A DNA stretch of 64,000 nucleotides, taken from an uncultured Schlesneria sp. (GTDB taxonomy: Bacteria > Planctomycetota > Planctomycetia > Planctomycetales > Planctomycetaceae). Shown one piece after another: positions 1 to 64,000 of this stretch (positions within the stretch are counted from its first letter, which is position 1; each line of letters starts with the position of its first letter). Both the position numbers and the translations under genes were made by a program. The stretch is from NCBI GenBank assembly GCA_903904835.1, contig CAIVEI010000081.1, forward strand, positions 62,001 through 126,000, written 5' to 3'. The notes below the pieces were generated by a model. It was given only the letters and a program-made list of their open reading frames with translations, did no database searches and was not told where the DNA came from.

Positions 1-2
1 GG

Positions 3-500
3 ATCACGATCCAGCCCACGCTGGATCAAAAGGCGGATATCTTGCGCAGCATGGTTAATGTTGCCGTCGCATTAAAAGAGGGGTCCGACCACGAATTGCC
101 TCGGATTGGAGTTATGTCAGCGACTGAAAAGCCAACTGATTCGATGCCCGACACCCTTGATGCCGTTGAGTTAGCACGGCGCAATCATGAAGGTGAATTA
201 GGTGGCTGCATTGTTCAGGGACCGCTCTCGTTTGATCTCGCGTATGCAACGGATGCAGGTGAGAAAAAGCGGATGGAAGGAGCCGTCATCGGAGCCGCCG
301 ATGGGATGTTATTCCCGAATTTGTTGGCGGCAAACCTGACAGTCAAAGCGATCATGTACACATCGGATTGCAGCTTTGGCGGAGTGCTCTGCGGAGCGGC
401 GTGTCCTGTGGTCTTTATGTCGCGAGCGGATTCTACGGAAACCCGTCTCAATTCACTGGCACTGACATTGCGGATGCTGACGGCTTCATCGCAGGGCTAA
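3..500 (+). CDS. Phosphate acetyl/butyryltransferase, C-terminal part (5' end outside window)
   Basis: The reading frame is open to the left edge of the window, so this is the C-terminal ~165 residues of a longer protein (family members are about 300 aa). The visible part matches the end of the PTA/PTB family: a GPLSFDLA motif, a GAADGMLFPNLLAANL stretch (the family's PDIEAGN-like region), then CPVVFMSRADSTETRLNS near the C-terminus. These enzymes transfer an acyl group between CoA and phosphate in the cytoplasm, usually paired with an acyl kinase. No kinase gene is visible to the right. The stop TAA overlaps the stop of the convergent gene that follows. The choice between acetyl and butyryl substrate cannot be made from this fragment. 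Confidence 0.8.
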   Translation: MTIQPTLDQKADILRSMVNVAVALKEGSDHELPRIGVMSATEKPTDSMPDTLDAVELARRNHEGELGGCIVQGPLSFDLAYATDAGEKKRMEGAVIGAADGMLFPNLLAANLTVKAIMYTSDCSFGGVLCGAACPVVFMSRADSTETRLNSLALTLRMLTASSQG

Positions 501-2623
501 CTTCCGACGATCAGTTTCCACTTGATGTTAATCACGCTCGCCCAGAAGTAAGCCGAGAACGATATCGCCGAGACGACGAGATCAGATGTCAGCCAGTATC
601 GTGATTTTGCCGTTAAGCACCGAGCTGCAATGGCAGCGACTGCAAATGCCGGAAGGAAGCCGGTAAGAAACGACCACTCAATGGCGTAGCCAAAGCTGCG
701 GCAAAGATGGAAGTACAACGCACACGTGCCAATGAAAAGCAGTCCCATGGTCCGAGAGAGCCATCGATAAGACTTTCGGTCATGACTTTGTTCCGTCAGT
801 GTGATCACGTTAATTGTAAGTTGGAAAGCCGCCCAAAGAACAAGCGGCCATAACAAGACATATTCACTTTGTCGGCTGTTAATGATTGGGCTGCCGATCA
901 CTCCGGCGATAATCGTCGTCAGCCAGAAGTTGATACGTCCAGTTCTGGCTGAACCTCGCGTCAGCAGGTTCGTAACGGCCGCAGCCAGGCTTGCGAAAAC
1001 AATTACCGCCAGGCTCCACTTGTACCAGGCCAGGAACTCGACCCAGTCAGGAACGGTCGCGGGAAATTCTCGTTCGCCGCCGATCAACCACTTTGCATCG
1101 AGCACATGAACACGAGGAATTGATTGCACGGAACGGGCGGGGAGTTTTGCGTCGTATTGAACTTGTCCGAGGTAAAGACATGCGGCACGAGTTTGTGTTC
1201 GTAAATAGACACAACCGTGATGCAGAGCCGGATAGGTCCAGCAAATCTCGTCCTGGAAGACTTGAGTTCGAGCAAGTTCGGTATATTCGTCCGTCCCCGA
1301 TCTCGCCAGAATCAATTCTCCGCTGTCTGTAAACAGGATCAGTTTATTGTCGGCTGCGATGATATTGGCTTGGCCGACTTTGTTCGTTGACCAGATGATG
1401 CGACCGGTCTCGAAGTCCAGGCAACGGAATTCCCCTCGGGACGGGCGATTTAAGCGAGACTGTGGGTCTTTCAGATCGAAGCCATAGACGCGGCCGTCAA
1501 CGAGCACACTGGAGGCCACATCGTTCGAGAATTTCATTGCTTCCCAGGCAACGACGGGAGTACCCTGCTGATCATGGTCCGAATCGGCTGGGTAGTCCGT
1601 CAAGAGTTCTGTTGCAGTTTTCTGATCGGCAGACGCTCGATCCGCTTCAACAAGCCGATAGCATTTAGCTCCTGCTTTGAAGGGTGATGCGACAAACAGG
1701 AACGGTTCCTTGTAGATCGGGGCTGCGGAGTGTTCGTCGTATCCTTGTGAGAATTCGATTTCCCATTGCTGTTTTCCCGTAAGCACATCGAAGAGAGCAA
1801 TCGAATTCTCAAGGGGTGTCACAACGAGTGAATGACCGTTCCAACGGATTGGCAGTGGGGTTGCGTAACTCGCTGATGATTCCCCTGAGGCCCAAATCGT
1901 GGAACCGTCGCGGAGGTCGAGTGCAACGACACTGGCATCCTGTCCGCCAACTGGGACGATGAGCCGGTCATCAACGATCACGGGAGACGACGCATAACCG
2001 AAATCGGTTCCGAGTCCCCTGTATTTCTTTTTCGGATTACAAGTCCATACGGGCTTACCGCTGTCCGCAGTGAGACAGGAAATCGTTCCATCGGGAGCGG
2101 CAAAATACAGGTGACCTTTGTGCCAGGTCGGTGTGCTGCGTGGACCGGGGTAGAGGCCACCTCCGTCATACGGCCAGCCGTAGTGATGTGTCCAAACGGT
2201 ATCACCAGTCTCAGCATCTAGGCACACGATCGATTGCTGATAGAGGTTCTGAGTCTGAGTGAAGACGCGATTTCCAACGGCGGCAAAGCTCGAATAGCCT
2301 TGCCCCAGTTCTCGAGTCCAGACGAGTGGTGGGCCTCCTTCGGGCCATGAATCAGCCAATCCCGTTTCTGCGGATATCGAATCAAACGTCGGTCCTCGCA
2401 GTTGTGGCCAGGATGTCTGCTTGAGCTCGGATGTTTCCAGATCGCTGTCCACCGGGGATGATGAACCATGTTGCGGATCGGTGGAAGATGGAGTGATGTA
2501 CTTCCAACCCATGAACGAAAGCAACACCATGAGAGCGATTGCCCATGTCCTGTTCTGGCGATGCTTCAGAACGATTGGAGTCAATTGAAACGACCTGTGA
2601 ATAGAATGTTTTCGGCAGACCAA
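497..2623 (-). CDS. PQQ-like beta-propeller membrane protein
   Basis: About 708 aa. An N-terminal membrane anchor (ALMVLLSFMGWKY) is followed by a propeller of PQQ/BamB-type repeats: repeated phrases such as LDAETGDTVW, TADSGKPVW, LDLRDGSTIW and FDVLTGKQQW mark the blades. The last ~190 residues contain about six hydrophobic segments. The combination of an outward-facing propeller and a polytopic C-terminus is common in planctomycetes, but its role is not known to me. The first possible start at 2623 is TTG. Another TTG at 2584 is preceded by AGG at a suitable distance, and the first ATG at 2530 would cut into the anchor, so the start is uncertain. The gene is convergent with the upstream phosphate acyltransferase gene and shares four bases with it. 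Confidence 0.75.
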   Translation of the reverse strand: MVCRKHSIHRSFQLTPIVLKHRQNRTWAIALMVLLSFMGWKYITPSSTDPQHGSSSPVDSDLETSELKQTSWPQLRGPTFDSISAETGLADSWPEGGPPLVWTRELGQGYSSFAAVGNRVFTQTQNLYQQSIVCLDAETGDTVWTHHYGWPYDGGGLYPGPRSTPTWHKGHLYFAAPDGTISCLTADSGKPVWTCNPKKKYRGLGTDFGYASSPVIVDDRLIVPVGGQDASVVALDLRDGSTIWASGESSASYATPLPIRWNGHSLVVTPLENSIALFDVLTGKQQWEIEFSQGYDEHSAAPIYKEPFLFVASPFKAGAKCYRLVEADRASADQKTATELLTDYPADSDHDQQGTPVVAWEAMKFSNDVASSVLVDGRVYGFDLKDPQSRLNRPSRGEFRCLDFETGRIIWSTNKVGQANIIAADNKLILFTDSGELILARSGTDEYTELARTQVFQDEICWTYPALHHGCVYLRTQTRAACLYLGQVQYDAKLPARSVQSIPRVHVLDAKWLIGGEREFPATVPDWVEFLAWYKWSLAVIVFASLAAAVTNLLTRGSARTGRINFWLTTIIAGVIGSPIINSRQSEYVLLWPLVLWAAFQLTINVITLTEQSHDRKSYRWLSRTMGLLFIGTCALYFHLCRSFGYAIEWSFLTGFLPAFAVAAIAARCLTAKSRYWLTSDLVVSAISFSAYFWASVINIKWKLIVGS

Positions 2624-2913
2624 ACCGACATCAACGACACGTCCAGTGGCTTCTCACGTTCTTGAATTGCTCCTTATGATACCATCTTAATCGAAAAATG
2701 TCAGACATTGCGTCTTGACTTCGGGACCTTTTGTAGACAAAATGACTGATGTTGGCTCATCTCAACGGTCTCATTTCAAAAATCTTTACTTCGTGAACGG
2801 CGATCGTTCGCCGGGAACCGACTTCGTCTCGAATAGACAGTGAAATCACGCACGGAAAGCGACGACCTTTTTCGGCGATTTCAACACGATTGTTTCCAGA
2901 ACTGGAGTTACTC

Positions 2914-3954
2914 ATGAAGACATTTCATAGCTCAAAAAAGCGGCTTGGATTTACATGGGTTGAATTGATCGTTGTGATTGCTGTCATCGCGGTGGTGGTC
3001 GCATTATTTCTTCCAGCGGTGGAACAGGCCCGCGAAGCGGCTCGACGGACACAGTGTAAAAACAACCTCAAGCAACTCGGATTGGCGCTTTACAACTACC
3101 AGGAAACGGCACGAACGTTTCCTCCCGGGTTTGTGATGAATACCGATGGCGTTTACATGGGATGGGGATGGGGTGTACAGGTCCTTCCCTATCTCGATGC
3201 GTCACCTCTCTATTTTAATATTTCTGGAACATTCAAGGACGGGCTGCAAGTGTTGCCGGATCTCAAAGATCTCGGATGGCCGCACACGGCGTTTCAGTGT
3301 CCATCGAATCTTGGTTCGCCTGTCCTTCTGCATGCGATGGTATCCACGACGCCGGTCGTGGATGGGGTCGCTACGCCGGGGACGGTTGACTGGAGCAATC
3401 ATCTTGGTCGCTCGATGTATTTCGGAAACGCGGGCTATCTACAGGCTGATGCGGGAGGGATTCATCACGATAGCAGCGGCGAACCTCCTTCAACGGAGCC
3501 TCATCTCAACCGAGCAAGCCTTGGCAACATTGGTATATCCGCCTCCAAGGAACATCGCTATTGCGATCAGCAAAGTTTTCGCGGCATCTTCGGTCAGAAC
3601 AGTTGGGTCAAAATCGACGATATCAAGGATGGAACATCCTGTGTCATCCTGGCCGGGGAAAGGGTGAATCCAATGAATGAGTCGGTCAGTTCAATTGGTC
3701 ATGGAACATGGGTCGGTGTTCCGGATTGTACGACCACCGAAGGGCTGGCAATGGTACTCGGTGATACGAGCATCCGATTGAATTCCGGAAAGCGATTGAA
3801 CGCACAAACTACCGGTTTCGGAAGCCAGCACGTCGGCGGCGCTCATTTTCTCATGAGTGATGGTTCAGTTCGATTCTGCTCGAACAATATTGTTATTGGA
3901 CTCTACCGTGATTTATCCACGATTGACGATGGCCGAGAACTTTCCGATTTCTGA
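2914..3954 (+). CDS. DUF1559 protein with prepilin-type N-terminus
   Basis: 346 aa. After a short basic leader, [19 protein letters not shown] is a type IV/II-secretion prepilin cleavage site and helix (cleavage expected after the G, glutamate at +5). The conserved DUF1559 block ([19 protein letters not shown]) follows, and the C-terminus carries the family's H-x-G-G-x-x-x-x-x-x-x-D-G motif ([12 protein letters not shown]). These pseudopilin-like proteins are present in dozens of copies in planctomycete genomes and are probably surface or periplasmic, but their function is not established. I chose ATG 2914 over the upstream TTG 2890 because GGAG lies six bases before it. The ~290 bp upstream, shared with the divergent propeller gene, holds no gene. 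A weak TTGACT (2715) / CAAAAT (2738) promoter-like pair is the only signal I see there. Confidence 0.85.
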
Positions 3955-3972
3955 CGTCACTCGTTCCTGAAG

Positions 3973-4809
3973 TCATTGTGGCTTTGCAAATTGTTTACGA
4001 ATAATTGGTGTCAGGAATTTCGCAGTCTCGTCACCGATCACGTGGTAGCCCGCCAGATTCGGGTGCCTGTCCCCGAACCAGCCTGGCAAATGGCCGAAGT
4101 GAGCATCGAGTCGATTGTCGAGCACTTCCACCGTTCCTGGATTACCAGCGACAACAAACGGTTTTACAAACTCACGTCGATTCTCAGGAATCTTGTCCAG
4201 CGGAAATCTCCGATAGTTGAGCATATCCGGGCCACGCTTGAGTTCGGTGGCGTAACGTGGAAAGAGGTCGAACAACATCACCCCTTCGGCTTTGGCAACC
4301 TGCTCATTCAATTGGTTGAGTCGCACCGATGTCGCTTCATCGCCGTACGGAATCACCGTTGTCACGATAATGGTTGCTTTCGGGTGATCGGTCTTAATTC
4401 GGCCGATTAATTCGTGATAGTCCTTTGGAAAGTTTTCCGCGAGATTTTCCCGATAAGCATTGTCGTTCAGTCCATAACGAATCAGAACGTAATCGATCCC
4501 CGGCAGCTTTGACGCCGCTTTCTCGTACCGGCCTGAATCCAACAGTCGGCGAATGTATTCCCCACTGAGACCCAGGTTAATCACATTCGTTGGCGGCAAA
4601 TCCTTTTCGGCTGCCAGCAGCTCACGTATCACATCTTCCAAATGCGGTCCCTTGGGGACATGCCGCCGAGGGACGCTTCCTTCAGTTGTACTGTCTCCAA
4701 GCAACAAGATCTGGACCTTGCCATCATGCTCGGCGTGGACCAGTCCACCGCACAGTGTGATCGCCTGGAAGGCGATCGTGAGAAAAAGAGAATTGCGAAT
4801 TCGCATCAT
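3973..4809 (-). CDS. Secreted SGNH/GDSL hydrolase
   Basis: 278 aa from ATG 4809, giving a signal peptide that ends near LCGGLVHA. SGNH-family blocks are visible: block I LLLGDSTTEGS with the serine nucleophile, a glycine block at NLGLSGE, YGLNDN as block III, and GDRHPNLAGY as block V with the catalytic Asp and His. The family cleaves ester bonds, often in acylated polysaccharides, and export to the periplasm or outside is expected. The open frame extends to 4911, but that stretch has no signal character and no good ribosome site. It is convergent with the DUF1559 gene and follows the CPBP protease gene on the same strand with a ~100 bp gap. The substrate cannot be told. Confidence 0.8.
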   Translation of the reverse strand: MMRIRNSLFLTIAFQAITLCGGLVHAEHDGKVQILLLGDSTTEGSVPRRHVPKGPHLEDVIRELLAAEKDLPPTNVINLGLSGEYIRRLLDSGRYEKAASKLPGIDYVLIRYGLNDNAYRENLAENFPKDYHELIGRIKTDHPKATIIVTTVIPYGDEATSVRLNQLNEQVAKAEGVMLFDLFPRYATELKRGPDMLNYRRFPLDKIPENRREFVKPFVVAGNPGTVEVLDNRLDAHFGHLPGWFGDRHPNLAGYHVIGDETAKFLTPIIRKQFAKPQ

Positions 4810-4915
4810 CGTGTCTCGCGGTTCCGGTTGAGGATTCGGGCGTCGATTGCACTTCAGGCTGTAACACTGAATTCCTTGGAAAACGAATCTTCTTTCTTCA
4901 CCGAAAAACACTCGT

Positions 4916-6391
4916 TCATTCAGCGATCAGCAACAGCATGGTACTTGTACCGGCATTGACCAGAGCGTGAGCAATGATCGATGGTATTATCGTACCGCGC
5001 CATTCTCGCACGAGCGTAAAGACCATTGCCAGGCTCATCAGAATCGGAATTCCGAAAAGTCCTTGCGGATGGATCACGGCGAACACAAAACTGTTGATCA
5101 CCATGGCGAAAATGACACTGCCTGCATATCCGAGTTTCGACCCCGCATCACGCAAATGACGATAGAGAACACCACGAAACATGATCTCTTCCGGCACGCT
5201 GGCGAAGACTGCGACCAACAGCAATTGCAGGCGAACCGTCCAGTTGCCTCGCAAAATCGGTTCAACGATGGGATGAATTGGCGAGGCCGATGCATCGCCG
5301 TCGCCTGCAAACGCGCTTGCCACAGCCATCATGAGTAGCGTGATCACCATCGCCACACCGACAACGGGTAACGCACTGAGATAGCCGCCGATTCCGACGA
5401 AGGGGATCGACCACGCGTCGCGACCGAATGACAGCCCGACATCCTTACGCACGTCCGACCAACTGATGCCACGAAGCACGGGCCAGGCGAGTGCAGCAAG
5501 GCCACCGATCTGCGGGATCAGAATCCAGACGAGTCCCCATTTTGGCAATGGAAGGATGACGACGGCATAGTTAAGAGCCACAAACAGGACCATCCAGACA
5601 GCAAACGTCTCGGCATAGATCGCTCCGTTTCCTCGAAGCGTCCCGATTCCACTTTTTAGCCTTCCAGTTGCTGCAAAGATCCAGAAGACAAGTTGCAAGA
5701 CGGCACCGCAAATCATTGCAATGAATGCCAATCCAGTAATTCCCAGCATGACAAATAACGTCCGACGAGAATGGTCCAGCAAACGGCCTCGGCCCTCTCC
5801 GTCAGGGGTTCCCAGCGGGACGAGAGCCAGTCGGCCGACCCAGCCCAGTCTTTCAATCAGAAGTTGACTGCCCGTTCGCCACTCGTCGTCGGTCATCGTG
5901 TCTGTGATTGCTGTCTTCTCGATCAACGCCGATTGGATTCGCAAGAGAAACTGATTGGTTTCGCGATCCCGATCGTTGGCCTCTACGGAACCATCTTTAA
6001 ATTTCGCATCGATTTCATTGAGTGATTTCGATGCCTGTTCGGGGCCGATGAGTTCCCCCATCAACACGGCACCGATCATCCGCTGCCGTGCTGACCCCTT
6101 ACCAAACATCAATTCAATTTCTTTTTGAAGGTTATCCTTTTCCTGAGGTGAAATTGACGAGGCGCCAACGAGATATCTTGCCTGTATCTCAAACAGGATG
6201 GCTGAGGGGTCGCTGTCGGACTCGTTCTCGACCCACAAATGGTTAAACAGCATGAGCCCGATCACGAGGATCACAACCAGCCACGCCAGCCAGGCAATGC
6301 CTCGCGGGGCGCGTGACGCATCGGGGTCGATCACATCAAAAAACGGTTCATTTCCCGGCGGTGATTCGGACGATGGTGAATCCATTAACAT
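4916..6391 (-). CDS. CPBP-family intramembrane metalloprotease
   Basis: About 491 aa from ATG 6391 (ATG 6385 is an equal alternative; the frame extends to 6478). One membrane segment near the N-terminus (WLAWLVVILVIGLMLF) precedes a ~130 aa soluble region, and then about eight hydrophobic segments follow. The C-terminal CPBP (ABI/Rce1-like) domain has all three expected motifs: EEIMFRG with the paired glutamates, F-x-x-x-H (FAVIH) and a final H-x-x-x-N (HALVN). The family cleaves proteins or peptides inside the membrane; substrates are rarely known. The long soluble N-terminal insertion is larger than in typical CPBP proteins of ~250-300 aa. The gene lies immediately downstream of dnaB on the same strand. 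Confidence 0.85.
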   Translation of the reverse strand: MLMDSPSSESPPGNEPFFDVIDPDASRAPRGIAWLAWLVVILVIGLMLFNHLWVENESDSDPSAILFEIQARYLVGASSISPQEKDNLQKEIELMFGKGSARQRMIGAVLMGELIGPEQASKSLNEIDAKFKDGSVEANDRDRETNQFLLRIQSALIEKTAITDTMTDDEWRTGSQLLIERLGWVGRLALVPLGTPDGEGRGRLLDHSRRTLFVMLGITGLAFIAMICGAVLQLVFWIFAATGRLKSGIGTLRGNGAIYAETFAVWMVLFVALNYAVVILPLPKWGLVWILIPQIGGLAALAWPVLRGISWSDVRKDVGLSFGRDAWSIPFVGIGGYLSALPVVGVAMVITLLMMAVASAFAGDGDASASPIHPIVEPILRGNWTVRLQLLLVAVFASVPEEIMFRGVLYRHLRDAGSKLGYAGSVIFAMVINSFVFAVIHPQGLFGIPILMSLAMVFTLVREWRGTIIPSIIAHALVNAGTSTMLLLIAE

Positions 6392-6481
6392 TCCAAGTGA
6401 TAAAATTCCAAACCAAACTGATCGAACCGCAACCTGTGGGACAGCCTCTGCGGACATCGTTGAATGCAACACGGTCAATGT

Positions 6482-7840
6482 CTAAAAGGCATCGGCGACA
6501 GAGTGATCGATTCCACCTTCGTAATTATCAAATCGCATCGACTCACGGCGCCATTGCAGGCTGACGATACCGGTCGGTCCCGAACGATGCTTGGCCACGA
6601 TGATCTCGGCCAGTCCAGGTCGATCTTCTGGATTGTAGGCGTCTGGTCGATGCAAAAACATGACGATATCTGCGTCCTGCTCGATGGCACCACTTTCACG
6701 AAGGTCGGCCAGTCGGGGACGCTTGTCGTCTCGCAATTCTACTCCGCGATTGAGCTGTGACAGGGCGATCAGCGGTAAACTGTTCTCCTTGGCGATCCCC
6801 TTCAATCGCCTGGTGATTAAAGCAATCTGCTGTTCACGATTGATTCGTTTGTCTTCCGGTTCGATCAACTGAAGATAGTCGATGATGACCAGTCCCAGGT
6901 TGTTCCTGCGTTTCAGGCGTCGGCAGATGGCACTGATCTGGGCAACTGTTCGGCCGGGTGCATCGTCGATGAATAGCGGCAGACGGCTCAATTCCGACGA
7001 GGCTTCCAGCAACGCATGTCGTTCGGCCGGTTCGAGCAATCCCTTGCGCAGCCGATGTCCGTCGAGCTTTGCACGAATACACAAAAACCGCTCGGCCAGC
7101 TCCAGCTTCGATTGTTCGAGACTGAAGATGATCGTTGCCGTTTCGCCGGCTCCGGCCACCCACTCCGCGATATTACAAACCAGAGCCGTTTTTCCCATCG
7201 AAGGACGTGCCGCAACGATGATCAGTTCAGACGGCTGAAATCCGTTGGTCTGCCGATCAAGATCGACGAAGCCTGTCGACAAACCACTGATATTTCCTTC
7301 TTTCCCGAGCCGGGTGTTAATCCGGTCGAGTGTATCATGCATGATTTCATCCATGCTGATCTTGGAGGAGGTCTCTTGTTGCTCGAAGATACCGAAGATC
7401 CCCTGCTCGGCTCGCTTCAGGACATCGGCTGTTTCGTCGCTTCCCTCGTAGCATTCGCGCAGGACTTCGGTACAGACGTTGGTCAGGCTTCGCTGAATCC
7501 ATTTGTCGCGGACAATCTCGGCGTAATACTTGACGTGAGCGGCATGGGGAACCGTCTCCAGAATCTCCAGTAAGTACGCCGCGCCGCCAATATCAGCGAG
7601 TTGATTTCGGTCGCTCAGTTCATCAGCCAGCGTGACGATGTCGATGGCCCTGCTGGCTTCGCGCATCTTGCCGATCGTGGAATAGATCAACTGATGAATG
7701 TCGCTATAAAAATGTTCGGCCTTCAGCACGTCGGCAACTTCGTCCATTGCAGGGTTCTCAAGCAATAAGCACCCGAGAACACTTCGTTCGGCCTGAAGGT
7801 TCTGTGGAGGAAGACGTGCTGAAAACGAGGGCTCTGCCAT
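6482..7840 (-). CDS. dnaB: Replicative DNA helicase DnaB
   Basis: 452 aa, normal length. The N-terminal domain (PPQNLQAERSVLGCLL) is followed by a linker and the RecA-like domain beginning at LSTGFVDLDRQTNGFQ. Walker A is ARPSMGKT at residues 211-218; the Walker B region reads LGLVIIDYLQLI, and the LSQLNRGVE and DADIVMFLHR motifs follow. It unwinds DNA at the replication fork as a hexamer and recruits primase. The CPBP protease gene follows 90 bp downstream on the same strand. The ATG at 7840 is followed directly by the conserved PPQN region, so the start is well supported. Confidence 0.97.
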   Translation of the reverse strand: MAEPSFSARLPPQNLQAERSVLGCLLLENPAMDEVADVLKAEHFYSDIHQLIYSTIGKMREASRAIDIVTLADELSDRNQLADIGGAAYLLEILETVPHAAHVKYYAEIVRDKWIQRSLTNVCTEVLRECYEGSDETADVLKRAEQGIFGIFEQQETSSKISMDEIMHDTLDRINTRLGKEGNISGLSTGFVDLDRQTNGFQPSELIIVAARPSMGKTALVCNIAEWVAGAGETATIIFSLEQSKLELAERFLCIRAKLDGHRLRKGLLEPAERHALLEASSELSRLPLFIDDAPGRTVAQISAICRRLKRRNNLGLVIIDYLQLIEPEDKRINREQQIALITRRLKGIAKENSLPLIALSQLNRGVELRDDKRPRLADLRESGAIEQDADIVMFLHRPDAYNPEDRPGLAEIIVAKHRSGPTGIVSLQWRRESMRFDNYEGGIDHSVADAF

Positions 7841-7872
7841 GTGTTGCTTTTCCTGGGAACAAGTCAGACTTT

Positions 7873-7972
7873 TGTGCCACTGCTTAGGAGTCTTCGGAGA
7901 AGCAGTGTCTTCGGTCGGATTGGTTGCGTCCGAAGAACACTGCTTGACCGAGGACGGTCAAGCAGTGGCACA
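7873..7972. repeat. Nested inverted repeats (REP-like) between PSD1 gene and dnaB
   Basis: The ~150 bp gap between the PSCyt1/PSD1 gene and dnaB is almost entirely palindromic. An outer 13 bp pair, TGTGCCACTGCTT (7873-7885) and its exact complement (7960-7972), encloses two hairpins. One pairs AAGCAGTGTCTTCGG (7900-7914) with CCGAAGAACACTGCTT (7930-7945) with one base missing. The other is a perfect 12 bp stem, ACTGCTTGACCG (7939-7950), with a 4-base loop and the complementary arm at 7955-7966. All stems share the unit CACTGCTT/AAGCAGTG. This is typical of a dispersed REP-type element. It could also serve as a transcription barrier, but there is no T-run on either side. Confidence 0.75.
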
Positions 7973-7993
7973 TCCATTGTGCGTTTTTCTGCA

Positions 7994-10900
7994 TCACGGA
8001 ATATAGATCATTTCGTTCAGATTGAAGAAGGAGTGAGCAATATCTTTCCAGATCTCGGCGTTCGACATGACGTTGTCAGCGGGGACCTGATAGAGGTCTG
8101 CCAGTTGACGGACCGCCTGTTCGAAGCGTGAAAGTTCTTCCGCATCCGGTGAACGCCCAAGTGATGAGCGAAACATGGCTTCAACGCGAGTCGGGATTGA
8201 ATCGCCGGTTTGCTTTAACACATTTTGCGACCAGACACCTGCCTGTTGCAGCACGAAGGGATCGTTCAGCAAAGCCAAAGCCTGGGCGGGAACGTTTGTC
8301 ACATCGCGTCGTCCTTGAACCACCTTTCCGCCCGGAAAATTGAACGTGCCGAGAAACTTCGGACCTTCCATCAGGTTATTCTTGATGTAAATACTGCGTC
8401 GACCGTTTCCGTCGAGTGGACCTGGAAACAGGCGACGGTCGGCATATTCCTTTTCGCGGAACGGTTGAATACTCGGTCCGTAAAGCGTGCGATTCAAAGC
8501 TCCCGATGCGGCGAGGATCGTGTCTCGGACAGATTCGGCTTCCATTCGTCGGGCAGGGTAATGTTGCAGAAGTCGATTTTGGGGGTCGACGTCTCTTGAT
8601 TCTGCCGAAGGATGATTCGACATCTGAAATGTTCGAGTCAGAACAAGCGAACGGATCAGTTGTTTCACTGACCAACCCTGTTCGACAAAATCGGACGCGA
8701 GATAGTCGAGCAAGTCCGGATGCGAGGGAACTTCGCCGACATGACCGAAGTCATCGACTGTCCTGACAAGTCCCGTTCCAAATAAGTGATGCCAGATTCG
8801 GTTGACCATGACTCGTGCTGTCAGTGGGTTATTCGGACTGGCGATCCGGTCGGCCAATTCCAGCCGGCCGCTTCCCGGTGAGGTAAACGGTTCTGCGGAT
8901 TTTGATAGAACTTCCAGATACCGCCGAGGCACCACTTCGCCGGGTCGAGTGCAGTCGCCGCGCAGGAAGACAGGCTGCGTGATTCCCGGACCTCCGTCGC
9001 CGAAACCGACGGCCACTCGTGGCAGAGATAACTCCGCTTCTATCTTTCGGTATTCCTGAACAAGCGATTCACCGCGTCGAGATTGTGGATCACTACCGGC
9101 CGGTATTTGAGAAACCTTGTTACCAATCAGTTCACGGCGAAGCATTGCATCCAGCCATCGAACGTCGTCTTCGGTCGCTTTGTTCTCACGGAACGCACAG
9201 ATCGCAGCAAGCATTCGTTCTGCATATCGATGTGTGATCGCGAGAAGCGGGCCTCCTTCATTTTGTGGATTTTTATCGAGTGTTAAATCTCCCTCGAACA
9301 ACGTGTTCAAATGCGAAACGCCGGGCTTTGGAGTTTCGGGACTATCATGCAGTACTACGCGCGTCACCCCGAAATAAGACCGAGGGTTTTCGGCAGCCTT
9401 GTCCCAGGGAAGCTTATAGTTACCACCGTCACCACCGAGTGCGGAAAGCTGATCGGGAAACTTGGGATTATCGAACATCGTCATCAGTTCGGCATACGTC
9501 CGCAGGCTTTCACGGTCGTCTGGGGGCGAAAATGTCACCCAGGTCAGTTCGGGCGATGTGAGCGCGCGATAGTTCGCATAGTTCAACTGACAGTTATTCG
9601 AGACAAGCCTCACTGCACTGCTTCGCTGACCCAGCACTTGAAAGCTGATGTACTTTTTGCCGACCGGCAAGACAGGTGAACGAAGCGTCCCGTTCAGTTT
9701 TGATGAGAGGGCATGTGTATAGCGGCCAGCGGGAAGAATCGATTGCAGCACGTTGTCACCTTCGGTCTGCACGATGAAATCGCCGTTACGGCTCACAGGT
9801 TCGGTCATCGCCTGACCACCGACGCTCCAGCCAGGGACTTCGTTCTCCCGGAAATCGGCATAAGTGACGAACTGTTTCGAATTGAAGTCATTTCGTTCTT
9901 GTGACTCCTTAGCAAACTGTTCTGTCAGCGATTTCCAAACCTCTTCGAATGTTGGTCGCGGCTTCGCAGGATCGACAGGAGCGTCGGCGACTGGCGGTGT
10001 TTCAACGGCCACAAGTCGTCGCCAGATTTCGAACGGTTCGTCGAAAGTCTGCTTTTCTGCGGCGAGTGTTGCGACCCATTTTTCCAGCCGCTGAGGATCT
10101 AGCTTCTTCGTCAATTCCTCGGAAACAGGACGTTTGGTCCGCATTGCGGATGCGGCAAACATGTAGTCCGCAAGATGCGAGTATTCAAGCTCCCACAGAG
10201 AGGCGAGCTCGTGACGGAGCAGAACTTTCAATTCACGCAGTCGCTGTTTCTTGTCCGCATTAACGGAGGGTGCGTCGATACAGTGACTGACATTGCGAGA
10301 ACTGCGAAGCACCGCAAGCAATCCGTAATAATCCTCACTCGAAATGGGGTCGAGCTTGTGATTGTGGCAACGGGCACAGGCCACAGTGGTCGCCTGAAAC
10401 GCTTTGGTCAGCGTGTCGATCTGGTTGTCGGCCAGGTCGTAACCGAGCGAGCGAAGGCTGATGCAGTCGTCATGATTGACCTCACCAAATCGATAGAAGC
10501 CGGTGCCGATCACCGATTCATTAAATTGTTCCTTTTCATTCCAGCGAGGCTGAGGCAACAGATCGCCCGCGAGATGTTCCCGGATGAACTGGTCGTAAGG
10601 GACATCGTCGTTGAAGGCACGGATCAAGTAGTCGCGATATCTCCAGGCATGATGGACTTCGTAATTCCATTCGTTTCCGTGTGTTTCCGAGAACCTGACG
10701 CAATCCATCCAGTGTCGTGCCCACTGTTCTCCAAACTGTGGTGATTGCAGTAGTGAATCGACCAGCCGTTCGACCGCTTCGGCAGGCAGCGGATTGGTTG
10801 CATTCGTAGAAACGCCGGTACCACATTCGGCGACGAAGCGATCGACCTGTTCGATCGTCGGTGGCAAGCCGGTCAGAACGAGACTCAATCGTCGGATGAA

Positions 10901-11479
10901 TGTCCTGGGATCAGTCGGGCCTGCGGGGGCTAAACCGGTTTCGGCCAGTTTGGCAAAAATGAACCGATCGACCGGGGCGGAGGCAGGCGTTGCCGCATCG
11001 GTACGCGGAACTTCAGGACGTGCGACCGGACGGAGACTCCACCAATCGCTCCGCTCTTGCATGAATTCTTTCCATGACGCGGTCACTTTCCTGGTAACGG
11101 GTTGGTCGCGGGGATCAGGCGCGCCGTTCCTGACCCATGTTTCGAGATCGGCGATGACTGAGTCAGGCAGTTTTCCTTTGGGAGGCATTTTCAGTGCGTC
11201 ATCGGTGTAACGGATCGCCTTGATCAGCAAGCTTTTGTCAGGGTTTGATCCATCCAAAGCCGATCCAGTCTCCCCCCCTTTTTTAACGCCATCACGGCTG
11301 TCCAATAACAGTTCGCCACCCAATTTCTTTGCATCGGCAGAGTGACATTCATAGCAATGAGTCACAAGGACCGGACGGATCTTCTTTTCAAAGAATTCCA
11401 GGTCAGCATCTTCGGCGATGGCGGATATTGATATCGCAAACTGAGAAAACGCGATTAGGGCTAATAACGGGATTCGCAT
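7994..11479 (-). CDS. PSCyt1 / DUF1549 / DUF1553 (PSD1) secreted cytochrome-like protein
   Basis: 1161 aa from ATG 11479, which gives a signal peptide ending near ISISAIAED. The order is: planctomycete cytochrome C domain (PSCyt1) with one heme-type motif CYECH, then DUF1549 (PSCyt2; PVDRFIFAKLAETGL region and the ARHWMDCVRFSETHG block), a central beta-rich insertion, and DUF1553 (PSD1) at the end (TARVMVNRIWHHLFGTGLV). Proteins of this architecture are abundant in planctomycetes, usually next to a DUF1501 gene, and are thought to take part in extracellular breakdown of complex carbohydrates; the biochemical role is unproven. Here the DUF1501 gene is upstream on the same strand, separated by a small membrane protein gene. 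The open frame continues to 11575, but that extension lacks signal features. Confidence 0.92.
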   Translation of the reverse strand: MRIPLLALIAFSQFAISISAIAEDADLEFFEKKIRPVLVTHCYECHSADAKKLGGELLLDSRDGVKKGGETGSALDGSNPDKSLLIKAIRYTDDALKMPPKGKLPDSVIADLETWVRNGAPDPRDQPVTRKVTASWKEFMQERSDWWSLRPVARPEVPRTDAATPASAPVDRFIFAKLAETGLAPAGPTDPRTFIRRLSLVLTGLPPTIEQVDRFVAECGTGVSTNATNPLPAEAVERLVDSLLQSPQFGEQWARHWMDCVRFSETHGNEWNYEVHHAWRYRDYLIRAFNDDVPYDQFIREHLAGDLLPQPRWNEKEQFNESVIGTGFYRFGEVNHDDCISLRSLGYDLADNQIDTLTKAFQATTVACARCHNHKLDPISSEDYYGLLAVLRSSRNVSHCIDAPSVNADKKQRLRELKVLLRHELASLWELEYSHLADYMFAASAMRTKRPVSEELTKKLDPQRLEKWVATLAAEKQTFDEPFEIWRRLVAVETPPVADAPVDPAKPRPTFEEVWKSLTEQFAKESQERNDFNSKQFVTYADFRENEVPGWSVGGQAMTEPVSRNGDFIVQTEGDNVLQSILPAGRYTHALSSKLNGTLRSPVLPVGKKYISFQVLGQRSSAVRLVSNNCQLNYANYRALTSPELTWVTFSPPDDRESLRTYAELMTMFDNPKFPDQLSALGGDGGNYKLPWDKAAENPRSYFGVTRVVLHDSPETPKPGVSHLNTLFEGDLTLDKNPQNEGGPLLAITHRYAERMLAAICAFRENKATEDDVRWLDAMLRRELIGNKVSQIPAGSDPQSRRGESLVQEYRKIEAELSLPRVAVGFGDGGPGITQPVFLRGDCTRPGEVVPRRYLEVLSKSAEPFTSPGSGRLELADRIASPNNPLTARVMVNRIWHHLFGTGLVRTVDDFGHVGEVPSHPDLLDYLASDFVEQGWSVKQLIRSLVLTRTFQMSNHPSAESRDVDPQNRLLQHYPARRMEAESVRDTILAASGALNRTLYGPSIQPFREKEYADRRLFPGPLDGNGRRSIYIKNNLMEGPKFLGTFNFPGGKVVQGRRDVTNVPAQALALLNDPFVLQQAGVWSQNVLKQTGDSIPTRVEAMFRSSLGRSPDAEELSRFEQAVRQLADLYQVPADNVMSNAEIWKDIAHSFFNLNEMIYIP

Positions 11480-11570
11480 AATCGTTGTCCTGGAGCCGAT
11501 TTCAAAGTTGCTGGAAAATTGAATAGCGTTTCGAAAACAGTGCATGCTGGTTTTCCACTTTATCTTCCGG

Positions 11571-11658
11571 CCCAAGGGGCCAGCCCTATGTCAGCCCAGG
11601 CCAGCGGCCTGGGTTCCAGTCACCCCAGCAACGCGAAACCCCAACGGGGTGGCCCTAT
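11571..11658 (+). repeat. Intergenic palindromic repeat, copy A
   Basis: This copy lies in the ~370 bp gene-free stretch between the PSD1 gene and the small membrane protein gene. Its core (11586-11613) starts CTATGTCAGCCCAGGC and ends CGGCCTGGG, itself a hairpin (CCCAGGC / GCCTGGG). The flanks are CCAAGGGGCCAGCC on the left and CCCCAACGGGGTGGCC on the right. The same unit occurs inverted at 11824-11913. The rest of the gap holds no gene or other signal that I can recognise. Confidence 0.75.
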
Positions 11659-11823
11659 CTGAATCTGGTCCGCGTTGATTTCCGAGGTTTCATTTTTCGT
11701 TCTCAATCGGCTTCGTTCTTTGATTCGAAAAGCGCACTCTCAATCGTAACATTTATCAATCACGGGTGCGGGGTCAGAACCATCCTCTGCTCCGGGTTTC
11801 GTAATCTCTTGGTTTGTCTTTTT

Positions 11824-11913
11824 AGGGCCGTCCCTTTGGGACTTCGTTTCATGGCGAGGGGCCGTGTTCCCAGGCCGATAGCCTGGGCTGACATAGAGCC
11901 GTCCCGTTGGGAC
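11824..11913 (-). repeat. Intergenic palindromic repeat, copy B, inverted
   Basis: Read on the minus strand this copy has the same core as copy A (plus-strand 11869-11896): CTATGTCAGCCCAGGC, a short spacer, CGGCCTGGG. It has matching outer blocks CCAACGGGACGGC and GTCCCAAAGGGACGGCC. The two copies face each other about 165 bp apart. The 3' end of the neighbouring reading frame (stop at 11849) runs into this copy, so its last ~21 codons are repeat sequence. Confidence 0.75.
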
Positions 11914-12343
11914 TTTGGATCGCCTTCGGCTTTCGTTGCTTACTGAAGAGCAAGACGCCAGAAAGTACGGTCAATGAAATAACGATCGAATTGTACTCGA
12001 TGTGGAACGCGACATATTTCGAAGGTTTTTGTTGAAGAGTATAGAAAACTCCCCACCGTTCGACCGGGCGATGGGAATATGCAGAAATGTCTTCTTGTGT
12101 GATTTGGCGACGCTGCCAAAAATATCGCCCGCTTTGTACGAGAGGAATATTTGGCCCGTGTACGTAGTCTGCGTATTCAATCGTTCCGTTACGAGATATC
12201 CAATTGTAGCTATTGACCTTTGTGAAATATCGGACAGTGTCAATTGTCGTCAGGCTCCGCATCCACAACGCTGTGAATCCCAATGCGATCAGCAGTGCGA
12301 CAAATCCCGTTTTTCGTCGCCATCCGTGAAAAAAGTCGCCCAT
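11849..12343 (-). CDS. Small membrane protein, planctomycete type, unknown function
   Basis: 164 aa from ATG 12343. A basic start (RRKTG) is followed by a membrane segment (FVALLIALGFTALWMRS), a ~90 aa polar middle and a second segment (SIVISLTVLSGVLLF). I do not recognise a named domain. The layout resembles short two-helix proteins common in planctomycetes. The last ~21 residues (from about SPNGTALC onward) are encoded by an intergenic repeat and are probably not part of the original protein; the natural end would be near LLFSKQRKPKA. The gene sits between the DUF1501 and PSCyt1/PSD1 genes on the same strand, but nothing ties it to their function. Confidence 0.6.
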   Translation of the reverse strand: MGDFFHGWRRKTGFVALLIALGFTALWMRSLTTIDTVRYFTKVNSYNWISRNGTIEYADYVHGPNIPLVQSGRYFWQRRQITQEDISAYSHRPVERWGVFYTLQQKPSKYVAFHIEYNSIVISLTVLSGVLLFSKQRKPKAIQSPNGTALCQPRLSAWEHGPSP

Positions 12344-12386
12344 GATTTTGGGGTTCCCTGATTTGTTTGTGTTGGCAATCGCCTTT

Positions 12387-13766
12387 TTAACGTTGAATCT
12401 CGTGAATGACCTTGCCTGCCACGTCGGTCAATCGAAAGTCTCGGCCCGCGTAGCGGTATGTCAGGCGTTCGTGGTTTAGCCCAAGCAAATGGAGGATCGT
12501 AGCGTGCAGGTCGTGAATATGGACGCGGTTGTGGACCGCCTGAAAGCCGAAGTCGTCGGTTTCGCCGTAGGTCATGCCGCCACGGATACCACCTCCGGCC
12601 ATCCACATCGTAAACCCGTAGTGATTGTGATCCCGGCCATTCCCGTTTTCTGTCGTCGGAGTCCGACCGAATTCGCCGCCCCAGATTACAAGTGTCTCAT
12701 CCAGCATGCCTCGTCGTTTGAGATCGCGGAGCAACGCGGCCATCGGTTGATCGATGTCTTTACATAACTTTATCACGGCGTTGTTGTGATCATTATGAGT
12801 GTCCCAGGGCTGACCGTCGCCATAATAAACTTGAGTGAATCGGACGCCTCGTTCGGCCAGTCTTCGCGCCAGAAGGCAGCCGTTAGCGAAATGGCTGGAA
12901 CCGTATTCTTCGCGAATTTCGGGTGGTTCGCGGTTCAGGTCAAAGGCTTCTGTGGCGGCAAACTGCATGCGGAACGCTGTTTCCATGGCGTTGATCCGTG
13001 AATCAAGCTGCTGATCGCCCCCTCGTGCCTCCAAATGTTGTTGATTGAGTGATCGCATCAATTCGAGTTGCCGCTGCTGTTCTTCGACAGGCAAATGCTT
13101 GTTTCGCAGGTACGGGATCAGCTTTTGCGGGTCGAGGTTCGAATGATTGATGTAGGTCCCTTGATGCTCGCCAGGTAGAAACGCGCTGGTCCAAAGGATT
13201 GAGAACCGAACGGGTCGACCGGGGCAGAGCACGACATATCCCGGCAGACTCTCGTTTTCGACTCCTAATCCATACGAGAACCACGAACCCATACTTGGCC
13301 TCGTCGGTACGATGGTGCCGTTGTTCATGAGAAGTAATGCGGGGCCGTGATTGGGATTGTCGGTATAGACCGATTTCAGCACGCAGACATCATCAATGCA
13401 CCCGGCAAACTGCGGTAACAGTTCGCTGACACTCACACCGCTTTGGCCACGTGGTTCGAATTTGTAGGGCGATGGCAACAGGCCGGCAGTCTTGCGTTCG
13501 GTACGGAACGAATCGAGTTCTGCGGGCCGCTGACCTTCGTATTTTGCGGTGAGCGGTTTCGGGTCAAACATATCCGGCCCGAACGGACCACCGTTCATGA
13601 AGAGTTGGATGACACGTTTTGCTTTGGGTGCGGCATGAGGAGCCAGCTCTTTGGCCGAAGCCTGACCGAGAAGACTTGCCAGACCGATCGAACCGAGTCC
13701 ACCTCCTAAACCCTGCACCATCCGACGCCGCGACAGTAAAGCGGTGAAGTCGAGGGGAGGAAGCAT
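12387..13766 (-). CDS. DUF1501 secreted protein
   Basis: 459 aa from ATG 13766, which has GGAG eight bases upstream; the longer frame to 13823 lacks such support. The N-terminus has a twin-arginine-like signal (SRRRMVQGLGGGLGSIGLASLLG). The DUF1501 body starts at AKRVIQLFMNGGPFGPDMFDPKP and includes VIWGGEFGRTPTTENGNGRDHNHYGF, a metal-site-like block related to the alkaline phosphatase/sulfatase fold. DUF1501 genes usually accompany PSCyt1/DUF1549/DUF1553 genes, as here. The pair is thought to act in the periplasm on complex polymers, but no reaction has been assigned. Confidence 0.9.
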   Translation of the reverse strand: MLPPLDFTALLSRRRMVQGLGGGLGSIGLASLLGQASAKELAPHAAPKAKRVIQLFMNGGPFGPDMFDPKPLTAKYEGQRPAELDSFRTERKTAGLLPSPYKFEPRGQSGVSVSELLPQFAGCIDDVCVLKSVYTDNPNHGPALLLMNNGTIVPTRPSMGSWFSYGLGVENESLPGYVVLCPGRPVRFSILWTSAFLPGEHQGTYINHSNLDPQKLIPYLRNKHLPVEEQQRQLELMRSLNQQHLEARGGDQQLDSRINAMETAFRMQFAATEAFDLNREPPEIREEYGSSHFANGCLLARRLAERGVRFTQVYYGDGQPWDTHNDHNNAVIKLCKDIDQPMAALLRDLKRRGMLDETLVIWGGEFGRTPTTENGNGRDHNHYGFTMWMAGGGIRGGMTYGETDDFGFQAVHNRVHIHDLHATILHLLGLNHERLTYRYAGRDFRLTDVAGKVIHEIQR

Positions 13767-13983
13767 AGGTTGTCTCCGGGCTGGCAGGTGGGCGGTTTTT
13801 TGAATTCGGGAGGCAGGACACAAATATCGTGGTGTTACCGTCGGGTGCGGCCGAAGACTCTACCCACCTTACATCTTGGCTTCTCGCGATAAACATCATC
13901 GCAGTTGAAGGTTGGAGTCTCAAGTGCCTTGATTGTTTGCGGGGCGGCGGTCACGCTGTGATTACAACTTCAACACGTCACGA

Positions 13984-15342
13984 TCAGGGTTCTTGCCAGG
14001 GGACTTGGCCACCCTGTTGAATCCTGAGACGGAGTGCTGCACTGAGTTCTTGAAAGATCTTGGGTTCGCGAGTGGCCAGATTTGTCGTTTCGCGAGGATC
14101 GGTTTTCAGGTTGTAGAGTTCGAGTGGCTGGAAGGGACTGTCCTGAATCAGTTTCCAGTTTCCACGGACAAGGGCTTCGATGGTTTTGCCGCCGTAGGCA
14201 GGACCACCTTCTCTGCGGACGAAATAGAGATCACGGACAGGATCGGGCTGCGGTTTACCCAATAGTGTTGGGAGAAAGCTGACTGCTTCCACGTCTGGTG
14301 CCGGATTAACTCCGGCCGCCTCAGCGACGGTAGCGAAAAGGTCCATTGTGACTGCCACGCGATTTGTTTCGCTTCCCGGTGCGATATGACCAGGCCAGCG
14401 AGCGATGCCGGGGACTCGCAAACCCCCTTCATACATGTGCTGTTTTTCGCTTCGCCAAGGGCCATTGACCGCTCCCTGGCCGAGAATGCCGCCGTTGTCT
14501 GACGTGAAAAAGATGAGAGTGTTCGCGGACAATTTCAATTGATCAAGCGTCAGCAGCATTTGACCGATACCGTCATCCATATGTTCGATCAGTGCCACCA
14601 GCTTGACTCGTTTTTCTGGCATCTCTGGCTGACGGCGTCGGACTTTCTCGATCCATTCTGGCGGTGGTTGAATCGGGTCATGAGGCGCGTTGTAAGCCAG
14701 ATAAAGAAAGAATGGCTTTGGCGTTTGGTTTCGATCGTTGATAGCGGCTCGTTCTTTCAGGTAATCACAAGCCCATGTGGTAAACAGGTCTGTCGCGTGT
14801 CCTTTCGGTTCGATGACATCCCGGTTTTTTCGCATGAAATTCTGACCACCTCGCAGGTGCGTCAGGTAGTCATCCATCATGTCGCCCAGGAAACCATGAA
14901 ACTGGTCGAAACCACGTTCAGTCGGAGTATTCGGCGATGTCAAACCCAGATGCCACTTCCCAACAATCGACGAGTGATAGTCTGCGGGCCTGAGTATTTG
15001 AGGCAACAAGACGGCCTGTGGAGAGAGCCATCCCCACGAATTGTCTGATGTATGTCGAATCACGCCGGGGACGCCGACACGATCTGGGACTTGTCCAGTT
15101 AACAGCGCCGCCCGCGTTGGGGAGCAGACGCAGGAGTTCGCGTAGAAGTTGTGGAACGTCATCCCTTCGCGGCAAAGTCGATCAATATGTGGCGTGGAAA
15201 TATCTTTGGTTCCGAACGCGGAGTAGTCTCCCCGACCGAGATCGTCTGCCAGGATAATTATGACATTCGGAGGGGATTCGGCGATGGCTTGGGCAAATGA
15301 TAAGAAACAGAACGAAACGAGCAGACCTGTGAATCGTGTCAT
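13984..15342 (-). CDS. Secreted sulfatase
   Basis: 452 aa with a signal peptide (LLVSFCFLSFAQAIAES). It is a type I sulfatase: PNVIIILADDLGRGD carries the N-terminal metal-binding aspartates, and CSPTRAALLTG at residues 73-83 is the C-x-P-x-R signature in which C73 would be converted to formylglycine. GKWHLG and SDNGG are the other active-site blocks. It would hydrolyse sulfate esters, probably on sulfated polysaccharides, outside the cytoplasm. It depends on a formylglycine-generating enzyme not found in this window. It is upstream of the DUF1501 gene on the same strand, ~220 bp away. The exact substrate cannot be assigned. Confidence 0.95.
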   Translation of the reverse strand: MTRFTGLLVSFCFLSFAQAIAESPPNVIIILADDLGRGDYSAFGTKDISTPHIDRLCREGMTFHNFYANSCVCSPTRAALLTGQVPDRVGVPGVIRHTSDNSWGWLSPQAVLLPQILRPADYHSSIVGKWHLGLTSPNTPTERGFDQFHGFLGDMMDDYLTHLRGGQNFMRKNRDVIEPKGHATDLFTTWACDYLKERAAINDRNQTPKPFFLYLAYNAPHDPIQPPPEWIEKVRRRQPEMPEKRVKLVALIEHMDDGIGQMLLTLDQLKLSANTLIFFTSDNGGILGQGAVNGPWRSEKQHMYEGGLRVPGIARWPGHIAPGSETNRVAVTMDLFATVAEAAGVNPAPDVEAVSFLPTLLGKPQPDPVRDLYFVRREGGPAYGGKTIEALVRGNWKLIQDSPFQPLELYNLKTDPRETTNLATREPKIFQELSAALRLRIQQGGQVPWQEP

Positions 15343-15516
15343 GGCTGGTTTTTCGCTTAAGTCGAATTTCGTGCAGCAGTGGATTTAGAGCGGATGCCGG
15401 AGCATCAACGTTATTGAGAACTACCGAATTCTGCGACGAAAAACCAGCGCGTCGTGATTGTGATCCGGTGAGATGGGTGGTGAGTCTGCGCTTGATCGTG
15501 TGGGTATTAAGTGGGA

Positions 15517-15607
15517 GTCGGGTGTTCAAATTTCAAAATTGGCCGACTCACGCAAATTATTTAGGCAAACCGCATGATCGGCCAATTTTGAAATTTGAAC
15601 GCCCGAC
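15517..15607. repeat. Long inverted repeat with 30 bp arms
   Basis: Arm 15517-15546 begins GTCGGGTGTTCAAATTTC and ends AAAATTGGCCGA. Arm 15578-15607 is its reverse complement at 29 of 30 positions. The 31 bp between the arms are AT-rich. The element sits in the ~310 bp gap between the sulfatase gene start and the end of the recombinase gene; otherwise the gap is empty. Such a perfect, long, AT-centred palindrome can form a stable hairpin on either strand. It might be a miniature mobile element or the target of the neighbouring tyrosine recombinase; neither is shown by sequence alone. Confidence 0.8.
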
Positions 15608-15651
15608 CCCGGAATTCGCGCCTTCGGCTGCGGATTTTAACTAAGAAAGTC

Positions 15652-16578
15652 TCATTCGCCCTTTTTCGGACGCTGGTTTTTTGCCGCGTGCGGATGAGCC
15701 TGTTCGTAGGTCTCTTTCAGGCGTTTGGTGCTGACGTGGGTATAAATCTGGGTTGTTGTCAGGCTTTTATGTCCCAGTAGTTCCTGGACGGCTCGGAGGT
15801 CTGCTCCTCCGTCGAGCATGTGCGTGGCGAAGGAATGCCTGAGTGTGTGCGGCGTCGTCAGTTTATCGAGGCCGGTCAGCATGAGATATTTTTCCAGCAT
15901 CCGCCCGATGCTTCGGGTCGTGAGTCTGGTCCCAAACCGATTGAGAAACATGGCGTCGTGATCTTCGGGACCGGCATCCGGCTGTTCCTCACGGACTTCC
16001 AGCCAGCGATAAAGGGCTTTGGCAGCGTGTCGACCAATCGGGGCGATCCGTTCCTTCTTCCCTTTTCCGAAGACGCGGATGATGTTGGCGTCCCGATCCC
16101 AGTTGGCGATGTTCAAACCAACCAGTTCCGCTACTCGAAGCCCGGCGGAGTACAAGGTTTCGAGAATCGCTCGATCGCGCAGACCTTCGGGCTGGTTAGC
16201 AGGGGGAGATTCGAGGAGCTTAACCACCTGTTCGGCGGTCAGGAAATGAGGCAATTTTCGACCGACGCGAGGGGTTCGCAAGACTTTAGCGGGATTCGAT
16301 GTGACCAGCCCTTCGCGCTGGCAATATCGAAAGAAGCTACGAAGACTTGCGAGTCGTCGGGCAATGGTGGTTTTTGCGTAATCACATTCGTGGAGGTATG
16401 CGACATAGCCACGAAGCTGGGCGATATGGACCTGACCCGGCTCAAGAATTTCGCCGACGCGATCACGGAAGTAGTCAAGCAGGCTGCCAAAGTCTTCGCT
16501 GTAAGATTTTAGCGTCAGCTCGGAAGCATTTCGCTCGATCTTCAGGTACCGCAGAAATCCATCAATGGCACCATACAT
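15652..16578 (-). CDS. Tyrosine recombinase XerC/XerD family
   Basis: 308 aa from ATG 16578, the usual length for Xer proteins; the frame extends to 16632 without a better start. The N-terminal SAM-like DNA-binding domain ([21 protein letters not shown]) is followed by the catalytic domain with Arg ([12 protein letters not shown]), Lys ([13 protein letters not shown]), [10 protein letters not shown], and [16 protein letters not shown] with the nucleophilic Tyr. It should resolve chromosome dimers at a dif site together with a partner, FtsK-dependent. Being alone next to a long inverted repeat, it could instead be an integrase, but the size and motif spacing are those of a housekeeping Xer protein. 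The symbol is left open because XerC and XerD cannot be told apart here. Confidence 0.92.
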
Positions 16579-16693
16579 GTTTTTAACAGCGCCCGTAAAA
16601 GGGAAGGGTGACAGGCATCTCAATTGATTCAATTAATGTATTGAATATGAGGAATTGCTCGCAGCCCGCCCCCGAGTTTTCGGGCGAAGCGAT

Positions 16694-16936
16694 TCAGGCG
16701 GCAGAGCGGCGAATGCGGTTCTTGGGTTCCACAGCCCCTGTCGCATCGGCTTCACGCAGTTTGCGAACTCGCTGGCTGAGGGTCGCGGCATCATACCACG
16801 AGAAATTCAGTTCCGGATCAGCGGCATACTTGCCGAGTGTTTGCAGCAATTGATCAGCGCTTTCGTCGTCATAAAGAAACACGAAGCGTTCTTGTCCCTT
16901 GATCAACGCGAGTACACTGACGCCTTGCTGTGGCAT
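16694..16936 (-). CDS. Short conserved protein of unknown function
   Basis: 80 aa from ATG 16936, chosen over the longer 151 aa frame because GGAAGGGG precedes it at a good distance and the upstream part is low-quality coding sequence rich in cysteine. The protein has no signal or membrane segment; a beta-rich start (VSVLALIKGQERFVFLYDD) is followed by a helix (SADQLLQTLGKYAADP) and a basic C-terminus. It resembles small planctomycete proteins of similar length that I cannot name. It lies upstream of the Xer gene on the same strand. Cytoplasmic location is inferred; no function is proposed. Confidence 0.65.
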   Translation of the reverse strand: MPQQGVSVLALIKGQERFVFLYDDESADQLLQTLGKYAADPELNFSWYDAATLSQRVRKLREADATGAVEPKNRIRRSAA

Positions 16937-17368
16937 GACTGCCCCTTCCGTGGGTCCGATCTCGATATGTTCTATCAATAAAAACGTCAGTCCAACTGGC
17001 GTCACGAAAGGGATATCGACCGATCCGCCGAAGCATTGCAAGTTTCTGCAACAACACAGACTCAGGTTGAAGACTCCTGAGGTCTGCGTCGCGTGAATCG
17101 TCAGAAAACGCAGGTCGGTCGAGTTCGCTGCCGTGGTTTTTATCGGCAAAGTCGACGTAGAAGTTTAATTCTGCCCAGTCGTTGCAATCGTGCGCGATTC
17201 CGAAGAAAAGGGGGCAAACTACGGATTCTGATTAATCTGGCAAAATTTTCCGATTCGGAGGGGTGACGACTCACATTTGCGTGCCATAATTCGTTATAGA
17301 TTGGGAAGATTGCGTTAAGATTGCGGCGCATCCCACAACCGAGTTTTTTACCAGCTGGAGCATCCGAC

Positions 17369-20083
17369 ATGTTTCGACCCGTTGGCCTGTTTGCCATTTT
17401 GGCAATCGGCGCGTCTGTACTTTCGACGTCGGCATTCGCACAACAGGCTCAAACGCCGGCGGCGACCCCGTCGAAATTTGAAACTCTGACGACTGGGATG
17501 AAAAAGTATGATGGGGGCTTTTGGACCATCTACACGAAGGACCAGCAAATCCTGGTCGAGATCAAGCAGTCTCAACTGGGTCAGGACTTTCTGATGCTCA
17601 GCTCGGTGGCTCGTGGAGTCAGCCAAGGTCTGGTTCTGGGGGGGATGACCTGGGGTGACGATGTCTTGTGGTCGTTTCGCAAAGTGGGCGACAAGATTCA
17701 AGTTCTTCGTCGTCAAGTCAAATTCAAGGCCAAACCAGGAAGTCCTGAAGCGACGGCAGTCAGATTGGCTTACAGTGATGCAGTCCTTTACGCGCTTCCG
17801 GTTCTCACCGACACCAGTGGTGGCCATCTTGTTGACATGACACGAATTTTCATGAGTGATGACGAGATGATTGGCCGTATGTTGAGCGCCTCGTTTGTGT
17901 TTGATCGAAGCACAATCGCGAACGTCAAGACGTTTCCGAAGAACGTCGAAATCGATATTGCGTGCGTCTATTCTCGCGACCCCTCAAACGAGTCAGATTC
18001 CGTACCCGATCCACGCGGCATGCAAGTCATGATGCACTATAGCATCAGCCAATTGCCTCAATCCGGTTACAAGCCCCGCAAAGCGGATGATCGCGTTGGT
18101 TATTTTCTGACAGTGACGAAAGACTTTAGCGACAACAACGACGACCAGCACTTCGTTCGCTACATCAACCGGTGGGATCTGCAGAAGCTTGACCCGTCAG
18201 CCAAGGTTTCGCCCCCACGTGATCCGATCGTGTTTTACCTGGAAAAGACAGTCCCAGTGAACCTGCGGCCGATCGTTCGAGCTGGCATCGAAGACTGGAA
18301 CAAAGCCTACGAGAAACTCGGTTTTGATAACGCGATTGAAGTGCGACAGCAGCGTGATGATGACACGTGGGACCCGGAAGATGTTCAGCACAACACCTTC
18401 CGCTGGATTACTGCCGAAGCAGGTTTCGCTATGGGACCTTCTCGAACGAATCCACAGACCGGTCAGATTCTTGATGCAGATATCATTTTTGACGCAAGCT
18501 TTCTGCGATCCTGGAAGGCGACTTACGAAAACTTTACACCGTCAAGTATTGGTGCTTTGCTGGGCGAAGAAGCCCCGGTCACTCGATCGCGGATGTTGAA
18601 TATTCCGGCCAGCCGTCGCCACAACGAGTGTCGCTTGACCGAAGGAATGCAACAGCAGTCCGGATTCGCTGCGGCCATTTTTGCCGCTCAGGGATTGACC
18701 GAAAAGCGAGGCGAACTGCCGGAAGAATACCTGCAACAGGCATTGAAAGAAGTCGTGATGCACGAAGTTGGACATACGCTGGGTCTTCGCCATAACTTCA
18801 AAGCGAGTGCCTGGAAGACTTTGGCAGAAATGGAGGATGCCGCAAAAGCCAACGAGCCAACCGTCGCCAGCGTAATGGATTACTCGCCTGTGAACATTGT
18901 TCCTGCAGGAGTTAAACAACCGGCCTATTACACCACAACACTTGGTCCCTACGATTACTGGGCGATTGAATATGGCTACAAGCCGATCAGTGGTGACGAG
19001 AACACCGAGCTTGCCAAAATCGCGGCTCGAAGCGGAGAGTCGGGTCTGGATTATGGGACTGATGAAGACACAGAAGCCAACGATCCCGATCCACTATCAA
19101 TTCGATTTGATCTCGGAAAAGATCCTGTCGCTTACGCACAGCGTCAGATTGCTATCGTGAATGCGATTCTTCCCAAGCTGCTGGAGCGAACTGTTGAGAA
19201 CGGTGAAGGATATCAGCGGGCGCGCCAGGCGTTTGGTGTCCTGATCGGCGAACACTATCGAACGGTTCGTTTCGCCGCCAAGTTGATCGGTGGAGTTCAT
19301 GTTTATCGCGATCACAAAGGAGACAACCAGGCTCACGCTCCATTCAAAAACGTGGATGCAGCACAGCAGCGTCTGGCGACAAAACTGATTCTCGAGCAGG
19401 GGTTGGTATCACACAAATTTGAGCCAGGCCTGCTGAATTCCCTCGCGGCGACACGCTGGTCGCACTGGGGTTCACCAGAAACGAAGCGAGTCGACTACCC
19501 GATACATGATCTGGTTTCCGGCCTGCAAACAGGGATGTTAGGAGGGCTATTTAGTGCTCAGGTCCTGGCGCGGCTGCAAGATGGAGAATTGAAGACACCG
19601 GCCGGTGAAGATGCCTATACCCTGGCGGAACACCTGAAAACATCGATTGAAGGAGTTTTTTCGGAACTGAATGCTCCTCCCGCAGGTGAATTCAATAACC
19701 GTAATCAGTATATCTCGAGTTTCCGCCGCAACACCCAGCGAGCGGCATTAAGACGACTGAGCGATATCGTTCGGAAAACGCCGACGGAAACTTCAAGCCA
19801 ACTGAAACTGCCGGAAGACGCTCGCATGCTCGTTCGGGTTCATTTATCGGAACTGGCGACGCGAGCTGATGCGGTCCTCAACAAAGCCGATTTGAAACTT
19901 GACGATTACACCCGAGCGCATCTGGTCGATGCCAAGATTCGGATTAAGCAGATCCTGGAAGCCGAGTCGGAAGATTTCGGCAAGCCTCAAGGATCGGGTG
20001 GTGGCTCATTCCTGCTGCTGGGTGAACCTGCGGCAAAGGACCGTCTGGAGCGAATCGAAATCGTTCCTGAGATTGAACCATGA
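17369..20083 (+). CDS. Zinc-dependent metalloprotease, DUF5117/DUF5118 type
   Basis: 904 aa from ATG 17369 (GGAG nine bases upstream), with a signal peptide ending near STSAFAQQ. The N-terminal region (FWTIYTKDQQILVEI) matches the DUF5118/DUF5117 start of this family. The metzincin-like zinc site HEVGHTLGLRHNF lies at about residues 465-477, and the downstream SVMDYSP supplies the Met-turn. The C-terminal ~400 residues are helical and family-specific. It should be an exported endopeptidase; its targets are unknown. It is transcribed alone, divergent from the short conserved gene, with ~430 bp between their starts that hold no further gene. Confidence 0.9.
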   Translation: MFRPVGLFAILAIGASVLSTSAFAQQAQTPAATPSKFETLTTGMKKYDGGFWTIYTKDQQILVEIKQSQLGQDFLMLSSVARGVSQGLVLGGMTWGDDVLWSFRKVGDKIQVLRRQVKFKAKPGSPEATAVRLAYSDAVLYALPVLTDTSGGHLVDMTRIFMSDDEMIGRMLSASFVFDRSTIANVKTFPKNVEIDIACVYSRDPSNESDSVPDPRGMQVMMHYSISQLPQSGYKPRKADDRVGYFLTVTKDFSDNNDDQHFVRYINRWDLQKLDPSAKVSPPRDPIVFYLEKTVPVNLRPIVRAGIEDWNKAYEKLGFDNAIEVRQQRDDDTWDPEDVQHNTFRWITAEAGFAMGPSRTNPQTGQILDADIIFDASFLRSWKATYENFTPSSIGALLGEEAPVTRSRMLNIPASRRHNECRLTEGMQQQSGFAAAIFAAQGLTEKRGELPEEYLQQALKEVVMHEVGHTLGLRHNFKASAWKTLAEMEDAAKANEPTVASVMDYSPVNIVPAGVKQPAYYTTTLGPYDYWAIEYGYKPISGDENTELAKIAARSGESGLDYGTDEDTEANDPDPLSIRFDLGKDPVAYAQRQIAIVNAILPKLLERTVENGEGYQRARQAFGVLIGEHYRTVRFAAKLIGGVHVYRDHKGDNQAHAPFKNVDAAQQRLATKLILEQGLVSHKFEPGLLNSLAATRWSHWGSPETKRVDYPIHDLVSGLQTGMLGGLFSAQVLARLQDGELKTPAGEDAYTLAEHLKTSIEGVFSELNAPPAGEFNNRNQYISSFRRNTQRAALRRLSDIVRKTPTETSSQLKLPEDARMLVRVHLSELATRADAVLNKADLKLDDYTRAHLVDAKIRIKQILEAESEDFGKPQGSGGGSFLLLGEPAAKDRLERIEIVPEIEP

Positions 20084-20257
20084 TTTGTAAGACAGGACCG
20101 TCCCAACGACTTTCAATTCGGGTGACTTCAGTGGCGACGTTTGATGTTGTACTGTCTACGCAGTTCAACAATGTCATCCGTGTTTATCTGAAAAAACCGA
20201 AAACTGAAAACTGAAACATTTGCAGCAATCGTCGTTGGTTCGGGCCTTTCGCTCGCC

Positions 20258-21841
20258 GTGCTCTGGCTCACATCATTCCCGCTTGGAATTCCAGGTGAAT
20301 GGACTTGGGACCGTGTCCCTTCGGAACCAGACCTGATGTGGAACCTCGCGGGTGCTACGGTCGCCGCTGGGTTATTTATCGCATTCGTTCGACTGGGATA
20401 CCACCGGTTAATTGGTAACTTCGATCGGTCGCGGCATCGACTCGAAGTTGTCGCATGGCTTTTCGGTTTAGTTGCGCTCAGTTTCGCCTGGCTTTGGATC
20501 GTTCAAGAGTGTACTCCCGTCAAGTGCAGGCTTGGGAAGGCTGCTTTCGTTCTGTACTACGCGAACTCATCGGGTTATTTCACTCGCGCGCGTTATGAAC
20601 AGCCCAGTTCAATCGAATTACTGGCAGGGTATGAAGAGCTGATGAGGCAGGGGGATGTCCTGCATACAGGAACTCATCCTCCAGGGCTGTTTCTCGCGAT
20701 TCAGGGTTTGATCGCGCTCTGTAACAGTTCGCCAGCTTTATGTGCTTTCCTGGATGCGACCCAACCTGCTTCATTTCGAGAAGCCACAGATGTGATCGCA
20801 GCGACGAATCTGCGACGAACTGTCCCCAGACGGTTGCTGCCGACGGACCGCCAGGTCTTGTGGCTGGCAACCTTGCTGGTCATGGTTTCGGTGTCGTTGT
20901 CTGTAATCCCCCTGTACGGCTTGCTCCGCCGTACCTGTTCAATTCAGGCCGCATGGATTGGGGCATCACTGTGGCCGGCGATTCCGACGGTGGCAGTCTT
21001 TATCCCCAAGTCGGATACGATGTTTCCGCTGCTGGGTCTGACCATTTTGTGGTTGTGGCTGACCGCTTGGGATAAGCGTTCTGTTTTTGCGGCATTAGTT
21101 GCCGGATTTGTGACCTGGATCGGTTTGCTTTGCAGTCTGGCGTTTCTGCCGGTGTTGCTGATGGCGGCCCAGATGACTTTTGGGAAGGCTTGGCTCTTCC
21201 CACTGGCGAAAGGTGTCCTATCCCTCGAAGATTTGCCAGGATCAAATCAATCAGAGAGGATCGGATTTCGTCGTTGGTTAGTTGTTGCAGCGGCCGGGTG
21301 TGGTTTCGTTGTTCCCTCGATTTGTCTGTGGTGCACTGCCAACGTCAACATGTTCCATGTGTGGCTGCTGAACTATCGGAATCATGCGGGATTTTATCAG
21401 CAGTACTCGCGTACATACTGGAAATGGCTGTTGTTCAATCCACTGGAACTATCGTTCGCGGCGGGTTGGCCCGTTACATTCCTGGCCCTGGCTACCTGTT
21501 GGAGCGTCGTTTGCCGACCTTATCGACGGGACGATTTGACAAAGTCCGAGCGTCACTTCACGACCGACAGAATCATGGTCATCACTTCCATTGTGTTCGT
21601 TTGGGGACTCCTCTGGTTGACGGGTAAAAACTCCGGCGAAGCCGCTCGGTTATGGATCATGTTTTTACCGTGGCTGATCTGGCTGGCGATGATCCAGTTC
21701 GACGAATTTTTACCCAGGAATTCGGAAGTCAAGGCAGAGGATCTGTCGTCGATCGCGTTACTTTTGATGCAGTTCCTCGTCTGTTTATTGACCGTGATAC
21801 GAGTCAGCGGCTTTCATTCGGAAACGGGAAATACCGGTTAA
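20258..21841 (+). CDS. Polytopic membrane protein, possible GT-C-like, unknown function
   Basis: At least 527 aa, with about nine to eleven hydrophobic segments separated by short loops and a soluble stretch around residues 90-190. The pattern (first extracytoplasmic loop after helix 1, HTGTHPPG region, many helices) resembles GT-C-fold glycosyltransferases of the PMT/ArnT type, but I see no convincing acidic pair and call it only tentatively. The listed start is GTG 20258; however, in-frame hydrophobic sequence (TFAAIVVGSGLSLAVLWLT) continues upstream to a TGA at 20189 with no ATG, GTG or TTG in between, so the true start may be a rare codon or lost. A 2OG oxygenase-like gene follows 118 bp downstream. 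Confidence 0.65.
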   Translation: MLWLTSFPLGIPGEWTWDRVPSEPDLMWNLAGATVAAGLFIAFVRLGYHRLIGNFDRSRHRLEVVAWLFGLVALSFAWLWIVQECTPVKCRLGKAAFVLYYANSSGYFTRARYEQPSSIELLAGYEELMRQGDVLHTGTHPPGLFLAIQGLIALCNSSPALCAFLDATQPASFREATDVIAATNLRRTVPRRLLPTDRQVLWLATLLVMVSVSLSVIPLYGLLRRTCSIQAAWIGASLWPAIPTVAVFIPKSDTMFPLLGLTILWLWLTAWDKRSVFAALVAGFVTWIGLLCSLAFLPVLLMAAQMTFGKAWLFPLAKGVLSLEDLPGSNQSERIGFRRWLVVAAAGCGFVVPSICLWCTANVNMFHVWLLNYRNHAGFYQQYSRTYWKWLLFNPLELSFAAGWPVTFLALATCWSVVCRPYRRDDLTKSERHFTTDRIMVITSIVFVWGLLWLTGKNSGEAARLWIMFLPWLIWLAMIQFDEFLPRNSEVKAEDLSSIALLLMQFLVCLLTVIRVSGFHSETGNTG

Positions 21842-21959
21842 ATCGAGTAAAAGAAATTCTCTAAAGAAAAAAGCATTGAAGGTCGATGTTATTAAATTTA
21901 TTTGATGACAGAGAAGTAGAAATACTTTTCCACGGCTCTTTCCTTTCTGGAGCGTGTCG

Positions 21960-22775
21960 ATGCTGCTCGATCGATCTCTGTACCATCGCGTTTTGCAACA
22001 CTGCTTTAACGTCATCGACGAGACGCCTGCGGAGGATCATCCGTTTCCGCACATTTTGCTGAAACGCATTTTTCCAGACGACGTTTACGAACGCTTGTTG
22101 GATGCCTTCCCGCCCCAGGAATGCTTTGTTAAAGCAAATCAAAAGCATCATACAAACGAGTACGGTGGCAGCACTCGACAACGAATGGCACTTTGCGAAA
22201 GCTCACTGGAGTCGTTACCTGAGAACGATCACCGGCTTTGGGCGACGGTAAGAGCGGTGATTGGCAGCATTGAGATCCGAGATGCCATTTTTTTTAAGCT
22301 CGCCAAAGGATTATGCCGCCGTTTCAAAGTCAACTGCGCGGATCTCGCGAAGATCCCAGCATACCCGCGCGGGCAAATCTATAGTGAGACCGAAGGCTAC
22401 CGGATCGCACCTCATCCGGACACGCGCGAAAAAATCGTGACAATGCAGTTTGCGTTTCCGACCGATCATTTACTGGCAGGTGTCGGTACGGAATTTTACA
22501 CACGAAGCGCAAACCCATTGCATCTGTTTCGTGAGCCGCGTGGATTTACGACCGCTAAGACGATGCCGTTTCTTCCAAACCATGCGTACGCGTTTTCAGT
22601 TCTCAATGACATTGGAGTCAAGAGCTGGCACGGTCGAAGTACAATTCCGCCGATGGACCGGGTCCGAAACACTCTGCTGCATATCTGGTACGCTGAAGCG
22701 GATGAGACGAATGGTGAACTCGTCGCATACCAGCAGTATATTAAATCCCAACGTCCAGTGCGCAGGATTGCTTAA
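21960..22775 (+). CDS. 2OG-Fe(II) oxygenase-like protein
   Basis: 271 aa from ATG 21960, which has GGAG seven bases upstream (GTG 21954 is too close to that site). The protein carries the iron-site pattern of 2-oxoglutarate dioxygenases of the prolyl-4-hydroxylase type: H-x-D in APHPDTREK, a distal histidine in KSWHGRS, and an arginine in RNTLLHIWY that would bind 2-oxoglutarate. GTEFY and FLPNHAYAF fit the intervening strands. It would hydroxylate a protein, glycan or small molecule in the cytoplasm; the substrate is unknown. It ends only four bases before the stop of the convergent permease gene. Confidence 0.7.
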   Translation: MLLDRSLYHRVLQHCFNVIDETPAEDHPFPHILLKRIFPDDVYERLLDAFPPQECFVKANQKHHTNEYGGSTRQRMALCESSLESLPENDHRLWATVRAVIGSIEIRDAIFFKLAKGLCRRFKVNCADLAKIPAYPRGQIYSETEGYRIAPHPDTREKIVTMQFAFPTDHLLAGVGTEFYTRSANPLHLFREPRGFTTAKTMPFLPNHAYAFSVLNDIGVKSWHGRSTIPPMDRVRNTLLHIWYAEADETNGELVAYQQYIKSQRPVRRIA

Positions 22776-22779
22776 TCGG

Positions 22780-23379
22780 TCACTTCGCACCGAGCGCCTG
22801 AACACGTAATAGAACCCCAATGTGGCAGGCGACGCAGATACAAAGTAGTAGAAACGAGAAGCCGCCAAAAAGCAGGTCCAGAGACCCTCCTGGACCGGGG
22901 CCACCTGTCGCAAACATAATGATGACGATCCCCATACTCAGCACGAAGTAAGTCCCGATCGTCATGCCAATTGCCAGCGCGACTGCTCCCCAGCGGACGT
23001 ACAAGGCGAAGAATGCAGCATAGTGGGGAATCAATGCGAATAAGAGGATCAGCATCGAGAAAACGGCAATACTGTTAGGGCCGTTCTGCTCGTTAAACAT
23101 CTGCTCTATGGTTTCTCGCATGGTGGGGCTGACAACCATGAAGATCAGTCCAATGATGGGGCCTGGTAGCCACCCCAACATCGCCCCGGCAAATTTTGAG
23201 TAAACGATTCCATTCGCTGATCGAGGAAGCATCATCAGTGAGGCGAGAGTCTGACCGCGAACTTCGTCCTGTATTGAACGTGAGAGGACTTTTGCCGCGT
23301 CAATTGCCACCGAGACCCAGATCAGGAAGAAGATCGATCCGAACCATGACATGGCATAAGGATCGTTCTTATTTTTCAT
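22780..23379 (-). CDS. ABC-2 type transporter permease, short form
   Basis: 199 aa with about six hydrophobic segments. The stretch SRSIQDEVRGQTLASLMMLPRS is the cytoplasmic coupling segment found after the first helix of ABC-2 permeases (the E-R/K-x-x-x-T-L-x-x-L-L pattern). It is followed by five helices, the first being GWLPGPIIGLIFMVV. Typical members are longer at the N-terminus, so this copy is compact or truncated. Its ATG lies inside the end of the thioesterase gene (11 bp overlap), suggesting translational coupling. The likely ATPase partner is encoded ~1.7 kb upstream on the same strand. What it exports cannot be told. Confidence 0.7.
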   Translation of the reverse strand: MKNKNDPYAMSWFGSIFFLIWVSVAIDAAKVLSRSIQDEVRGQTLASLMMLPRSANGIVYSKFAGAMLGWLPGPIIGLIFMVVSPTMRETIEQMFNEQNGPNSIAVFSMLILLFALIPHYAAFFALYVRWGAVALAIGMTIGTYFVLSMGIVIIMFATGGPGPGGSLDLLFGGFSFLLLCICVACHIGVLLRVQALGAK

Positions 23380-23788
23380 CCGGCACTATCTCGAATGCTT
23401 GCGACACCTCAACTGGGATTCGCTTAGGAACGCCTGTCGTAAAATCGACAAACGCCCAATCACTGTACGCTTTAGCAAGTGTCACCTGATCGGCGACGCG
23501 TATCATGTGGTAACGACGAAGCGACGTGACTTTCTTGAGGTTTGCCACCCAGGTTCTTACGACGATTTCATCGCCGAGTCGAGCTGAGGTCAGGTATTCG
23601 ATGAAATGAGACCTGACGACCCATCCTTGTCCAATAGCGCGATAGGCTTCGATCGGCCATCCTTGCGCGGCCGAGTGTGCTAACGCAGCGGACTGCATCC
23701 ATTTGAGATAAGAAATATTGTTGGCGTGTCCCAGGTCGTCGAGATCTCGCTCGATGACGACATGCTGCCAATCATAAACGGCGGGCAT
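23369..23788 (-). CDS. Acyl-CoA thioesterase, 4HBT hotdog family
   Basis: 139 aa, the normal length for a single hotdog domain. The N-terminal block VIERDLDDLGHANNISYLKWMQ matches 4-hydroxybenzoyl-CoA thioesterase/YbgC-like enzymes, where D-x-x-G-H-x-N-N places the catalytic Asp. The central region RLGDEIVVRTWV and the strand YSDWAFVDFTTGVPKRIP complete the fold. It hydrolyses acyl-CoA thioesters in the cytoplasm; chain length is unknown. It overlaps the permease start and is 11 bp from the GH15-like gene, so the three are probably one transcript, although a functional link is not obvious. Confidence 0.88.
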   Translation of the reverse strand: MPAVYDWQHVVIERDLDDLGHANNISYLKWMQSAALAHSAAQGWPIEAYRAIGQGWVVRSHFIEYLTSARLGDEIVVRTWVANLKKVTSLRRYHMIRVADQVTLAKAYSDWAFVDFTTGVPKRIPVEVSQAFEIVPDEK

Positions 23789-23799
23789 GGGTACGATTC

Positions 23800-25038
23800 C
23801 TAGGATTGACGAAGTTCACGAACCAGATGAGTCAGCGCCAATTTCAGATTGGCCTGTGTCCAAAGTAACGGACAAATGTCGTTGGGAACGTAACGACCCC
23901 GTTCGCAGAAGTACGACTCTGGACAACGATAGGCTCCGAATCGAGAGCCTGGTTGAGTTAACTGGTTCAATGACCGGTTCAGATGCTGGATTTGACGATC
24001 CCGATCTTGAGGGTCACGACTTTGTTCGAACCTCAGTCCATAATGGATCGAAACAATCGGATCGAAAAGGCACCACTGGGCTTCCAAGCCTGGTTCAAGC
24101 AACCTGTCACGATCGGCAAGATTGTCGCTGAAATCAGAGGTTCTGACGTCAGCCGCCAGCTTTTCCTTGTAATCGGCACACCAGTATGAGTCTCCAAGAT
24201 ACCGCCGAATCCCGTGTTCTCCCATCAGATTCCCGGTCACATCTTTCACGATACTCTCTGCCATTTCACCGGTGACAACGCGATAGGGATAGATCAAGAA
24301 CAACAGAGCCGAATCGTAGCGTCGATTCTTCTGTGCATCGGACTGAATACATTCCGACGGAAGGATCGTCGAGAGAGCGGTTCGACCTTCCTGAGATGCC
24401 GATTGGCCAAATCGAGCTTCCCAGGCTTCAAGCCCCGCAGTTGCAACTCCGATGCTGGATGCGGCGACTTTGCGGACTTCTTCCCAATGGCCGCTGTCTT
24501 CGTCGTTCCAATACTTGATCGCGGTCAGGTAACGTGCCACATCCGCCAGCAGTTCGAGTTCCGAATTGGTCCAGTGGCACTCACCATTCAACTGGGAAGC
24601 AATCCAGAGAAAAGCACCGATTGCATCGTTCTGTGCGTGAGACCATTTTTCACTGAGCTCGTTCAGATGGTCGCCGTCAAATCGGATATGCGGACGACTC
24701 ATTGGGTCAGCCGGATCGACGCGTCCTTCGATGATATCTGTAAATCGATGCTGATACTTTTTGAAGAAAGCCATCAGCGACTTTGTTGCCGCGACGGCTT
24801 TACCAGTTTCGCCCCATTGCCAATGTGCGTGGGCGATATGAACATTATCACGAACCCAGACGTTCCGATAACCGGTCAACTCAAATTCGCCCCCTTCACC
24901 GGCGGCTGCAGAGAAAAGCCCGTTGGCGAGTGTCGGGAATCGGAACGTCCCCTGATCTTCAAGAAATTGCAGCAGTTGCATCACATCCGGCAGTGTGCAA
25001 TCACTTTTTAGCGAGAGTGGAATCGGAGAATTACCCAT
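23800..25038 (-). CDS. GH15-like / phosphorylase-kinase-alpha-like (alpha/alpha)6 protein
   Basis: 412 aa, no signal peptide. The sequence follows the glucoamylase/phosphorylase kinase regulatory-subunit pattern: YRNVWVRDNVHIAHAHW, KWSHAQNDAIGAFLWI, YWNDEDSGHWEE, GVATAGLEAWEARFG, and a C-terminal CPESYF...YVPNDICPLLWTQANLKLAL. This places it in the (alpha/alpha)6-barrel GH15-like superfamily. Whether it is an active glycosidase is open; EDSGHWE holds acidic residues in about the position of the general acid. It lies between an ABC ATPase gene (19 bp) and a thioesterase gene (11 bp) and is probably co-transcribed with them. Confidence 0.75.
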   Translation of the reverse strand: MGNSPIPLSLKSDCTLPDVMQLLQFLEDQGTFRFPTLANGLFSAAAGEGGEFELTGYRNVWVRDNVHIAHAHWQWGETGKAVAATKSLMAFFKKYQHRFTDIIEGRVDPADPMSRPHIRFDGDHLNELSEKWSHAQNDAIGAFLWIASQLNGECHWTNSELELLADVARYLTAIKYWNDEDSGHWEEVRKVAASSIGVATAGLEAWEARFGQSASQEGRTALSTILPSECIQSDAQKNRRYDSALLFLIYPYRVVTGEMAESIVKDVTGNLMGEHGIRRYLGDSYWCADYKEKLAADVRTSDFSDNLADRDRLLEPGLEAQWCLFDPIVSIHYGLRFEQSRDPQDRDRQIQHLNRSLNQLTQPGSRFGAYRCPESYFCERGRYVPNDICPLLWTQANLKLALTHLVRELRQS

Positions 25039-25056
25039 GACTGCATCCTTGACAGT

Positions 25057-25983
25057 TTATTGAACCAGCCCTTTCGTGAGCGACATAAACGCGGTTTCGA
25101 GGTTGACCTCTTCTTCGCGGAACAGCGTCAATTGAAATCCCTCGCTGATCAGCAACGTTGGGATCGAGCTGTAATCAAACGTATCGGCCTTCAGCGTCGC
25201 ATCAATCGTCCCCTTGACGATATCTACGTGCGAAACCAAGTCATGTTGTTGCAGCAAAGCCGCGGCCTTTTCCATGTTTTCCTTCACACGGATCTGGAGC
25301 ATGATCTGTTGCCGTGCCTTTCGCATGACTTCATCGACGTAGCCGTCAACGATCAAATTTCCTTTTTCGATCATTCCGACGCGGGTACACACATCCGCCA
25401 GTTCGGGCAGAATATGACTGGAGACGATGACGGTTTTTTTCAGCTCGCCGAGTTTTTTCAGCAAATTACGGATTTCAATCCGGGCACGAGGATCGAGACC
25501 ACTCGCCGGTTCATCCAAAAGCAATACTTGAGGTTCATGCAGCAGGGTTCTCGCCAATCCGATTCGTTGGGTCTGACCACGGGACAGCTGATTGACCATG
25601 GCATCCCGCTTGAACGCCATATCCACGAGTTCGAGTTTCTCTTCGCAGACCTTTCGACGACCCGGGCCGTTGATGCGGTAAGCTGACGCAAAGAATTCGA
25701 GGTACTCGATGACGGTCATATCGTCGTAGACCCCGAAAAAGTCGGGCATGTAACCGACAAGCCGACGAATCTCGCGCGGATCGTTATAGATCGATTTCCC
25801 GCAGACGTAGGCCTCGCCGTAATCTGGCGCCAGCAACGTTGCGATCATGCGCATTGTCGTGGTTTTACCTGATCCATTCGGACCGATAAAACCGAAGACG
25901 TCTCCTTCCTTCAACGAAAGATTGATCTCATTGACCGCGATCAGATGGCCGTAACGTTTGGTGAGTTGGCGAGTTTCAATCAT
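25057..25983 (-). CDS. ABC transporter ATP-binding protein
   Basis: 308 aa. Walker A is GPNGSGKT (about residues 34-41), the signature is LSRGQTQ, Walker B is VLLLDEPASGLDP, and the H-loop is VIVSSHILPEL. The ~90 aa C-terminal extension after the ATPase domain is typical of ABC-2 exporter ATPases of the CcmA/gliding (GldA-like) type. It energises an exporter whose permease is probably the short ABC-2 protein at 22780-23379. The large membrane protein upstream (26051-28291) is the usual genomic companion in planctomycetes. It has 67 bp upstream to that gene and 18 bp downstream to the GH15-like gene. Confidence 0.93.
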   Translation of the reverse strand: MIETRQLTKRYGHLIAVNEINLSLKEGDVFGFIGPNGSGKTTTMRMIATLLAPDYGEAYVCGKSIYNDPREIRRLVGYMPDFFGVYDDMTVIEYLEFFASAYRINGPGRRKVCEEKLELVDMAFKRDAMVNQLSRGQTQRIGLARTLLHEPQVLLLDEPASGLDPRARIEIRNLLKKLGELKKTVIVSSHILPELADVCTRVGMIEKGNLIVDGYVDEVMRKARQQIMLQIRVKENMEKAAALLQQHDLVSHVDIVKGTIDATLKADTFDYSSIPTLLISEGFQLTLFREEEVNLETAFMSLTKGLVQ

Positions 25984-26050
25984 GAGCGTCAGTCAAATCA
26001 AGATGAAAATTACGTTGGAACGATGTAAAAGTTAAAAGCAGCAACACTCG

Positions 26051-28291
26051 TTAATCGGGAAGGACTCGTTTCAAGTCTTTCATTACTTCACCAGATTTTG
26101 CGACGGGAAGGATCAGTCGTACAAACGACGTTTGACGGTCTGGCTCCAATGGTTGGCGTTCGTGTTGAACCGATGCCAGTGATTGACTGAGCCTTCCAAA
26201 CAAGATTGCCCGGCCGAGTTTAAGCAGATGCGAACAATCTTCTTCGTCTAAGAGTTGATTTGTCAGCCCCGTGTAATGCTCGCCACCTAATTCCGAGTGG
26301 AAGGTAAGAATACGAACGAGTTCCAGCGGATCTCGTGACAAGGGGTCGTAATTTGATTTTTGACGAACAACGTCGGATGAACGTGACCCGAAGCGGTCTG
26401 TCGCCATCGTCAAAATCCCCGTCAAAAAGGGACGCAGTTCTCGCTGAAACACGCCGGGTTGTTCGACCCTCCAGACTTGCTTTGGAGGGAGCGGTAATGG
26501 CTGGGCATCGTCTCGAGACTTCAAATGGCGATAGACTCGGTTCTGATAGACGATCATCCAATCGTCAATCGGTGACGAAAACCGATGTAAGATCGTGCCT
26601 GACAAACTTCCTGTTGGCGAAGCTTTCAAATTGCAGTCAACCAATCCTTCAACGGACTGCACACTTTCGCCAATAAGTTCCTTTGAACTCCATTGAAGGA
26701 GAGGAACCTCCGTCAGTTCTCCGTTGGGCTGCTGCTGATAGTGGGCACCATTTTCAAGCCCTGTTTTACGTAGCATTCCACCAAATGTTGATTCTGGAAC
26801 CCCTTGCCAGATGACGCGAGCCGTTGGCTTCTCGCTTGAACCAGGAATCAGCGACACCGGTTGAATATTGATTGATGTTTGTGAAGTTGTGGGGCTGTAA
26901 AGGTTCACAAAATGCCGACCATGAGCCGAAGACCTCGCGACGTCAACATTGACGATATTCAATTGGTTTGCGCGATAAGAAGTTTGGTTGGACGCTGTGG
27001 CAAATGAGGAGGCAAGCAGCGTGCCGATTGCAGCGAACACAGGAAAAGTGACCCAAGTCAAATGCGGTCTTCTCAGAATTCGGTGAACGATCAAATAATC
27101 GATGGGGCCTATCACAACCAGCAGAGACAAAAGGCAACCCATCACAAACCAGGGTGACGCTCGATGAATCTGCTCGAAATTTTCCTGACCAGCGTGCAAC
27201 TGAGTCGCCAGATCGGTGATGCCAGTTGTACTGAGTTGTGCCCCTTTATTGATCCCCTTTTCGGAAACGTCGGGCCGGCCATCGGAAATTGACAGTCGGG
27301 AACAAAATGCCGACAGGCCCTTCCATTCGCTCAGTGGATTTGTGGTCAGGTCGAGTGCGAGGACGGTGACCGACCCCATTCCAAACGGCGCACGCACGAG
27401 GAAAGGAACTGATCGACTGGCCGCCAGAATTTCGCCGACCTCAAATTTCAGACTCGGTATCGAGAGTGTCGACGTCTGCGGGACCCGAATATTCCTGGCG
27501 GCATACGCCTCGATGCTACCGAATTCACGAACGGTTTCGGGTGTTTCGCCAACTTTAATCGGGGACCAATCCAGCAAACATCGACGGGCGGTCGCGGAGT
27601 CGATTGGTAACGAAATCACGAGACGACCGCCCGAGGCAACCCAATCACGAATCGCGTTTGACCGCGCCTCGGACAACTCGGTCGCGCCCGCGAGCACTAA
27701 TGACGTCAGACCGTCATAAGCCAGTGGATTTGTGGGAAGCTCAGCGGCTTTCACCGTCGTGATTCTAATCCCAGGGCCGGGATTCGTCGTTTTCGTCTCG
27801 AAATCAAAACCTCGCGGTTCGCCCACGGTCACAATCAGCCGAGTCGAAGGCTCCAATGGCGACTTCAACCAGTCTGCTTTATCAGGAATCGCTCGTAATG
27901 TTGCACCACTCACGCCAACCGCGACTTCTCCGTCCAGTCGGCCAACCTTGATTAAACCCTCAAGAAGTTGAGTCCCTTCTTTGACGTCAGTCGGTGCGGA
28001 AATGAAGCTGACGCGATTTCCATCTGGGTCAACGGCCGTCAATTCCATCGAAATGGACTCGGAATCTTGAACTGTTAATGGAACCCAGACTGGAGTCCAT
28101 CTCCCGACAATATAATTGCCGTTCCAGCCAATGACAGGTTTTCCAAGTATCGGAGGCACCTTGTCGGTGGCGAATAGACCGGCATGTGTTCCGAGCGTTG
28201 TGATGCCAACAATGACCGCAATCAGACAACGTCGAACGTAATGACTCAGTTCGATTGGGCGATGACCGTTTGACGCCCCGAAATGGGACAT
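26051..28291 (-). CDS. Large membrane protein associated with an ABC-2 exporter
   Basis: 746 aa from ATG 28291, which has GAGG nine bases upstream and produces an N-terminal signal/anchor (CLIAVIVGITTLGTHAGLF); the open frame to 28384 has no ribosome site. A long extracytoplasmic region includes a glutamine-amidotransferase-like Rossmann section (LVLAGATELSEARSNAIRDWVASGGRLVIS). Two membrane helices near the middle (WFVMGCLLSLLVVIGPIDYLIVH and WVTFPVFAAIGTLLASSF) and a further extracytoplasmic domain follow. This arrangement resembles the GldG/DUF4350-like partners of exporters. It is the first gene of the minus-strand run with the ABC ATPase. Function beyond exporter partnership is not known. 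Confidence 0.72.
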   Translation of the reverse strand: MSHFGASNGHRPIELSHYVRRCLIAVIVGITTLGTHAGLFATDKVPPILGKPVIGWNGNYIVGRWTPVWVPLTVQDSESISMELTAVDPDGNRVSFISAPTDVKEGTQLLEGLIKVGRLDGEVAVGVSGATLRAIPDKADWLKSPLEPSTRLIVTVGEPRGFDFETKTTNPGPGIRITTVKAAELPTNPLAYDGLTSLVLAGATELSEARSNAIRDWVASGGRLVISLPIDSATARRCLLDWSPIKVGETPETVREFGSIEAYAARNIRVPQTSTLSIPSLKFEVGEILAASRSVPFLVRAPFGMGSVTVLALDLTTNPLSEWKGLSAFCSRLSISDGRPDVSEKGINKGAQLSTTGITDLATQLHAGQENFEQIHRASPWFVMGCLLSLLVVIGPIDYLIVHRILRRPHLTWVTFPVFAAIGTLLASSFATASNQTSYRANQLNIVNVDVARSSAHGRHFVNLYSPTTSQTSINIQPVSLIPGSSEKPTARVIWQGVPESTFGGMLRKTGLENGAHYQQQPNGELTEVPLLQWSSKELIGESVQSVEGLVDCNLKASPTGSLSGTILHRFSSPIDDWMIVYQNRVYRHLKSRDDAQPLPLPPKQVWRVEQPGVFQRELRPFLTGILTMATDRFGSRSSDVVRQKSNYDPLSRDPLELVRILTFHSELGGEHYTGLTNQLLDEEDCSHLLKLGRAILFGRLSQSLASVQHERQPLEPDRQTSFVRLILPVAKSGEVMKDLKRVLPD

Positions 28292-28643
28292 GGCAACGAC
28301 CCTCAACGGCGATTCCTTAACCTCAGGAATCGGTGGGCGCGGCAGATCACAGAATTGATGAGACAATCGAAACACCGAAGTCATTAAAGTACGTTGGGCA
28401 CCTTGTCACAACCGGTTTGTGACAGGTCGCACATGATACGCTCCAAGACTCAGAAACGTGAGCGCACGGCGGAGATTCTCGAAAACCGAGGGAATCGACG
28501 GTGGCTCCGTCTGAGAAATTCGTCAAGCTTTTCGTTCTCAATTTCGAGACAAGAACGACGATGATTGGCCAGACTCATTCAAATTCGTAGTGTCACCAAG
28601 AGATTTTTGACCAAGTTCCGAATGGAAATAAAAAAATCTGAAT
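28292..28643. other. Gene-free stretch upstream of the exporter run
   Basis: About 350 bp between the end of the ceramidase-like gene and the start of the large membrane protein gene. I see no convincing gene, RNA or repeat here. The promoter of the exporter run should lie in it, but no clear -35/-10 pair stands out. Small open frames crossing it have no ribosome site and look like chance. Confidence 0.5.
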
Positions 28644-30143
28644 TCAATTCGGCTTCGAACCTACGCTCGTTGATCGAGATTTCGCAGCGTCACGAAGAAG
28701 ACCGAGGGCCGTTTCAACGAGAATCTCTCCACCGCCCGGCTGCAACGCGGAATTGGTCACTTCATAACTTCCTCCTGCGTATGCCGCGCGTGTTGGAATG
28801 TAAACCGTTTCGACACAGTTCGACAGCTCAACGACCATCGTGGTCGTAAAGGGAGACCCCTGTTTAATTGCCAGCCCAAGCTCGACAAATACTTCTCCTG
28901 GAAGGGAGACGATTGCAACGTCTTGTCCGATCGTCATGACATTCACTTCGACAGGAATCGTTTCACCCACACCCGACAGCGACCGGCTCAATCCCCACGT
29001 GATATGTTCGACCGTGCTGGCATAAGGATCACGATGTCGAAACTGGTCGAGCATCAGTTTTTTATGCGCGGTCACATGATCAAGGAATTCGACTTTTTCT
29101 TTTTTTCGAGCCGATTGAAGTATCACGACAGACGACGCGACTTCTTCCTTCGACGCTTCCTGTAAGGGAAGATTTACGACTCTCGATTTCACGACAAGGG
29201 TAGGTTCTTTCACAGCTTTCAGGGTCGGAAGCTGCTGCAATATCGATCCGCCAATCGAATTGCCGATAAAGTCGGCCTTATTCCGTTCTCGACTTTTCGG
29301 ATCGACATGATTGATGTCGCCGCAGGTTCCAGTCGCGAAGATGGAGACCACATTTGAGCCAATCGAATTTCTGAGCGACTGCTCGATAAAATAGGGGTAA
29401 TCGGCACTCCATTTCATTCCACCAACGGTATCGAGGTGCAAAGCGAAATTGCTTAGAACGCATGTCGCCTGCCCCGTCTCGTCACGAATCGTAAGCAGTT
29501 CGATGTCCGGGTCAATCGGTCCTGCAGCACGAACGACATCGGGATTGTCGTGGCTCATCCACGTCCGAACACTGCCGTCGCGCATCACTGACCGGCGATT
29601 GAATGATACGGTAGGTTTTTGTCTGGCAGATCCGTATTCGATGACAGAACGTTTCGCGGACGATTGAGCCTTGATAATCGCCTCGACCGGCCCTGCCACA
29701 AGTTTCTCAATATAACCTGCTCGTAAAGGATCTTTATTCTCTTTACCAAGGTGTAAATACAATTCTTTCATGTAGTCAGGCGCGGTGTGGGAATGCGTCG
29801 CTGTGATCACAATATTCGATACGGGAATGCCAGTCATTTCTGACGCGCGCTTGCGTACTTCGAGAGACAGATCGAGCGCAATTCCGATCAAATCACAAAC
29901 CACGAATGCGGCTTCGACTTGACCATCCTTGAAAACAATGGCTTTTGCTTTCAGAGGATCGATGCTCCCTTCCGCCAGTCGTTCGTGGTAATAGCCTGCC
30001 ATCGGAAAACCGACAGGAGGCGTAATGTCTACCACCGCAACTCCGACTTGGAGGGAGTCGCTCGCGAACGAAATCCGAGTAAAACACAAAACGAAAGCAA
30101 TCATCAAAACGCCAGTAAAGCCTACGAACCTTGCGATTTTCAT
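28644..30143 (-). CDS. Secreted neutral/alkaline ceramidase-like protein
   Basis: 499 aa from ATG 30143 (GAGG six bases upstream), with a signal peptide (VGFTGVLMIAFVLCFTRISFAS). The N-terminal ceramidase motifs are present: VDITPPVGFPMAGYYHER, THSHTAPDY with zinc-type histidines, and FATGTCGDINHVDP, which corresponds to the active-site serine/GD region of neutral ceramidases. The true family cleaves ceramide amide bonds; bacterial relatives in planctomycetes are shorter and often of unproven specificity, so ceramidase-like is as far as I go. The C-terminal immunoglobulin-like domain of full ceramidases appears reduced. The gene stands alone. Confidence 0.82.
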   Translation of the reverse strand: MKIARFVGFTGVLMIAFVLCFTRISFASDSLQVGVAVVDITPPVGFPMAGYYHERLAEGSIDPLKAKAIVFKDGQVEAAFVVCDLIGIALDLSLEVRKRASEMTGIPVSNIVITATHSHTAPDYMKELYLHLGKENKDPLRAGYIEKLVAGPVEAIIKAQSSAKRSVIEYGSARQKPTVSFNRRSVMRDGSVRTWMSHDNPDVVRAAGPIDPDIELLTIRDETGQATCVLSNFALHLDTVGGMKWSADYPYFIEQSLRNSIGSNVVSIFATGTCGDINHVDPKSRERNKADFIGNSIGGSILQQLPTLKAVKEPTLVVKSRVVNLPLQEASKEEVASSVVILQSARKKEKVEFLDHVTAHKKLMLDQFRHRDPYASTVEHITWGLSRSLSGVGETIPVEVNVMTIGQDVAIVSLPGEVFVELGLAIKQGSPFTTTMVVELSNCVETVYIPTRAAYAGGSYEVTNSALQPGGGEILVETALGLLRDAAKSRSTSVGSKPN

Positions 30144-30289
30144 GAGTGCCTCTTTCGACGATGCCCGGTTTCTTTCACACCCAGAACGGTTTTTGATCAA
30201 CGTTTTACGCACGATCACGTCGGCCAGCATCGTTGATTCTGATTTTGCGACAAGTATCGCGAGTTGAGCGCGGTGGTGAAATCGCTCTG

Positions 30290-31615
30290 TCAGGGAAGCT
30301 CTTTCAACCGGATTCGGCGGTACTCCATCTGGCCGCTATCCCCTTCGAGCCCAATCGGGCCACTTGGTGGCAAAGCGAGTGACGCTTCAAGGACTTCGCC
30401 GTTACAAGTGCAGTGGGCAATATTGTCTTTGACGGTCACGACCAGTTCGTTCCAATCCTGTGGACGGTAGTTTTTGAGGTTCTTATACGGACCTGCCAAC
30501 GGGTAATCGCGACATTGCAGTTGAGGTTTCCGAATGAAGACGCCACTGTCAGCGTTGGGTGTTGCACGGAACTCAAGCTTCAGCACGAAATCTTTTGCGA
30601 ATTCACGCGTGGTCCAAAGCTGCTGAACTCGCCGTCCTTCTGCCGGGGTCGAAACGACGACGCGACCGTGCTTGGCAAGATAACGGCCGTCGGTTGTCGT
30701 TATTTTTCCGTCGAAATTTCCTTTCGATTCCATCGTTTTCTGATCGCGAAAACCCCAACCCGTGAAATCTTTACCATTGAACAGGCTTTCAAATCCAGGT
30801 TCTAAATTGAATTCATCGTCTGCCGTCTCAAGGTAATCGAGCGTCGCGAGGATCGGTCGCAGGGCCGCGCCCCACTTAGTGTAACCTGCTTTGTTCGGAT
30901 GCAACAAATCTGGAAATTCCGCTTCCTTTGCATCACCCTGTTCATTGGCGAATAACGGCCAAGTTTCGATCAATGTGACTTGAGAGTCACCTTTTACGGA
31001 AGCCGCGTATAATCGATTAATTTCTTTGATTTTGTCAGCCGGGCGCGACTTTGTGGCAGAGCTTGGAAAGACCTGGCAGAGAATGACGGGCATCTTGGGA
31101 TCATGCTTTTTTAGTTCTGCTAAAATCAGTTTTACATTTCCAGCGATCGTTTCGGGTGCGGCTTTTTCTTCAAGATCGTTGGTCCCCATTAACATGACGA
31201 CGGCAGTCGGATTTAACGCGAGCACATCGTCACGCAATCGAACAAGCATCCCTCGTGTCGTATCACCGCTGATTCCGCGATTCGCGACTTTGACACCTGG
31301 AAAAGTGCCACCGAAGTCGTCTCCCCAACCCTCCGTGATAGAATCGCCAAGGAATACAACCGATTTTTGATCAGCGGTGCCTCGTTTGGACCAGTCGCCC
31401 CGGCGCTTAGCCCAATGACTGCGGAACCAATCGGCGCGCCGAATCGGGCCTGCTCCTGGAAGCCCGTCATCAGTCGCAGGAATCTCAATGTTTGTTTTGG
31501 AGAGATCCTGATTGGCCGACACCGGTGGTGTAAAAACACCGAATCGGTTGTCGGCAAGAACCAACAACAAGACAACAAAAACCAAGGCAAATGGGAGGTG
31601 GGTATGTGGTTTCAT
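30290..31615 (-). CDS. SGNH hydrolase fused to a DUF1080 domain
   Basis: 441 aa from ATG 31615, giving a signal/anchor (FALVFVVLLLVLADNRFG). Residues ~65-250 are an SGNH hydrolase: VFLGDSITEGWG with the nucleophile, NRGISGDTT, MGTNDLE and DLLHPNKAGY. Residues ~260-441 are DUF1080 (3-keto-disaccharide hydrolase / concanavalin-like), running from GFESLFNGKDFTGWGF to GPIGLEGDSGQMEYRRIRLKE. The fusion of an esterase with a carbohydrate-active domain suggests action on acylated glycans outside the cytoplasm. The open frame reaches 31903, but that extension is serine-rich noise overlapping the sufE start. The gene is divergent from sufE; the 181 bp between the two starts must carry both promoters. 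Confidence 0.88.
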   Translation of the reverse strand: MKPHTHLPFALVFVVLLLVLADNRFGVFTPPVSANQDLSKTNIEIPATDDGLPGAGPIRRADWFRSHWAKRRGDWSKRGTADQKSVVFLGDSITEGWGDDFGGTFPGVKVANRGISGDTTRGMLVRLRDDVLALNPTAVVMLMGTNDLEEKAAPETIAGNVKLILAELKKHDPKMPVILCQVFPSSATKSRPADKIKEINRLYAASVKGDSQVTLIETWPLFANEQGDAKEAEFPDLLHPNKAGYTKWGAALRPILATLDYLETADDEFNLEPGFESLFNGKDFTGWGFRDQKTMESKGNFDGKITTTDGRYLAKHGRVVVSTPAEGRRVQQLWTTREFAKDFVLKLEFRATPNADSGVFIRKPQLQCRDYPLAGPYKNLKNYRPQDWNELVVTVKDNIAHCTCNGEVLEASLALPPSGPIGLEGDSGQMEYRRIRLKELP

Positions 31616-31796
31616 CCACGCATCTTGATCAATCAAGTTGAGACTTTCAACCACAACAGACTTGAACTTCGCCGTTTTCTGGTGATCATTAGGCTTGAAA
31701 ACTTGCATTGATGCACTGGAATCACAAATTGCACGATCGGAGCCTGCAAATGTTCTCTGAAAAACTCGGCAATCGTAACGAGAGGACCACGTTCTG

Positions 31797-32234
31797 ATGC
31801 GTCTCAATGAACTGATGGTGGAACTGGATGAATTGGAGCCTGATGAAAAGCTGCAATGGCTCGTTGAGTTCGCGAATGAACTTCCCTCGGTTTCCGCCGA
31901 CAAGCGTGCCGAACCATTTCCGGAAGATTGTCGAATTCAAGAATGTCAAACTCCAGTGTATTTGTGGGTTAAAGTAAACGCTGGAAACGTCTTACTGCAG
32001 GCAGACGTGCCTGCAAAGTCGCCGACGGTTCGCGGACTGGTGGCACTCCTGGTTTGCGGTATGCAGGGCGCGTCTGTGACGGAATGTCTTGATCTTCCGG
32101 ACGATATGGTCGCCCATTTGGGCTTGGCGTCCGTTTTGGGAATGACTCGACAACAGGGGTTTCGGGGTGTCGTCGCGCGAATAAAAAGGGATTTACAGAC
32201 TGCGCAAAATGACGTGGAACAGAAAGAATCTTGA
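31797..32234 (+). CDS. sufE: SufE-family sulfur acceptor
   Basis: 145 aa, the normal length. The ELEPDEKLQWLVEFANELP start, CRIQECQTPVYLWVKV with the active cysteine in the EC-Q context, and the C-terminal GMTRQQGFRGVVARIK segment fit SufE. It accepts persulfide sulfur from a SufS-type cysteine desulfurase and passes it to the SufBCD scaffold for Fe-S cluster assembly in the cytoplasm. No other suf gene is nearby, so it acts with partners encoded elsewhere. The start ATG at 31797 is immediately followed by conserved sequence. Confidence 0.92.
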   Translation: MRLNELMVELDELEPDEKLQWLVEFANELPSVSADKRAEPFPEDCRIQECQTPVYLWVKVNAGNVLLQADVPAKSPTVRGLVALLVCGMQGASVTECLDLPDDMVAHLGLASVLGMTRQQGFRGVVARIKRDLQTAQNDVEQKES

Positions 32235-32290
32235 CAGTTTATGGCGATTCTGCTGTAGCAATCGGCTACACAACTGAGTCTGCGGGCTTG

Positions 32291-32331
32291 ATCTTAGGGA
32301 TTTCTTCCTGTTCTCAAGAAATTCCTAAGAT
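32291..32331. terminator. Hairpin downstream of sufE
   Basis: A 16 bp stem (ATCTTAGGGATTTCTT at 32291-32306, complementary arm 32316-32331, one mismatch) with a 9-base loop. It sits 60 bp after the sufE stop in the ~305 bp gap before the DUF309 gene. No T-run follows, so it may be a transcription barrier or an mRNA 3' end stabiliser rather than a classic intrinsic terminator. Nothing else is recognised in this gap. Confidence 0.5.
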
Positions 32332-32539
32332 TCATCTCCACATTTGTGAATGAATGGTTATTCTGTTCATTGAATCATGGAATATCCACTCGCGATCAGA
32401 GACATCCGAGTTGGCATTGCGTTGGAACACGACTTCTGTGTCGAAGTCGTTCGTGGCAGATTAGATTACAATTCAATCTCTGGATTGTTGTCCGCGCCGC
32501 GCAATAATTGTTGGACACTTTGATGGGGGGATTTTGTTG

Positions 32540-33175
32540 ATGGCTACAGTCGCTAAACAAGCACGAACCGGACGTACGTCCGAAGTTACCGAATCGAAAA
32601 GTCGAATGATGATTACACCCCCGACCGAGGTTGCACCACGTCTTTTGCCCTCAACTGAGCTTCCTGCTTACACTTACGTTCCAGGGACGGATACACCTCA
32701 TCCTTATCGCGATGCCCGTGGTCACAGCTATCAGCGAAAACAGCCTGCTCCGAAAATGTTGACTGCGGCAAACTGGGCTGAGAACCGGCACTACCTGTTG
32801 GCGCTCGATTACTTCAATCACGGCTACTATTGGGAATCGCACGAAGACTGGGAGCGATTGCTCAGAACGACCGGTAACGATTGCACCGTCGGGCGTTTCC
32901 TCAAAGGTTTGGTCAAGCTTTCGGCAGCCGGTGTGAAGGTTCGCGAGAACAGCATTCACGGCGTCCGACGTCATGCGGCATCGGCAGGCGAAGTCTTCGC
33001 CGACGTCGCTGCAGAAGTGGGGACCGAATTCTATTGCGGTCTTGAATTCACCACCCTTCAGTTCGCTGCCGACCGGGCCGCACAGATTTGCTATACCGAC
33101 AAAATCGGTTCACCTCGGCAACCGACCCGAGTCTTTCCGTTTGTCTTGAACACAGAAGTGTTTCAGCTTTCTTGA
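32540..33175 (+). CDS. DUF309 domain protein
   Basis: 211 aa. The start is taken at ATG 32540 after two in-frame TTG codons (32534 and 32537); GGGGGG lies just upstream of all three. The C-terminal ~120 residues are DUF309: [18 protein letters not shown] contains the diagnostic Y-Y-W-E-x-H-E, followed by [17 protein letters not shown]. The family is a small helical bundle with a probable metal or ligand site formed by those acidic and histidine residues; function is unknown. The first ~75 residues are a low-complexity, proline-rich extension not found in short DUF309 proteins. The gene stands alone and ends at a hairpin facing the AAA ATPase gene. Confidence 0.8.
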
Positions 33176-33200
33176 TTTGATTCGATTTGACCATTGATTC

Positions 33201-33232
33201 TCAGCCCGGCTTGTTACGATGAGCCGGGCTGA
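33201..33232. terminator. Bidirectional terminator-like hairpin
   Basis: An 11 bp GC-rich stem (TCAGCCCGGCT at 33201-33211, complement at 33222-33232) with a 10-base loop, followed on the plus strand by ATCGTTTCC. It lies between the stops of the convergent DUF309 and AAA ATPase genes and could end transcription from either side. The weak T-runs lower the certainty. Confidence 0.65.
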
Positions 33233-33250
33233 ATCGTTTCCAGGGGTTAA

Positions 33251-35254
33251 TTAACTTCCCCCTAACTTCATCCGACCGATCCGAGACAATCGAGCACTGT
33301 GGACCTGGTGAGGAGCTGTTCTCAAGGACGAAGGAAGCCAGGCAGCGCGTGGAACTTTTTCGTCGGTTGGTTCCTTGAGAATCGGGAGTCGAACTCCCTT
33401 TTGAATCTCTTTATAGCGGTCAAGTTCTGTCGGGTGAACGTAAATTCGCTTGGAAGAAACCAGTTCGCAGATCAGTTCGCACAGAGGCTGACTCATTCCC
33501 GCCCACAACACCGTGTTCGGATTGGACCGGACCGCAAGTCCCTGGTCACCCGTGACCTCCATGTAAGGCTCCATTGCTTCCACAAGTTTCGGAAATAAGA
33601 CATCACCGTCTTTGCGGATGTACTCGACAATTCCCGCCTTCAACTGACCGGCAGTGGCCAATTGAGCCCACGGCGGTAATGGAACGAATTCGTCGTCATC
33701 AGGCAAACGTGTCGTGTCGATCCTCTGTTCCGCTTCCAGCATGGCGGTAACGCGGCTATCTGAAGTCGCTCTTCGACATCGATCTTGTGCCCAATTTCTC
33801 AATGCAAAGATTTTGTCCTCCATGGTTACCGAAAGCGGGACTGTCGTTCGCCAGGCACGTTCCAGTTCCTCTTGCGACAAAACCCGTCCATTCCCGAACG
33901 CGTCGATTAAAGCGGTCACAACGATCTGTTCGAGTTCGGCACCACTGAATCCGTCGGCCCGGCGAGCCAGATCATCAAGATTAAACTGGTCTGTCTTCCA
34001 GCCACGTTTCTTCAGATGAATACCAAGGATATGTTTACGCTCTTCAAAATTCGGAAGGTCGACAAAAAAGAGCTCGTCGAACCGACCACGACGAAGCATT
34101 TCCGGAGGCAGGTTTTCGACCGAGTTCGCTGTCGCCACGACAAAAATGGGTTTCTGGATTTCAGCCATCCAGGTCAAAAAAGTACCGACCAGACGCAACA
34201 TCGTCGCATCCGCTGCCCCGGCGCCGTCCCCTTCAACACCCGCAAATCCCTTTTCAATTTCGTCCAGCCATAAAACCGCAGGCGCGATCGATTCCACCAG
34301 GCTCAAAACGCTTCGCATGTTCTTTTCGGATTCGCCACGTTGTGCACCAAGCAAAGCCGCGATATCCAGACGCATTAATGGAAAACTCAGCAATCGAGCC
34401 GTGGCCCGGGCGGTCAAACTTTTTCCGCAACCCTGAACCCCCAGCAGCAACATCCCTTTGGGAAGCGGAATCCCTTGTTCTCGCGCACGTGGCGAATAGG
34501 CTTCGGCACGTTTCGACATCCAATCTTTCAGTTGATCCAGCCCACCGATATCGTTGACGTTTTCATCGAGATCATAAAACTCTAATAAATCCGAACCTGA
34601 CGCGAGCGTTCTCTTTTCGGAAATCAGCGTGGTGAAGACGTCGTCGTTTAATTCTTTTCGACCACGCAATGCGCGCATCCATGCCTTGCGAGCCTCTTGA
34701 GCTGTCAGCCCCATTACGGCTTTGATCAACCGGTCTTCGTTATCTGCGTTCAGCTCAAGTGCGTCGGCATTACTTCCTCGGATTTCCGCAATCGTTTGAT
34801 CAAATTCTTCGCGCAAGTCTTCATAGGCAGGGAGTGGCAGTTCAATCCGAACAGAATCCTTTTCAAGTTCCAGTGGAACTTTCATGACTGGACCAAACAG
34901 CAGCAGCGTCTTTCGTTGCGCAATCAAATCTGGCAGTAAGTCACGCAACTGCCGCAGCACCACCGGATCGGCCAGATAAGGATGAAAATCCTTGACCAGA
35001 AACAGATGGTCCTCAGGGTATTCATTCAACTGAACCAACAATCGCGCCGCAGACGGTTCTTCGTGCGTGTCACCAGATAACGACGGTTGCAGGCCTCGGG
35101 TGATCGTCCACGTCACCAGACCTCGTTCAATCTCAAGCGCGAGTTCCGCCAGTTCCCGTTCCCAGCGGTCTTCTTCCGCCGTCTTGAGAAACAAGAGTGG
35201 ATAACCTGATTCGATTCGCGAGCGGATGTCATCGAGAACGGCTTCAGTTTTCAT
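33251..35254 (-). CDS. AAA ATPase, Ycf46-like
   Basis: 667 aa from ATG 35254 (the frame's first codon, TTG 35266, sits directly against the ribosome site). The N-terminal ~240 residues are the Ycf46-type domain (LDDIRSRIESGYPLLFLKTAEEDRWERELAELA). The AAA core has Walker A GVQGCGKS, Walker B VLWLDEIEKGF, sensor 1 VVATANSVENLPPEM, and the arginine-finger region RRGRFDELFFVDLP. A C-terminal extension of ~150 residues follows the lid. Ycf46 proteins occur in cyanobacteria, plastids and scattered bacteria and are tied to carbon stress, but the remodelled substrate is unknown. The gene overlaps the end of the FucU/RbsD gene upstream, indicating coupled expression. Confidence 0.82.
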   Translation of the reverse strand: MKTEAVLDDIRSRIESGYPLLFLKTAEEDRWERELAELALEIERGLVTWTITRGLQPSLSGDTHEEPSAARLLVQLNEYPEDHLFLVKDFHPYLADPVVLRQLRDLLPDLIAQRKTLLLFGPVMKVPLELEKDSVRIELPLPAYEDLREEFDQTIAEIRGSNADALELNADNEDRLIKAVMGLTAQEARKAWMRALRGRKELNDDVFTTLISEKRTLASGSDLLEFYDLDENVNDIGGLDQLKDWMSKRAEAYSPRAREQGIPLPKGMLLLGVQGCGKSLTARATARLLSFPLMRLDIAALLGAQRGESEKNMRSVLSLVESIAPAVLWLDEIEKGFAGVEGDGAGAADATMLRLVGTFLTWMAEIQKPIFVVATANSVENLPPEMLRRGRFDELFFVDLPNFEERKHILGIHLKKRGWKTDQFNLDDLARRADGFSGAELEQIVVTALIDAFGNGRVLSQEELERAWRTTVPLSVTMEDKIFALRNWAQDRCRRATSDSRVTAMLEAEQRIDTTRLPDDDEFVPLPPWAQLATAGQLKAGIVEYIRKDGDVLFPKLVEAMEPYMEVTGDQGLAVRSNPNTVLWAGMSQPLCELICELVSSKRIYVHPTELDRYKEIQKGVRLPILKEPTDEKVPRAAWLPSSLRTAPHQVHSARLSRIGRMKLGGS

Positions 35255-35684
35255 GTCCGATGACAACTCCCTTTTTCAAGATCAGATTTGCATAGATTGC
35301 CGTTTCACCCGTCGCAACGATCGCATACGCAGATTTGGCAAAATCATAAAATCGAAATCGCTCAATCGGTCGCAATTCAACTTCTCGCCCTTCGTGATGG
35401 GCAAGGACTCGTCGGTATTCAGTCCAGATCGGCGGATCGATGGCGCTTTCGTTGACCGGCTGCATGACACTCGCAGGATGATCAACAAACCAATCCAGCG
35501 GAAAAAATCGCATGATCGCATCCAGCAATTCAACGACTCCGTGACCGTCCGCACGCACCAACCGGTGAGCACAACTTTCGGCAGGAAAGTTTCCATCAGC
35601 GAGAACGATCTCATCGCCGTGTCCCATTCGCATAAGCGTTGACATCAACTCAGGGGAAATCACCGAAGGAATGTTCTTTAGCAT
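35244..35684 (-). CDS. FucU/RbsD-family sugar mutarotase
   Basis: 146 aa, the usual length. MLKNIPSVISPELMSTLMRMGHGDEIVLADGNFPA is the family hallmark, with the catalytic histidine in GHGDE; the C-terminal AIVATGETAIYANLILKKGV segment matches too. The family interconverts anomers of fucose, ribose or related sugars in the cytoplasm. The sequence is closer to FucU than to RbsD, but no fucose-pathway gene is in sight; a ribokinase gene lies 14 kb away. The stop codon lies 11 bases inside the following AAA ATPase gene, an unusual pairing. Confidence 0.88.
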   Translation of the reverse strand: MLKNIPSVISPELMSTLMRMGHGDEIVLADGNFPAESCAHRLVRADGHGVVELLDAIMRFFPLDWFVDHPASVMQPVNESAIDPPIWTEYRRVLAHHEGREVELRPIERFRFYDFAKSAYAIVATGETAIYANLILKKGVVIGHEN

Positions 35685-35839
35685 GGTCGATCATTGTTAG
35701 AGAAAGCTAGAATGGGCGTAGGATCGTTCGATTGCGAGGCCGGGGGTTTGTTTCCATCAGGGTATCGAAGTGATTCTCCCCGCGCCTAGTTCGAAGAGTC
35801 AGCAAACAGGCAACGCAGTTAAGGTTGGACACTGTCAAT

Positions 35840-38800
35840 ATGACGAACGTCTGTGACATCGTTGAGAAATCAACAAAAACATCCTTGAACCTGTTCCATC
35901 CTGTCATCCAGGAATGGTTTCGAAATCGATTCGCCGGGCCAACGGAGCCGCAACAACAGGGCTGGCCGCAGATTGTCGCAGGTCGAGATATCCTCATTGC
36001 CGCTCCCACGGGTAGCGGTAAGACGCTGACCGCATTTCTCGCAGCGATCAATCGACTGTTCCAGGAATCTGAACAAGGAGATCTGACAAACCAGATTCGT
36101 GTTATCTATATTTCGCCACTTCGCGCCTTGTCGAATGACATGCACCGGAATCTCGAACAACCACTGGCTGAGATCCTTGCCCTGGCCGAAGAAATGGGAT
36201 TAAACGTTCCACCCATTCGCGTCGGTCTGCGGACAGGAGACACATCTGCTTCTCAGCGAGCGACGATGTTGAGACGTCCTCCACATATTCTCGTAACGAC
36301 GCCAGAATCTCTCTATTTGATGCTCACGAGTCCGAAAAGCCGAGAAACTCTGCGTCATGTCGAAACGGTGATTGTTGATGAAATCCACGCACTGGTTCGA
36401 GACAAGCGAGGTTCGCATCTGGCGATTACACTGGAACGGCTGGCCGAACTATGCCCTCGAAAATTGCAAAGGATCGGGTTGTCGGCGACCCAGCGGCCAA
36501 TGGATCAGATCGCCCGATATTTGGTTGGGTTCGGTGGTGACAGAGACGAAGACAAACGCAAGTCTATCGCGGTTGTCTCGAAACCACGCCGAAAAAACGG
36601 CGTGCTCCCATTCGATGATGAGTTAACCGGTTTTCAATCGCCAGAGCCATTGCTCGGCCCCGTCCTCGAACTCGATCTTCCGGTCATTCTTGACATCGGG
36701 CACCAGCGGCAATTGGATCTCGCGATCGAAGTGCCAAATAGTGATCTCGGTGCGGTCTGCATGCACGAGCAGTGGGCCGAGGTTAACGAACGCATCGTCA
36801 ATCTGGTGAACTCGCACCGTGCGACTCTGATCTTCGTGAACACACGGCGACTCGCAGAGCGACTGACTCATCAATTGAGTGAACTGCTTGGCGAGGATGC
36901 GATCAGCAGCCACCACGGTTCACTTGCATATAAGCATCGTCATGACACCGAGCAGCGGCTGAAGTCAGGCCAGTTAAAAGCAGTCGTCGCGACGGCGTCA
37001 CTCGAAATGGGTATCGATGTTGGATATGTCGACCTGGTCATCCAGATCGGCTCGCCCAGAAATATCGCCACCTTTCTCCAGAGGATCGGTCGGTCGGGAC
37101 ACGCGCTGGGGTTAATTCCAAAAGGACGACTCTTCGCCCTGACGAGAGACGAACTTTTCGAATGCATGGCCATCATGCGGGCAATTCGCGCCGGACGGCT
37201 CGACATCGTTCCGATCCCTTTCGCACCGCTGGACGTACTGGCCCAACAAATCGTGGCCGAGGTGGCCAGCCAGGAATGGAACACCGACGAACTGTTTGCC
37301 ATGATCCGTCGTGCCGCACCCTATCATGAACTGTCACGTTACGAGTTTGATCGAATCGTGAGAGTGCTCAGCGAGGGCATGACACCCGGTGGCGAACGAA
37401 GCCGAGTGTTCCTGCATCACGATCAGGTCGGTCGACGCGTACGAGCTCGCCCCGGCGCAAGAATGGCGGCGATCGCCAACGCAGGCGCGATCCCTGAAGT
37501 CTTTGCGATACGAGTTGTCACCGAAGAAGATCACACTGTTGTCGGCTCGGTCGATGAAGATTTCGGTACCGAAAGCCAGTCGGGCGATATCTTCTTACTC
37601 GGAAATACTTCGTGGCGGATTCGTTATCTGCGAGGCGGCGATCTGTTCGTCACGGATGCCGGAGGTGCTCCACCGACAATCCCGTTCTGGCGAGGTGAAG
37701 CACCTGGTCGGACACTCGAACTGTCCGAAGAAGTTTCGCGGCTGCGTGAGGATCTCGAAAAGAGACTCGACGATCCAACCGATGCTGAGAATTGGCTAGT
37801 CCTCGAAGCGAACGTCAATCTGGAAACAGCTCACCAGGCTGTCGAATACGCTCGAGCTCAGAAAGCGGCAATCGGCTTGTTGCCGACACTTCGCAGAATC
37901 GTTTTCGAACGATTCTTTGATGAAAGTGGTGGAATGCAGCTAGTCATTCATGCTCCGTTTGGAACACGGATCACCCGTGCGTGGGGACTGGCCATGCGGA
38001 AGCGGTTTTGCCGCTCATTCGACTTTGAACTTCAAGCCAATGCCGATGACGACGGTATCGTCTTGTCATTGGGGCCTCAGCACAGCTTTCCCCTGGAGAG
38101 CATGTTTCCCATGCTGAACCCTCGTAACGTGCAGGCGTTGTTCGAGCAAGCGGTTCTGATTGTGCCGATCTTCCAAAACCGCTGGCGATGGAACGCAACT
38201 CGGGCACTTCAGGTTTCGCGTGCCAAACTTGGCAAAAAGGTTCCGCCTGCATTGCAGCGTTTCCGAAGTGAAGACTTACTGACAGCCGTGTTTCCCAAAT
38301 TGACCGGCTGTCAGGAAAACGTCGTGGGGGATATTGAACTGCCCGATCACCCATTGGTGAAACAGACGATGGATGATTGTCTGTACGAGGCTCACGACAT
38401 GGACGCACTGAAAGAAGTGCTCGGTCGCATCGAGCGAGGCGAAATCGAATTGCTCGCCCGCGACACGCGTGAGCCGTCCCCTTTCAGTTACGAATTGATC
38501 AACGCCAACCCGTACGCATTTCTGGACGGAGGCGAAGTCGCTGAACGTCGGGCACGAGCGGTCTCGACGCGCAGGTCGTTAACCGTCGAAAGTGTCCAGG
38601 ATCTGGGTCGTCTTGACCCGGAAGCCATTTCGCAAGTCGTCGCCGAAGCACAGCCGCTTGTTCGAAATGCCGATGAACTGCACGACGCGCTGCTCAGCCG
38701 AGTCCTGCTACCGGAAAAGGAAGGCCTGGATTGGCGTGAATTCTTCCAGGAACTGGTCGCCGATGGACGCGCCACCGAAGTCCGCTGGTCGACAAAAGAG

Positions 38801-40531
38801 GAGAATATTGAGCAAACCGCCTGGGCTGCGACGGAACGAATACCAGCAGTGATTGCCGCATTTCCCGATTCAACATGGAATCCCGCAGTGACCGTTCCGG
38901 AAGAGGTTCAGCGAGACTGGGAAACGACTGACGCCCGGGTGGCACTCGTTCGTGGTTTACTGGAAATCTGTGGCCCCATCACGGGCGAAATGGTGAAAGA
39001 ACGGATCGGCATCACCTCGGGGCAGGCAACCGCCTCACTGGAGGCACTCGAAGGGGAAGGGGTTGTCCTGCGAGGTCGATTCACCGCTCCTGCCTCAAAA
39101 GAAATGACTGATGACAAATCGAGTCTTGTGATCGAGGCACCTGATGAATCGGGCGAGTCCCGCAATTTCCCCAGCGTGACGAGTACGGAATGGTGCCATC
39201 GTCGTCTGCTTGCTCGTATTCACCGACTGACGATGGATGGATTACGAAAGCAAATTGAACCCGTCAGTGTTGACGTCTTCCTCAGGTTTCTGACTCGCCA
39301 CCAAGGCGTTTCGTGGTCACATCGACGAGGAGGGTCAAATGGTCTCTTCGAGGTCATCGCTCAACTTCAGGGACTTGATATTCCCTCCGTTGCCTGGGAA
39401 CGGGACATCCTTCCTTTACGCATCGAGAATTACCAGGCGGAGTGGTTGGATGAACTTTGTCTGACGGGCGAAGTCGGCTGGGGTCGACTTTTTCCGCCAC
39501 CAAGGAACCCTGACAAATCCCGGCCCATGGCCAGCTTGACCAGAGTCGCTCCGATCTCGTTCTTTCTGCGGGAAGACGCGGTTTGGCTTGGAACGCGTTC
39601 ACCGGAACTCGATTTTGACGGTCTCAGCAGCCCCGCGCGGCAAATCTACGAGCTGTTGGAAAGTCGCGGTGCAATGTTTGCCGCCGATATTCTCACCGCC
39701 ACTCGAATGCTGAACGACCATCTCGACGATGCGCTGGGTGAGTTAGTCGCTAGAGGTTTCCTGACGGCAGACGGTTTCGCGGGCTTAAGGGGACTTGTCG
39801 GAGAAAAACTAAGCCCGTCGCGAAGGCCCGGCCGACAAAAAGTCGAACGCAAGCGAACGACCAAAGCTGCTATTGGCCGATGGTCGATTCGTATTGCTGT
39901 CAGGCCGTCAACAGAACTTGAATCGTCTCCAAACTCAAACCGAGATCGACTCGTTCCGTCTGACACATCCGCGAAAAGTCAGCCTTTGAACGAGACAAAG
40001 CCAGCAGAACCAATCGGCGATAATCCACGCGTGATCCGCGAGCGCGTGAACGAAGACTGGGCCTGGCAATTGCTTCGACGTTGGGGTGTCGTATTCCGCG
40101 ATTTACTCGCCCGCGAGGATGGTGCCCCTGCCTGGTACGAGCTTCTTCAAGTGTTAAGGCGTCTTGAAGCCCGAGGTGAAATCCGTGGTGGCCGATTTAT
40201 TTCAGGTGTGGCCGGTGAACAATTCGCGTTGACCGATAGCGTCCAGCACCTCAGGCGACTTCGCGATGAAGGAGCGACGCAAGAAATTGTGGTGGTTTCC
40301 GGAGCCGATCCGCTTAATCTCGTTGGTATCATCACTCGCCAGGAACGAGTCCCTTGCACGGCATCCAACCGCGTCGCTTTTCTCGACGGTCTGCCTGTCG
40401 CCTGCCTGCAAGGGGGCGAAGTTCGCTGGATGGGACAAGTCCCGCGTGAGTCGATGCCCGTCATCCTCGAACGACTTCGCTCCGCCACGATCATGACACT
40501 GGAAAAAGCAGAAAAAGCAGCGTCGAAATGA
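35840..40531 (+). CDS. lhr: Lhr-type ATP-dependent helicase
   Basis: 1563 aa from ATG 35840 (TTG 35825 is the only upstream alternative). Superfamily 2 motifs: Q-like EPQQQGWP, Walker A APTGSGKT at about residues 54-61, motif Ia YISPLRAL, motif II DEIH near residue 180, motif III LSATQRP, motif V VVATASLEMGIDVG, and motif VI QRIGRSGH. The DEAD/DEAH-associated and winged-helix Lhr core follows, and then the long C-terminal region typical of full-length (~1500 aa) bacterial Lhr. It translocates 3'-5' on single-stranded DNA and is linked to DNA repair. It is single-gene and divergent from fucU, with a 155 bp intergenic region. Confidence 0.95.
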   Translation: MTNVCDIVEKSTKTSLNLFHPVIQEWFRNRFAGPTEPQQQGWPQIVAGRDILIAAPTGSGKTLTAFLAAINRLFQESEQGDLTNQIRVIYISPLRALSNDMHRNLEQPLAEILALAEEMGLNVPPIRVGLRTGDTSASQRATMLRRPPHILVTTPESLYLMLTSPKSRETLRHVETVIVDEIHALVRDKRGSHLAITLERLAELCPRKLQRIGLSATQRPMDQIARYLVGFGGDRDEDKRKSIAVVSKPRRKNGVLPFDDELTGFQSPEPLLGPVLELDLPVILDIGHQRQLDLAIEVPNSDLGAVCMHEQWAEVNERIVNLVNSHRATLIFVNTRRLAERLTHQLSELLGEDAISSHHGSLAYKHRHDTEQRLKSGQLKAVVATASLEMGIDVGYVDLVIQIGSPRNIATFLQRIGRSGHALGLIPKGRLFALTRDELFECMAIMRAIRAGRLDIVPIPFAPLDVLAQQIVAEVASQEWNTDELFAMIRRAAPYHELSRYEFDRIVRVLSEGMTPGGERSRVFLHHDQVGRRVRARPGARMAAIANAGAIPEVFAIRVVTEEDHTVVGSVDEDFGTESQSGDIFLLGNTSWRIRYLRGGDLFVTDAGGAPPTIPFWRGEAPGRTLELSEEVSRLREDLEKRLDDPTDAENWLVLEANVNLETAHQAVEYARAQKAAIGLLPTLRRIVFERFFDESGGMQLVIHAPFGTRITRAWGLAMRKRFCRSFDFELQANADDDGIVLSLGPQHSFPLESMFPMLNPRNVQALFEQAVLIVPIFQNRWRWNATRALQVSRAKLGKKVPPALQRFRSEDLLTAVFPKLTGCQENVVGDIELPDHPLVKQTMDDCLYEAHDMDALKEVLGRIERGEIELLARDTREPSPFSYELINANPYAFLDGGEVAERRARAVSTRRSLTVESVQDLGRLDPEAISQVVAEAQPLVRNADELHDALLSRVLLPEKEGLDWREFFQELVADGRATEVRWSTKEENIEQTAWAATERIPAVIAAFPDSTWNPAVTVPEEVQRDWETTDARVALVRGLLEICGPITGEMVKERIGITSGQATASLEALEGEGVVLRGRFTAPASKEMTDDKSSLVIEAPDESGESRNFPSVTSTEWCHRRLLARIHRLTMDGLRKQIEPVSVDVFLRFLTRHQGVSWSHRRGGSNGLFEVIAQLQGLDIPSVAWERDILPLRIENYQAEWLDELCLTGEVGWGRLFPPPRNPDKSRPMASLTRVAPISFFLREDAVWLGTRSPELDFDGLSSPARQIYELLESRGAMFAADILTATRMLNDHLDDALGELVARGFLTADGFAGLRGLVGEKLSPSRRPGRQKVERKRTTKAAIGRWSIRIAVRPSTELESSPNSNRDRLVPSDTSAKSQPLNETKPAEPIGDNPRVIRERVNEDWAWQLLRRWGVVFRDLLAREDGAPAWYELLQVLRRLEARGEIRGGRFISGVAGEQFALTDSVQHLRRLRDEGATQEIVVVSGADPLNLVGIITRQERVPCTASNRVAFLDGLPVACLQGGEVRWMGQVPRESMPVILERLRSATIMTLEKAEKAASK

Positions 40532-40777
40532 ACATCGCTTTACCGAAATTTACAAAGTAAGACCAGTCGGTATATGGCTGGGTTTCCTGTCATCCTGAGT
40601 TGAAGTCGTTGATCCAACCGGGCGTTTCTTGCGTTCAGACAATTCACATCTGTGTCGAAAGAGTTCGATCACAGAAACGTCTTCGTCGACAAGTAGCCAT
40701 CATCACGAGAAACTGGTTATCGTAGGTCTGTTCCTTCAGATTCACGGTACTTCACCAAAATAGACTGGACCTGACAG

Positions 40778-42523
40778 ATGTCCGATCCGACCGAGCGGAA
40801 GAGCGTGCCTGAACAGCCGTTGTATATTTTGCTGGTATTGGCGCTCGTGGGAACCTTCTTCCTGATGCAGATCGCAATTCCACTGGCATTGTATTATGCC
40901 ATCCATGGTTCGGTGAATCCGGGAGACTTGATCACAACATCGGTTCCTGAATATTCGCACGTGGCATTGTGGAAAGGCCGTATCTGGCATTCCGCGTTAA
41001 CCGTTGGGCCAAGCTTTAATGGTAAAGGGAACCTCAAGTCATTTGATCCTGCCACGGGAACGCCGACTGAATCGAGCATCCAGATTCCATTCCCAATCTC
41101 GGGCCTTTTAGCAGACGGTGATCGGTTGTGGGCCATTTCGCCAAACTCTGTCGTCCGGGTCGACGGGGAAAAAGGAACCGAATTCAAACCCAAAACGCTC
41201 TTAAACCGACCATGCGATCCGTTTCTTTATGATGGGAAAGTGGCTGTGATCGACATGACCAAATCGGGCACGCCAAAACTTTTGGTGCTTGAAGACAACG
41301 AATGGGTGGAACTCGGTACGGTCCTGGCCCCGTTAAGTCTCACGTGGACGACCGTCGACGGCAAACAGGTTTTGACTGCTCCAAACACGACGTCCGCCGT
41401 GAGCAGCCAATTGAACGATATCAAAGTCATCTCCCACAACGGCCAATTCCATCTGTTCCTGGCAGATGGGTCCATCGTCGCTTATCGAATCGGTCTGGAA
41501 CTGGCAACACCTTCCGCGCTGGCACCTGATAACGTCGACACGGCCGTTGATTTAAGCGATTTGAAAAATTGGGAAGTCGCCTGTCCGGCAACCGCCAGAA
41601 TCGGTCTTCGCGGAAAAGATCTGTTTAAGGCTGGATTAGTGGATGGCCAGCCAGCCGTCATTACAACCACGTCAACAACCACGGTTCCATTTCAGGCAAG
41701 TTCGTTGGTCGGCTATCGAAGGATTGACGGAGTCTGGCAGAAAACGGCCGAACAACAAACACCTGGAATGACAGAGCTCATGACAGTTACCGACGGGATA
41801 AAGACCTATGTCGGAGGCCTGTCAATGGTACAGACGTTGCGCATGCACGAAGTCATCGGTAACGAGATTCATCCGACTGGTGCTGTCGTGAAAGCGCCGG
41901 TTCACCCGTTGCAACAGCCGTTGAAACAGTTTGTTCTGATTGGGCAATGCGTCTACTGGCCAACCTTGTTGCTAATGGCACTGGGACTCAGTTGGCTGAT
42001 GGCGACCTATCGAGAGGCATCCTACCAATTCGGCTTAACAACCATAGAACTTGCATCGATTACTCGACGAGGCATTGCACGTGTCATTGACTATTTTGTG
42101 TATGTGATCCCACTTTATTTTTTCGCGATGGCGTTTGGAATGTCGTCCCAGGAACAAGTGGAACAAAACATGGACAAAATGTTTGACTTCAGCCAGGGGG
42201 GAATGCTTCTTCAACTGATCTGGGTCATTTTTGGTTCGCTATTGATCCAACTCTTTATCCTCGTCGTGACATCGCTGTTTCAAGGTTATTGGGGCGTTAC
42301 ACTGGGAAAATGGATTTGCGGAATACGAACGGTCCGAACAACGTTGCGTCCCTGTGGATTCCTGCGGTCACTATTGCGAGAAATTCTCATTCTTGTTGAT
42401 ACGATTTTCACTTGGACATGGGTTCCGGCAGTACTGTGTATCGCTTTCACCAGTTGCAAGCAGCGACTTGGCGATCTGGCCGCCGATACGATTGTAATTC
42501 GAAAACCGAAGATACCTGATTAG
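40778..42523 (+). CDS. RDD-family membrane protein with large extracytoplasmic domain
   Basis: 581 aa. One membrane helix near the start (LYILLVLALVGTFFLMQIAIPLALYY) is followed by ~350 residues that look like a beta-propeller (repeats such as HVALWKGRIWH and DGDRLWAISPNSVVRVDG). Then another helix (YWPTLLLMALGLSWLMATY) leads to an RDD domain: TRRGIARVIDYFVYVIPLYF, GYWGVTLGKWICGIRTV and KQRLGDLAADTIVI. RDD proteins are putative transporters or channels; the propeller insertion is not part of the common family layout. ATG 40778 follows a 246 bp gap after lhr in which nothing stands out. Confidence 0.8.
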   Translation: MSDPTERKSVPEQPLYILLVLALVGTFFLMQIAIPLALYYAIHGSVNPGDLITTSVPEYSHVALWKGRIWHSALTVGPSFNGKGNLKSFDPATGTPTESSIQIPFPISGLLADGDRLWAISPNSVVRVDGEKGTEFKPKTLLNRPCDPFLYDGKVAVIDMTKSGTPKLLVLEDNEWVELGTVLAPLSLTWTTVDGKQVLTAPNTTSAVSSQLNDIKVISHNGQFHLFLADGSIVAYRIGLELATPSALAPDNVDTAVDLSDLKNWEVACPATARIGLRGKDLFKAGLVDGQPAVITTTSTTTVPFQASSLVGYRRIDGVWQKTAEQQTPGMTELMTVTDGIKTYVGGLSMVQTLRMHEVIGNEIHPTGAVVKAPVHPLQQPLKQFVLIGQCVYWPTLLLMALGLSWLMATYREASYQFGLTTIELASITRRGIARVIDYFVYVIPLYFFAMAFGMSSQEQVEQNMDKMFDFSQGGMLLQLIWVIFGSLLIQLFILVVTSLFQGYWGVTLGKWICGIRTVRTTLRPCGFLRSLLREILILVDTIFTWTWVPAVLCIAFTSCKQRLGDLAADTIVIRKPKIPD

Positions 42524-43047
42524 CAAAAGCACCAAGCGCGAATGGCTTACGAATCGCCCTGCATCACTTACTGTGCTGAATATGCAAAAAAAGGAACCTG
42601 GCCAATTCTGTCGAATTTGGCCAACTTTTTGAGAAATTTGGCAGTGACTTTGGGACCGCCACCTGCTGGAACACTAAACATTCTTTTTTCCGCTGACTTC
42701 AATCAGTTTTACCCGTTGCTGCCGAGCGGGATCATCAGTGTCAGTGTTCCCGGAGCCAATTTACTCAACAATACTCAGCAGTTTCAGGTTGACGAATTTC
42801 GACGGGTGTATCCCGTTGATGCGTTCTGATCTGGCGGACGATTTCTGCGACTGGCGTTCCAAAACGGCGTTGGCTATCTTCTTCGTATTGGTACGTCGTT
42901 CGTTCTCGTGACGCACTTGATTGGTTAGAGTTTCGAAACCCAAGGACTGTCGTTACGTCCTGATGTTTTTTCAATTCGACTTGAGAAAACAGGCTTTCTT
43001 GCGAAACATCTAACGATGTGATGCGTACAATAAGGTGATTTCGAATC
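42524..43047. other. Gene-poor 520 bp stretch
   Basis: Apart from the terminator-like hairpin near its left end, I recognise nothing here. Two short open frames (42542-42829 plus strand; 42765-43073 minus strand) have no ribosome sites and no domain resemblance. The minus-strand frame has a polar, charged C-terminal part that could be a decayed gene, but this is weak. The right end must carry the promoter and AAGGTGA ribosome site of the PH-domain gene. Confidence 0.45.
42599..42630 (+). terminator. Intrinsic terminator-like hairpin after the RDD gene
   Basis: Arms TGGCCAA (42599-42605) and TTGGCCA (42617-42623), extended by A-T pairs toward the loop, are followed at once by ACTTTTTG. It lies 75 bp past the RDD stop. 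Stem plus T-run fit a rho-independent terminator. Confidence 0.6.
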
Positions 43048-43563
43048 ATGTTGACTAAAAAACCGCAAGCCATTTCGGGTGTCAGCCCTGATCATGAGAC
43101 GGTGATTGAAGAACTGTATCCTTCCATCGCGATTACGCCGATTGGCGACTTTATCAACCGCGTCCTTGGGTCAATTCCGAACCGGGTTTGGGGCCTGAAA
43201 ATCTCGAACCTGTTATTCGGTCTTGCAGTCGCCCCCTTGGCGGCGACAGTTTACCTTTGGATGAAAGTTTTCGGATCGAGATATGTCGTAACGAATCGTG
43301 TGGTAAAACGAGTCGACTCGTTAGGCTTTCGCCAGCATGAGTCCGTGCCACTCTCGCAAATCGTGACTGCAACTGTCGATCCTGATTCCCGTATGGAATT
43401 CTACCAGACGGGTGACGTTCGACTCTCAGGAGCCGGCGGGCAATCGTTGCTGCTTCTCCGTGGTGTTCCTCGGCCAGAGCGGTTCTGTCAGGTGATTCAA
43501 GAGGCAGTCGATGCCAAGCGACTTGTGGCAAACTCTTTGGCACAAATTAAAGCAAGACATTGA
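43048..43563 (+). CDS. Bacterial PH-domain membrane protein
   Basis: 171 aa. After a polar start (ETVIEELYPSIAITPIGDFI) there is one membrane segment (ISNLLFGLAVAPLAATVYLWMKVF). Then comes a PH-like (DUF304/bPH2) beta-domain: SRYVVTNRVVKRVDSLGFRQHESVPLSQI, then DVRLSGAGGQSLLLLRGVPRPERFCQVIQEAV. In the common family two helices precede the domain. These proteins are thought to sense or organise the membrane; no activity is established. ATG 43048 has AAGGTGA upstream. The gene is monocistronic. Confidence 0.8.
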   Translation: MLTKKPQAISGVSPDHETVIEELYPSIAITPIGDFINRVLGSIPNRVWGLKISNLLFGLAVAPLAATVYLWMKVFGSRYVVTNRVVKRVDSLGFRQHESVPLSQIVTATVDPDSRMEFYQTGDVRLSGAGGQSLLLLRGVPRPERFCQVIQEAVDAKRLVANSLAQIKARH

Positions 43564-43724
43564 CTTACGCCATAAGTCGGATTTTCTGAAGCCTGCGGGT
43601 CGCTGTTTGTAAAAGTCGACGTCGTCGAAAGTTATGACAATTGTGATTTTTCGGATTTCCAGTTGATGGGGCGCAGAAATCCTCGCCTGGAACTTGAGTA
43701 AGCCACGACGACTTACGCCAAGTC
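43562..43724. repeat. Pair of short direct-repeated palindromes
   Basis: GACTTACGCCATAAGTC (43562-43578, starting inside the PH gene's stop) and GACTTACGCCAAGTC (43710-43724) are near-identical and each can form a small hairpin. They lie in the ~400 bp gap before the HU gene. Nothing else coding is visible between them. Confidence 0.45.
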
Positions 43725-43863
43725 ATGGAAAACTTTGCCGACTGTAGCAGTTTTTCCAAAAGTTCTCATTGTGACGAGCCGATAAAGTGTGCAAGGGAAG
43801 ACTGCGCGTCGGGTTGCCGAATACAGTTTTCCTGGCGTTTTGGTCGGTAGGGAACATGGCGAC

Positions 43864-43893
43864 TTGACATTAAGTCTTTTTTGGGAATACAGT
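43864..43893 (+). promoter_or_regulatory. Possible sigma-70-type promoter of the HU gene
   Basis: A perfect TTGACA at 43864-43869 is followed after 18 bases by TACAGT (43888-43893), a 4/6 match to the -10 consensus; AATACA at 16 bases is an alternative. The HU start is ~70 bp further on. This is a sequence match only. Confidence 0.45.
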
Positions 43894-43962
43894 TGAGTCT
43901 TATCAGCACCATCGAATACTGTTCGATCGCTCAAGGTCGGCATTCTTCGGGAGACTCATGTC

Positions 43963-44409
43963 GTGACCAAAAAAGAAATCGTCAAAGAGATCTCAGAAGC
44001 CCTGGGAATGACGCAGCTCAAGACGAAAGAGATCGTCCAAAAGACTTTCGACGCGATCGTTAAGACGCTCGTGGAAGACGGGCGTATTGAGTTGCGAAAT
44101 TTTGGAGTTTTTGAAGTCAAGAAACGAGCGGCTCGGAAGGCGCGGAATCCACGAACGGGAGACAAGGTTTTTGTCCCTGAAAAGTTCGTGGTTACGTTCA
44201 AGCCGGGCAAAGAGATGGAAGAAAAAGTCCGTCTGTTGGAAATGGAAGCAGCCGCAAAAGCTGCAAGTCAGAATGCCGAACTTCATCAGCACGCTGAACA
44301 TCATCAACATGCCGCTGAAATTCATCCGCACCCTGATCACCATCAACACAACGGGTTACCAGAACACAAAACAAACCCAGCTGATTTACATACCAATTTT
44401 CCTGAATGA
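43963..44409 (+). CDS. HU-family DNA-binding protein with histidine-rich tail
   Basis: 148 aa; the HU fold covers residues 1-90: [45 protein letters not shown] with the DNA-gripping RNP arm, and [13 protein letters not shown]. Residues ~106-148 form an extension with 12 histidines, many as H-x-H or HH pairs ([20 protein letters not shown]). HU bends and compacts DNA. The tail is not part of the family and could bind metal ions such as zinc, nickel or copper. Start is GTG 43963, with GGAG nine bases upstream; the nearby ATG 43958 meets a stop after one codon. It is single-gene, probably highly expressed from the promoter just upstream. Confidence 0.92.
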
Positions 44410-44616
44410 ATTCGACGCTGATAAAGTGCCGGTCGTTCAATAAACGGGATGTGTTCAGTCGGATCGAAAAATCGCGAAGACATCAATCCAGTGGATAATC
44501 ACTGGGCGGATTAAAGGATGTATCGATCACAGGTCGACTCAAGGCCTGTGACAGATAGTGTCGCTATAGGATTGAGCGAACAAGGCCGTCTTTTGGCGGT
44601 TGGCACGGAGGCCATC

Positions 44617-44838
44617 ATGCGAAATCGACTGTACATTACGTTGTTGCTGCTGGCATGCAGTTTGGGGCAGGTCGGATGCATCGTGCCAATCTGGTCGTCT
44701 TCGCCGGATGTCCGGGCCCGACAACTGATCTACGCATCAGAAGGCTATCGACATATCCCCGAAATCTGGGACCGGATTTGGGGCTTGGATATGCCTGACG
44801 TCATGACACCGTATCGAACACATGGCGGCGTGATCTGA
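44617..44838 (+). CDS. Small lipoprotein-like planctomycete protein
   Basis: 73 aa from ATG 44617, which has GGAGG seven bases upstream; the longer frame from 44518 is discarded. The N-terminus is a signal with a possible lipobox (LLACSLGQVGC), so the mature protein would start at the cysteine. The mature part, RQLIYASEGYRHIPEIWDRIWGLDMPDVMTPYRTHGGVI, resembles short conserved proteins I associate with planctomycetes; no function is known. The ~200 bp leader before it contains small inverted repeats (for example TCACAGG 44527-44533 with CCTGTGA 44545-44551). Confidence 0.7.
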   Translation: MRNRLYITLLLLACSLGQVGCIVPIWSSSPDVRARQLIYASEGYRHIPEIWDRIWGLDMPDVMTPYRTHGGVI

Positions 44839-45120
44839 CGCTCTCGTTTCGTGACACGTTACGTACGGCGATTGTACTCCCCCCAACCGTTTGAGTATGG
44901 GGGCTGAATTGCTCCGTTGTCTACGGGGCCGTACGATTGACTGGCGATTCCCATCACGGAAATGAAGGCGAAATCGTCTTTGATCATCCCGAGTGAATGT
45001 TGCGTCGATGAAGTGCCGGATAAGATAATCAGTGTGCGACGATGCGATTGTAGGCGGCCAATGCCAACGGGGCACGATTGGCGTCAATCACTTGATCGTC
45101 GTGACTGAGAGAATATCTTC

Positions 45121-46074
45121 GTGCCGAGTCTTGACGTTTACCTCAATCGACTTCATCTCAAAAATCCAATTCTGGTTGCTTCTGGAACATTTGGGTACGC
45201 CCGAGAAATGGTCGCGTACGCCGATTTTGCTCAGTTGGGCGGGATCATCCCGAAAACGGTCACTCCGCTACCGCGTCCGGGAAACCCACCGCCAAGAACC
45301 GTTGAAACAACCTCAGGGCTGCTTAACTCGATCGGCCTTGATAACGACGGACTCGACGCATTCATTTCCAAACACTTGAGCGATCTACTGGGGCTCGGGA
45401 CTTCGATCATTGCGAATATCGCCGGCAAGAACACGAGCGAATTCGTGGAAATGGCCCGTAAATTAAACGCCTATCCGGAATTGTCGGCACTGGAACTGAA
45501 TATCTCGTGCCCCAATGTCACAGGTGGGGTGGACTACGGCACAAACCCGAAGATGGCGGCCGAGGTCGTATCTGCTGTGCGAAGTGCGTGCGAACTTCCC
45601 ATCATTGCCAAGTTGACGCCGAACGTCACCAGTGTTGTCGAAATTGCCATTGCAGCAAGTGAAGCGGGGGCTGACGCACTGTCACTTGTTAACACGTTTC
45701 AGGGGCTGGCGGTCGACTGGCGTAAACGAAAACCAATTCTCGGAAACGGAATTGGGGGTCTCAGCGGGCCTGCGATAAAACCCCTTGCACTGCGAATCGT
45801 CTGGCAGGTTGCACAAGCCATTAAGACACCGATCATTGGCATCGGCGGGATTCAATCGATCGACGATGTCATGGATTTTCTCGTCTGCGGCGCATCGGCC
45901 GTTCAGATTGGAACAGCCAACTTCTACAACCCGACCCTTGCGACAAATCTGGTCTCTGAACTGGAGTCGATTTTAGAGCTTGAAGGCTGCGAATCGGTTC
46001 GTGATCTGGTCGGCACAATTCAGCCGTCAACCGTGGCAAAAATGGCTGCGGCAGCGGCTTGTGGAGCCACATGA
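45121..46074 (+). CDS. pyrD: Dihydroorotate dehydrogenase, class 1B catalytic subunit
   Basis: 317 aa. FMN-binding class 1 features: [15 protein letters not shown] at the start, NISCPN with the catalytic cysteine region ([13 protein letters not shown]), KLTPN, a NTFQG loop, [14 protein letters not shown], and [29 protein letters not shown]. The cysteine as base and the ~310 aa length mark class 1B, which normally pairs with PyrK; no pyrK is adjacent. It oxidises dihydroorotate to orotate in pyrimidine synthesis in the cytoplasm. The start is GTG 45121. The 280 bp before it contain no gene. Confidence 0.93.
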
Positions 46075-46183
46075 CACGTCCCATTTGCGAACTCGCTCTG
46101 CAAACGCGTCTCCGCGTGACTACAATGCCAATGAATAGAATCTTGCGTTCATCGAACCACTACGCTGTGGAAATCCGCCATTC

Positions 46184-47575
46184 ATGACAGACATCAATGC
46201 TCAACGAAAAAGCGATTTCACCGAACACATGGCGACCGAAGTCGCTCCGAAGACAGCGGAATCACGTGTTGGCAGCGGAATCGATTACGAACGATTTCTC
46301 GACTGCGTTCATTGCGGGCTTTGTACCGCTTCATGTCCGACATATCTGGAAACGGGTAATGAAAACGACAGTCCGCGTGGTCGTATCTATCTGATGCGGG
46401 CCGTCACCGACGGTCGGCTTGAATTAACGGAAACGGTTAAGGGACATCTGGATCTTTGTCTGGACTGTCGCAGTTGCGAAACGGCCTGCCCTTCAGGGGT
46501 TCAATATGGACGGCTGATCGAACCGTTTCGGATCGAGATGCATCAGAAGGCCAAACAGTCCAAAGGTGGACTTCGGCAGGATTGGTTTCAAAAGTGGATT
46601 CTGTATGGTTTGTTTCCATACCCGAATCGACTGCGTTGGGCACTCGCCCCCGCCAAGCTGATGCAAACCCTGAAACTGGACCAATTCGCCGAGCGGATTG
46701 GGCTGACAAAGCTGCTTCCGGAACGACTGCGTCGCATGCAACGACTTTTGCCGACATTGAAGTCTCGCGAACCGGAGCTGCCTGAGTTCCTGGCAGCCAT
46801 CGGACCAAGGCGAGCTCGCGTTGCCATGTTCACAGGTTGTGTCGCCGACGCGATGTTTCATCACGTCAACTGGGCGACTGCGCGCGTCTTGCAAGCAAAC
46901 GGTTGCGATGTCGTTATTCCCCGCAATCAAGCATGTTGTGGTGCGATTCATTATCACAGCGGAGCTGGTGGTCCCGCGTTGGAGCTGGCTCGAACGAATG
47001 CCGATGTGTTTCAATTGAATGATGTCGACGCAGTCATCGTCAATGTCGCGGGCTGCGGATCGATGCTCAAGGACTACGGGCATATCGCGTCCGAAATGGC
47101 TTCCGATGACACAACAACTTCAGCTTCCTTGAACAAATTTGCGGGAAAGGTGAAAGACGTTTCTGAGTTTCTCGCCGCCCTGGGACCCGTTGCCCCGCAG
47201 GGTGAAGTACGGTTAAAAGCCACGTACCATGATGCATGTCATCTGTGCCATGCCCAAAAGATCCGCGAGCAACCACGAGAACTACTCGGCCTTGTTCCTG
47301 GACTGGAGCTTGTTCCGCTTGCCGAATCGGAAATCTGTTGTGGAGCAGCCGGAAGCTACAACCTGACCGAAGGCGAAATGGCGGACCAGTTAGCCAATCG
47401 AAAACTCAAAAATATTCTGGCGACTGGTGCTGAATCGGTTATCATGGGCAATGCTGGCTGCTCATTGCAAATTCAGGCGGCGCTACGTCAGGCCGGAAGC
47501 CCGATCTGGGTCGCACATCCGATGGAAATCCTTGACCTCAGCTATTCCGGCCGTGACTGGAGAACCGCGAGATAA
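46184..47575 (+). CDS. glcF: Glycolate oxidase iron-sulfur subunit
   Basis: 463 aa. Two 4Fe-4S motifs in the N-terminal third: CVHCGLCTASCP and CLDCRSCETACP. Two CCG (heterodisulfide-reductase-like) domains follow: FTGCVADAMFHHVN with NQACCGAIHYHSG, and YHDACHLCHAQ with EICCGAAGSYNL. This is the GlcF layout. It passes electrons from the flavin subunits (GlcD/GlcE) that oxidise glycolate; these are not in the window, so the complex is encoded in separate places or this is a related (S)-2-hydroxy-acid oxidase subunit. The gene follows pyrD by 110 bp on the same strand. Confidence 0.88.
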   Translation: MTDINAQRKSDFTEHMATEVAPKTAESRVGSGIDYERFLDCVHCGLCTASCPTYLETGNENDSPRGRIYLMRAVTDGRLELTETVKGHLDLCLDCRSCETACPSGVQYGRLIEPFRIEMHQKAKQSKGGLRQDWFQKWILYGLFPYPNRLRWALAPAKLMQTLKLDQFAERIGLTKLLPERLRRMQRLLPTLKSREPELPEFLAAIGPRRARVAMFTGCVADAMFHHVNWATARVLQANGCDVVIPRNQACCGAIHYHSGAGGPALELARTNADVFQLNDVDAVIVNVAGCGSMLKDYGHIASEMASDDTTTSASLNKFAGKVKDVSEFLAALGPVAPQGEVRLKATYHDACHLCHAQKIREQPRELLGLVPGLELVPLAESEICCGAAGSYNLTEGEMADQLANRKLKNILATGAESVIMGNAGCSLQIQAALRQAGSPIWVAHPMEILDLSYSGRDWRTAR

Positions 47576-47745
47576 TCCAACGGATAACCCCCCGACAATT
47601 CACGCCACTGCGTTAATCTGGGAGAGATGTCAGCGACCTTTCTGAGTTCAACGATTATTCTGAAAATCGTCACAGTAAGGCACCGATACACATTTGACGG
47701 CGAAGTCTACGAAATATGAACTGCGTTTCCATGTGAGCGGACAAA

Positions 47746-48132
47746 ATGGCTGACCCAAATATCATATTGACCATCGACAACATCGCACACGAAGTGCTGA
47801 TGTGGATCGGATTTGGTACTGTCGTCGGTCTGTCGGCAAAAGGCCTGATGCCCGGTCGCGACCCTGGTGGTGCCATCGGAACAATGTTGATGGGGATTGT
47901 CGGAAGCTTGATCGGCTGCAGCGTCTTATTGCTGTTTGATACGAGCTTCAAGATTACACCCATCAGTCCGATAGGTTTCGTGGCAGGAACTGCCGGTGCC
48001 TTTTTGCTGTTATTCTTTTTCAGGCTGCTTTCGAATTCCTACGTCGTGGAAGCAGTCGACGGACGAGTTTCAGGGACGCCTGGAACCACGGTAACTTCGT
48101 ACTACCGCAGAAGAAATCGTCGAGCGGCTTAA
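47746..48132 (+). CDS. GlsB/YeaQ/YmgE-like membrane protein
   Basis: 128 aa with three hydrophobic segments. WIGFGTVVGLSAKGLMPGRDPGGAIGTMLMGIVGSLIG is the family block (transglycosylase-associated protein family), with the G-x-x-A and P-G-x-D/G pattern. A third helix (FVAGTAGAFLLLFFFRLL) and a ~40 aa basic tail ending RRRNRRAA follow. The family is linked to stress responses in enterics but has no defined activity. It is convergent with the NHL-repeat gene. Confidence 0.85.
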   Translation: MADPNIILTIDNIAHEVLMWIGFGTVVGLSAKGLMPGRDPGGAIGTMLMGIVGSLIGCSVLLLFDTSFKITPISPIGFVAGTAGAFLLLFFFRLLSNSYVVEAVDGRVSGTPGTTVTSYYRRRNRRAA

Positions 48133-48158
48133 GTGCGTCGATTGAGAAGCAGCTTGGA

Positions 48159-49007
48159 TTATTGCGATGAAATGATGGGTTCGAGCTTTCCATCGGCAGT
48201 CCTGCGGTAAACGGCCTTCATATGTGGGTCGACGATAAGCAGTTCGCCTTTCCACCATGCCAGGCCGACAGGGTTTTTCATTGGTTCGCCCGCGATGAAT
48301 GCTTCGGGCTTCTCGCCTTGCTTGATCTTCCAGATCGTTTTCGCATACCCATCCGCGACAAACGCCTCACCTTGTTTGCCGAGGACGATGTGGTGCTGAA
48401 ACTGAAATGGGCGACCTTCGATGATCACATCGCGTTGCTTGCCATCAGGCGATAGTCGGATCACCGCATCCTTGCCGTGTGATACGATCCACAGCTTTCC
48501 TTCTTCGTCAATCGTCATACCGCGTGGAGCGGTGACTTCTGCAATGATTTCGGGAGTTCCCCCTTCGGCTGGAATTTTTACGATTCGCTGGATTTCGATG
48601 TCTCCAGCGTAGATCGATCCATCTTTGGCGACGGCGAGGGACATCGGAATTCCAACCCCTCCTTTTGTCAAAGGCTGAGGCTGATTGGCATCATCGAATC
48701 GATAGATCTCACGAGTACTCGAATCACCCGCAAGCAATTTTCCCTGGTGATCAATTGCCAGACAGCGGACCGCATTCAGTGGCGTTCGAAATTTCTTAGA
48801 GCCTTGGAAATAAATCGACCACTTTCCGTCGGAATACTTCCAGACACCGGGAAGATCCCGATCAGCGATATAGATTGTGCCGTCTTCTGCGACTGCGGCC
48901 GCCAACGGATACAGCATTCCATCGGCCGCTTGACTGCGGTGAACCCAGCCAAACAATAAAAAGAATCCCACGAGCAAGACCGACGTGAAAGGACGTGTCA
49001 TCGACAT
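48159..49007 (-). CDS. Secreted NHL/SMP-30-like beta-propeller protein
   Basis: 282 aa from ATG 49007 (ATG 49001 equally possible), giving a signal peptide ending at HRSQAADG. Repeated phrases such as AVAEDGTIYIADRD, AIDHQGKLLAGDSS, AVAKDGSIYAGDIE and TIDEEGKLWIVSHG mark six or so NHL/SMP-30 blades. Periplasmic location is expected. The fold is used by lactonases and by ligand-binding scaffolds; the metal-binding residues for a lactonase cannot be confirmed. The frame extends to 49115, but this would bury the signal peptide. It is divergent from the ribokinase gene. Confidence 0.78.
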   Translation of the reverse strand: MSMTRPFTSVLLVGFFLLFGWVHRSQAADGMLYPLAAAVAEDGTIYIADRDLPGVWKYSDGKWSIYFQGSKKFRTPLNAVRCLAIDHQGKLLAGDSSTREIYRFDDANQPQPLTKGGVGIPMSLAVAKDGSIYAGDIEIQRIVKIPAEGGTPEIIAEVTAPRGMTIDEEGKLWIVSHGKDAVIRLSPDGKQRDVIIEGRPFQFQHHIVLGKQGEAFVADGYAKTIWKIKQGEKPEAFIAGEPMKNPVGLAWWKGELLIVDPHMKAVYRRTADGKLEPIISSQ

Positions 49008-49200
49008 TATGAAGCAATCCGAAATCAATGCAGAAATAGAAACAGAGCGGCCTGCGATTATAGCGATAGTGATTGTCATGATGCCATTCGGCAGGGACAT
49101 TCTGGCGTTTTCCACATCTGAACTGTTGATTCCGATTGGTGATTAAATCAGAGTGCTTACTGTGAGTTCAGTTCAACTGAAAAAAGAAACCAGTCATTTC

Positions 49201-50172
49201 ATGTCAAATAAAAATCCAATCACCGGTTTACCGCCACGAATTGTCATCGTGGGATCGATCAATATGGATCTGGTGGCTAGGATGCAGCGTTTGCCGAAAC
49301 CGGGAGAAACGGTCACGGGTGAATCGTTCCAGACGATTTCGGGTGGCAAGGGGGCAAATCAGGCTGTGGCGGCAGCACGGTTAGGTGCCCGAGTCTCAAT
49401 GATTGGACGACTTGGCGACGATTCTTTCGGTGTCACGTTGCGAAAGAATTTGAACTCTGCGGGTGTAGATACGAATCACGTCCTAGAGACCCATGGGGTT
49501 TCAAGTGGAGTTGCGTTGATCGGTGTCGAGCAGTCAGGAGCCAATGCAATCACCGTCATTCCTGCGGCAAACGGTCAGTTAACGGCGGGTGACGTGCGAT
49601 CATGTCAGGAGATGATCTCGACCGCCAACGCGTTGATCGTACAATTGGAGACACCGATCGAGACGGTGGCGGCGGCAATTCAAATTGCAAAAAAGAACGG
49701 AGTTTTAACCGTTCTCGATCCAGCTCCCGCGCCAAAAGGCCCATTGCCGCAAGAGCTGATGACTGTTGATATTCTCAGCCCGAATCAGTCGGAAGCCGAA
49801 GCACTGACAGGTATTCCCGTTGTTGATTGGGAATCTGCAAAACATGCAGCACGAGCGATGAGGAATCTGGGAGCTAACGCCATCGTATTGAAGATGGGGG
49901 AGCTTGGGGCATTGGTTGTGGCTCAAGACGGGACCATTCATCAGATCGCCGCATACAATGCCAAAATCGTTGACACAACGGCTGCCGGGGATGCGTTTAC
50001 GGCAGCGCTGACCGTTGCATTGTGCGAGGGACAGCCATTGAAGAATGCAGCCCATTTTGGATCGCTCGCGGGGACCCTGGCCTGCACTCGATTTGGTGCT
50101 CAACCAGCGATGCCGACTCGCGCTGAGCTCACGAAATGGGCGGAGTCGCTCTCCGAGGTTGTCAATTTGTAA
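49201..50172 (+). CDS. rbsK: Ribokinase (PfkB family)
   Basis: 323 aa from ATG 49201; a GTG at 49153 would add 16 residues without similarity. PfkB signatures: VIVGSINMDLVARMQRLPKPGETV, GGKGANQAVAAARLG near the start, and DTTAAGDAFTAALTVAL with the catalytic aspartate (the first G of the usual DTTGAGD is A here). NGVLTVLDPAPA and ILSPNQSEAEALTG match ribokinase. It phosphorylates D-ribose to ribose-5-phosphate in the cytoplasm. No ribose transporter is adjacent. A FucU/RbsD-family mutarotase gene lies at 35.2 kb. Confidence 0.9.
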   Translation: MSNKNPITGLPPRIVIVGSINMDLVARMQRLPKPGETVTGESFQTISGGKGANQAVAAARLGARVSMIGRLGDDSFGVTLRKNLNSAGVDTNHVLETHGVSSGVALIGVEQSGANAITVIPAANGQLTAGDVRSCQEMISTANALIVQLETPIETVAAAIQIAKKNGVLTVLDPAPAPKGPLPQELMTVDILSPNQSEAEALTGIPVVDWESAKHAARAMRNLGANAIVLKMGELGALVVAQDGTIHQIAAYNAKIVDTTAAGDAFTAALTVALCEGQPLKNAAHFGSLAGTLACTRFGAQPAMPTRAELTKWAESLSEVVNL

Positions 50173-50211
50173 TCGGAACCGGGGCAACACGGTCTTTAAC
50201 CGCAGTACGCG

Positions 50212-51540
50212 TCATTTTGCGGGAAGTCCCAGTCGTTCCATTAACCGATAGAGCTTGCGTCGGTGAACGCCAAGCATCCGCGCGGCCTGAGATTTGTTCC
50301 CCTGGCATTTTTGGAGAACGTCCAGGACATGCGTCCGTTCCATTGATTCCAGATTTGTGTCGCCCTGAACTGCAAACGATGTTTCGGCATTGTCAATCGA
50401 ATTCACGATATCTGAAGGAAGATCGTCAACCGTCACAGTGTTTCCCTCGGCGAGAATCGTCGCTCGTTCGAGGACGTTCTTGAGTTGTCGCACGTTGCCT
50501 TGCCAGCGATATCGGATGAGTATCAATTCAGCGTCCGCTTCGATGTCCCATTGATCGGGCAGGAAGTAACGAATCAATAACGGAATATCGTTCGAGTGTT
50601 CGCGGAGTGAGGGTAACGTGATTGCCATGACATTAATCCGGTACAACAGATCTTCACGAAATCGCTGCTCACGAACTTCTTTCACAAGGTCGCGATTTGT
50701 TGCCGCGATGATGCGTACGTTGACTCGACGTTCCTGTGACGCCCCAACTCGACGAAGCGAACCATTCTCCAGAACGCGTAATAGTTTCGGCTGCAGGCTT
50801 GGTGGAAGTTCGCCGATTTCATCAATGAACAATGTTCCTTGATCGGCAATTTCGAAAAGACCAGGCCTCGACTTCACGGCCCCTGTAAAAGCGCCTTTCT
50901 CATGTCCGAACAATTCGCTTTCAACCAATTGTTCTGGCAAGGCCGCACAGTTCACGGTCACAAATGGTTGATCGACACGCCGGCTCGCCCGTTGGATCGC
51001 TTGCGCCGTCAGTTCTTTACCCGTTCCGGTTTCACCCTGAATCAGCACCGGTGCGTCCGTTGGACCGACCCTCGCAATCAGGCGATAGACTTCGCGCATC
51101 TGCGGTGATTCACCGATCAGCACAGGCATCGTTCGATTTCGTTCGGCGAGGGTCTTCCATCGTAATCCATCTCGCCGCAAGCGACCCCGTTCAGCCGCTT
51201 TGACACACCTCTCTTCGAGTGCAGCCAACGGAAACGGTTTTGAGAGATAGTCGCACGCCCCGCGCTTCATTGCTTCGACCGCAGTCTCAACAGTTGCTTC
51301 TCCTGTGAGGATGATCACTTCGATTTCATCGGATTTACTACGAAGCTCTTGCAGCAAGTCGATTCCCGAAAGGTCGGGCAAGTTCGCATCGAGAATCGCC
51401 ACTTCGAATTGTCGATGTCCAACTAACTCTAAAGCGGAGCGACTGTCCGCCGCTTCAGCGACACAATGACCTTTGCGCACCATCCACTGCGAGGCGATGG
51501 TACGGAATTCGTCGTCGTCTTCAACAATCAAGAGTTCCAT
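50212..51540 (-). CDS. Sigma-54-dependent response regulator, NtrC family
   Basis: 442 aa from ATG 51540. Receiver domain: LLIVEDDDE, phospho-acceptor D51 in AILDANLP, T in ILTGEA and K in LSKPF. AAA+ domain: Walker A GETGTGKE (168-175), GAFTGA (215-220) that contacts sigma-54, LFIDEIGELP, and the R-finger region FREDLLYRINV. The Fis-type helix-turn-helix at the end is NKSQAARMLGVHRRKLYRLM. It activates sigma-54 promoters when phosphorylated. It is divergent from the cbb3 oxidase operon; the shared region holds a -24/-12 promoter match directed at that operon and two direct repeats likely bound by this protein. Those repeats lie just upstream of its own start, so self-regulation is possible. 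Confidence 0.93.
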   Translation of the reverse strand: MELLIVEDDDEFRTIASQWMVRKGHCVAEAADSRSALELVGHRQFEVAILDANLPDLSGIDLLQELRSKSDEIEVIILTGEATVETAVEAMKRGACDYLSKPFPLAALEERCVKAAERGRLRRDGLRWKTLAERNRTMPVLIGESPQMREVYRLIARVGPTDAPVLIQGETGTGKELTAQAIQRASRRVDQPFVTVNCAALPEQLVESELFGHEKGAFTGAVKSRPGLFEIADQGTLFIDEIGELPPSLQPKLLRVLENGSLRRVGASQERRVNVRIIAATNRDLVKEVREQRFREDLLYRINVMAITLPSLREHSNDIPLLIRYFLPDQWDIEADAELILIRYRWQGNVRQLKNVLERATILAEGNTVTVDDLPSDIVNSIDNAETSFAVQGDTNLESMERTHVLDVLQKCQGNKSQAARMLGVHRRKLYRLMERLGLPAK

Positions 51541-51547
51541 AAACCAA

Positions 51548-51597
51548 TTGTGACAAATCCGCACACCTTCCGCACGCGTTGTGACACTCACGCACAC
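51548..51597. promoter_or_regulatory. Two direct repeats, probable enhancer (UAS) for the NtrC-type regulator
   Basis: TTGTGACA-N4-CGCACAC occurs twice, at 51548-51566 and 51579-51597, 31 bp apart (about three helical turns). Each copy contains the dyad TGTG-N9-CACA. They lie ~90-140 bp upstream of the -24 element, the usual distance for enhancer-binding sites of NtrC-type activators, and 8-57 bp before the regulator's own start codon. Confidence 0.65.
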
Positions 51598-51684
51598 TGA
51601 CGCCATCTTGCAATGGTTTGTTGTGCTCTGGGCATTTTCCCTGAATTCGTGGCTTAAACCGCATCATTTGATGCATTGGCTCGA

Positions 51685-51702
51685 TTGGCATCTGAATTGC
51701 AA
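51685..51702 (+). promoter_or_regulatory. Sigma-54 (-24/-12) promoter of the cbb3 oxidase operon
   Basis: TTGGCATCTGAATTGCAA: the GG (51687-51688) and GC (51699-51700) dinucleotides are exactly 10 bases apart, and the flanks TGGCA and TTGCA match the sigma-54 consensus (TGGCAC-N5-TTGCA) at all but one of the conserved positions. Transcription would start near 51712, ~100 bp before the cytochrome gene's GTG. An adjacent, divergent sigma-54 activator gene supports the call. Confidence 0.72.
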
Positions 51703-51813
51703 ATGGGTTCAGCCAGCAGTGATTTCACAGACGCGATGGGTAATAGCCCGTCCTTCTGGTTTTGAAAAGACAGTCATTGGACGATTTTGTATCGGTCTCC
51801 TTGGGAGAGTAAT

Positions 51814-52833
51814 GTGCTTCATCCGGATCGATGGATGTCTCTGTGCGGCGCGCTGGCTTTGGTGTGTGTGATCGGTTGTCATCGATCTGAGCCGCCTCAA
51901 TTCGTGATCAGTGAAACGGCAAAAGACTTGTCTGCCGAGTTGCAGCAGGCCGTTCAGGCCGAAATGGCAAAGCAAACTGGAACGTTTCTTAAGCCAAAAA
52001 TGCTGATTTCAGACGGTGATAGTCACCAGGATCTCAGTCGCGGTCAAGCGGTTTATCAAGAACGTTGCGTGCAGTGTCACGGCGTCAGCGGTGATGGCAA
52101 TGGTCCTTCTGCAAAATATATGTACCCTCGCCCCCGCGACTATCGAAGGGGGATTTTCAAATTCGCTTCGACTCCCTATGGCTATCGCCCTCTACGCGAT
52201 GACCTGGTTCGTACGGTGCGGCAGGGGATTCGTGGTACTTCAATGCCTGGCTTCAATCTGTTGCCGGAAGCTGATGTGCAGTCGGTGGTCGACTATGTGC
52301 TGACGCTGGGTCGCCGGGGTGAGTTGGAACGGCAAGTTATTGACATGGCTGATTCCGACAGTGCCGTCAATTCGGACGAGGTGAAAAGCGATCTGATTCC
52401 TGCCGTGCTGACTCGTTGGTCAGAAGCAGAAGCTGCTGAAGTTCTTCCCGCGTCACCACAGCCGCGATTTACTCCTGAATTTGTTGAACGGGGTAAGAAG
52501 GCATTTTTGACGCGAGGCTGCTCAAAGTGCCATGGTGAGGATGGGCGAGGTCAGACCGCTGATAATCGCGGTGCTGATGCCTGGGGTTTTCAGACGCGAG
52601 CGGCAGACTTGACGTCTGGGATGTTGCACGGCGGCAACAGGCCGATCGATATCTATCGCCGGATTTACAACGGTATCAACGGCACGCCTATGCCCAGTTT
52701 CGCGAATGTATTGAAGGACGAACCAGAGACGGTTTGGGATCTGGTGGCCTACGTGCTGTCGCTGACGGACAAGCGACGCCGCGGCGATATTCCGACTCCA
52801 GGCCCGATTAAGCCGTATGTCCCGGCGAAGTAG
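51814..52833 (+). CDS. Di-heme cytochrome c lipoprotein
   Basis: 339 aa from GTG 51814, which has GGGAG six bases upstream; the TTG at 51787 is not supported. A lipoprotein signal ends in VIGC, so the mature protein would be lipid-anchored at the first cysteine. Two class I cytochrome c domains follow: CVQCHGVSGDGNG with a later MPGF methionine ligand, and CSKCHGEDGRGQ with MPSF. In the locus it occupies the place of CcoP (FixP), the di-heme subunit of cbb3 oxidases, but is anchored by lipid rather than a helix. It is the first gene of the operon, 112 bp after the sigma-54 promoter match. Confidence 0.9.
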   Translation: MLHPDRWMSLCGALALVCVIGCHRSEPPQFVISETAKDLSAELQQAVQAEMAKQTGTFLKPKMLISDGDSHQDLSRGQAVYQERCVQCHGVSGDGNGPSAKYMYPRPRDYRRGIFKFASTPYGYRPLRDDLVRTVRQGIRGTSMPGFNLLPEADVQSVVDYVLTLGRRGELERQVIDMADSDSAVNSDEVKSDLIPAVLTRWSEAEAAEVLPASPQPRFTPEFVERGKKAFLTRGCSKCHGEDGRGQTADNRGADAWGFQTRAADLTSGMLHGGNRPIDIYRRIYNGINGTPMPSFANVLKDEPETVWDLVAYVLSLTDKRRRGDIPTPGPIKPYVPAK

Positions 52834-52866
52834 TTGTTCGTAATCTCGTTCATAAGGACCATCTCT

Positions 52867-53523
52867 GTGACAGTCGACGCTCGCAAGGTTCAGGAACTGG
52901 AAGAACTCCGGACTCGGGTCAGGGAGCTTGAAACCCAGGTTGAAGCCGAAAAAACGGCTGGCCAATGGCCGCCCAAAGGCTTCTATGCCGAATACTATGC
53001 CACAACCGGGTTCATCCTGGGGATGTTCGGTGCGGCGATGAGTTTGCTGGTCAACGTCATCGGCGCGCCCATTGCCAAAAAGAGTCCGCTGGAATTGATC
53101 CGAATTTACCTGACCTTCCCTCTTGGAGAGAAGGCGTTGGAGCTTGCGTCGGGGGTCAAAGATGTTTACGTCATCGGCGACGGAGTAATTCTGGCAATCG
53201 GATGCTGTCTTTATCTCGGGACGGGAATGGTGCTTGGAATTCCGTTCTTTGTGTCACTGGTTTGGCTGACGGAAGGGAAGTCTGTCATCTATCGGTTGTT
53301 CATCGCGACGATCCTGGCTGCTCTTTTGTGGGCGATCAATTTCTGGGGAATTCTGTCCTGGCTACAGCCTTTGTTGTTCCACGGCAACTGGATCACAAAC
53401 CCCGATTACTTGCCGAGTTGGGTTGCTTTAGTGACACACCTGATCTTCGGATGGACGTTAGCACTGCTTTATCCGTGGGCCAAATTCCAGGCGTACACGC
53501 AGCCAACCGGTCAGGAAACATAA
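52867..53523 (+). CDS. Coiled-coil membrane protein of the oxidase locus
   Basis: 218 aa from GTG 52867 (AAGGA eight bases upstream). The first ~30 residues are a strong coiled coil (VQELEELRTRVRELETQVEAE). A soluble-to-membrane transition and about five hydrophobic segments follow (e.g. GFILGMFGAAMSLLVNVIGAP, AILAIGCC-type, FIATILAALLWAINFWGIL). There are no heme motifs. I do not recognise the family. Position between the cytochrome and ccoN suggests an accessory subunit or assembly factor of this oxidase. It begins 33 bp after the cytochrome stop. Confidence 0.75.
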   Translation: MTVDARKVQELEELRTRVRELETQVEAEKTAGQWPPKGFYAEYYATTGFILGMFGAAMSLLVNVIGAPIAKKSPLELIRIYLTFPLGEKALELASGVKDVYVIGDGVILAIGCCLYLGTGMVLGIPFFVSLVWLTEGKSVIYRLFIATILAALLWAINFWGILSWLQPLLFHGNWITNPDYLPSWVALVTHLIFGWTLALLYPWAKFQAYTQPTGQET

Positions 53524-53613
53524 CGAACGACGTCAAGAAAACCTGTCAACCGGGGTTGTCATGATCGTTCGAATTGAATTCATGGAAATGAAACGACTTT
53601 CAGGAATTTTCGC

Positions 53614-55038
53614 ATGAGTGCTGGAACAAATATTGTCACTGCTGATCGTACTTTCCCCAAGCATCAGGATTTGGTGGAAGAGCAGTTGGTGCTCTGGTAC
53701 TTCGTTGCCGCTTTGTTATTCATGACGGTATCGATGTTGGCGGGCACTTTGATGGGGCTGCAACTGATCCGACACAATCCTCTTCCATCGATCGAAATCC
53801 TTTCGCCCGGTCGATGGCGAATGATTCACACAAACGCGATCGCCTATGGTTTTCTCGCGAACGCTTTTCTGGGGATCATGCACTGGGTAATACCGAGATT
53901 GACCTTGCGTCCGTGCCTCAGTCGCCCCCTCTCATACATGATCTTCGCCGCCTGGCAGTTTGTTGTGCTGGCGACGGCAGTCGGGATCATGTTCGGTCAA
54001 GCTCAGGGACTGGAATGGGGCGAAACGCCAGTCTGGATCGACCCAGTGGCTCAACTGGGGCTATTGCTTGTCGCGATTAATTTCGGAGCACCGATTTTAC
54101 AGACGCGTGGGCCGATGTATGTCACACTTTGGTATTACCTGGCGGCACTGGTTTGGACATTTCTGACATACGCCATGGGAAATTTCGTCCCAGAATACTT
54201 CGTCTGTGGCTCGAGTGCTGGAGCCGTCGGGGGACTGTTCATTCACGACCTGGTCGGCCTGTTTGTCACACCGCTCGGTTGGGGGATGATGTATTACTTC
54301 GTGCCAATCCTGTTAAAACGACCCATGTGGAGTCACGGCCTGTCACTTGTTGGATTCTGGGGCCTGGCGTTCTTTTATCCACTACAAGGAATTCACCATT
54401 TCCTCTATACACCGATCCCGATGTTCCTGCAGTACGGGGCCGTGCTTTCGACAATTGCCTTGGAACTGGTTGTCGTGACAGTGATCATTAACTTTGTGGG
54501 AACGTTGTACGGTACTGGTGGGCTGGTCGTTACAAACCTTCCTCTGCGATATTTCTACACCGGTATCTTGTTCTACTTCTTGACCTGTCTTCAGTGTGCG
54601 CTGCAAGTGACGATGACATTCCAGGCTCTGATCCACTTTACAGATTGGGTTGTCGGTCACGCCCATATGGTGATGTTTGGTGTTTTCAGCATGTGGCAAC
54701 TTGGAGTCATGACTTACCTGGTTCCTCGGATTCTCAAAACAGAATGGTACAGCACGAAATGGTGTGAATGGCATTATTGGGCCTCGGCTGGCGGACTGCT
54801 GGTCATGTCAGGTGACCTGATTCTGGGCGGTTTATTTCAGGGATGGTCATGGGCCGCACTGCAACCATGGGATGCTTCAATTCGTCTTTCGATTCCTTTC
54901 TGGTCCGTTCGTCTGGTCGCAGGCGGTGTGATCTTTGCGGCCCAGATCTTGTTCATGCTGAATTTCTACCTGACTTGGCGCAATGCACCGCGAACGACTC
55001 CCGTTACGGAACCTGCGTCAGGACTGGCGACGGCGTGA
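53614..55038 (+). CDS. ccoN: cbb3-type cytochrome c oxidase subunit I
   Basis: 474 aa with twelve membrane helices. Heme and copper ligands are visible: H in WRMIHTNAIAYGF (low-spin heme), H in LFIHDLVGLFVTP (Cu-B side), the HH pair in GIHHFLYTP, and H-x-H in GHAHMVMFGVF (heme b3 and low-spin). This is the catalytic subunit that reduces oxygen to water and pumps protons, in the cytoplasmic membrane. The sequence is divergent from proteobacterial CcoN (for example HDLVGLF where HNAVGFF is usual). ATG 53614 has AGGA eight bases upstream. Confidence 0.92.
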   Translation: MSAGTNIVTADRTFPKHQDLVEEQLVLWYFVAALLFMTVSMLAGTLMGLQLIRHNPLPSIEILSPGRWRMIHTNAIAYGFLANAFLGIMHWVIPRLTLRPCLSRPLSYMIFAAWQFVVLATAVGIMFGQAQGLEWGETPVWIDPVAQLGLLLVAINFGAPILQTRGPMYVTLWYYLAALVWTFLTYAMGNFVPEYFVCGSSAGAVGGLFIHDLVGLFVTPLGWGMMYYFVPILLKRPMWSHGLSLVGFWGLAFFYPLQGIHHFLYTPIPMFLQYGAVLSTIALELVVVTVIINFVGTLYGTGGLVVTNLPLRYFYTGILFYFLTCLQCALQVTMTFQALIHFTDWVVGHAHMVMFGVFSMWQLGVMTYLVPRILKTEWYSTKWCEWHYWASAGGLLVMSGDLILGGLFQGWSWAALQPWDASIRLSIPFWSVRLVAGGVIFAAQILFMLNFYLTWRNAPRTTPVTEPASGLATA

Positions 55039-55142
55039 CAAAACGTCCGTGAATTGGTTTGAAGTCTATTGATAAGTGCAATCATTCAATCCGGGCGGCT
55101 CGGGCACTCGGATATTTGAACGGCGAAAGTTCAGTCAGTGTA

Positions 55143-55186
55143 GGTCAAGGAATTCGGGATGAGATCCCGTTGAGTTCGCCTTGACC
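55143..55186 (+). promoter_or_regulatory. Stable mRNA hairpin between ccoN and ccoO
   Basis: Outer stem GGTCAAGG (55143-55150) with CCTTGACC (55179-55186); inner stem CGGGAT (55155-55160) with ATCCCG (55164-55169). It sits 24 bp before the ccoO start within a 171 bp gap. No T-run follows, so it may protect mRNA ends or tune ccoO expression rather than stop transcription. Confidence 0.5.
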
Positions 55187-55209
55187 GCTTATCCTGAAGG
55201 GCAGATTTC

Positions 55210-55896
55210 ATGTTCGAACGTAAGTCCGGCATCATCTTGATTGCAGGCATTGGCTTTTTCGCCTTGGCCTTTCTTTCAAATGCCGTTGTTCCAGTATTGA
55301 TGTATCAGCACATGCCGGAAAAGTCGGTCAAGGAGCTGATTAACGGCAACTTGCGTTATCAGTTCGAAGATCTGGCTCAACGATTCCCGGACGCGTTTGA
55401 GAAAGCTTACGGCCAACCCCCCGCCGATCCGGAACAGGCAAGTACCTGGTATAACGATCACTGCGAAAGTGCGTTAAGGCTGGGACATCAGATCTATGTC
55501 GGCGAAGGCTGCTGGCACTGCCATAGCCAGTTCGTACGACCGGTTTCCAACGAAGATCGCCGCTGGGGTCCTGTTTCAAAATCGTGGGAATACCAGAACG
55601 AACTGCAGCGGCCCGTGATGTTTGGTACGCGACGCGTCGGTCCTGACCTCTGCCGCGAAGGAGGCCGTCGATCGAGTGATTGGCAAGCGGTGCATCTGTT
55701 TCATCCAGAAGCACTCTCCGTTGGATCGCCAATGCCAAAATATCCGTGGTTGTTTGACGGTGCTCCAGACAAACCTACGATTCGCGGACTGGCGCTGCTC
55801 ACTTATATCCAATGGCTTGGGTCATGGCACGAAACATATCCCTACTATGAAGACTACATCCCTGTTCCCATCAAAACTGCTTCGAAAACGGAGTAA
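55210..55896 (+). CDS. ccoO: cbb3-type cytochrome c oxidase subunit II
   Basis: 228 aa. An N-terminal membrane anchor (IILIAGIGFFALAFLSNAVVP) is followed by a periplasmic mono-heme domain: GCWHCHSQFVRPV with CxxCH and the family's following Q-x-x-R-P, and RRVGPDLCREGGR. The methionine ligand is in GSPMPKYPWLF. This is CcoO/FixO, which passes electrons from the di-heme cytochrome to CcoN. ATG 55210 is preceded by AAGGG. The next gene begins 3 bp after its stop. Confidence 0.93.
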   Translation: MFERKSGIILIAGIGFFALAFLSNAVVPVLMYQHMPEKSVKELINGNLRYQFEDLAQRFPDAFEKAYGQPPADPEQASTWYNDHCESALRLGHQIYVGEGCWHCHSQFVRPVSNEDRRWGPVSKSWEYQNELQRPVMFGTRRVGPDLCREGGRRSSDWQAVHLFHPEALSVGSPMPKYPWLFDGAPDKPTIRGLALLTYIQWLGSWHETYPYYEDYIPVPIKTASKTE

Positions 55897-55899
55897 CTC

Positions 55900-56193
55900 A
55901 TGACTGAGCAACGCGAGCCATATCGTACACATTGGCTGACCTGGTTTTTTTCGGCGGTCGTTCTGATTCCGACAATTCTCGGGTTTGCAAACAAGTTTCT
56001 GGATCTGGTGCTTGTCGTTCAAGGGGACGAAGACGGAGCTTTTGCCGTCACGCCGATTTGTAATTACCTATTTGCAACGGCTGGGTTCCTTTGCTTATTT
56101 GTCTGGACAGCTACTCAAGGAGCCTTTCAAAACCTTGACGGTCCCAGCCATACAATGATGGAAAATGAGCAGCGACTGGATTCTCAACCTTAA
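55900..56193 (+). CDS. Small two-helix membrane protein of the oxidase operon
   Basis: 97 aa. Two hydrophobic segments (WLTWFFSAVVLIPTILGFANKFLDL and YLFATAGFLCLFVWTA) separated by a short acidic loop. No cysteine pair or heme motif. I do not recognise the family. Its start has GGAG upstream and it is translationally close to ccoO, so it is probably an oxidase-associated small subunit. Confidence 0.7.
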   Translation: MTEQREPYRTHWLTWFFSAVVLIPTILGFANKFLDLVLVVQGDEDGAFAVTPICNYLFATAGFLCLFVWTATQGAFQNLDGPSHTMMENEQRLDSQP

Positions 56194-56297
56194 GCGACGT
56201 CAAAGTCCTGCATTGATATCAGTTTTGGCCAGGCGGCGAACCGCACGTCCAAAAAAATTTGCTCGACAGGGAATGAGATTCGATGGAGACAATTTAG

Positions 56298-56477
56298 ATG
56301 AACTCGACACCGGAATCCGCCACGCCGGAACAAGAATCACGTTTCCATACCTACGCCAGTCACGTTATTCCGTGGTACGTGCGTTTAATCTGGCTGTTCT
56401 TCTGGGTGTTTGCCATCGGATATGTGGTTGCTTACTTTCTGCCAGCCATTCAAACTGAGCTGTTGACGCCTCCATGA
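56298..56477 (+). CDS. 59 aa single-helix protein, CcoQ/CcoP-anchor-like
   Basis: 59 aa; ATG 56298 with GGAG ten bases upstream, stop TGA overlapping the ccoI start as ATGA. After a polar segment (SATPEQESRFHTYASHV) there is IPWYVRLIWLFFWVFAIGY leading to a single long helix that ends at LPAIQTELL. It resembles the short membrane part found in CcoQ or in the N-terminus of CcoP. Since the di-heme cytochrome here is a lipoprotein, this could be the detached CcoP membrane anchor or a CcoQ-type small subunit. The gene is easily missed because of its size. Confidence 0.7.
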   Translation: MNSTPESATPEQESRFHTYASHVIPWYVRLIWLFFWVFAIGYVVAYFLPAIQTELLTPP

Positions 56478-58663
56478 AATCAGCGAAACCGATAACTGAC
56501 GTCGCTACTGATACAGCAACCTGTGATTATTGCGGGTTACCGTTGTCGGGTTCGGCGTTGCAGGACGAGCCATCGTACTGCTGTTACGGTTGTCGTTTCG
56601 CAGCAGGAATTTCCAATCAGCAAGATACTTCCGCAAACCCTATGGGTCCTGCGACGGCCTTAGGTTTCTCTGTTTTTTTTACGATGAACGTCGTCATGCT
56701 GACGATGTCGTTGTGGAGTTACGCAGCCCAACCTCAGACAGCGTTTGAAGAGGCTTTGGCAGCATTCTTGCGATATGGCGCGATGGCCTTTTCGCTTCCG
56801 GTCTTATTGCTGCTTGGACGACCGCTCGTCAGCCATGCAATGACCGGCTTGCGACGAGGGTTTTTCACGACCGATCTTCTTTTGGCGACAGGTGTGATCG
56901 CGGCTTTTGCCGTATCGATTGTCAGTACATTGCGCGGTGTCGGACACGTCTATTTCGAAGTTGGTTGCGTGATCCTGGTTCTGGTGACGATTGGCAGATG
57001 GTTGGAAGCAGCCGGCAGGTCCCAGGCTTCGACCGCTTTGGATCAGTTGGAACGACTGGTTCCCGAGACTGTTCGCCTTCGAGAATCTGGTGTCGACATC
57101 GCCACGCCCAGAAACCAGATTTCTGTCGGGAATCACTTGCATGTCATTGCGGGCGAGCGGATTCCCGTCGATGGGAGTGTCGTACAAGGACGTGGGGTTG
57201 TCGATGAGCAATTCTTTACGGGTGAAAGCACTCCTGTCGAAAAGAGAACCGGCGATCCCTTGCTGGGTGGTAGTTTAAACCTCGACGGCGATTTAATAAT
57301 CGAAGTCACAGCTCCTCCGAATGCAGGAGCGTTGGGACGCCTGGTCAATGCCGTTCGCGCGGCGCGTTTATCCAAAGGGCACTACCAACTGCTGAGCGAT
57401 GCCTGGTCACAACGCGTATTTCCAATCATTTCAGTGATCGCGTTAGCCGCGTTGATCTACCACGGCAGGCGAATTGATTGGGATTACGGGTTGCTGACGG
57501 CATTGTCGGTCGTGTTAATCGCCTGTCCGTGTGCATTGGCTTTGGCAACACCACTTGCTGTCTGGGCTGCACTTGGGACAGCCGCGAAGAAAGGTGTTTT
57601 GTTTCGTAGTGGAGCGGCGTTAGAGACGATGTCCGGAATTCGGGCCATCCGCTGGGACAAAACCGGGACGTTGACGACCGGCAAACCAGGCGTATTAAGA
57701 TTGGCTTGTGAAGATTCAACGGACCGCGTCGCGATCGAACAAATTGCGGCATCGGTCACAGAAGCGTCTGATCATGTCTTTTCATTGGCGATTCGCGAGT
57801 TCCTGTCAGAGGTCGAGCCACTCACTTCTACAGTCAATGTGCAGACCGTTCCCGGGCGAGGGCTTCGCACATGTTTAGATAATGGTCAAGTCGTGATGCT
57901 GGGGGCGATTCGCTGGATGGAAGATTGCGGTCTGGACTGGGGTGCGAATCTGTCGCGCCTGATTAACGATCCGGTCACAGCAGACTGTCCGATGACGGCA
58001 ATCGGATATAACGGGCGAGTCCAGGGTTTGTTTTTACTGGAAGAAACGATTCGTCCCGAAGCTTTTGCAGCGCTGCAGCACTGTCAGCGGCTGGGGCTTG
58101 ATCAGGCCGTGTTAACCGGTGATCGAGCAGCACGAGCGGCTGGTCTGGCGAAGATATTTGGGATTCCCGTCGCAGCGGAGCTTTTGCCGCAGGATAAGCT
58201 GGCGGCGATTCGTGCTGCACATGAACAGTTTGGCAGCGTCGCAATGGTCGGCGATGGCCTCAACGATGCTCCGGCATTAGCGGGATCTGATATCGGCATC
58301 GCGCTGGGCTGCGGAGCCGATGTCAGCCGCGATTCCGCTGGTGTTTGCCTGCTGTCGAGCGATCTGCGATTGATTCCATGGACCTATGAATTTTCGCAAA
58401 GGACTGTCGGTACAATCCGTACAAATCTTGCTTGGTCGTTTGGTTACAACAGTATTGGTGTCATCCTCGCCGCGTGTGGACAATTACATCCGGCCGTCGC
58501 GGCGGTCTTGATGGTTGTCAGTAGTTTGATGGTGCTGGGTAATTCGCTGCGGCTGTCAGCCGACAGCCCCTTCGCTCCGAGGGAAGCGTACAATAGCGAC
58601 GGTCCAGAGTCGGTTACCGGAGCGACGGCAGATGCCGTTACACCGAAGGAGGCCACATCATGA
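56474..58663 (+). CDS. ccoI: Copper-transporting P-type ATPase of the oxidase locus
   Basis: 729 aa. The N-terminus has a cysteine-rich module (C17, C20, C36, C37, C40: CDYCG...YCCYGC) instead of a CxxC heavy-metal domain, as in FixI/CcoI. P1B features: FTGESTPVEK, the CPC motif in IACPCALALATPLA near residue 350, phosphorylation site DKTGTLTTG near 395, TGDRAA and VGDGLNDAPAL. The usual SEHP loop reads SDHV, so the conserved proline is missing. It supplies copper to the Cu-B site during oxidase assembly. It starts inside the 59 aa gene's stop and its own stop overlaps the next gene, so expression is tightly coupled. Confidence 0.93.
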   Translation: MKSAKPITDVATDTATCDYCGLPLSGSALQDEPSYCCYGCRFAAGISNQQDTSANPMGPATALGFSVFFTMNVVMLTMSLWSYAAQPQTAFEEALAAFLRYGAMAFSLPVLLLLGRPLVSHAMTGLRRGFFTTDLLLATGVIAAFAVSIVSTLRGVGHVYFEVGCVILVLVTIGRWLEAAGRSQASTALDQLERLVPETVRLRESGVDIATPRNQISVGNHLHVIAGERIPVDGSVVQGRGVVDEQFFTGESTPVEKRTGDPLLGGSLNLDGDLIIEVTAPPNAGALGRLVNAVRAARLSKGHYQLLSDAWSQRVFPIISVIALAALIYHGRRIDWDYGLLTALSVVLIACPCALALATPLAVWAALGTAAKKGVLFRSGAALETMSGIRAIRWDKTGTLTTGKPGVLRLACEDSTDRVAIEQIAASVTEASDHVFSLAIREFLSEVEPLTSTVNVQTVPGRGLRTCLDNGQVVMLGAIRWMEDCGLDWGANLSRLINDPVTADCPMTAIGYNGRVQGLFLLEETIRPEAFAALQHCQRLGLDQAVLTGDRAARAAGLAKIFGIPVAAELLPQDKLAAIRAAHEQFGSVAMVGDGLNDAPALAGSDIGIALGCGADVSRDSAGVCLLSSDLRLIPWTYEFSQRTVGTIRTNLAWSFGYNSIGVILAACGQLHPAVAAVLMVVSSLMVLGNSLRLSADSPFAPREAYNSDGPESVTGATADAVTPKEATS

Positions 58664-59463
58664 CACCTCTGTGGTTAACGATGCTGGGTGGTCTTTTGGG
58701 GTCATCTCACTGCGTGGGAATGTGCGGAGGTTTTGCAGCGATTGTCGGGCTTCGTACGGGTTCAATGGTGGGAAATCTGCGGGCTCAACTGGTCTATAGC
58801 ACGGGCCGTTTAATGAGTTACGCAACCCTCGGAGCGATTGCCGGTTTTGCAGGGCAGCGCCTTTCCGATTCCCTTCCGAAAATGATTAATGTTCCGGCAG
58901 TGCTGTCCCTTTTGGCCGGAGTATTTCTTGTACGAGAAGGGTTGCTGGCGACGGGCTTGTTTACTCGACGGATTACTGGAACTTCAACCACAGGATGCCT
59001 TTTAGGGCCATTATTCTCGACAATATTGAAGACCCCGGGAGCACGCAATACCTTTGCTGCTGGAATCATCACGGGCCTGTTACCCTGCGGATTGGTCTAT
59101 GCATTCGTCTCGCTTGCAGCAAGTTCCGGTGATTTGCTGCTTGGTGCCAGTACCATGCTGGCGTTTGGTCTTGGGACGGTTCCATTGATGGTTGTCACGG
59201 GGTGCGGAACCGCGCTGCTCAGTTGGACGGCCCGCCAACGCCTGTGGCAGGTTGCCGCCTGGTCCGTCGTTATGACGGGACTGCTGACGGTCGGGCGCGG
59301 TGTTGGATTTCTCCAGTTAAAAGACGAACCGCAAGCCGTTTCTTGCCCCTTCTGCAAAGAGACGCCGATACAGGCCCCGGTGCGACTTCGAAGTAATTCG
59401 TTCCCGATCATCGACTTCAAAGTCAGCCCAGTTGCTAACGCTAATCAGAACCCTCAACCATAA
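58660..59463 (+). CDS. TauE/SafE-like (UreH-type) membrane protein, CcoI-linked
   Basis: 267 aa with about six helices and two proline/cysteine helices typical of the DsbD/UreH-like group: GSSHCVGMCGGFAAI and GLLPCGLVYAFVSLA. Proteins of this kind are regularly encoded after CcoI (often annotated CcoH/SulP-like or sulfite exporter TauE/SafE) and help oxidase maturation, perhaps in copper or heme handling. A cysteine pair at CPFC near the C-terminus is extra. AAGGAGG precedes the ATG, and the start overlaps ccoI by four bases. Confidence 0.85.
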   Translation: MTPLWLTMLGGLLGSSHCVGMCGGFAAIVGLRTGSMVGNLRAQLVYSTGRLMSYATLGAIAGFAGQRLSDSLPKMINVPAVLSLLAGVFLVREGLLATGLFTRRITGTSTTGCLLGPLFSTILKTPGARNTFAAGIITGLLPCGLVYAFVSLAASSGDLLLGASTMLAFGLGTVPLMVVTGCGTALLSWTARQRLWQVAAWSVVMTGLLTVGRGVGFLQLKDEPQAVSCPFCKETPIQAPVRLRSNSFPIIDFKVSPVANANQNPQP

Positions 59464-59481
59464 CATGTGATGTTGTCGATC

Positions 59482-59961
59482 ATGAATCCATTAGAAGCAG
59501 CGGTGGCGTCATCGGAAACTCCGTCAACGGAGAACGTTATTGTTGCGCGGAAAGCCTTGCCAAAGGGAACCTTTTGGAGTCGTTACAATACGATCATCAA
59601 CTTTTGGCTCGATGTTCTTCTTCTGATCCTGTTTATGATTCAGGCATGGATGTTCGCAGTGCTTCGCGTCGTTTTTCCACGTGGGGCTGGTTCTGACTGG
59701 AAAATCTGGGGCGCTACGCCGCTCGACTGGTCGGAAGCCTTGTTTACAACCTATTGTATCTTTGCGGCTGCCGTCGTGGTGCACGTCATGTTTCACTGGC
59801 AATGGATCTGCGCCGTCGTGGCGACCCGTTTTTTTCATTGCAAACCAGGTAAAGATGATGGTTCGCATACGCTGATCGGTGTCTGCGTGCTGGTATTTCT
59901 CGTCCACCTGCTTGTGATCGGCATTTTAGTCACAAAGGTCGGATTGGTGAATTCGACGTGA
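59482..59961 (+). CDS. DUF4405-like membrane protein
   Basis: 159 aa from ATG 59482 (GTG 59467 and ATG 59470 are possible). About three helices: NFWLDVLLLILFMIQAWMFAV, FTTYCIFAAAVVVHVMFHWQWICAVV with three His/Trp-rich positions, and LIGVCVLVFLVHLLVIGILV. The WLD start and histidines in the helices fit DUF4405, which resembles di-heme b-type subunits. It is 18 bp after the TauE/SafE-like gene. A role in electron transfer to the oxidase is possible but inferred. Confidence 0.65.
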   Translation: MNPLEAAVASSETPSTENVIVARKALPKGTFWSRYNTIINFWLDVLLLILFMIQAWMFAVLRVVFPRGAGSDWKIWGATPLDWSEALFTTYCIFAAAVVVHVMFHWQWICAVVATRFFHCKPGKDDGSHTLIGVCVLVFLVHLLVIGILVTKVGLVNST

Positions 59962-59976
59962 GATGGACTTTTGATA

Positions 59977-61437
59977 ATGACGTATAACACCAATCCCGAG
60001 GAATTTCTTCCGGATACACGCTTTCGCCAAGTCGTTGAAGCGTCACCTGCCGGAGTGATCCTGGTTGACGAACGTGGAAGAATTCAACTGGTCAATGCTC
60101 AAATCGAAAAATGGTTTGGTTACACCCGATCTGAAGTGACGGGCCAATTCATCGAGTTTCTTGTTCCCGACAGCATCCGGCCATTACACGTCGAACTGCG
60201 GAATCAATATCTGTGTGCGCCGGACGTAAGGCAGCTAGGATCAGGCCGCGACCTTTCCGCTCGTCGAAAAGACGGAACTGAGTTTCCCTGTGATATCAGC
60301 CTTCATCCGTTGCCTTCAGAACACGGCATGCAAGTCATGGTTCATATTGTCGATATTACCGAACGACGAAGACTTGAAGCGGAACGTCGACAACTGGAAT
60401 CGCATAAGCGACTTCGTTTCATGGTCGATAACTTGCCTGCGGGGGCCGTCAATATCTCTGCCGATTCGATTCAAATGAACCGAGCCACCGAAGAGATCAC
60501 CGGATACCGCCGCCAGGAATTGGACACGATCGAGCGTTGGTTTGATGTTCTGTTTCAACAGCGGGGACCCAAAGTACGTGAACAATACTTGATCGATCGG
60601 GCGGCGAATTTTCCGCAAACTCGCACGTGGGAGTTAATTCGCCGTAATGGTCAATCACGCTGGGTTGAACTGACCGCCTTTCGCGATGGAAACGATGAAG
60701 TCTGGCTTCTACACGATGTCACAGATCAAATGCGAGCGCAACAGCAAGTCGTCCAGGCTGAGCGGCTGGCGGCGATTGGCCAGATGATGACCGCCTTGGC
60801 GCATGAAAGCCGTAACGCCCTGCAACGAGCACAAGCCTGCCTTGAAATGCTCGAACTGGACCTTGAAGATCGGCCAGAACTTTTGAATCTGGCCCGGCGG
60901 TCTCAAGTTGCCGTCGATGAATTGCAGCGGCTATACGAGGAAGTACGCGGGTACGCAGCGCCGTTGGTCCTGGAAATTCGCGAATGGAATCTACAGACAA
61001 TCTGCGAGGAAGTCTGGGAACACCTCAAGACATCCCGCAGCCAGAAGCAGATTGAGTTCACAATCGATGCGTTGACTGTCTCGCCCGTCCGTCATATCGA
61101 CCGACATCGTTTCGGTCAGGTCCTGCGAAACATCCTTGAAAATTCCATTTCAGTCCTGCCTGCATACGGTGGAACGATCAAAACCGCTTTCAGTTTCGAG
61201 GCTGGAACTGCGACGCCGAGATTGAGAATCACGATTCAAGACAACGGACCAGGTCTGAACGCCGAACAGAGGGCCCGCATTTTCGAACCTTTTTATACGA
61301 CGAAATCGCGTGGAACAGGACTGGGAATGGCAATTGCCAAACGGATCATGGAAGCCCACGGTGGAGAAATAACTGTTGGGAATACGGAGCACGGAACGGA
61401 AATCATATTGCTTCTGCCGAATGAGGAACGTCGGTGA
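59977..61437 (+). CDS. PAS-domain sensor histidine kinase
   Basis: 486 aa from ATG 59977. Two PAS domains: RFRQVVEASPAGVILVDERG with the RRKDGTEFPCDIS/DITERR end of the first, and RFMVDNLPAGAVNISADS with a second DVTDQM end. The HisKA box is ALAHESRNALQ with the phospho-histidine; the ATPase has RNILENSISVLP (N box), DNGPGL, and FYTTKSRGTGLGMAIAKRI. There is no membrane segment, so it senses a cytoplasmic cue through PAS. It is the last but one gene of the locus and probably pairs with the adjacent response regulator and/or the NtrC-type regulator at 50.2 kb. Confidence 0.93.
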   Translation: MTYNTNPEEFLPDTRFRQVVEASPAGVILVDERGRIQLVNAQIEKWFGYTRSEVTGQFIEFLVPDSIRPLHVELRNQYLCAPDVRQLGSGRDLSARRKDGTEFPCDISLHPLPSEHGMQVMVHIVDITERRRLEAERRQLESHKRLRFMVDNLPAGAVNISADSIQMNRATEEITGYRRQELDTIERWFDVLFQQRGPKVREQYLIDRAANFPQTRTWELIRRNGQSRWVELTAFRDGNDEVWLLHDVTDQMRAQQQVVQAERLAAIGQMMTALAHESRNALQRAQACLEMLELDLEDRPELLNLARRSQVAVDELQRLYEEVRGYAAPLVLEIREWNLQTICEEVWEHLKTSRSQKQIEFTIDALTVSPVRHIDRHRFGQVLRNILENSISVLPAYGGTIKTAFSFEAGTATPRLRITIQDNGPGLNAEQRARIFEPFYTTKSRGTGLGMAIAKRIMEAHGGEITVGNTEHGTEIILLLPNEERR

Positions 61438-61506
61438 AATAATATTAAAAACTTATTAAATTCCGCGGCGAGCAAACTTACGACCGTTTGCCCGAAGGGA
61501 TGACTC

Positions 61507-61881
61507 GTGTCGAAAAAGTCTTTAAGAATCGTGATTGCTGACGACGAAGTCGATATGCGCGACTATCTGCAGAAAGTCTTGCCGCGCTGGGGGCATCTTG
61601 TTGTTGGTGTCGCGGAAAACGGGACTCAACTCGCCAGCGAATGTCGAAAGAGCAAACCCGACCTGGTGATCACGGATCTGAAAATGCCAGACGGTGACGG
61701 TGTCACCGCGATTAAAGAAATCTGGCAGGACCAACAGATTCCTGTCATCGTGATTTCAGCCTATCCGCAAGACATACCCGAATGGTTAACCGGTCATCCC
61801 TTGCTCGCCTCGGTTTTGATCAAACCGATCAAAACCGCTGACCTGGAGCCTGTCGTCACGCGCGTTGCCTTATCGAACTAA
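61507..61881 (+). CDS. Single-domain response regulator
   Basis: 124 aa, receiver only: IVIADDEVDM acidic pocket, phospho-acceptor Asp in VITDLKMPDGDG, Ser in VISAYP and Lys in LIKPIK. There is no output domain. It starts at GTG 61507 with AAGGGA upstream, 69 bp after the kinase. Such proteins act as phosphate sinks or protein partners. It may compete for, or relay, phosphate from the kinase. Its stop codon overlaps that of the convergent ftsH. Confidence 0.92.
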   Translation: MSKKSLRIVIADDEVDMRDYLQKVLPRWGHLVVGVAENGTQLASECRKSKPDLVITDLKMPDGDGVTAIKEIWQDQQIPVIVISAYPQDIPEWLTGHPLLASVLIKPIKTADLEPVVTRVALSN

Positions 61882-63884
61882 CCGCTTTGCGAAACGTCAC
61901 CCTGATTGACAGCGTCGTCCTGAGTGCGAAGTGGTGAGGACGTTGTCGCAGCAAATGTTCCAGGTTTCAGTTGCGGACCGGTCTTATACTGGTCAAGGAT
62001 CGCTTGCAACTGATTTGCATCGATCACTTCTTTCTCCAGTAATTCTCGCGTGATATGTTCCATCACATTTCGACGCGATAACAGCACTTCATGAGCCGTG
62101 TCGTAAGCAGCATCAATGATCCGGCGAACTTCGAGATCGATTTCCCGGATCGTTTCTTCGCTGTGGGAATGATCAGCCGGAGCACTACTTCCACCCAGGA
62201 ACGGACTACTGCGAGATTCGCTGTAGTGAACCCGGCCGAGTTTTGCACTCATACCAAACTCGGTAATCATCCGACGTGCAAAGTCCGTGGCTCGCTGAAG
62301 ATCGTTTGAAGCACCGGTCGAGTTCTCGTTGTAAATGATTTCCTCGGCTGCAATCCCGCCCAGCAGCACACAAATCCGGTTCTGGAGTTCGGTCTTTGTA
62401 ATCAGTTGTCGATCGTCTTCCGGACGCTGAAGCGTGTAACCCAGGGCACCAAGTCCCCGAGGAATGATCGATACTTTATGCACGGGATCAACGTGTGGCA
62501 GCGAACAGGCCACAAGAGCGTGCCCGACTTCGTGCCAGGCAACTCGCTGTTTGACTTCTTCGGGCATCACTCGTGCTGTCTTTTCCAGCCCTGCGACGAC
62601 GCGGTCAAACCCCTCTTCAAATTCATCGTTGGAAACCGAAGTCTTGTTCTTTCGAGCAGCCAGGAGAGCCGCTTCGTTGACGAGGTTCGCTAGATCCGCT
62701 CCGACGAACCCAGCCGTCAACTTGGCCAGGTGCTTCAAATTGACCCCTTCGTCCATTTTGACCTTAGCCGCATGAACTTTCAGGATGGCTTCACGCCCTC
62801 GGATATCAGGTCGATCGACAAGAATATGTCGATCGAATCGACCGGGTCGCATTAAAGCGGGGTCAAGGGTTTCAGGACGATTTGTCGCGCCGAGCACGAT
62901 CACGCTCTGGTCAGAACCGAAGCCGTCCATTTCGACCAGAAGCGCGTTTAATGTTTGATCCCGCTCTTCTCCACCACCCGGGGCACCGTGGCTGCGAACT
63001 TTACCGATCGCGTCCAGCTCGTCGATGAAAATGATCGCGGGGGACCGCTGACCTGCCTGCTGGAACATGTCGCGCACACGAGCTGCACCAACACCGACAA
63101 ACAACTCGACAAAGTCCGATCCCGACAGGCTGAAGAACGGAACACCCGCTTCGCCTGCAACCGCTTTCGCCAACAGCGTCTTGCCGGTTCCTGGAGGACC
63201 GACCAATAACACCCCGCGAGGAATTCGTCCTCCCAAAGCCTGATACCGTGAAGGATTGCGGAGGAAATCCACGATCTCGCGCAGCTCTTCCACCGCTTCT
63301 TCAATTCCTGCGACATCGTTAAAAGTGATGCCAACGTCTTCCTGGGCAAACAACTTTCCACGGCTTCGACCGAATGCGATGGCAGATCCGGGTCCATTCA
63401 TGCGACGGAACATGACCCAGAAACAACCCAGGCAGATTGCGGTGAACAGCGTAAGATAAAGCAAATCACGATACGGGGAAGGGGGTTCATCATAACCCCA
63501 GTCGTCGATGTGTTCAGTACGAAGAAGTTCGTCGAGACGTGCTTTCTCGGCGTCGCTCATACTGCCAACGGAAACGGTGTATTGTTCAGGACTGCGCTTG
63601 GCATTCGTCAGGTGTTTTGGCTGGTCCTGAAACGTGATTGTGCTATGTCCACGGCGAAGTTCAAAGACGTTCTCGGCATGTAACGTGTGATCTTCAAGAC
63701 GCTTGACGAATTCGCTGTAAGTCAGTGTCTTTCCCCGCCACTTGGCAGAAAAACCAAACAGGATTGCTCCGAGGACCGCGAGGATCATCAGAAACCAGAA
63801 CAGATTGCTGGAATTACCTTTGTCAGGCTTTTTGCTGGGTGGTTCCGGCAAGTCCGCCGGGCGTTTTGGTTCTGATTTAGACAT
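61878..63884 (-). CDS. ftsH: ATP-dependent zinc metalloprotease FtsH
   Basis: 668 aa. Two N-terminal membrane helices ([17 protein letters not shown] and [19 protein letters not shown]) flank the periplasmic domain. AAA: Walker A GPPGTGKT (229-236), Walker [28 protein letters not shown]. Protease: HEVGH (451-455; usually HEAGH), with the third zinc ligand D in ASNDLQRAT. It extracts and degrades membrane and regulatory proteins in the cytoplasmic membrane. The N-terminus has a ~25 aa proline/lysine-rich extension before helix 1, and the C-terminus a Ser/Thr-rich tail. The remaining 116 bp to the window edge hold no gene. Confidence 0.97.
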
Positions 63885-64000
63885 AAAGTGTCAATCATCC
63901 TGTATAACTGGCTGCGACCATGATGAAAACAATCGCAAGAAAACTTAGGGTCGCAAACGTCCAACGAATAAACCGTTAACTCTAGGCCGTCAAACTATCG

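Follow-up and report, generated by a model that had tools for sequence, protein, structure and literature searches.

Which regulator switches on the cbb3-type cytochrome oxidase genes of an uncultured Schlesneria, and in answer to what signal? Oxidases of this type serve low-oxygen respiration and are usually under FNR/FixK control. The locus examined here lies in a stretch of 64,000 nucleotides (the window) on contig C81 of an 8.18-Mb genome in 211 contigs, and its layout points elsewhere: comparison with relatives gives good support to the view that 51541-51813 controls a cbb3 operon through sigma-54 and a dedicated activator. Taken as a whole, we think it likely that a low-oxygen two-component system would drive this operon directly via sigma-54. 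The features on which this reading draws are as follows.

50212..51540, minus strand: NtrC-family response regulator (Pfam: REC, sigma-54 AAA+, Fis-type HTH), divergent
51548..51566, plus strand: putative enhancer dyad 1 (TTGTGACAAATCCGCACAC), exact; 16 of its 19 columns do not vary among 7 loci
51579..51597, plus strand: putative enhancer dyad 2 (TTGTGACACTCACGCACAC), exact; 10 of its 19 columns do not vary among 7 loci
51685..51701, plus strand: sigma-54 -24/-12 promoter element TTGGCATCTGAATTGCA, exact match, recurring before the orthologous operon
51814..52833, plus strand: two-haem cytochrome c that opens the operon; its GTG start codon is preceded by GGGAGAG
52834..53523, plus strand: 229-aa membrane-type protein without family (no Pfam or NCBIfam match)
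53614..55038, plus strand: cbb3-type oxidase subunit I, CcoN-like (COX1 over cut-off)
55210..55896, plus strand: cbb3-type oxidase subunit II, CcoO/FixO-like (FixO over cut-off)
56474..58663, plus strand: heavy-metal/copper P-type ATPase, CcoI-like (TIGR01525 and TIGR01511 above cut-off)
58660..59463, plus strand: DsbD_2-family membrane protein (PF13386)
59467..59961, plus strand: 164-aa membrane-type protein without family (no Pfam or NCBIfam match)
59971..61437, plus strand: PAS-PAS histidine kinase, PAS1 closest to the FixL haem domain
61507..61881, plus strand: REC-only response regulator

The regulator is a complete NtrC-family activator, with REC, AAA+ and Fis HTH domains and the GAFTGA motif. 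In the predicted operon, subunit I was also matched by the ccoN and cbb3 models, and subunit II by the ccoO models, in each case below the cut-offs of those models; the two-haem cytochrome c is distant from CcoP and scored far below the ccoP cut-off. DsbD_2 genes often stand in cbb3 assembly clusters. The two proteins without a family (52834-53523 and 59467-59961) accompany the oxidase in related loci and are possibly new accessory subunits.

The candidate promoter has GG at 51687-51688 and GC at 51699-51700, and the exact spacing of ten bases claimed in the earlier note can be read directly from 51685-51701; the arrangement is thus GG-N10-GC with a TGGCA...TTGC core. We found that TTGGCA-N6-TTGCA occurs exactly at no other place in the window. 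Allowing up to two mismatches raises the count to 29, where 20.8 would be expected, and only the exact match is therefore out of the ordinary. Transcription from this element is predicted to start near 51711. RpoN is encoded at one place in the genome (PF00309 over cut-off), and a scan of 51500-51850 found no sigma-70-like promoter, the mean in shuffled sequence being 0.6.

Upstream of the element, the earlier note had seen two TTGTGACA-N4-CGCACAC repeats 31 bp apart, and both proved exact (51548-51566 and 51579-51597). Up to three mismatches in this motif give six matches in the window against 2.3 expected. Each repeat is a 17-bp dyad of the pattern TGTG-N9-CACA (TGTGAC-N5-CGCACA), as is usual for sites of NtrC-family proteins. 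The two stand in tandem and in helical phase, 31 bp from centre to centre with 14 bp between them; the near end of dyad 1 is 8 bp away from the start codon of the regulator. Exact TTGTGAC-N5-CGCACA is found at two places in the 8.18-Mb genome, both in the 51541-51813 region, and with one mismatch at six further places, the reversed control giving one in all. The looser TGTGMSN5SKCACA is found at three places genome-wide, two of them beside the regulator's start (reversed control, five). A tandem TGTG-N9-CACA pair is present in 9 of the 170 genomes of the family, in five of the nine within the intergenic region of the cbb3 operon; because the reversed pair also occurs in 5 of 170, it is place, not count, that speaks. 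Genome-wide, neither the looser dyad nor the strict sigma-54 pattern (below) is in excess, and the case rests on position and conservation.

These elements suggest a simple circuit. Low oxygen or an over-reduced electron chain would lead the PAS kinase (59971-61437) to phosphorylate the NtrC-family regulator, which would bind both dyads cooperatively, 31 bp being three helical turns. From the dyads, the regulator would loop to the -24/-12 element some 100-130 bp away and open the promoter, switching on a 10-kb operon that would comprise the oxidase, the copper-supply genes and the kinase. As the kinase would lie inside its own target operon, positive feedback would follow. The regulator probably also controls itself, since dyad 1 lies in its own leader.

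The regulator has relatives well beyond this locus: 81 of the 170 family genomes gave regulator hits at E <=1e-105. In a tree of 73 rows, from which L036 (stops) and L062 (short) were left out, 49 regulators fall in one clade with support of 100/100, and nearly all of these 49 carry an HRRKLYR recognition helix. Linkage of the regulator to the cbb3 locus, a label that covers divergent, upstream and downstream placements, was gained or lost at least five times on this tree. Clade regulator and oxidase are found together in 44 of the 170 genomes, the oxidase only in 30, the clade only in 12 (that is, without an oxidase at the cut-off used) and neither in 84.

Kinase hits (E <=1e-60) were obtained in 67 of the 170 genomes. 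Among 59 loci fetched around regulator hits, 36 contain an open reading frame of one kinase cluster (cluster 1). Forty clade loci lying apart from the oxidase were fetched, and 24 have such a frame; in 15 of these 24, the kinase lies within 700 bp of the regulator. Because relatives of the two proteins thus neighbour each other in other genomes, the PAS-PAS kinase is likely to be the regulator's partner. We found an H..Y...IIGxGR signature like that of the FixL haem PAS in the kinases of 18 of the 24 clade loci, compared with 0 of 12 outside the clade; at L115, the signature is missing from the nearer kinase but present in a more distant one. For the PAS domain at L106, the match to the FixL haem domain reaches 4.9e-32.

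PAS1 of the window kinase, at 59980-60405, matches the same domain at 1.1e-15. Its best relatives in the PDB are FixL, then DosP and EcDOS, and FixL and DosP are also the best folds for its model, with other PAS and LOV proteins close behind in the ranking. The haem-ligand histidine of FixL is aligned at 60187-60189, and the arginine of GxGR is aligned as well; these residues, H70 and R90, are invariant in six sequences. The full HDxY...IIGIGR signature, present in relatives, is absent from the window kinase, in which HDxY has become HVEL and IIGIGR has become LGSGR, and we therefore do not class the protein as a FixL member. Since the signature is eroded and model confidence is low at this very stretch (residues 68-76 and 81-85, the haem stretch), haem binding by PAS1 is uncertain.

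Oxygen, sensed through a FixL-type haem PAS, would be the most likely but unproven input. The best-surviving alternative, which we hold to be possible though clearly less likely, accepts the sigma-54 promoter and the adjoining regulator and replaces the signal: copper, nitric oxide or redox/energy stress would be sensed, and the PAS domain would have another ligand or none. The divergence of the window PAS1 from the FixL signature, together with its poor model at the haem stretch, favours this view, as do the universal stress proteins and Hsp20 found near relatives of the regulator and the heavy-metal ATPase in the operon itself. It is harder to reconcile with the FixL-like signature kept by 18 of 24 clade-locus kinases, with the close match of one of them to the FixL haem domain and with the low-oxygen role of cbb3 oxidases. 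The NmpR regulon of Myxococcus, similar in content, has, moreover, been proposed to answer oxygen limitation (PMC11841059).

Over the 440 bp of the window that were scored, no FNR box turned up even when two mismatches were allowed, and such boxes are not enriched over the 57 family loci described below (ratio 0.98). HTH_Crp_2 (PF13545) gave four matches in the genome, none over the cut-off, the control search being positive in 14 of 14 genomes; cNMP_binding was matched at ten places, none of which coincides with the HTH_Crp_2 places. One protein, at L304, resembles a cNMP-FHA protein by eye from its translation. FNR/ANR controls ccoNOQP, a target operon of the same type; here neither an FNR box nor an HTH_Crp_2 domain above cut-off accompanies it. 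In rhizobia, the low-oxygen two-component system FixLJ-FixK2 controls cbb3. The present locus resembles that arrangement in that a low-oxygen two-component system would govern cbb3 and in the PAS domain closest to the FixL haem domain; it differs in that the response regulator is of NtrC type and would act directly via sigma-54, with no FixK intermediate indicated.

A nearer precedent is NmpR of Myxococcus xanthus, a sigma-54-dependent regulator with a cbb3 operon in its regulon (PMC11841059). According to the same paper, that operon comes with a P-type ATPase, the regulon includes a universal stress protein, the paired dyads are mostly 14-15 bp apart, and the need for sigma-54 was shown at the mxan_4236 promoter. 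The likeness in described features lies in an NtrC-like regulator, an N5-centred dyad and two sites (14 bp apart here). The dyads themselves differ, GCGCA-N5-TGCGC in Myxococcus and TGTGMS-N5-SKCACA here, and so do the sensors: NmpRSTU passes the signal from a globin-type haem kinase to a hybrid kinase, in contrast to the single PAS kinase of this locus. The suggestion that the locus is a different circuit thus stands with respect to FNR/FixK, but has a precedent in NmpR (PMC11841059).

Whether the sites recur in relatives had been set as the test on which the proposal should stand or fall. CcoN was found in 74 of the 170 family genomes, at 75 places, of which 72 were fetched; with the window, itself one of the three places not fetched, these make 73 loci. 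Fifty-seven were scored, those dropped having no cytochrome/CcoN match, less than 430 bp upstream or, as for L055, L056 and L079, a truncated sequence. Score weights came from a general sigma-54 consensus, and family counts are of raw genomes and loci, regardless of kinship and with several genomes incomplete. In 28 of the 57 loci, the 430 bp preceding the cytochrome gene contain a sigma-54 match that scores at least 22. The number expected is 0.9 as estimated from 1538 windows elsewhere in these loci and 0.4 as estimated from shuffles; on the reverse strand, 1 of 57 reached the score. These data indicate that the element recurs at the same place in many genomes of the family, beyond chance.

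The repeats are also kept in the nearest loci, as an alignment of seven with an adjoining regulator (the window, L032-L034, L036, L041 and L042) reveals. Invariant columns number 7 of 17 in the promoter, 4 of 12 between the dyads, 4 of 87 in the spacer and 6 of 99 in the leader; the 31-bp spacing of the dyads is kept across these relatives, and the spacer has diverged. In the 50 loci outside this alignment, the density of exact dyads before the operon (5 in 21.5 kb) is 17 times that in control windows (8 in 578 kb). These 50 include L043, L070, L085 and L087, which have a regulator at the locus; loci whose regulator is encoded elsewhere have few exact dyads.

Within the genus, the kinase is present in 4 of 15 genomes (G000, G142, G144 and G146), and the same four have an unbroken regulator hit. 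G137 has a broken regulator frame and a decayed dyad 2, and no kinase was seen in it. Six other genus genomes have CcoN and no regulator, with the upstream region readable in four: no dyad with up to one mismatch occurs in 500 bases of L035, L037 and L039 or in 425 bases of L040. The readable upstream regions without a regulator thus being without a dyad, dyads and regulator go together. The promoter match tracks the regulator less strictly: the scores of the readable regulator-less genomes are none in G135, 20.0 in G139, still 22.0 in G145 and 23.0 in G136.

This looser tracking bears on a second, improbable alternative, in which the sigma-54 promoter is real, another NtrC-family activator acts on it and the adjoining regulator mainly serves other genes. 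When clade membership is set against sites, eight genomes being assigned to the clade by identity alone, a site of at least 20.5 is found in 31 of 38 clade genomes and in 6 of 19 others. Those six fit another activator, as does L040 (outside the 57 because of its short upstream), which has a site of 23.0 in a genome without a regulator hit; candidates abound, too, with 23 to 149 first-look NtrC-type proteins in each listed genome, ten per genome being scored. Against the main reading, 20 of the 57 loci have no site of at least 20.5, seven of them in clade genomes, and L087 has none even though a non-clade regulator adjoins its operon. L068, also outside the 57, has a strong site (25.0). The adjoining regulator nonetheless remains the better candidate: two of the three TGTGMSN5SKCACA places in its own genome lie beside its start, it co-occurs unbroken with the kinase in the genus, and readable loci without them have no dyad. 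That the promoter match and repeats arose by chance or are relics, with the operon transcribed by a housekeeping sigma factor, we consider most improbable, for although the strict pattern YTGGCAYN5TTGCW gives only 6 matches genome-wide (no excess over the 12 of the reversed control) and planctomycete housekeeping promoters may not fit a sigma-70 scan, the recurrence in 28 of 57 loci, the footprint in the alignment and the lack of any sigma-70-like promoter in the scan all speak against it.

Beyond the family, a class-wide search with the cytochrome gave matches in 113 of 397 genomes. Among 80 loci, eight chosen by title (Pirellulales, Pirellula, Blastopirellula or Bythopirellula) gave a score of at least 21 in five cases, against 9 of 290 control windows; the Isosphaeraceae- and Aquisphaera-titled loci gave 0 of 3, against 5 of 116. 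We regard as evenly balanced the broader proposal that in Planctomycetia a FixL-like haem-PAS oxygen kinase was paired with a sigma-54 activator of NtrC type, which took the place of FixJ-FixK/FNR, to switch cbb3 and stress genes at low oxygen, and that both genes then moved to the oxidase locus in Schlesneria and a sister genus, forming a self-contained module with feedback. Planctomycete sigma-54 sites were reportedly predicted by Studholme and Dixon in 2004; in the open-licence literature, judged by title and start of abstract, we found no planctomycete counterpart of this circuit. Sigma-54 regulons with csrA and universal stress proteins are described for Planctomycetia in PMC12316311, whose main text contains neither "cytochrome" nor "oxidase". 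If our reading of the locus is right, many members of a planctomycete family would have a concrete non-FNR, sigma-54 oxygen circuit whose regulator, kinase, binding motif and start site are all predicted and testable. Alongside Myxococcus NmpR, the locus would then offer a second case of cbb3 placed under sigma-54, this one with a sensor of FixL type where Myxococcus has a globin, and it would mean that the cbb3 operon was rewired more than once.

A sigma-54 regulon next to the regulator is weakly supported: sites near the regulator precede 4 of 14 single universal stress protein genes and 2 of 4 Hsp20 genes, compared with 13 of 314 others. Genes for Hsp20, VIT-family, universal stress and weakly cytochrome c'-like proteins recur near regulators outside cbb3 loci (L104, L106, L112, L113, L118 and others). 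Of the sites before REC-ANTAR/REC neighbours (7 of 8), five were set aside, being the codons of a kinase motif, GTGLGMAIA or GSGLGMAIA, just upstream; the remaining two (L124 and L134), outside that motif, may be real. At L138 (1414-1734), a dyad and a sigma-54 site precede a universal stress protein gene, and at L115 (-313 to -19 from the regulator start) they precede the regulator gene itself, in keeping with a wider regulon and with autoregulation.

The 5' leader of the window operon (51706-51817) is conserved in four genus genomes (AGCAGTGATTT ... TTTCTGGTTTTGAAAAGACAGTCA); its predicted fold is a closed stem that encloses hairpins, and one terminator-like hairpin lies at 51735-51752. A regulatory RNA in this leader was considered and rejected, as one compensatory pair among 31 in four sequences is no evidence for it, and Rfam gave no match in 50000-64000 at the gathering threshold. 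One of the genome's six strict sigma-54 matches (G000:C45:35085-35101; L167, around 1501) stands about 100 bp before a CsrA-like gene, in agreement with the sigma-54 control of csrA reported for Pirellula (PMC12316311).
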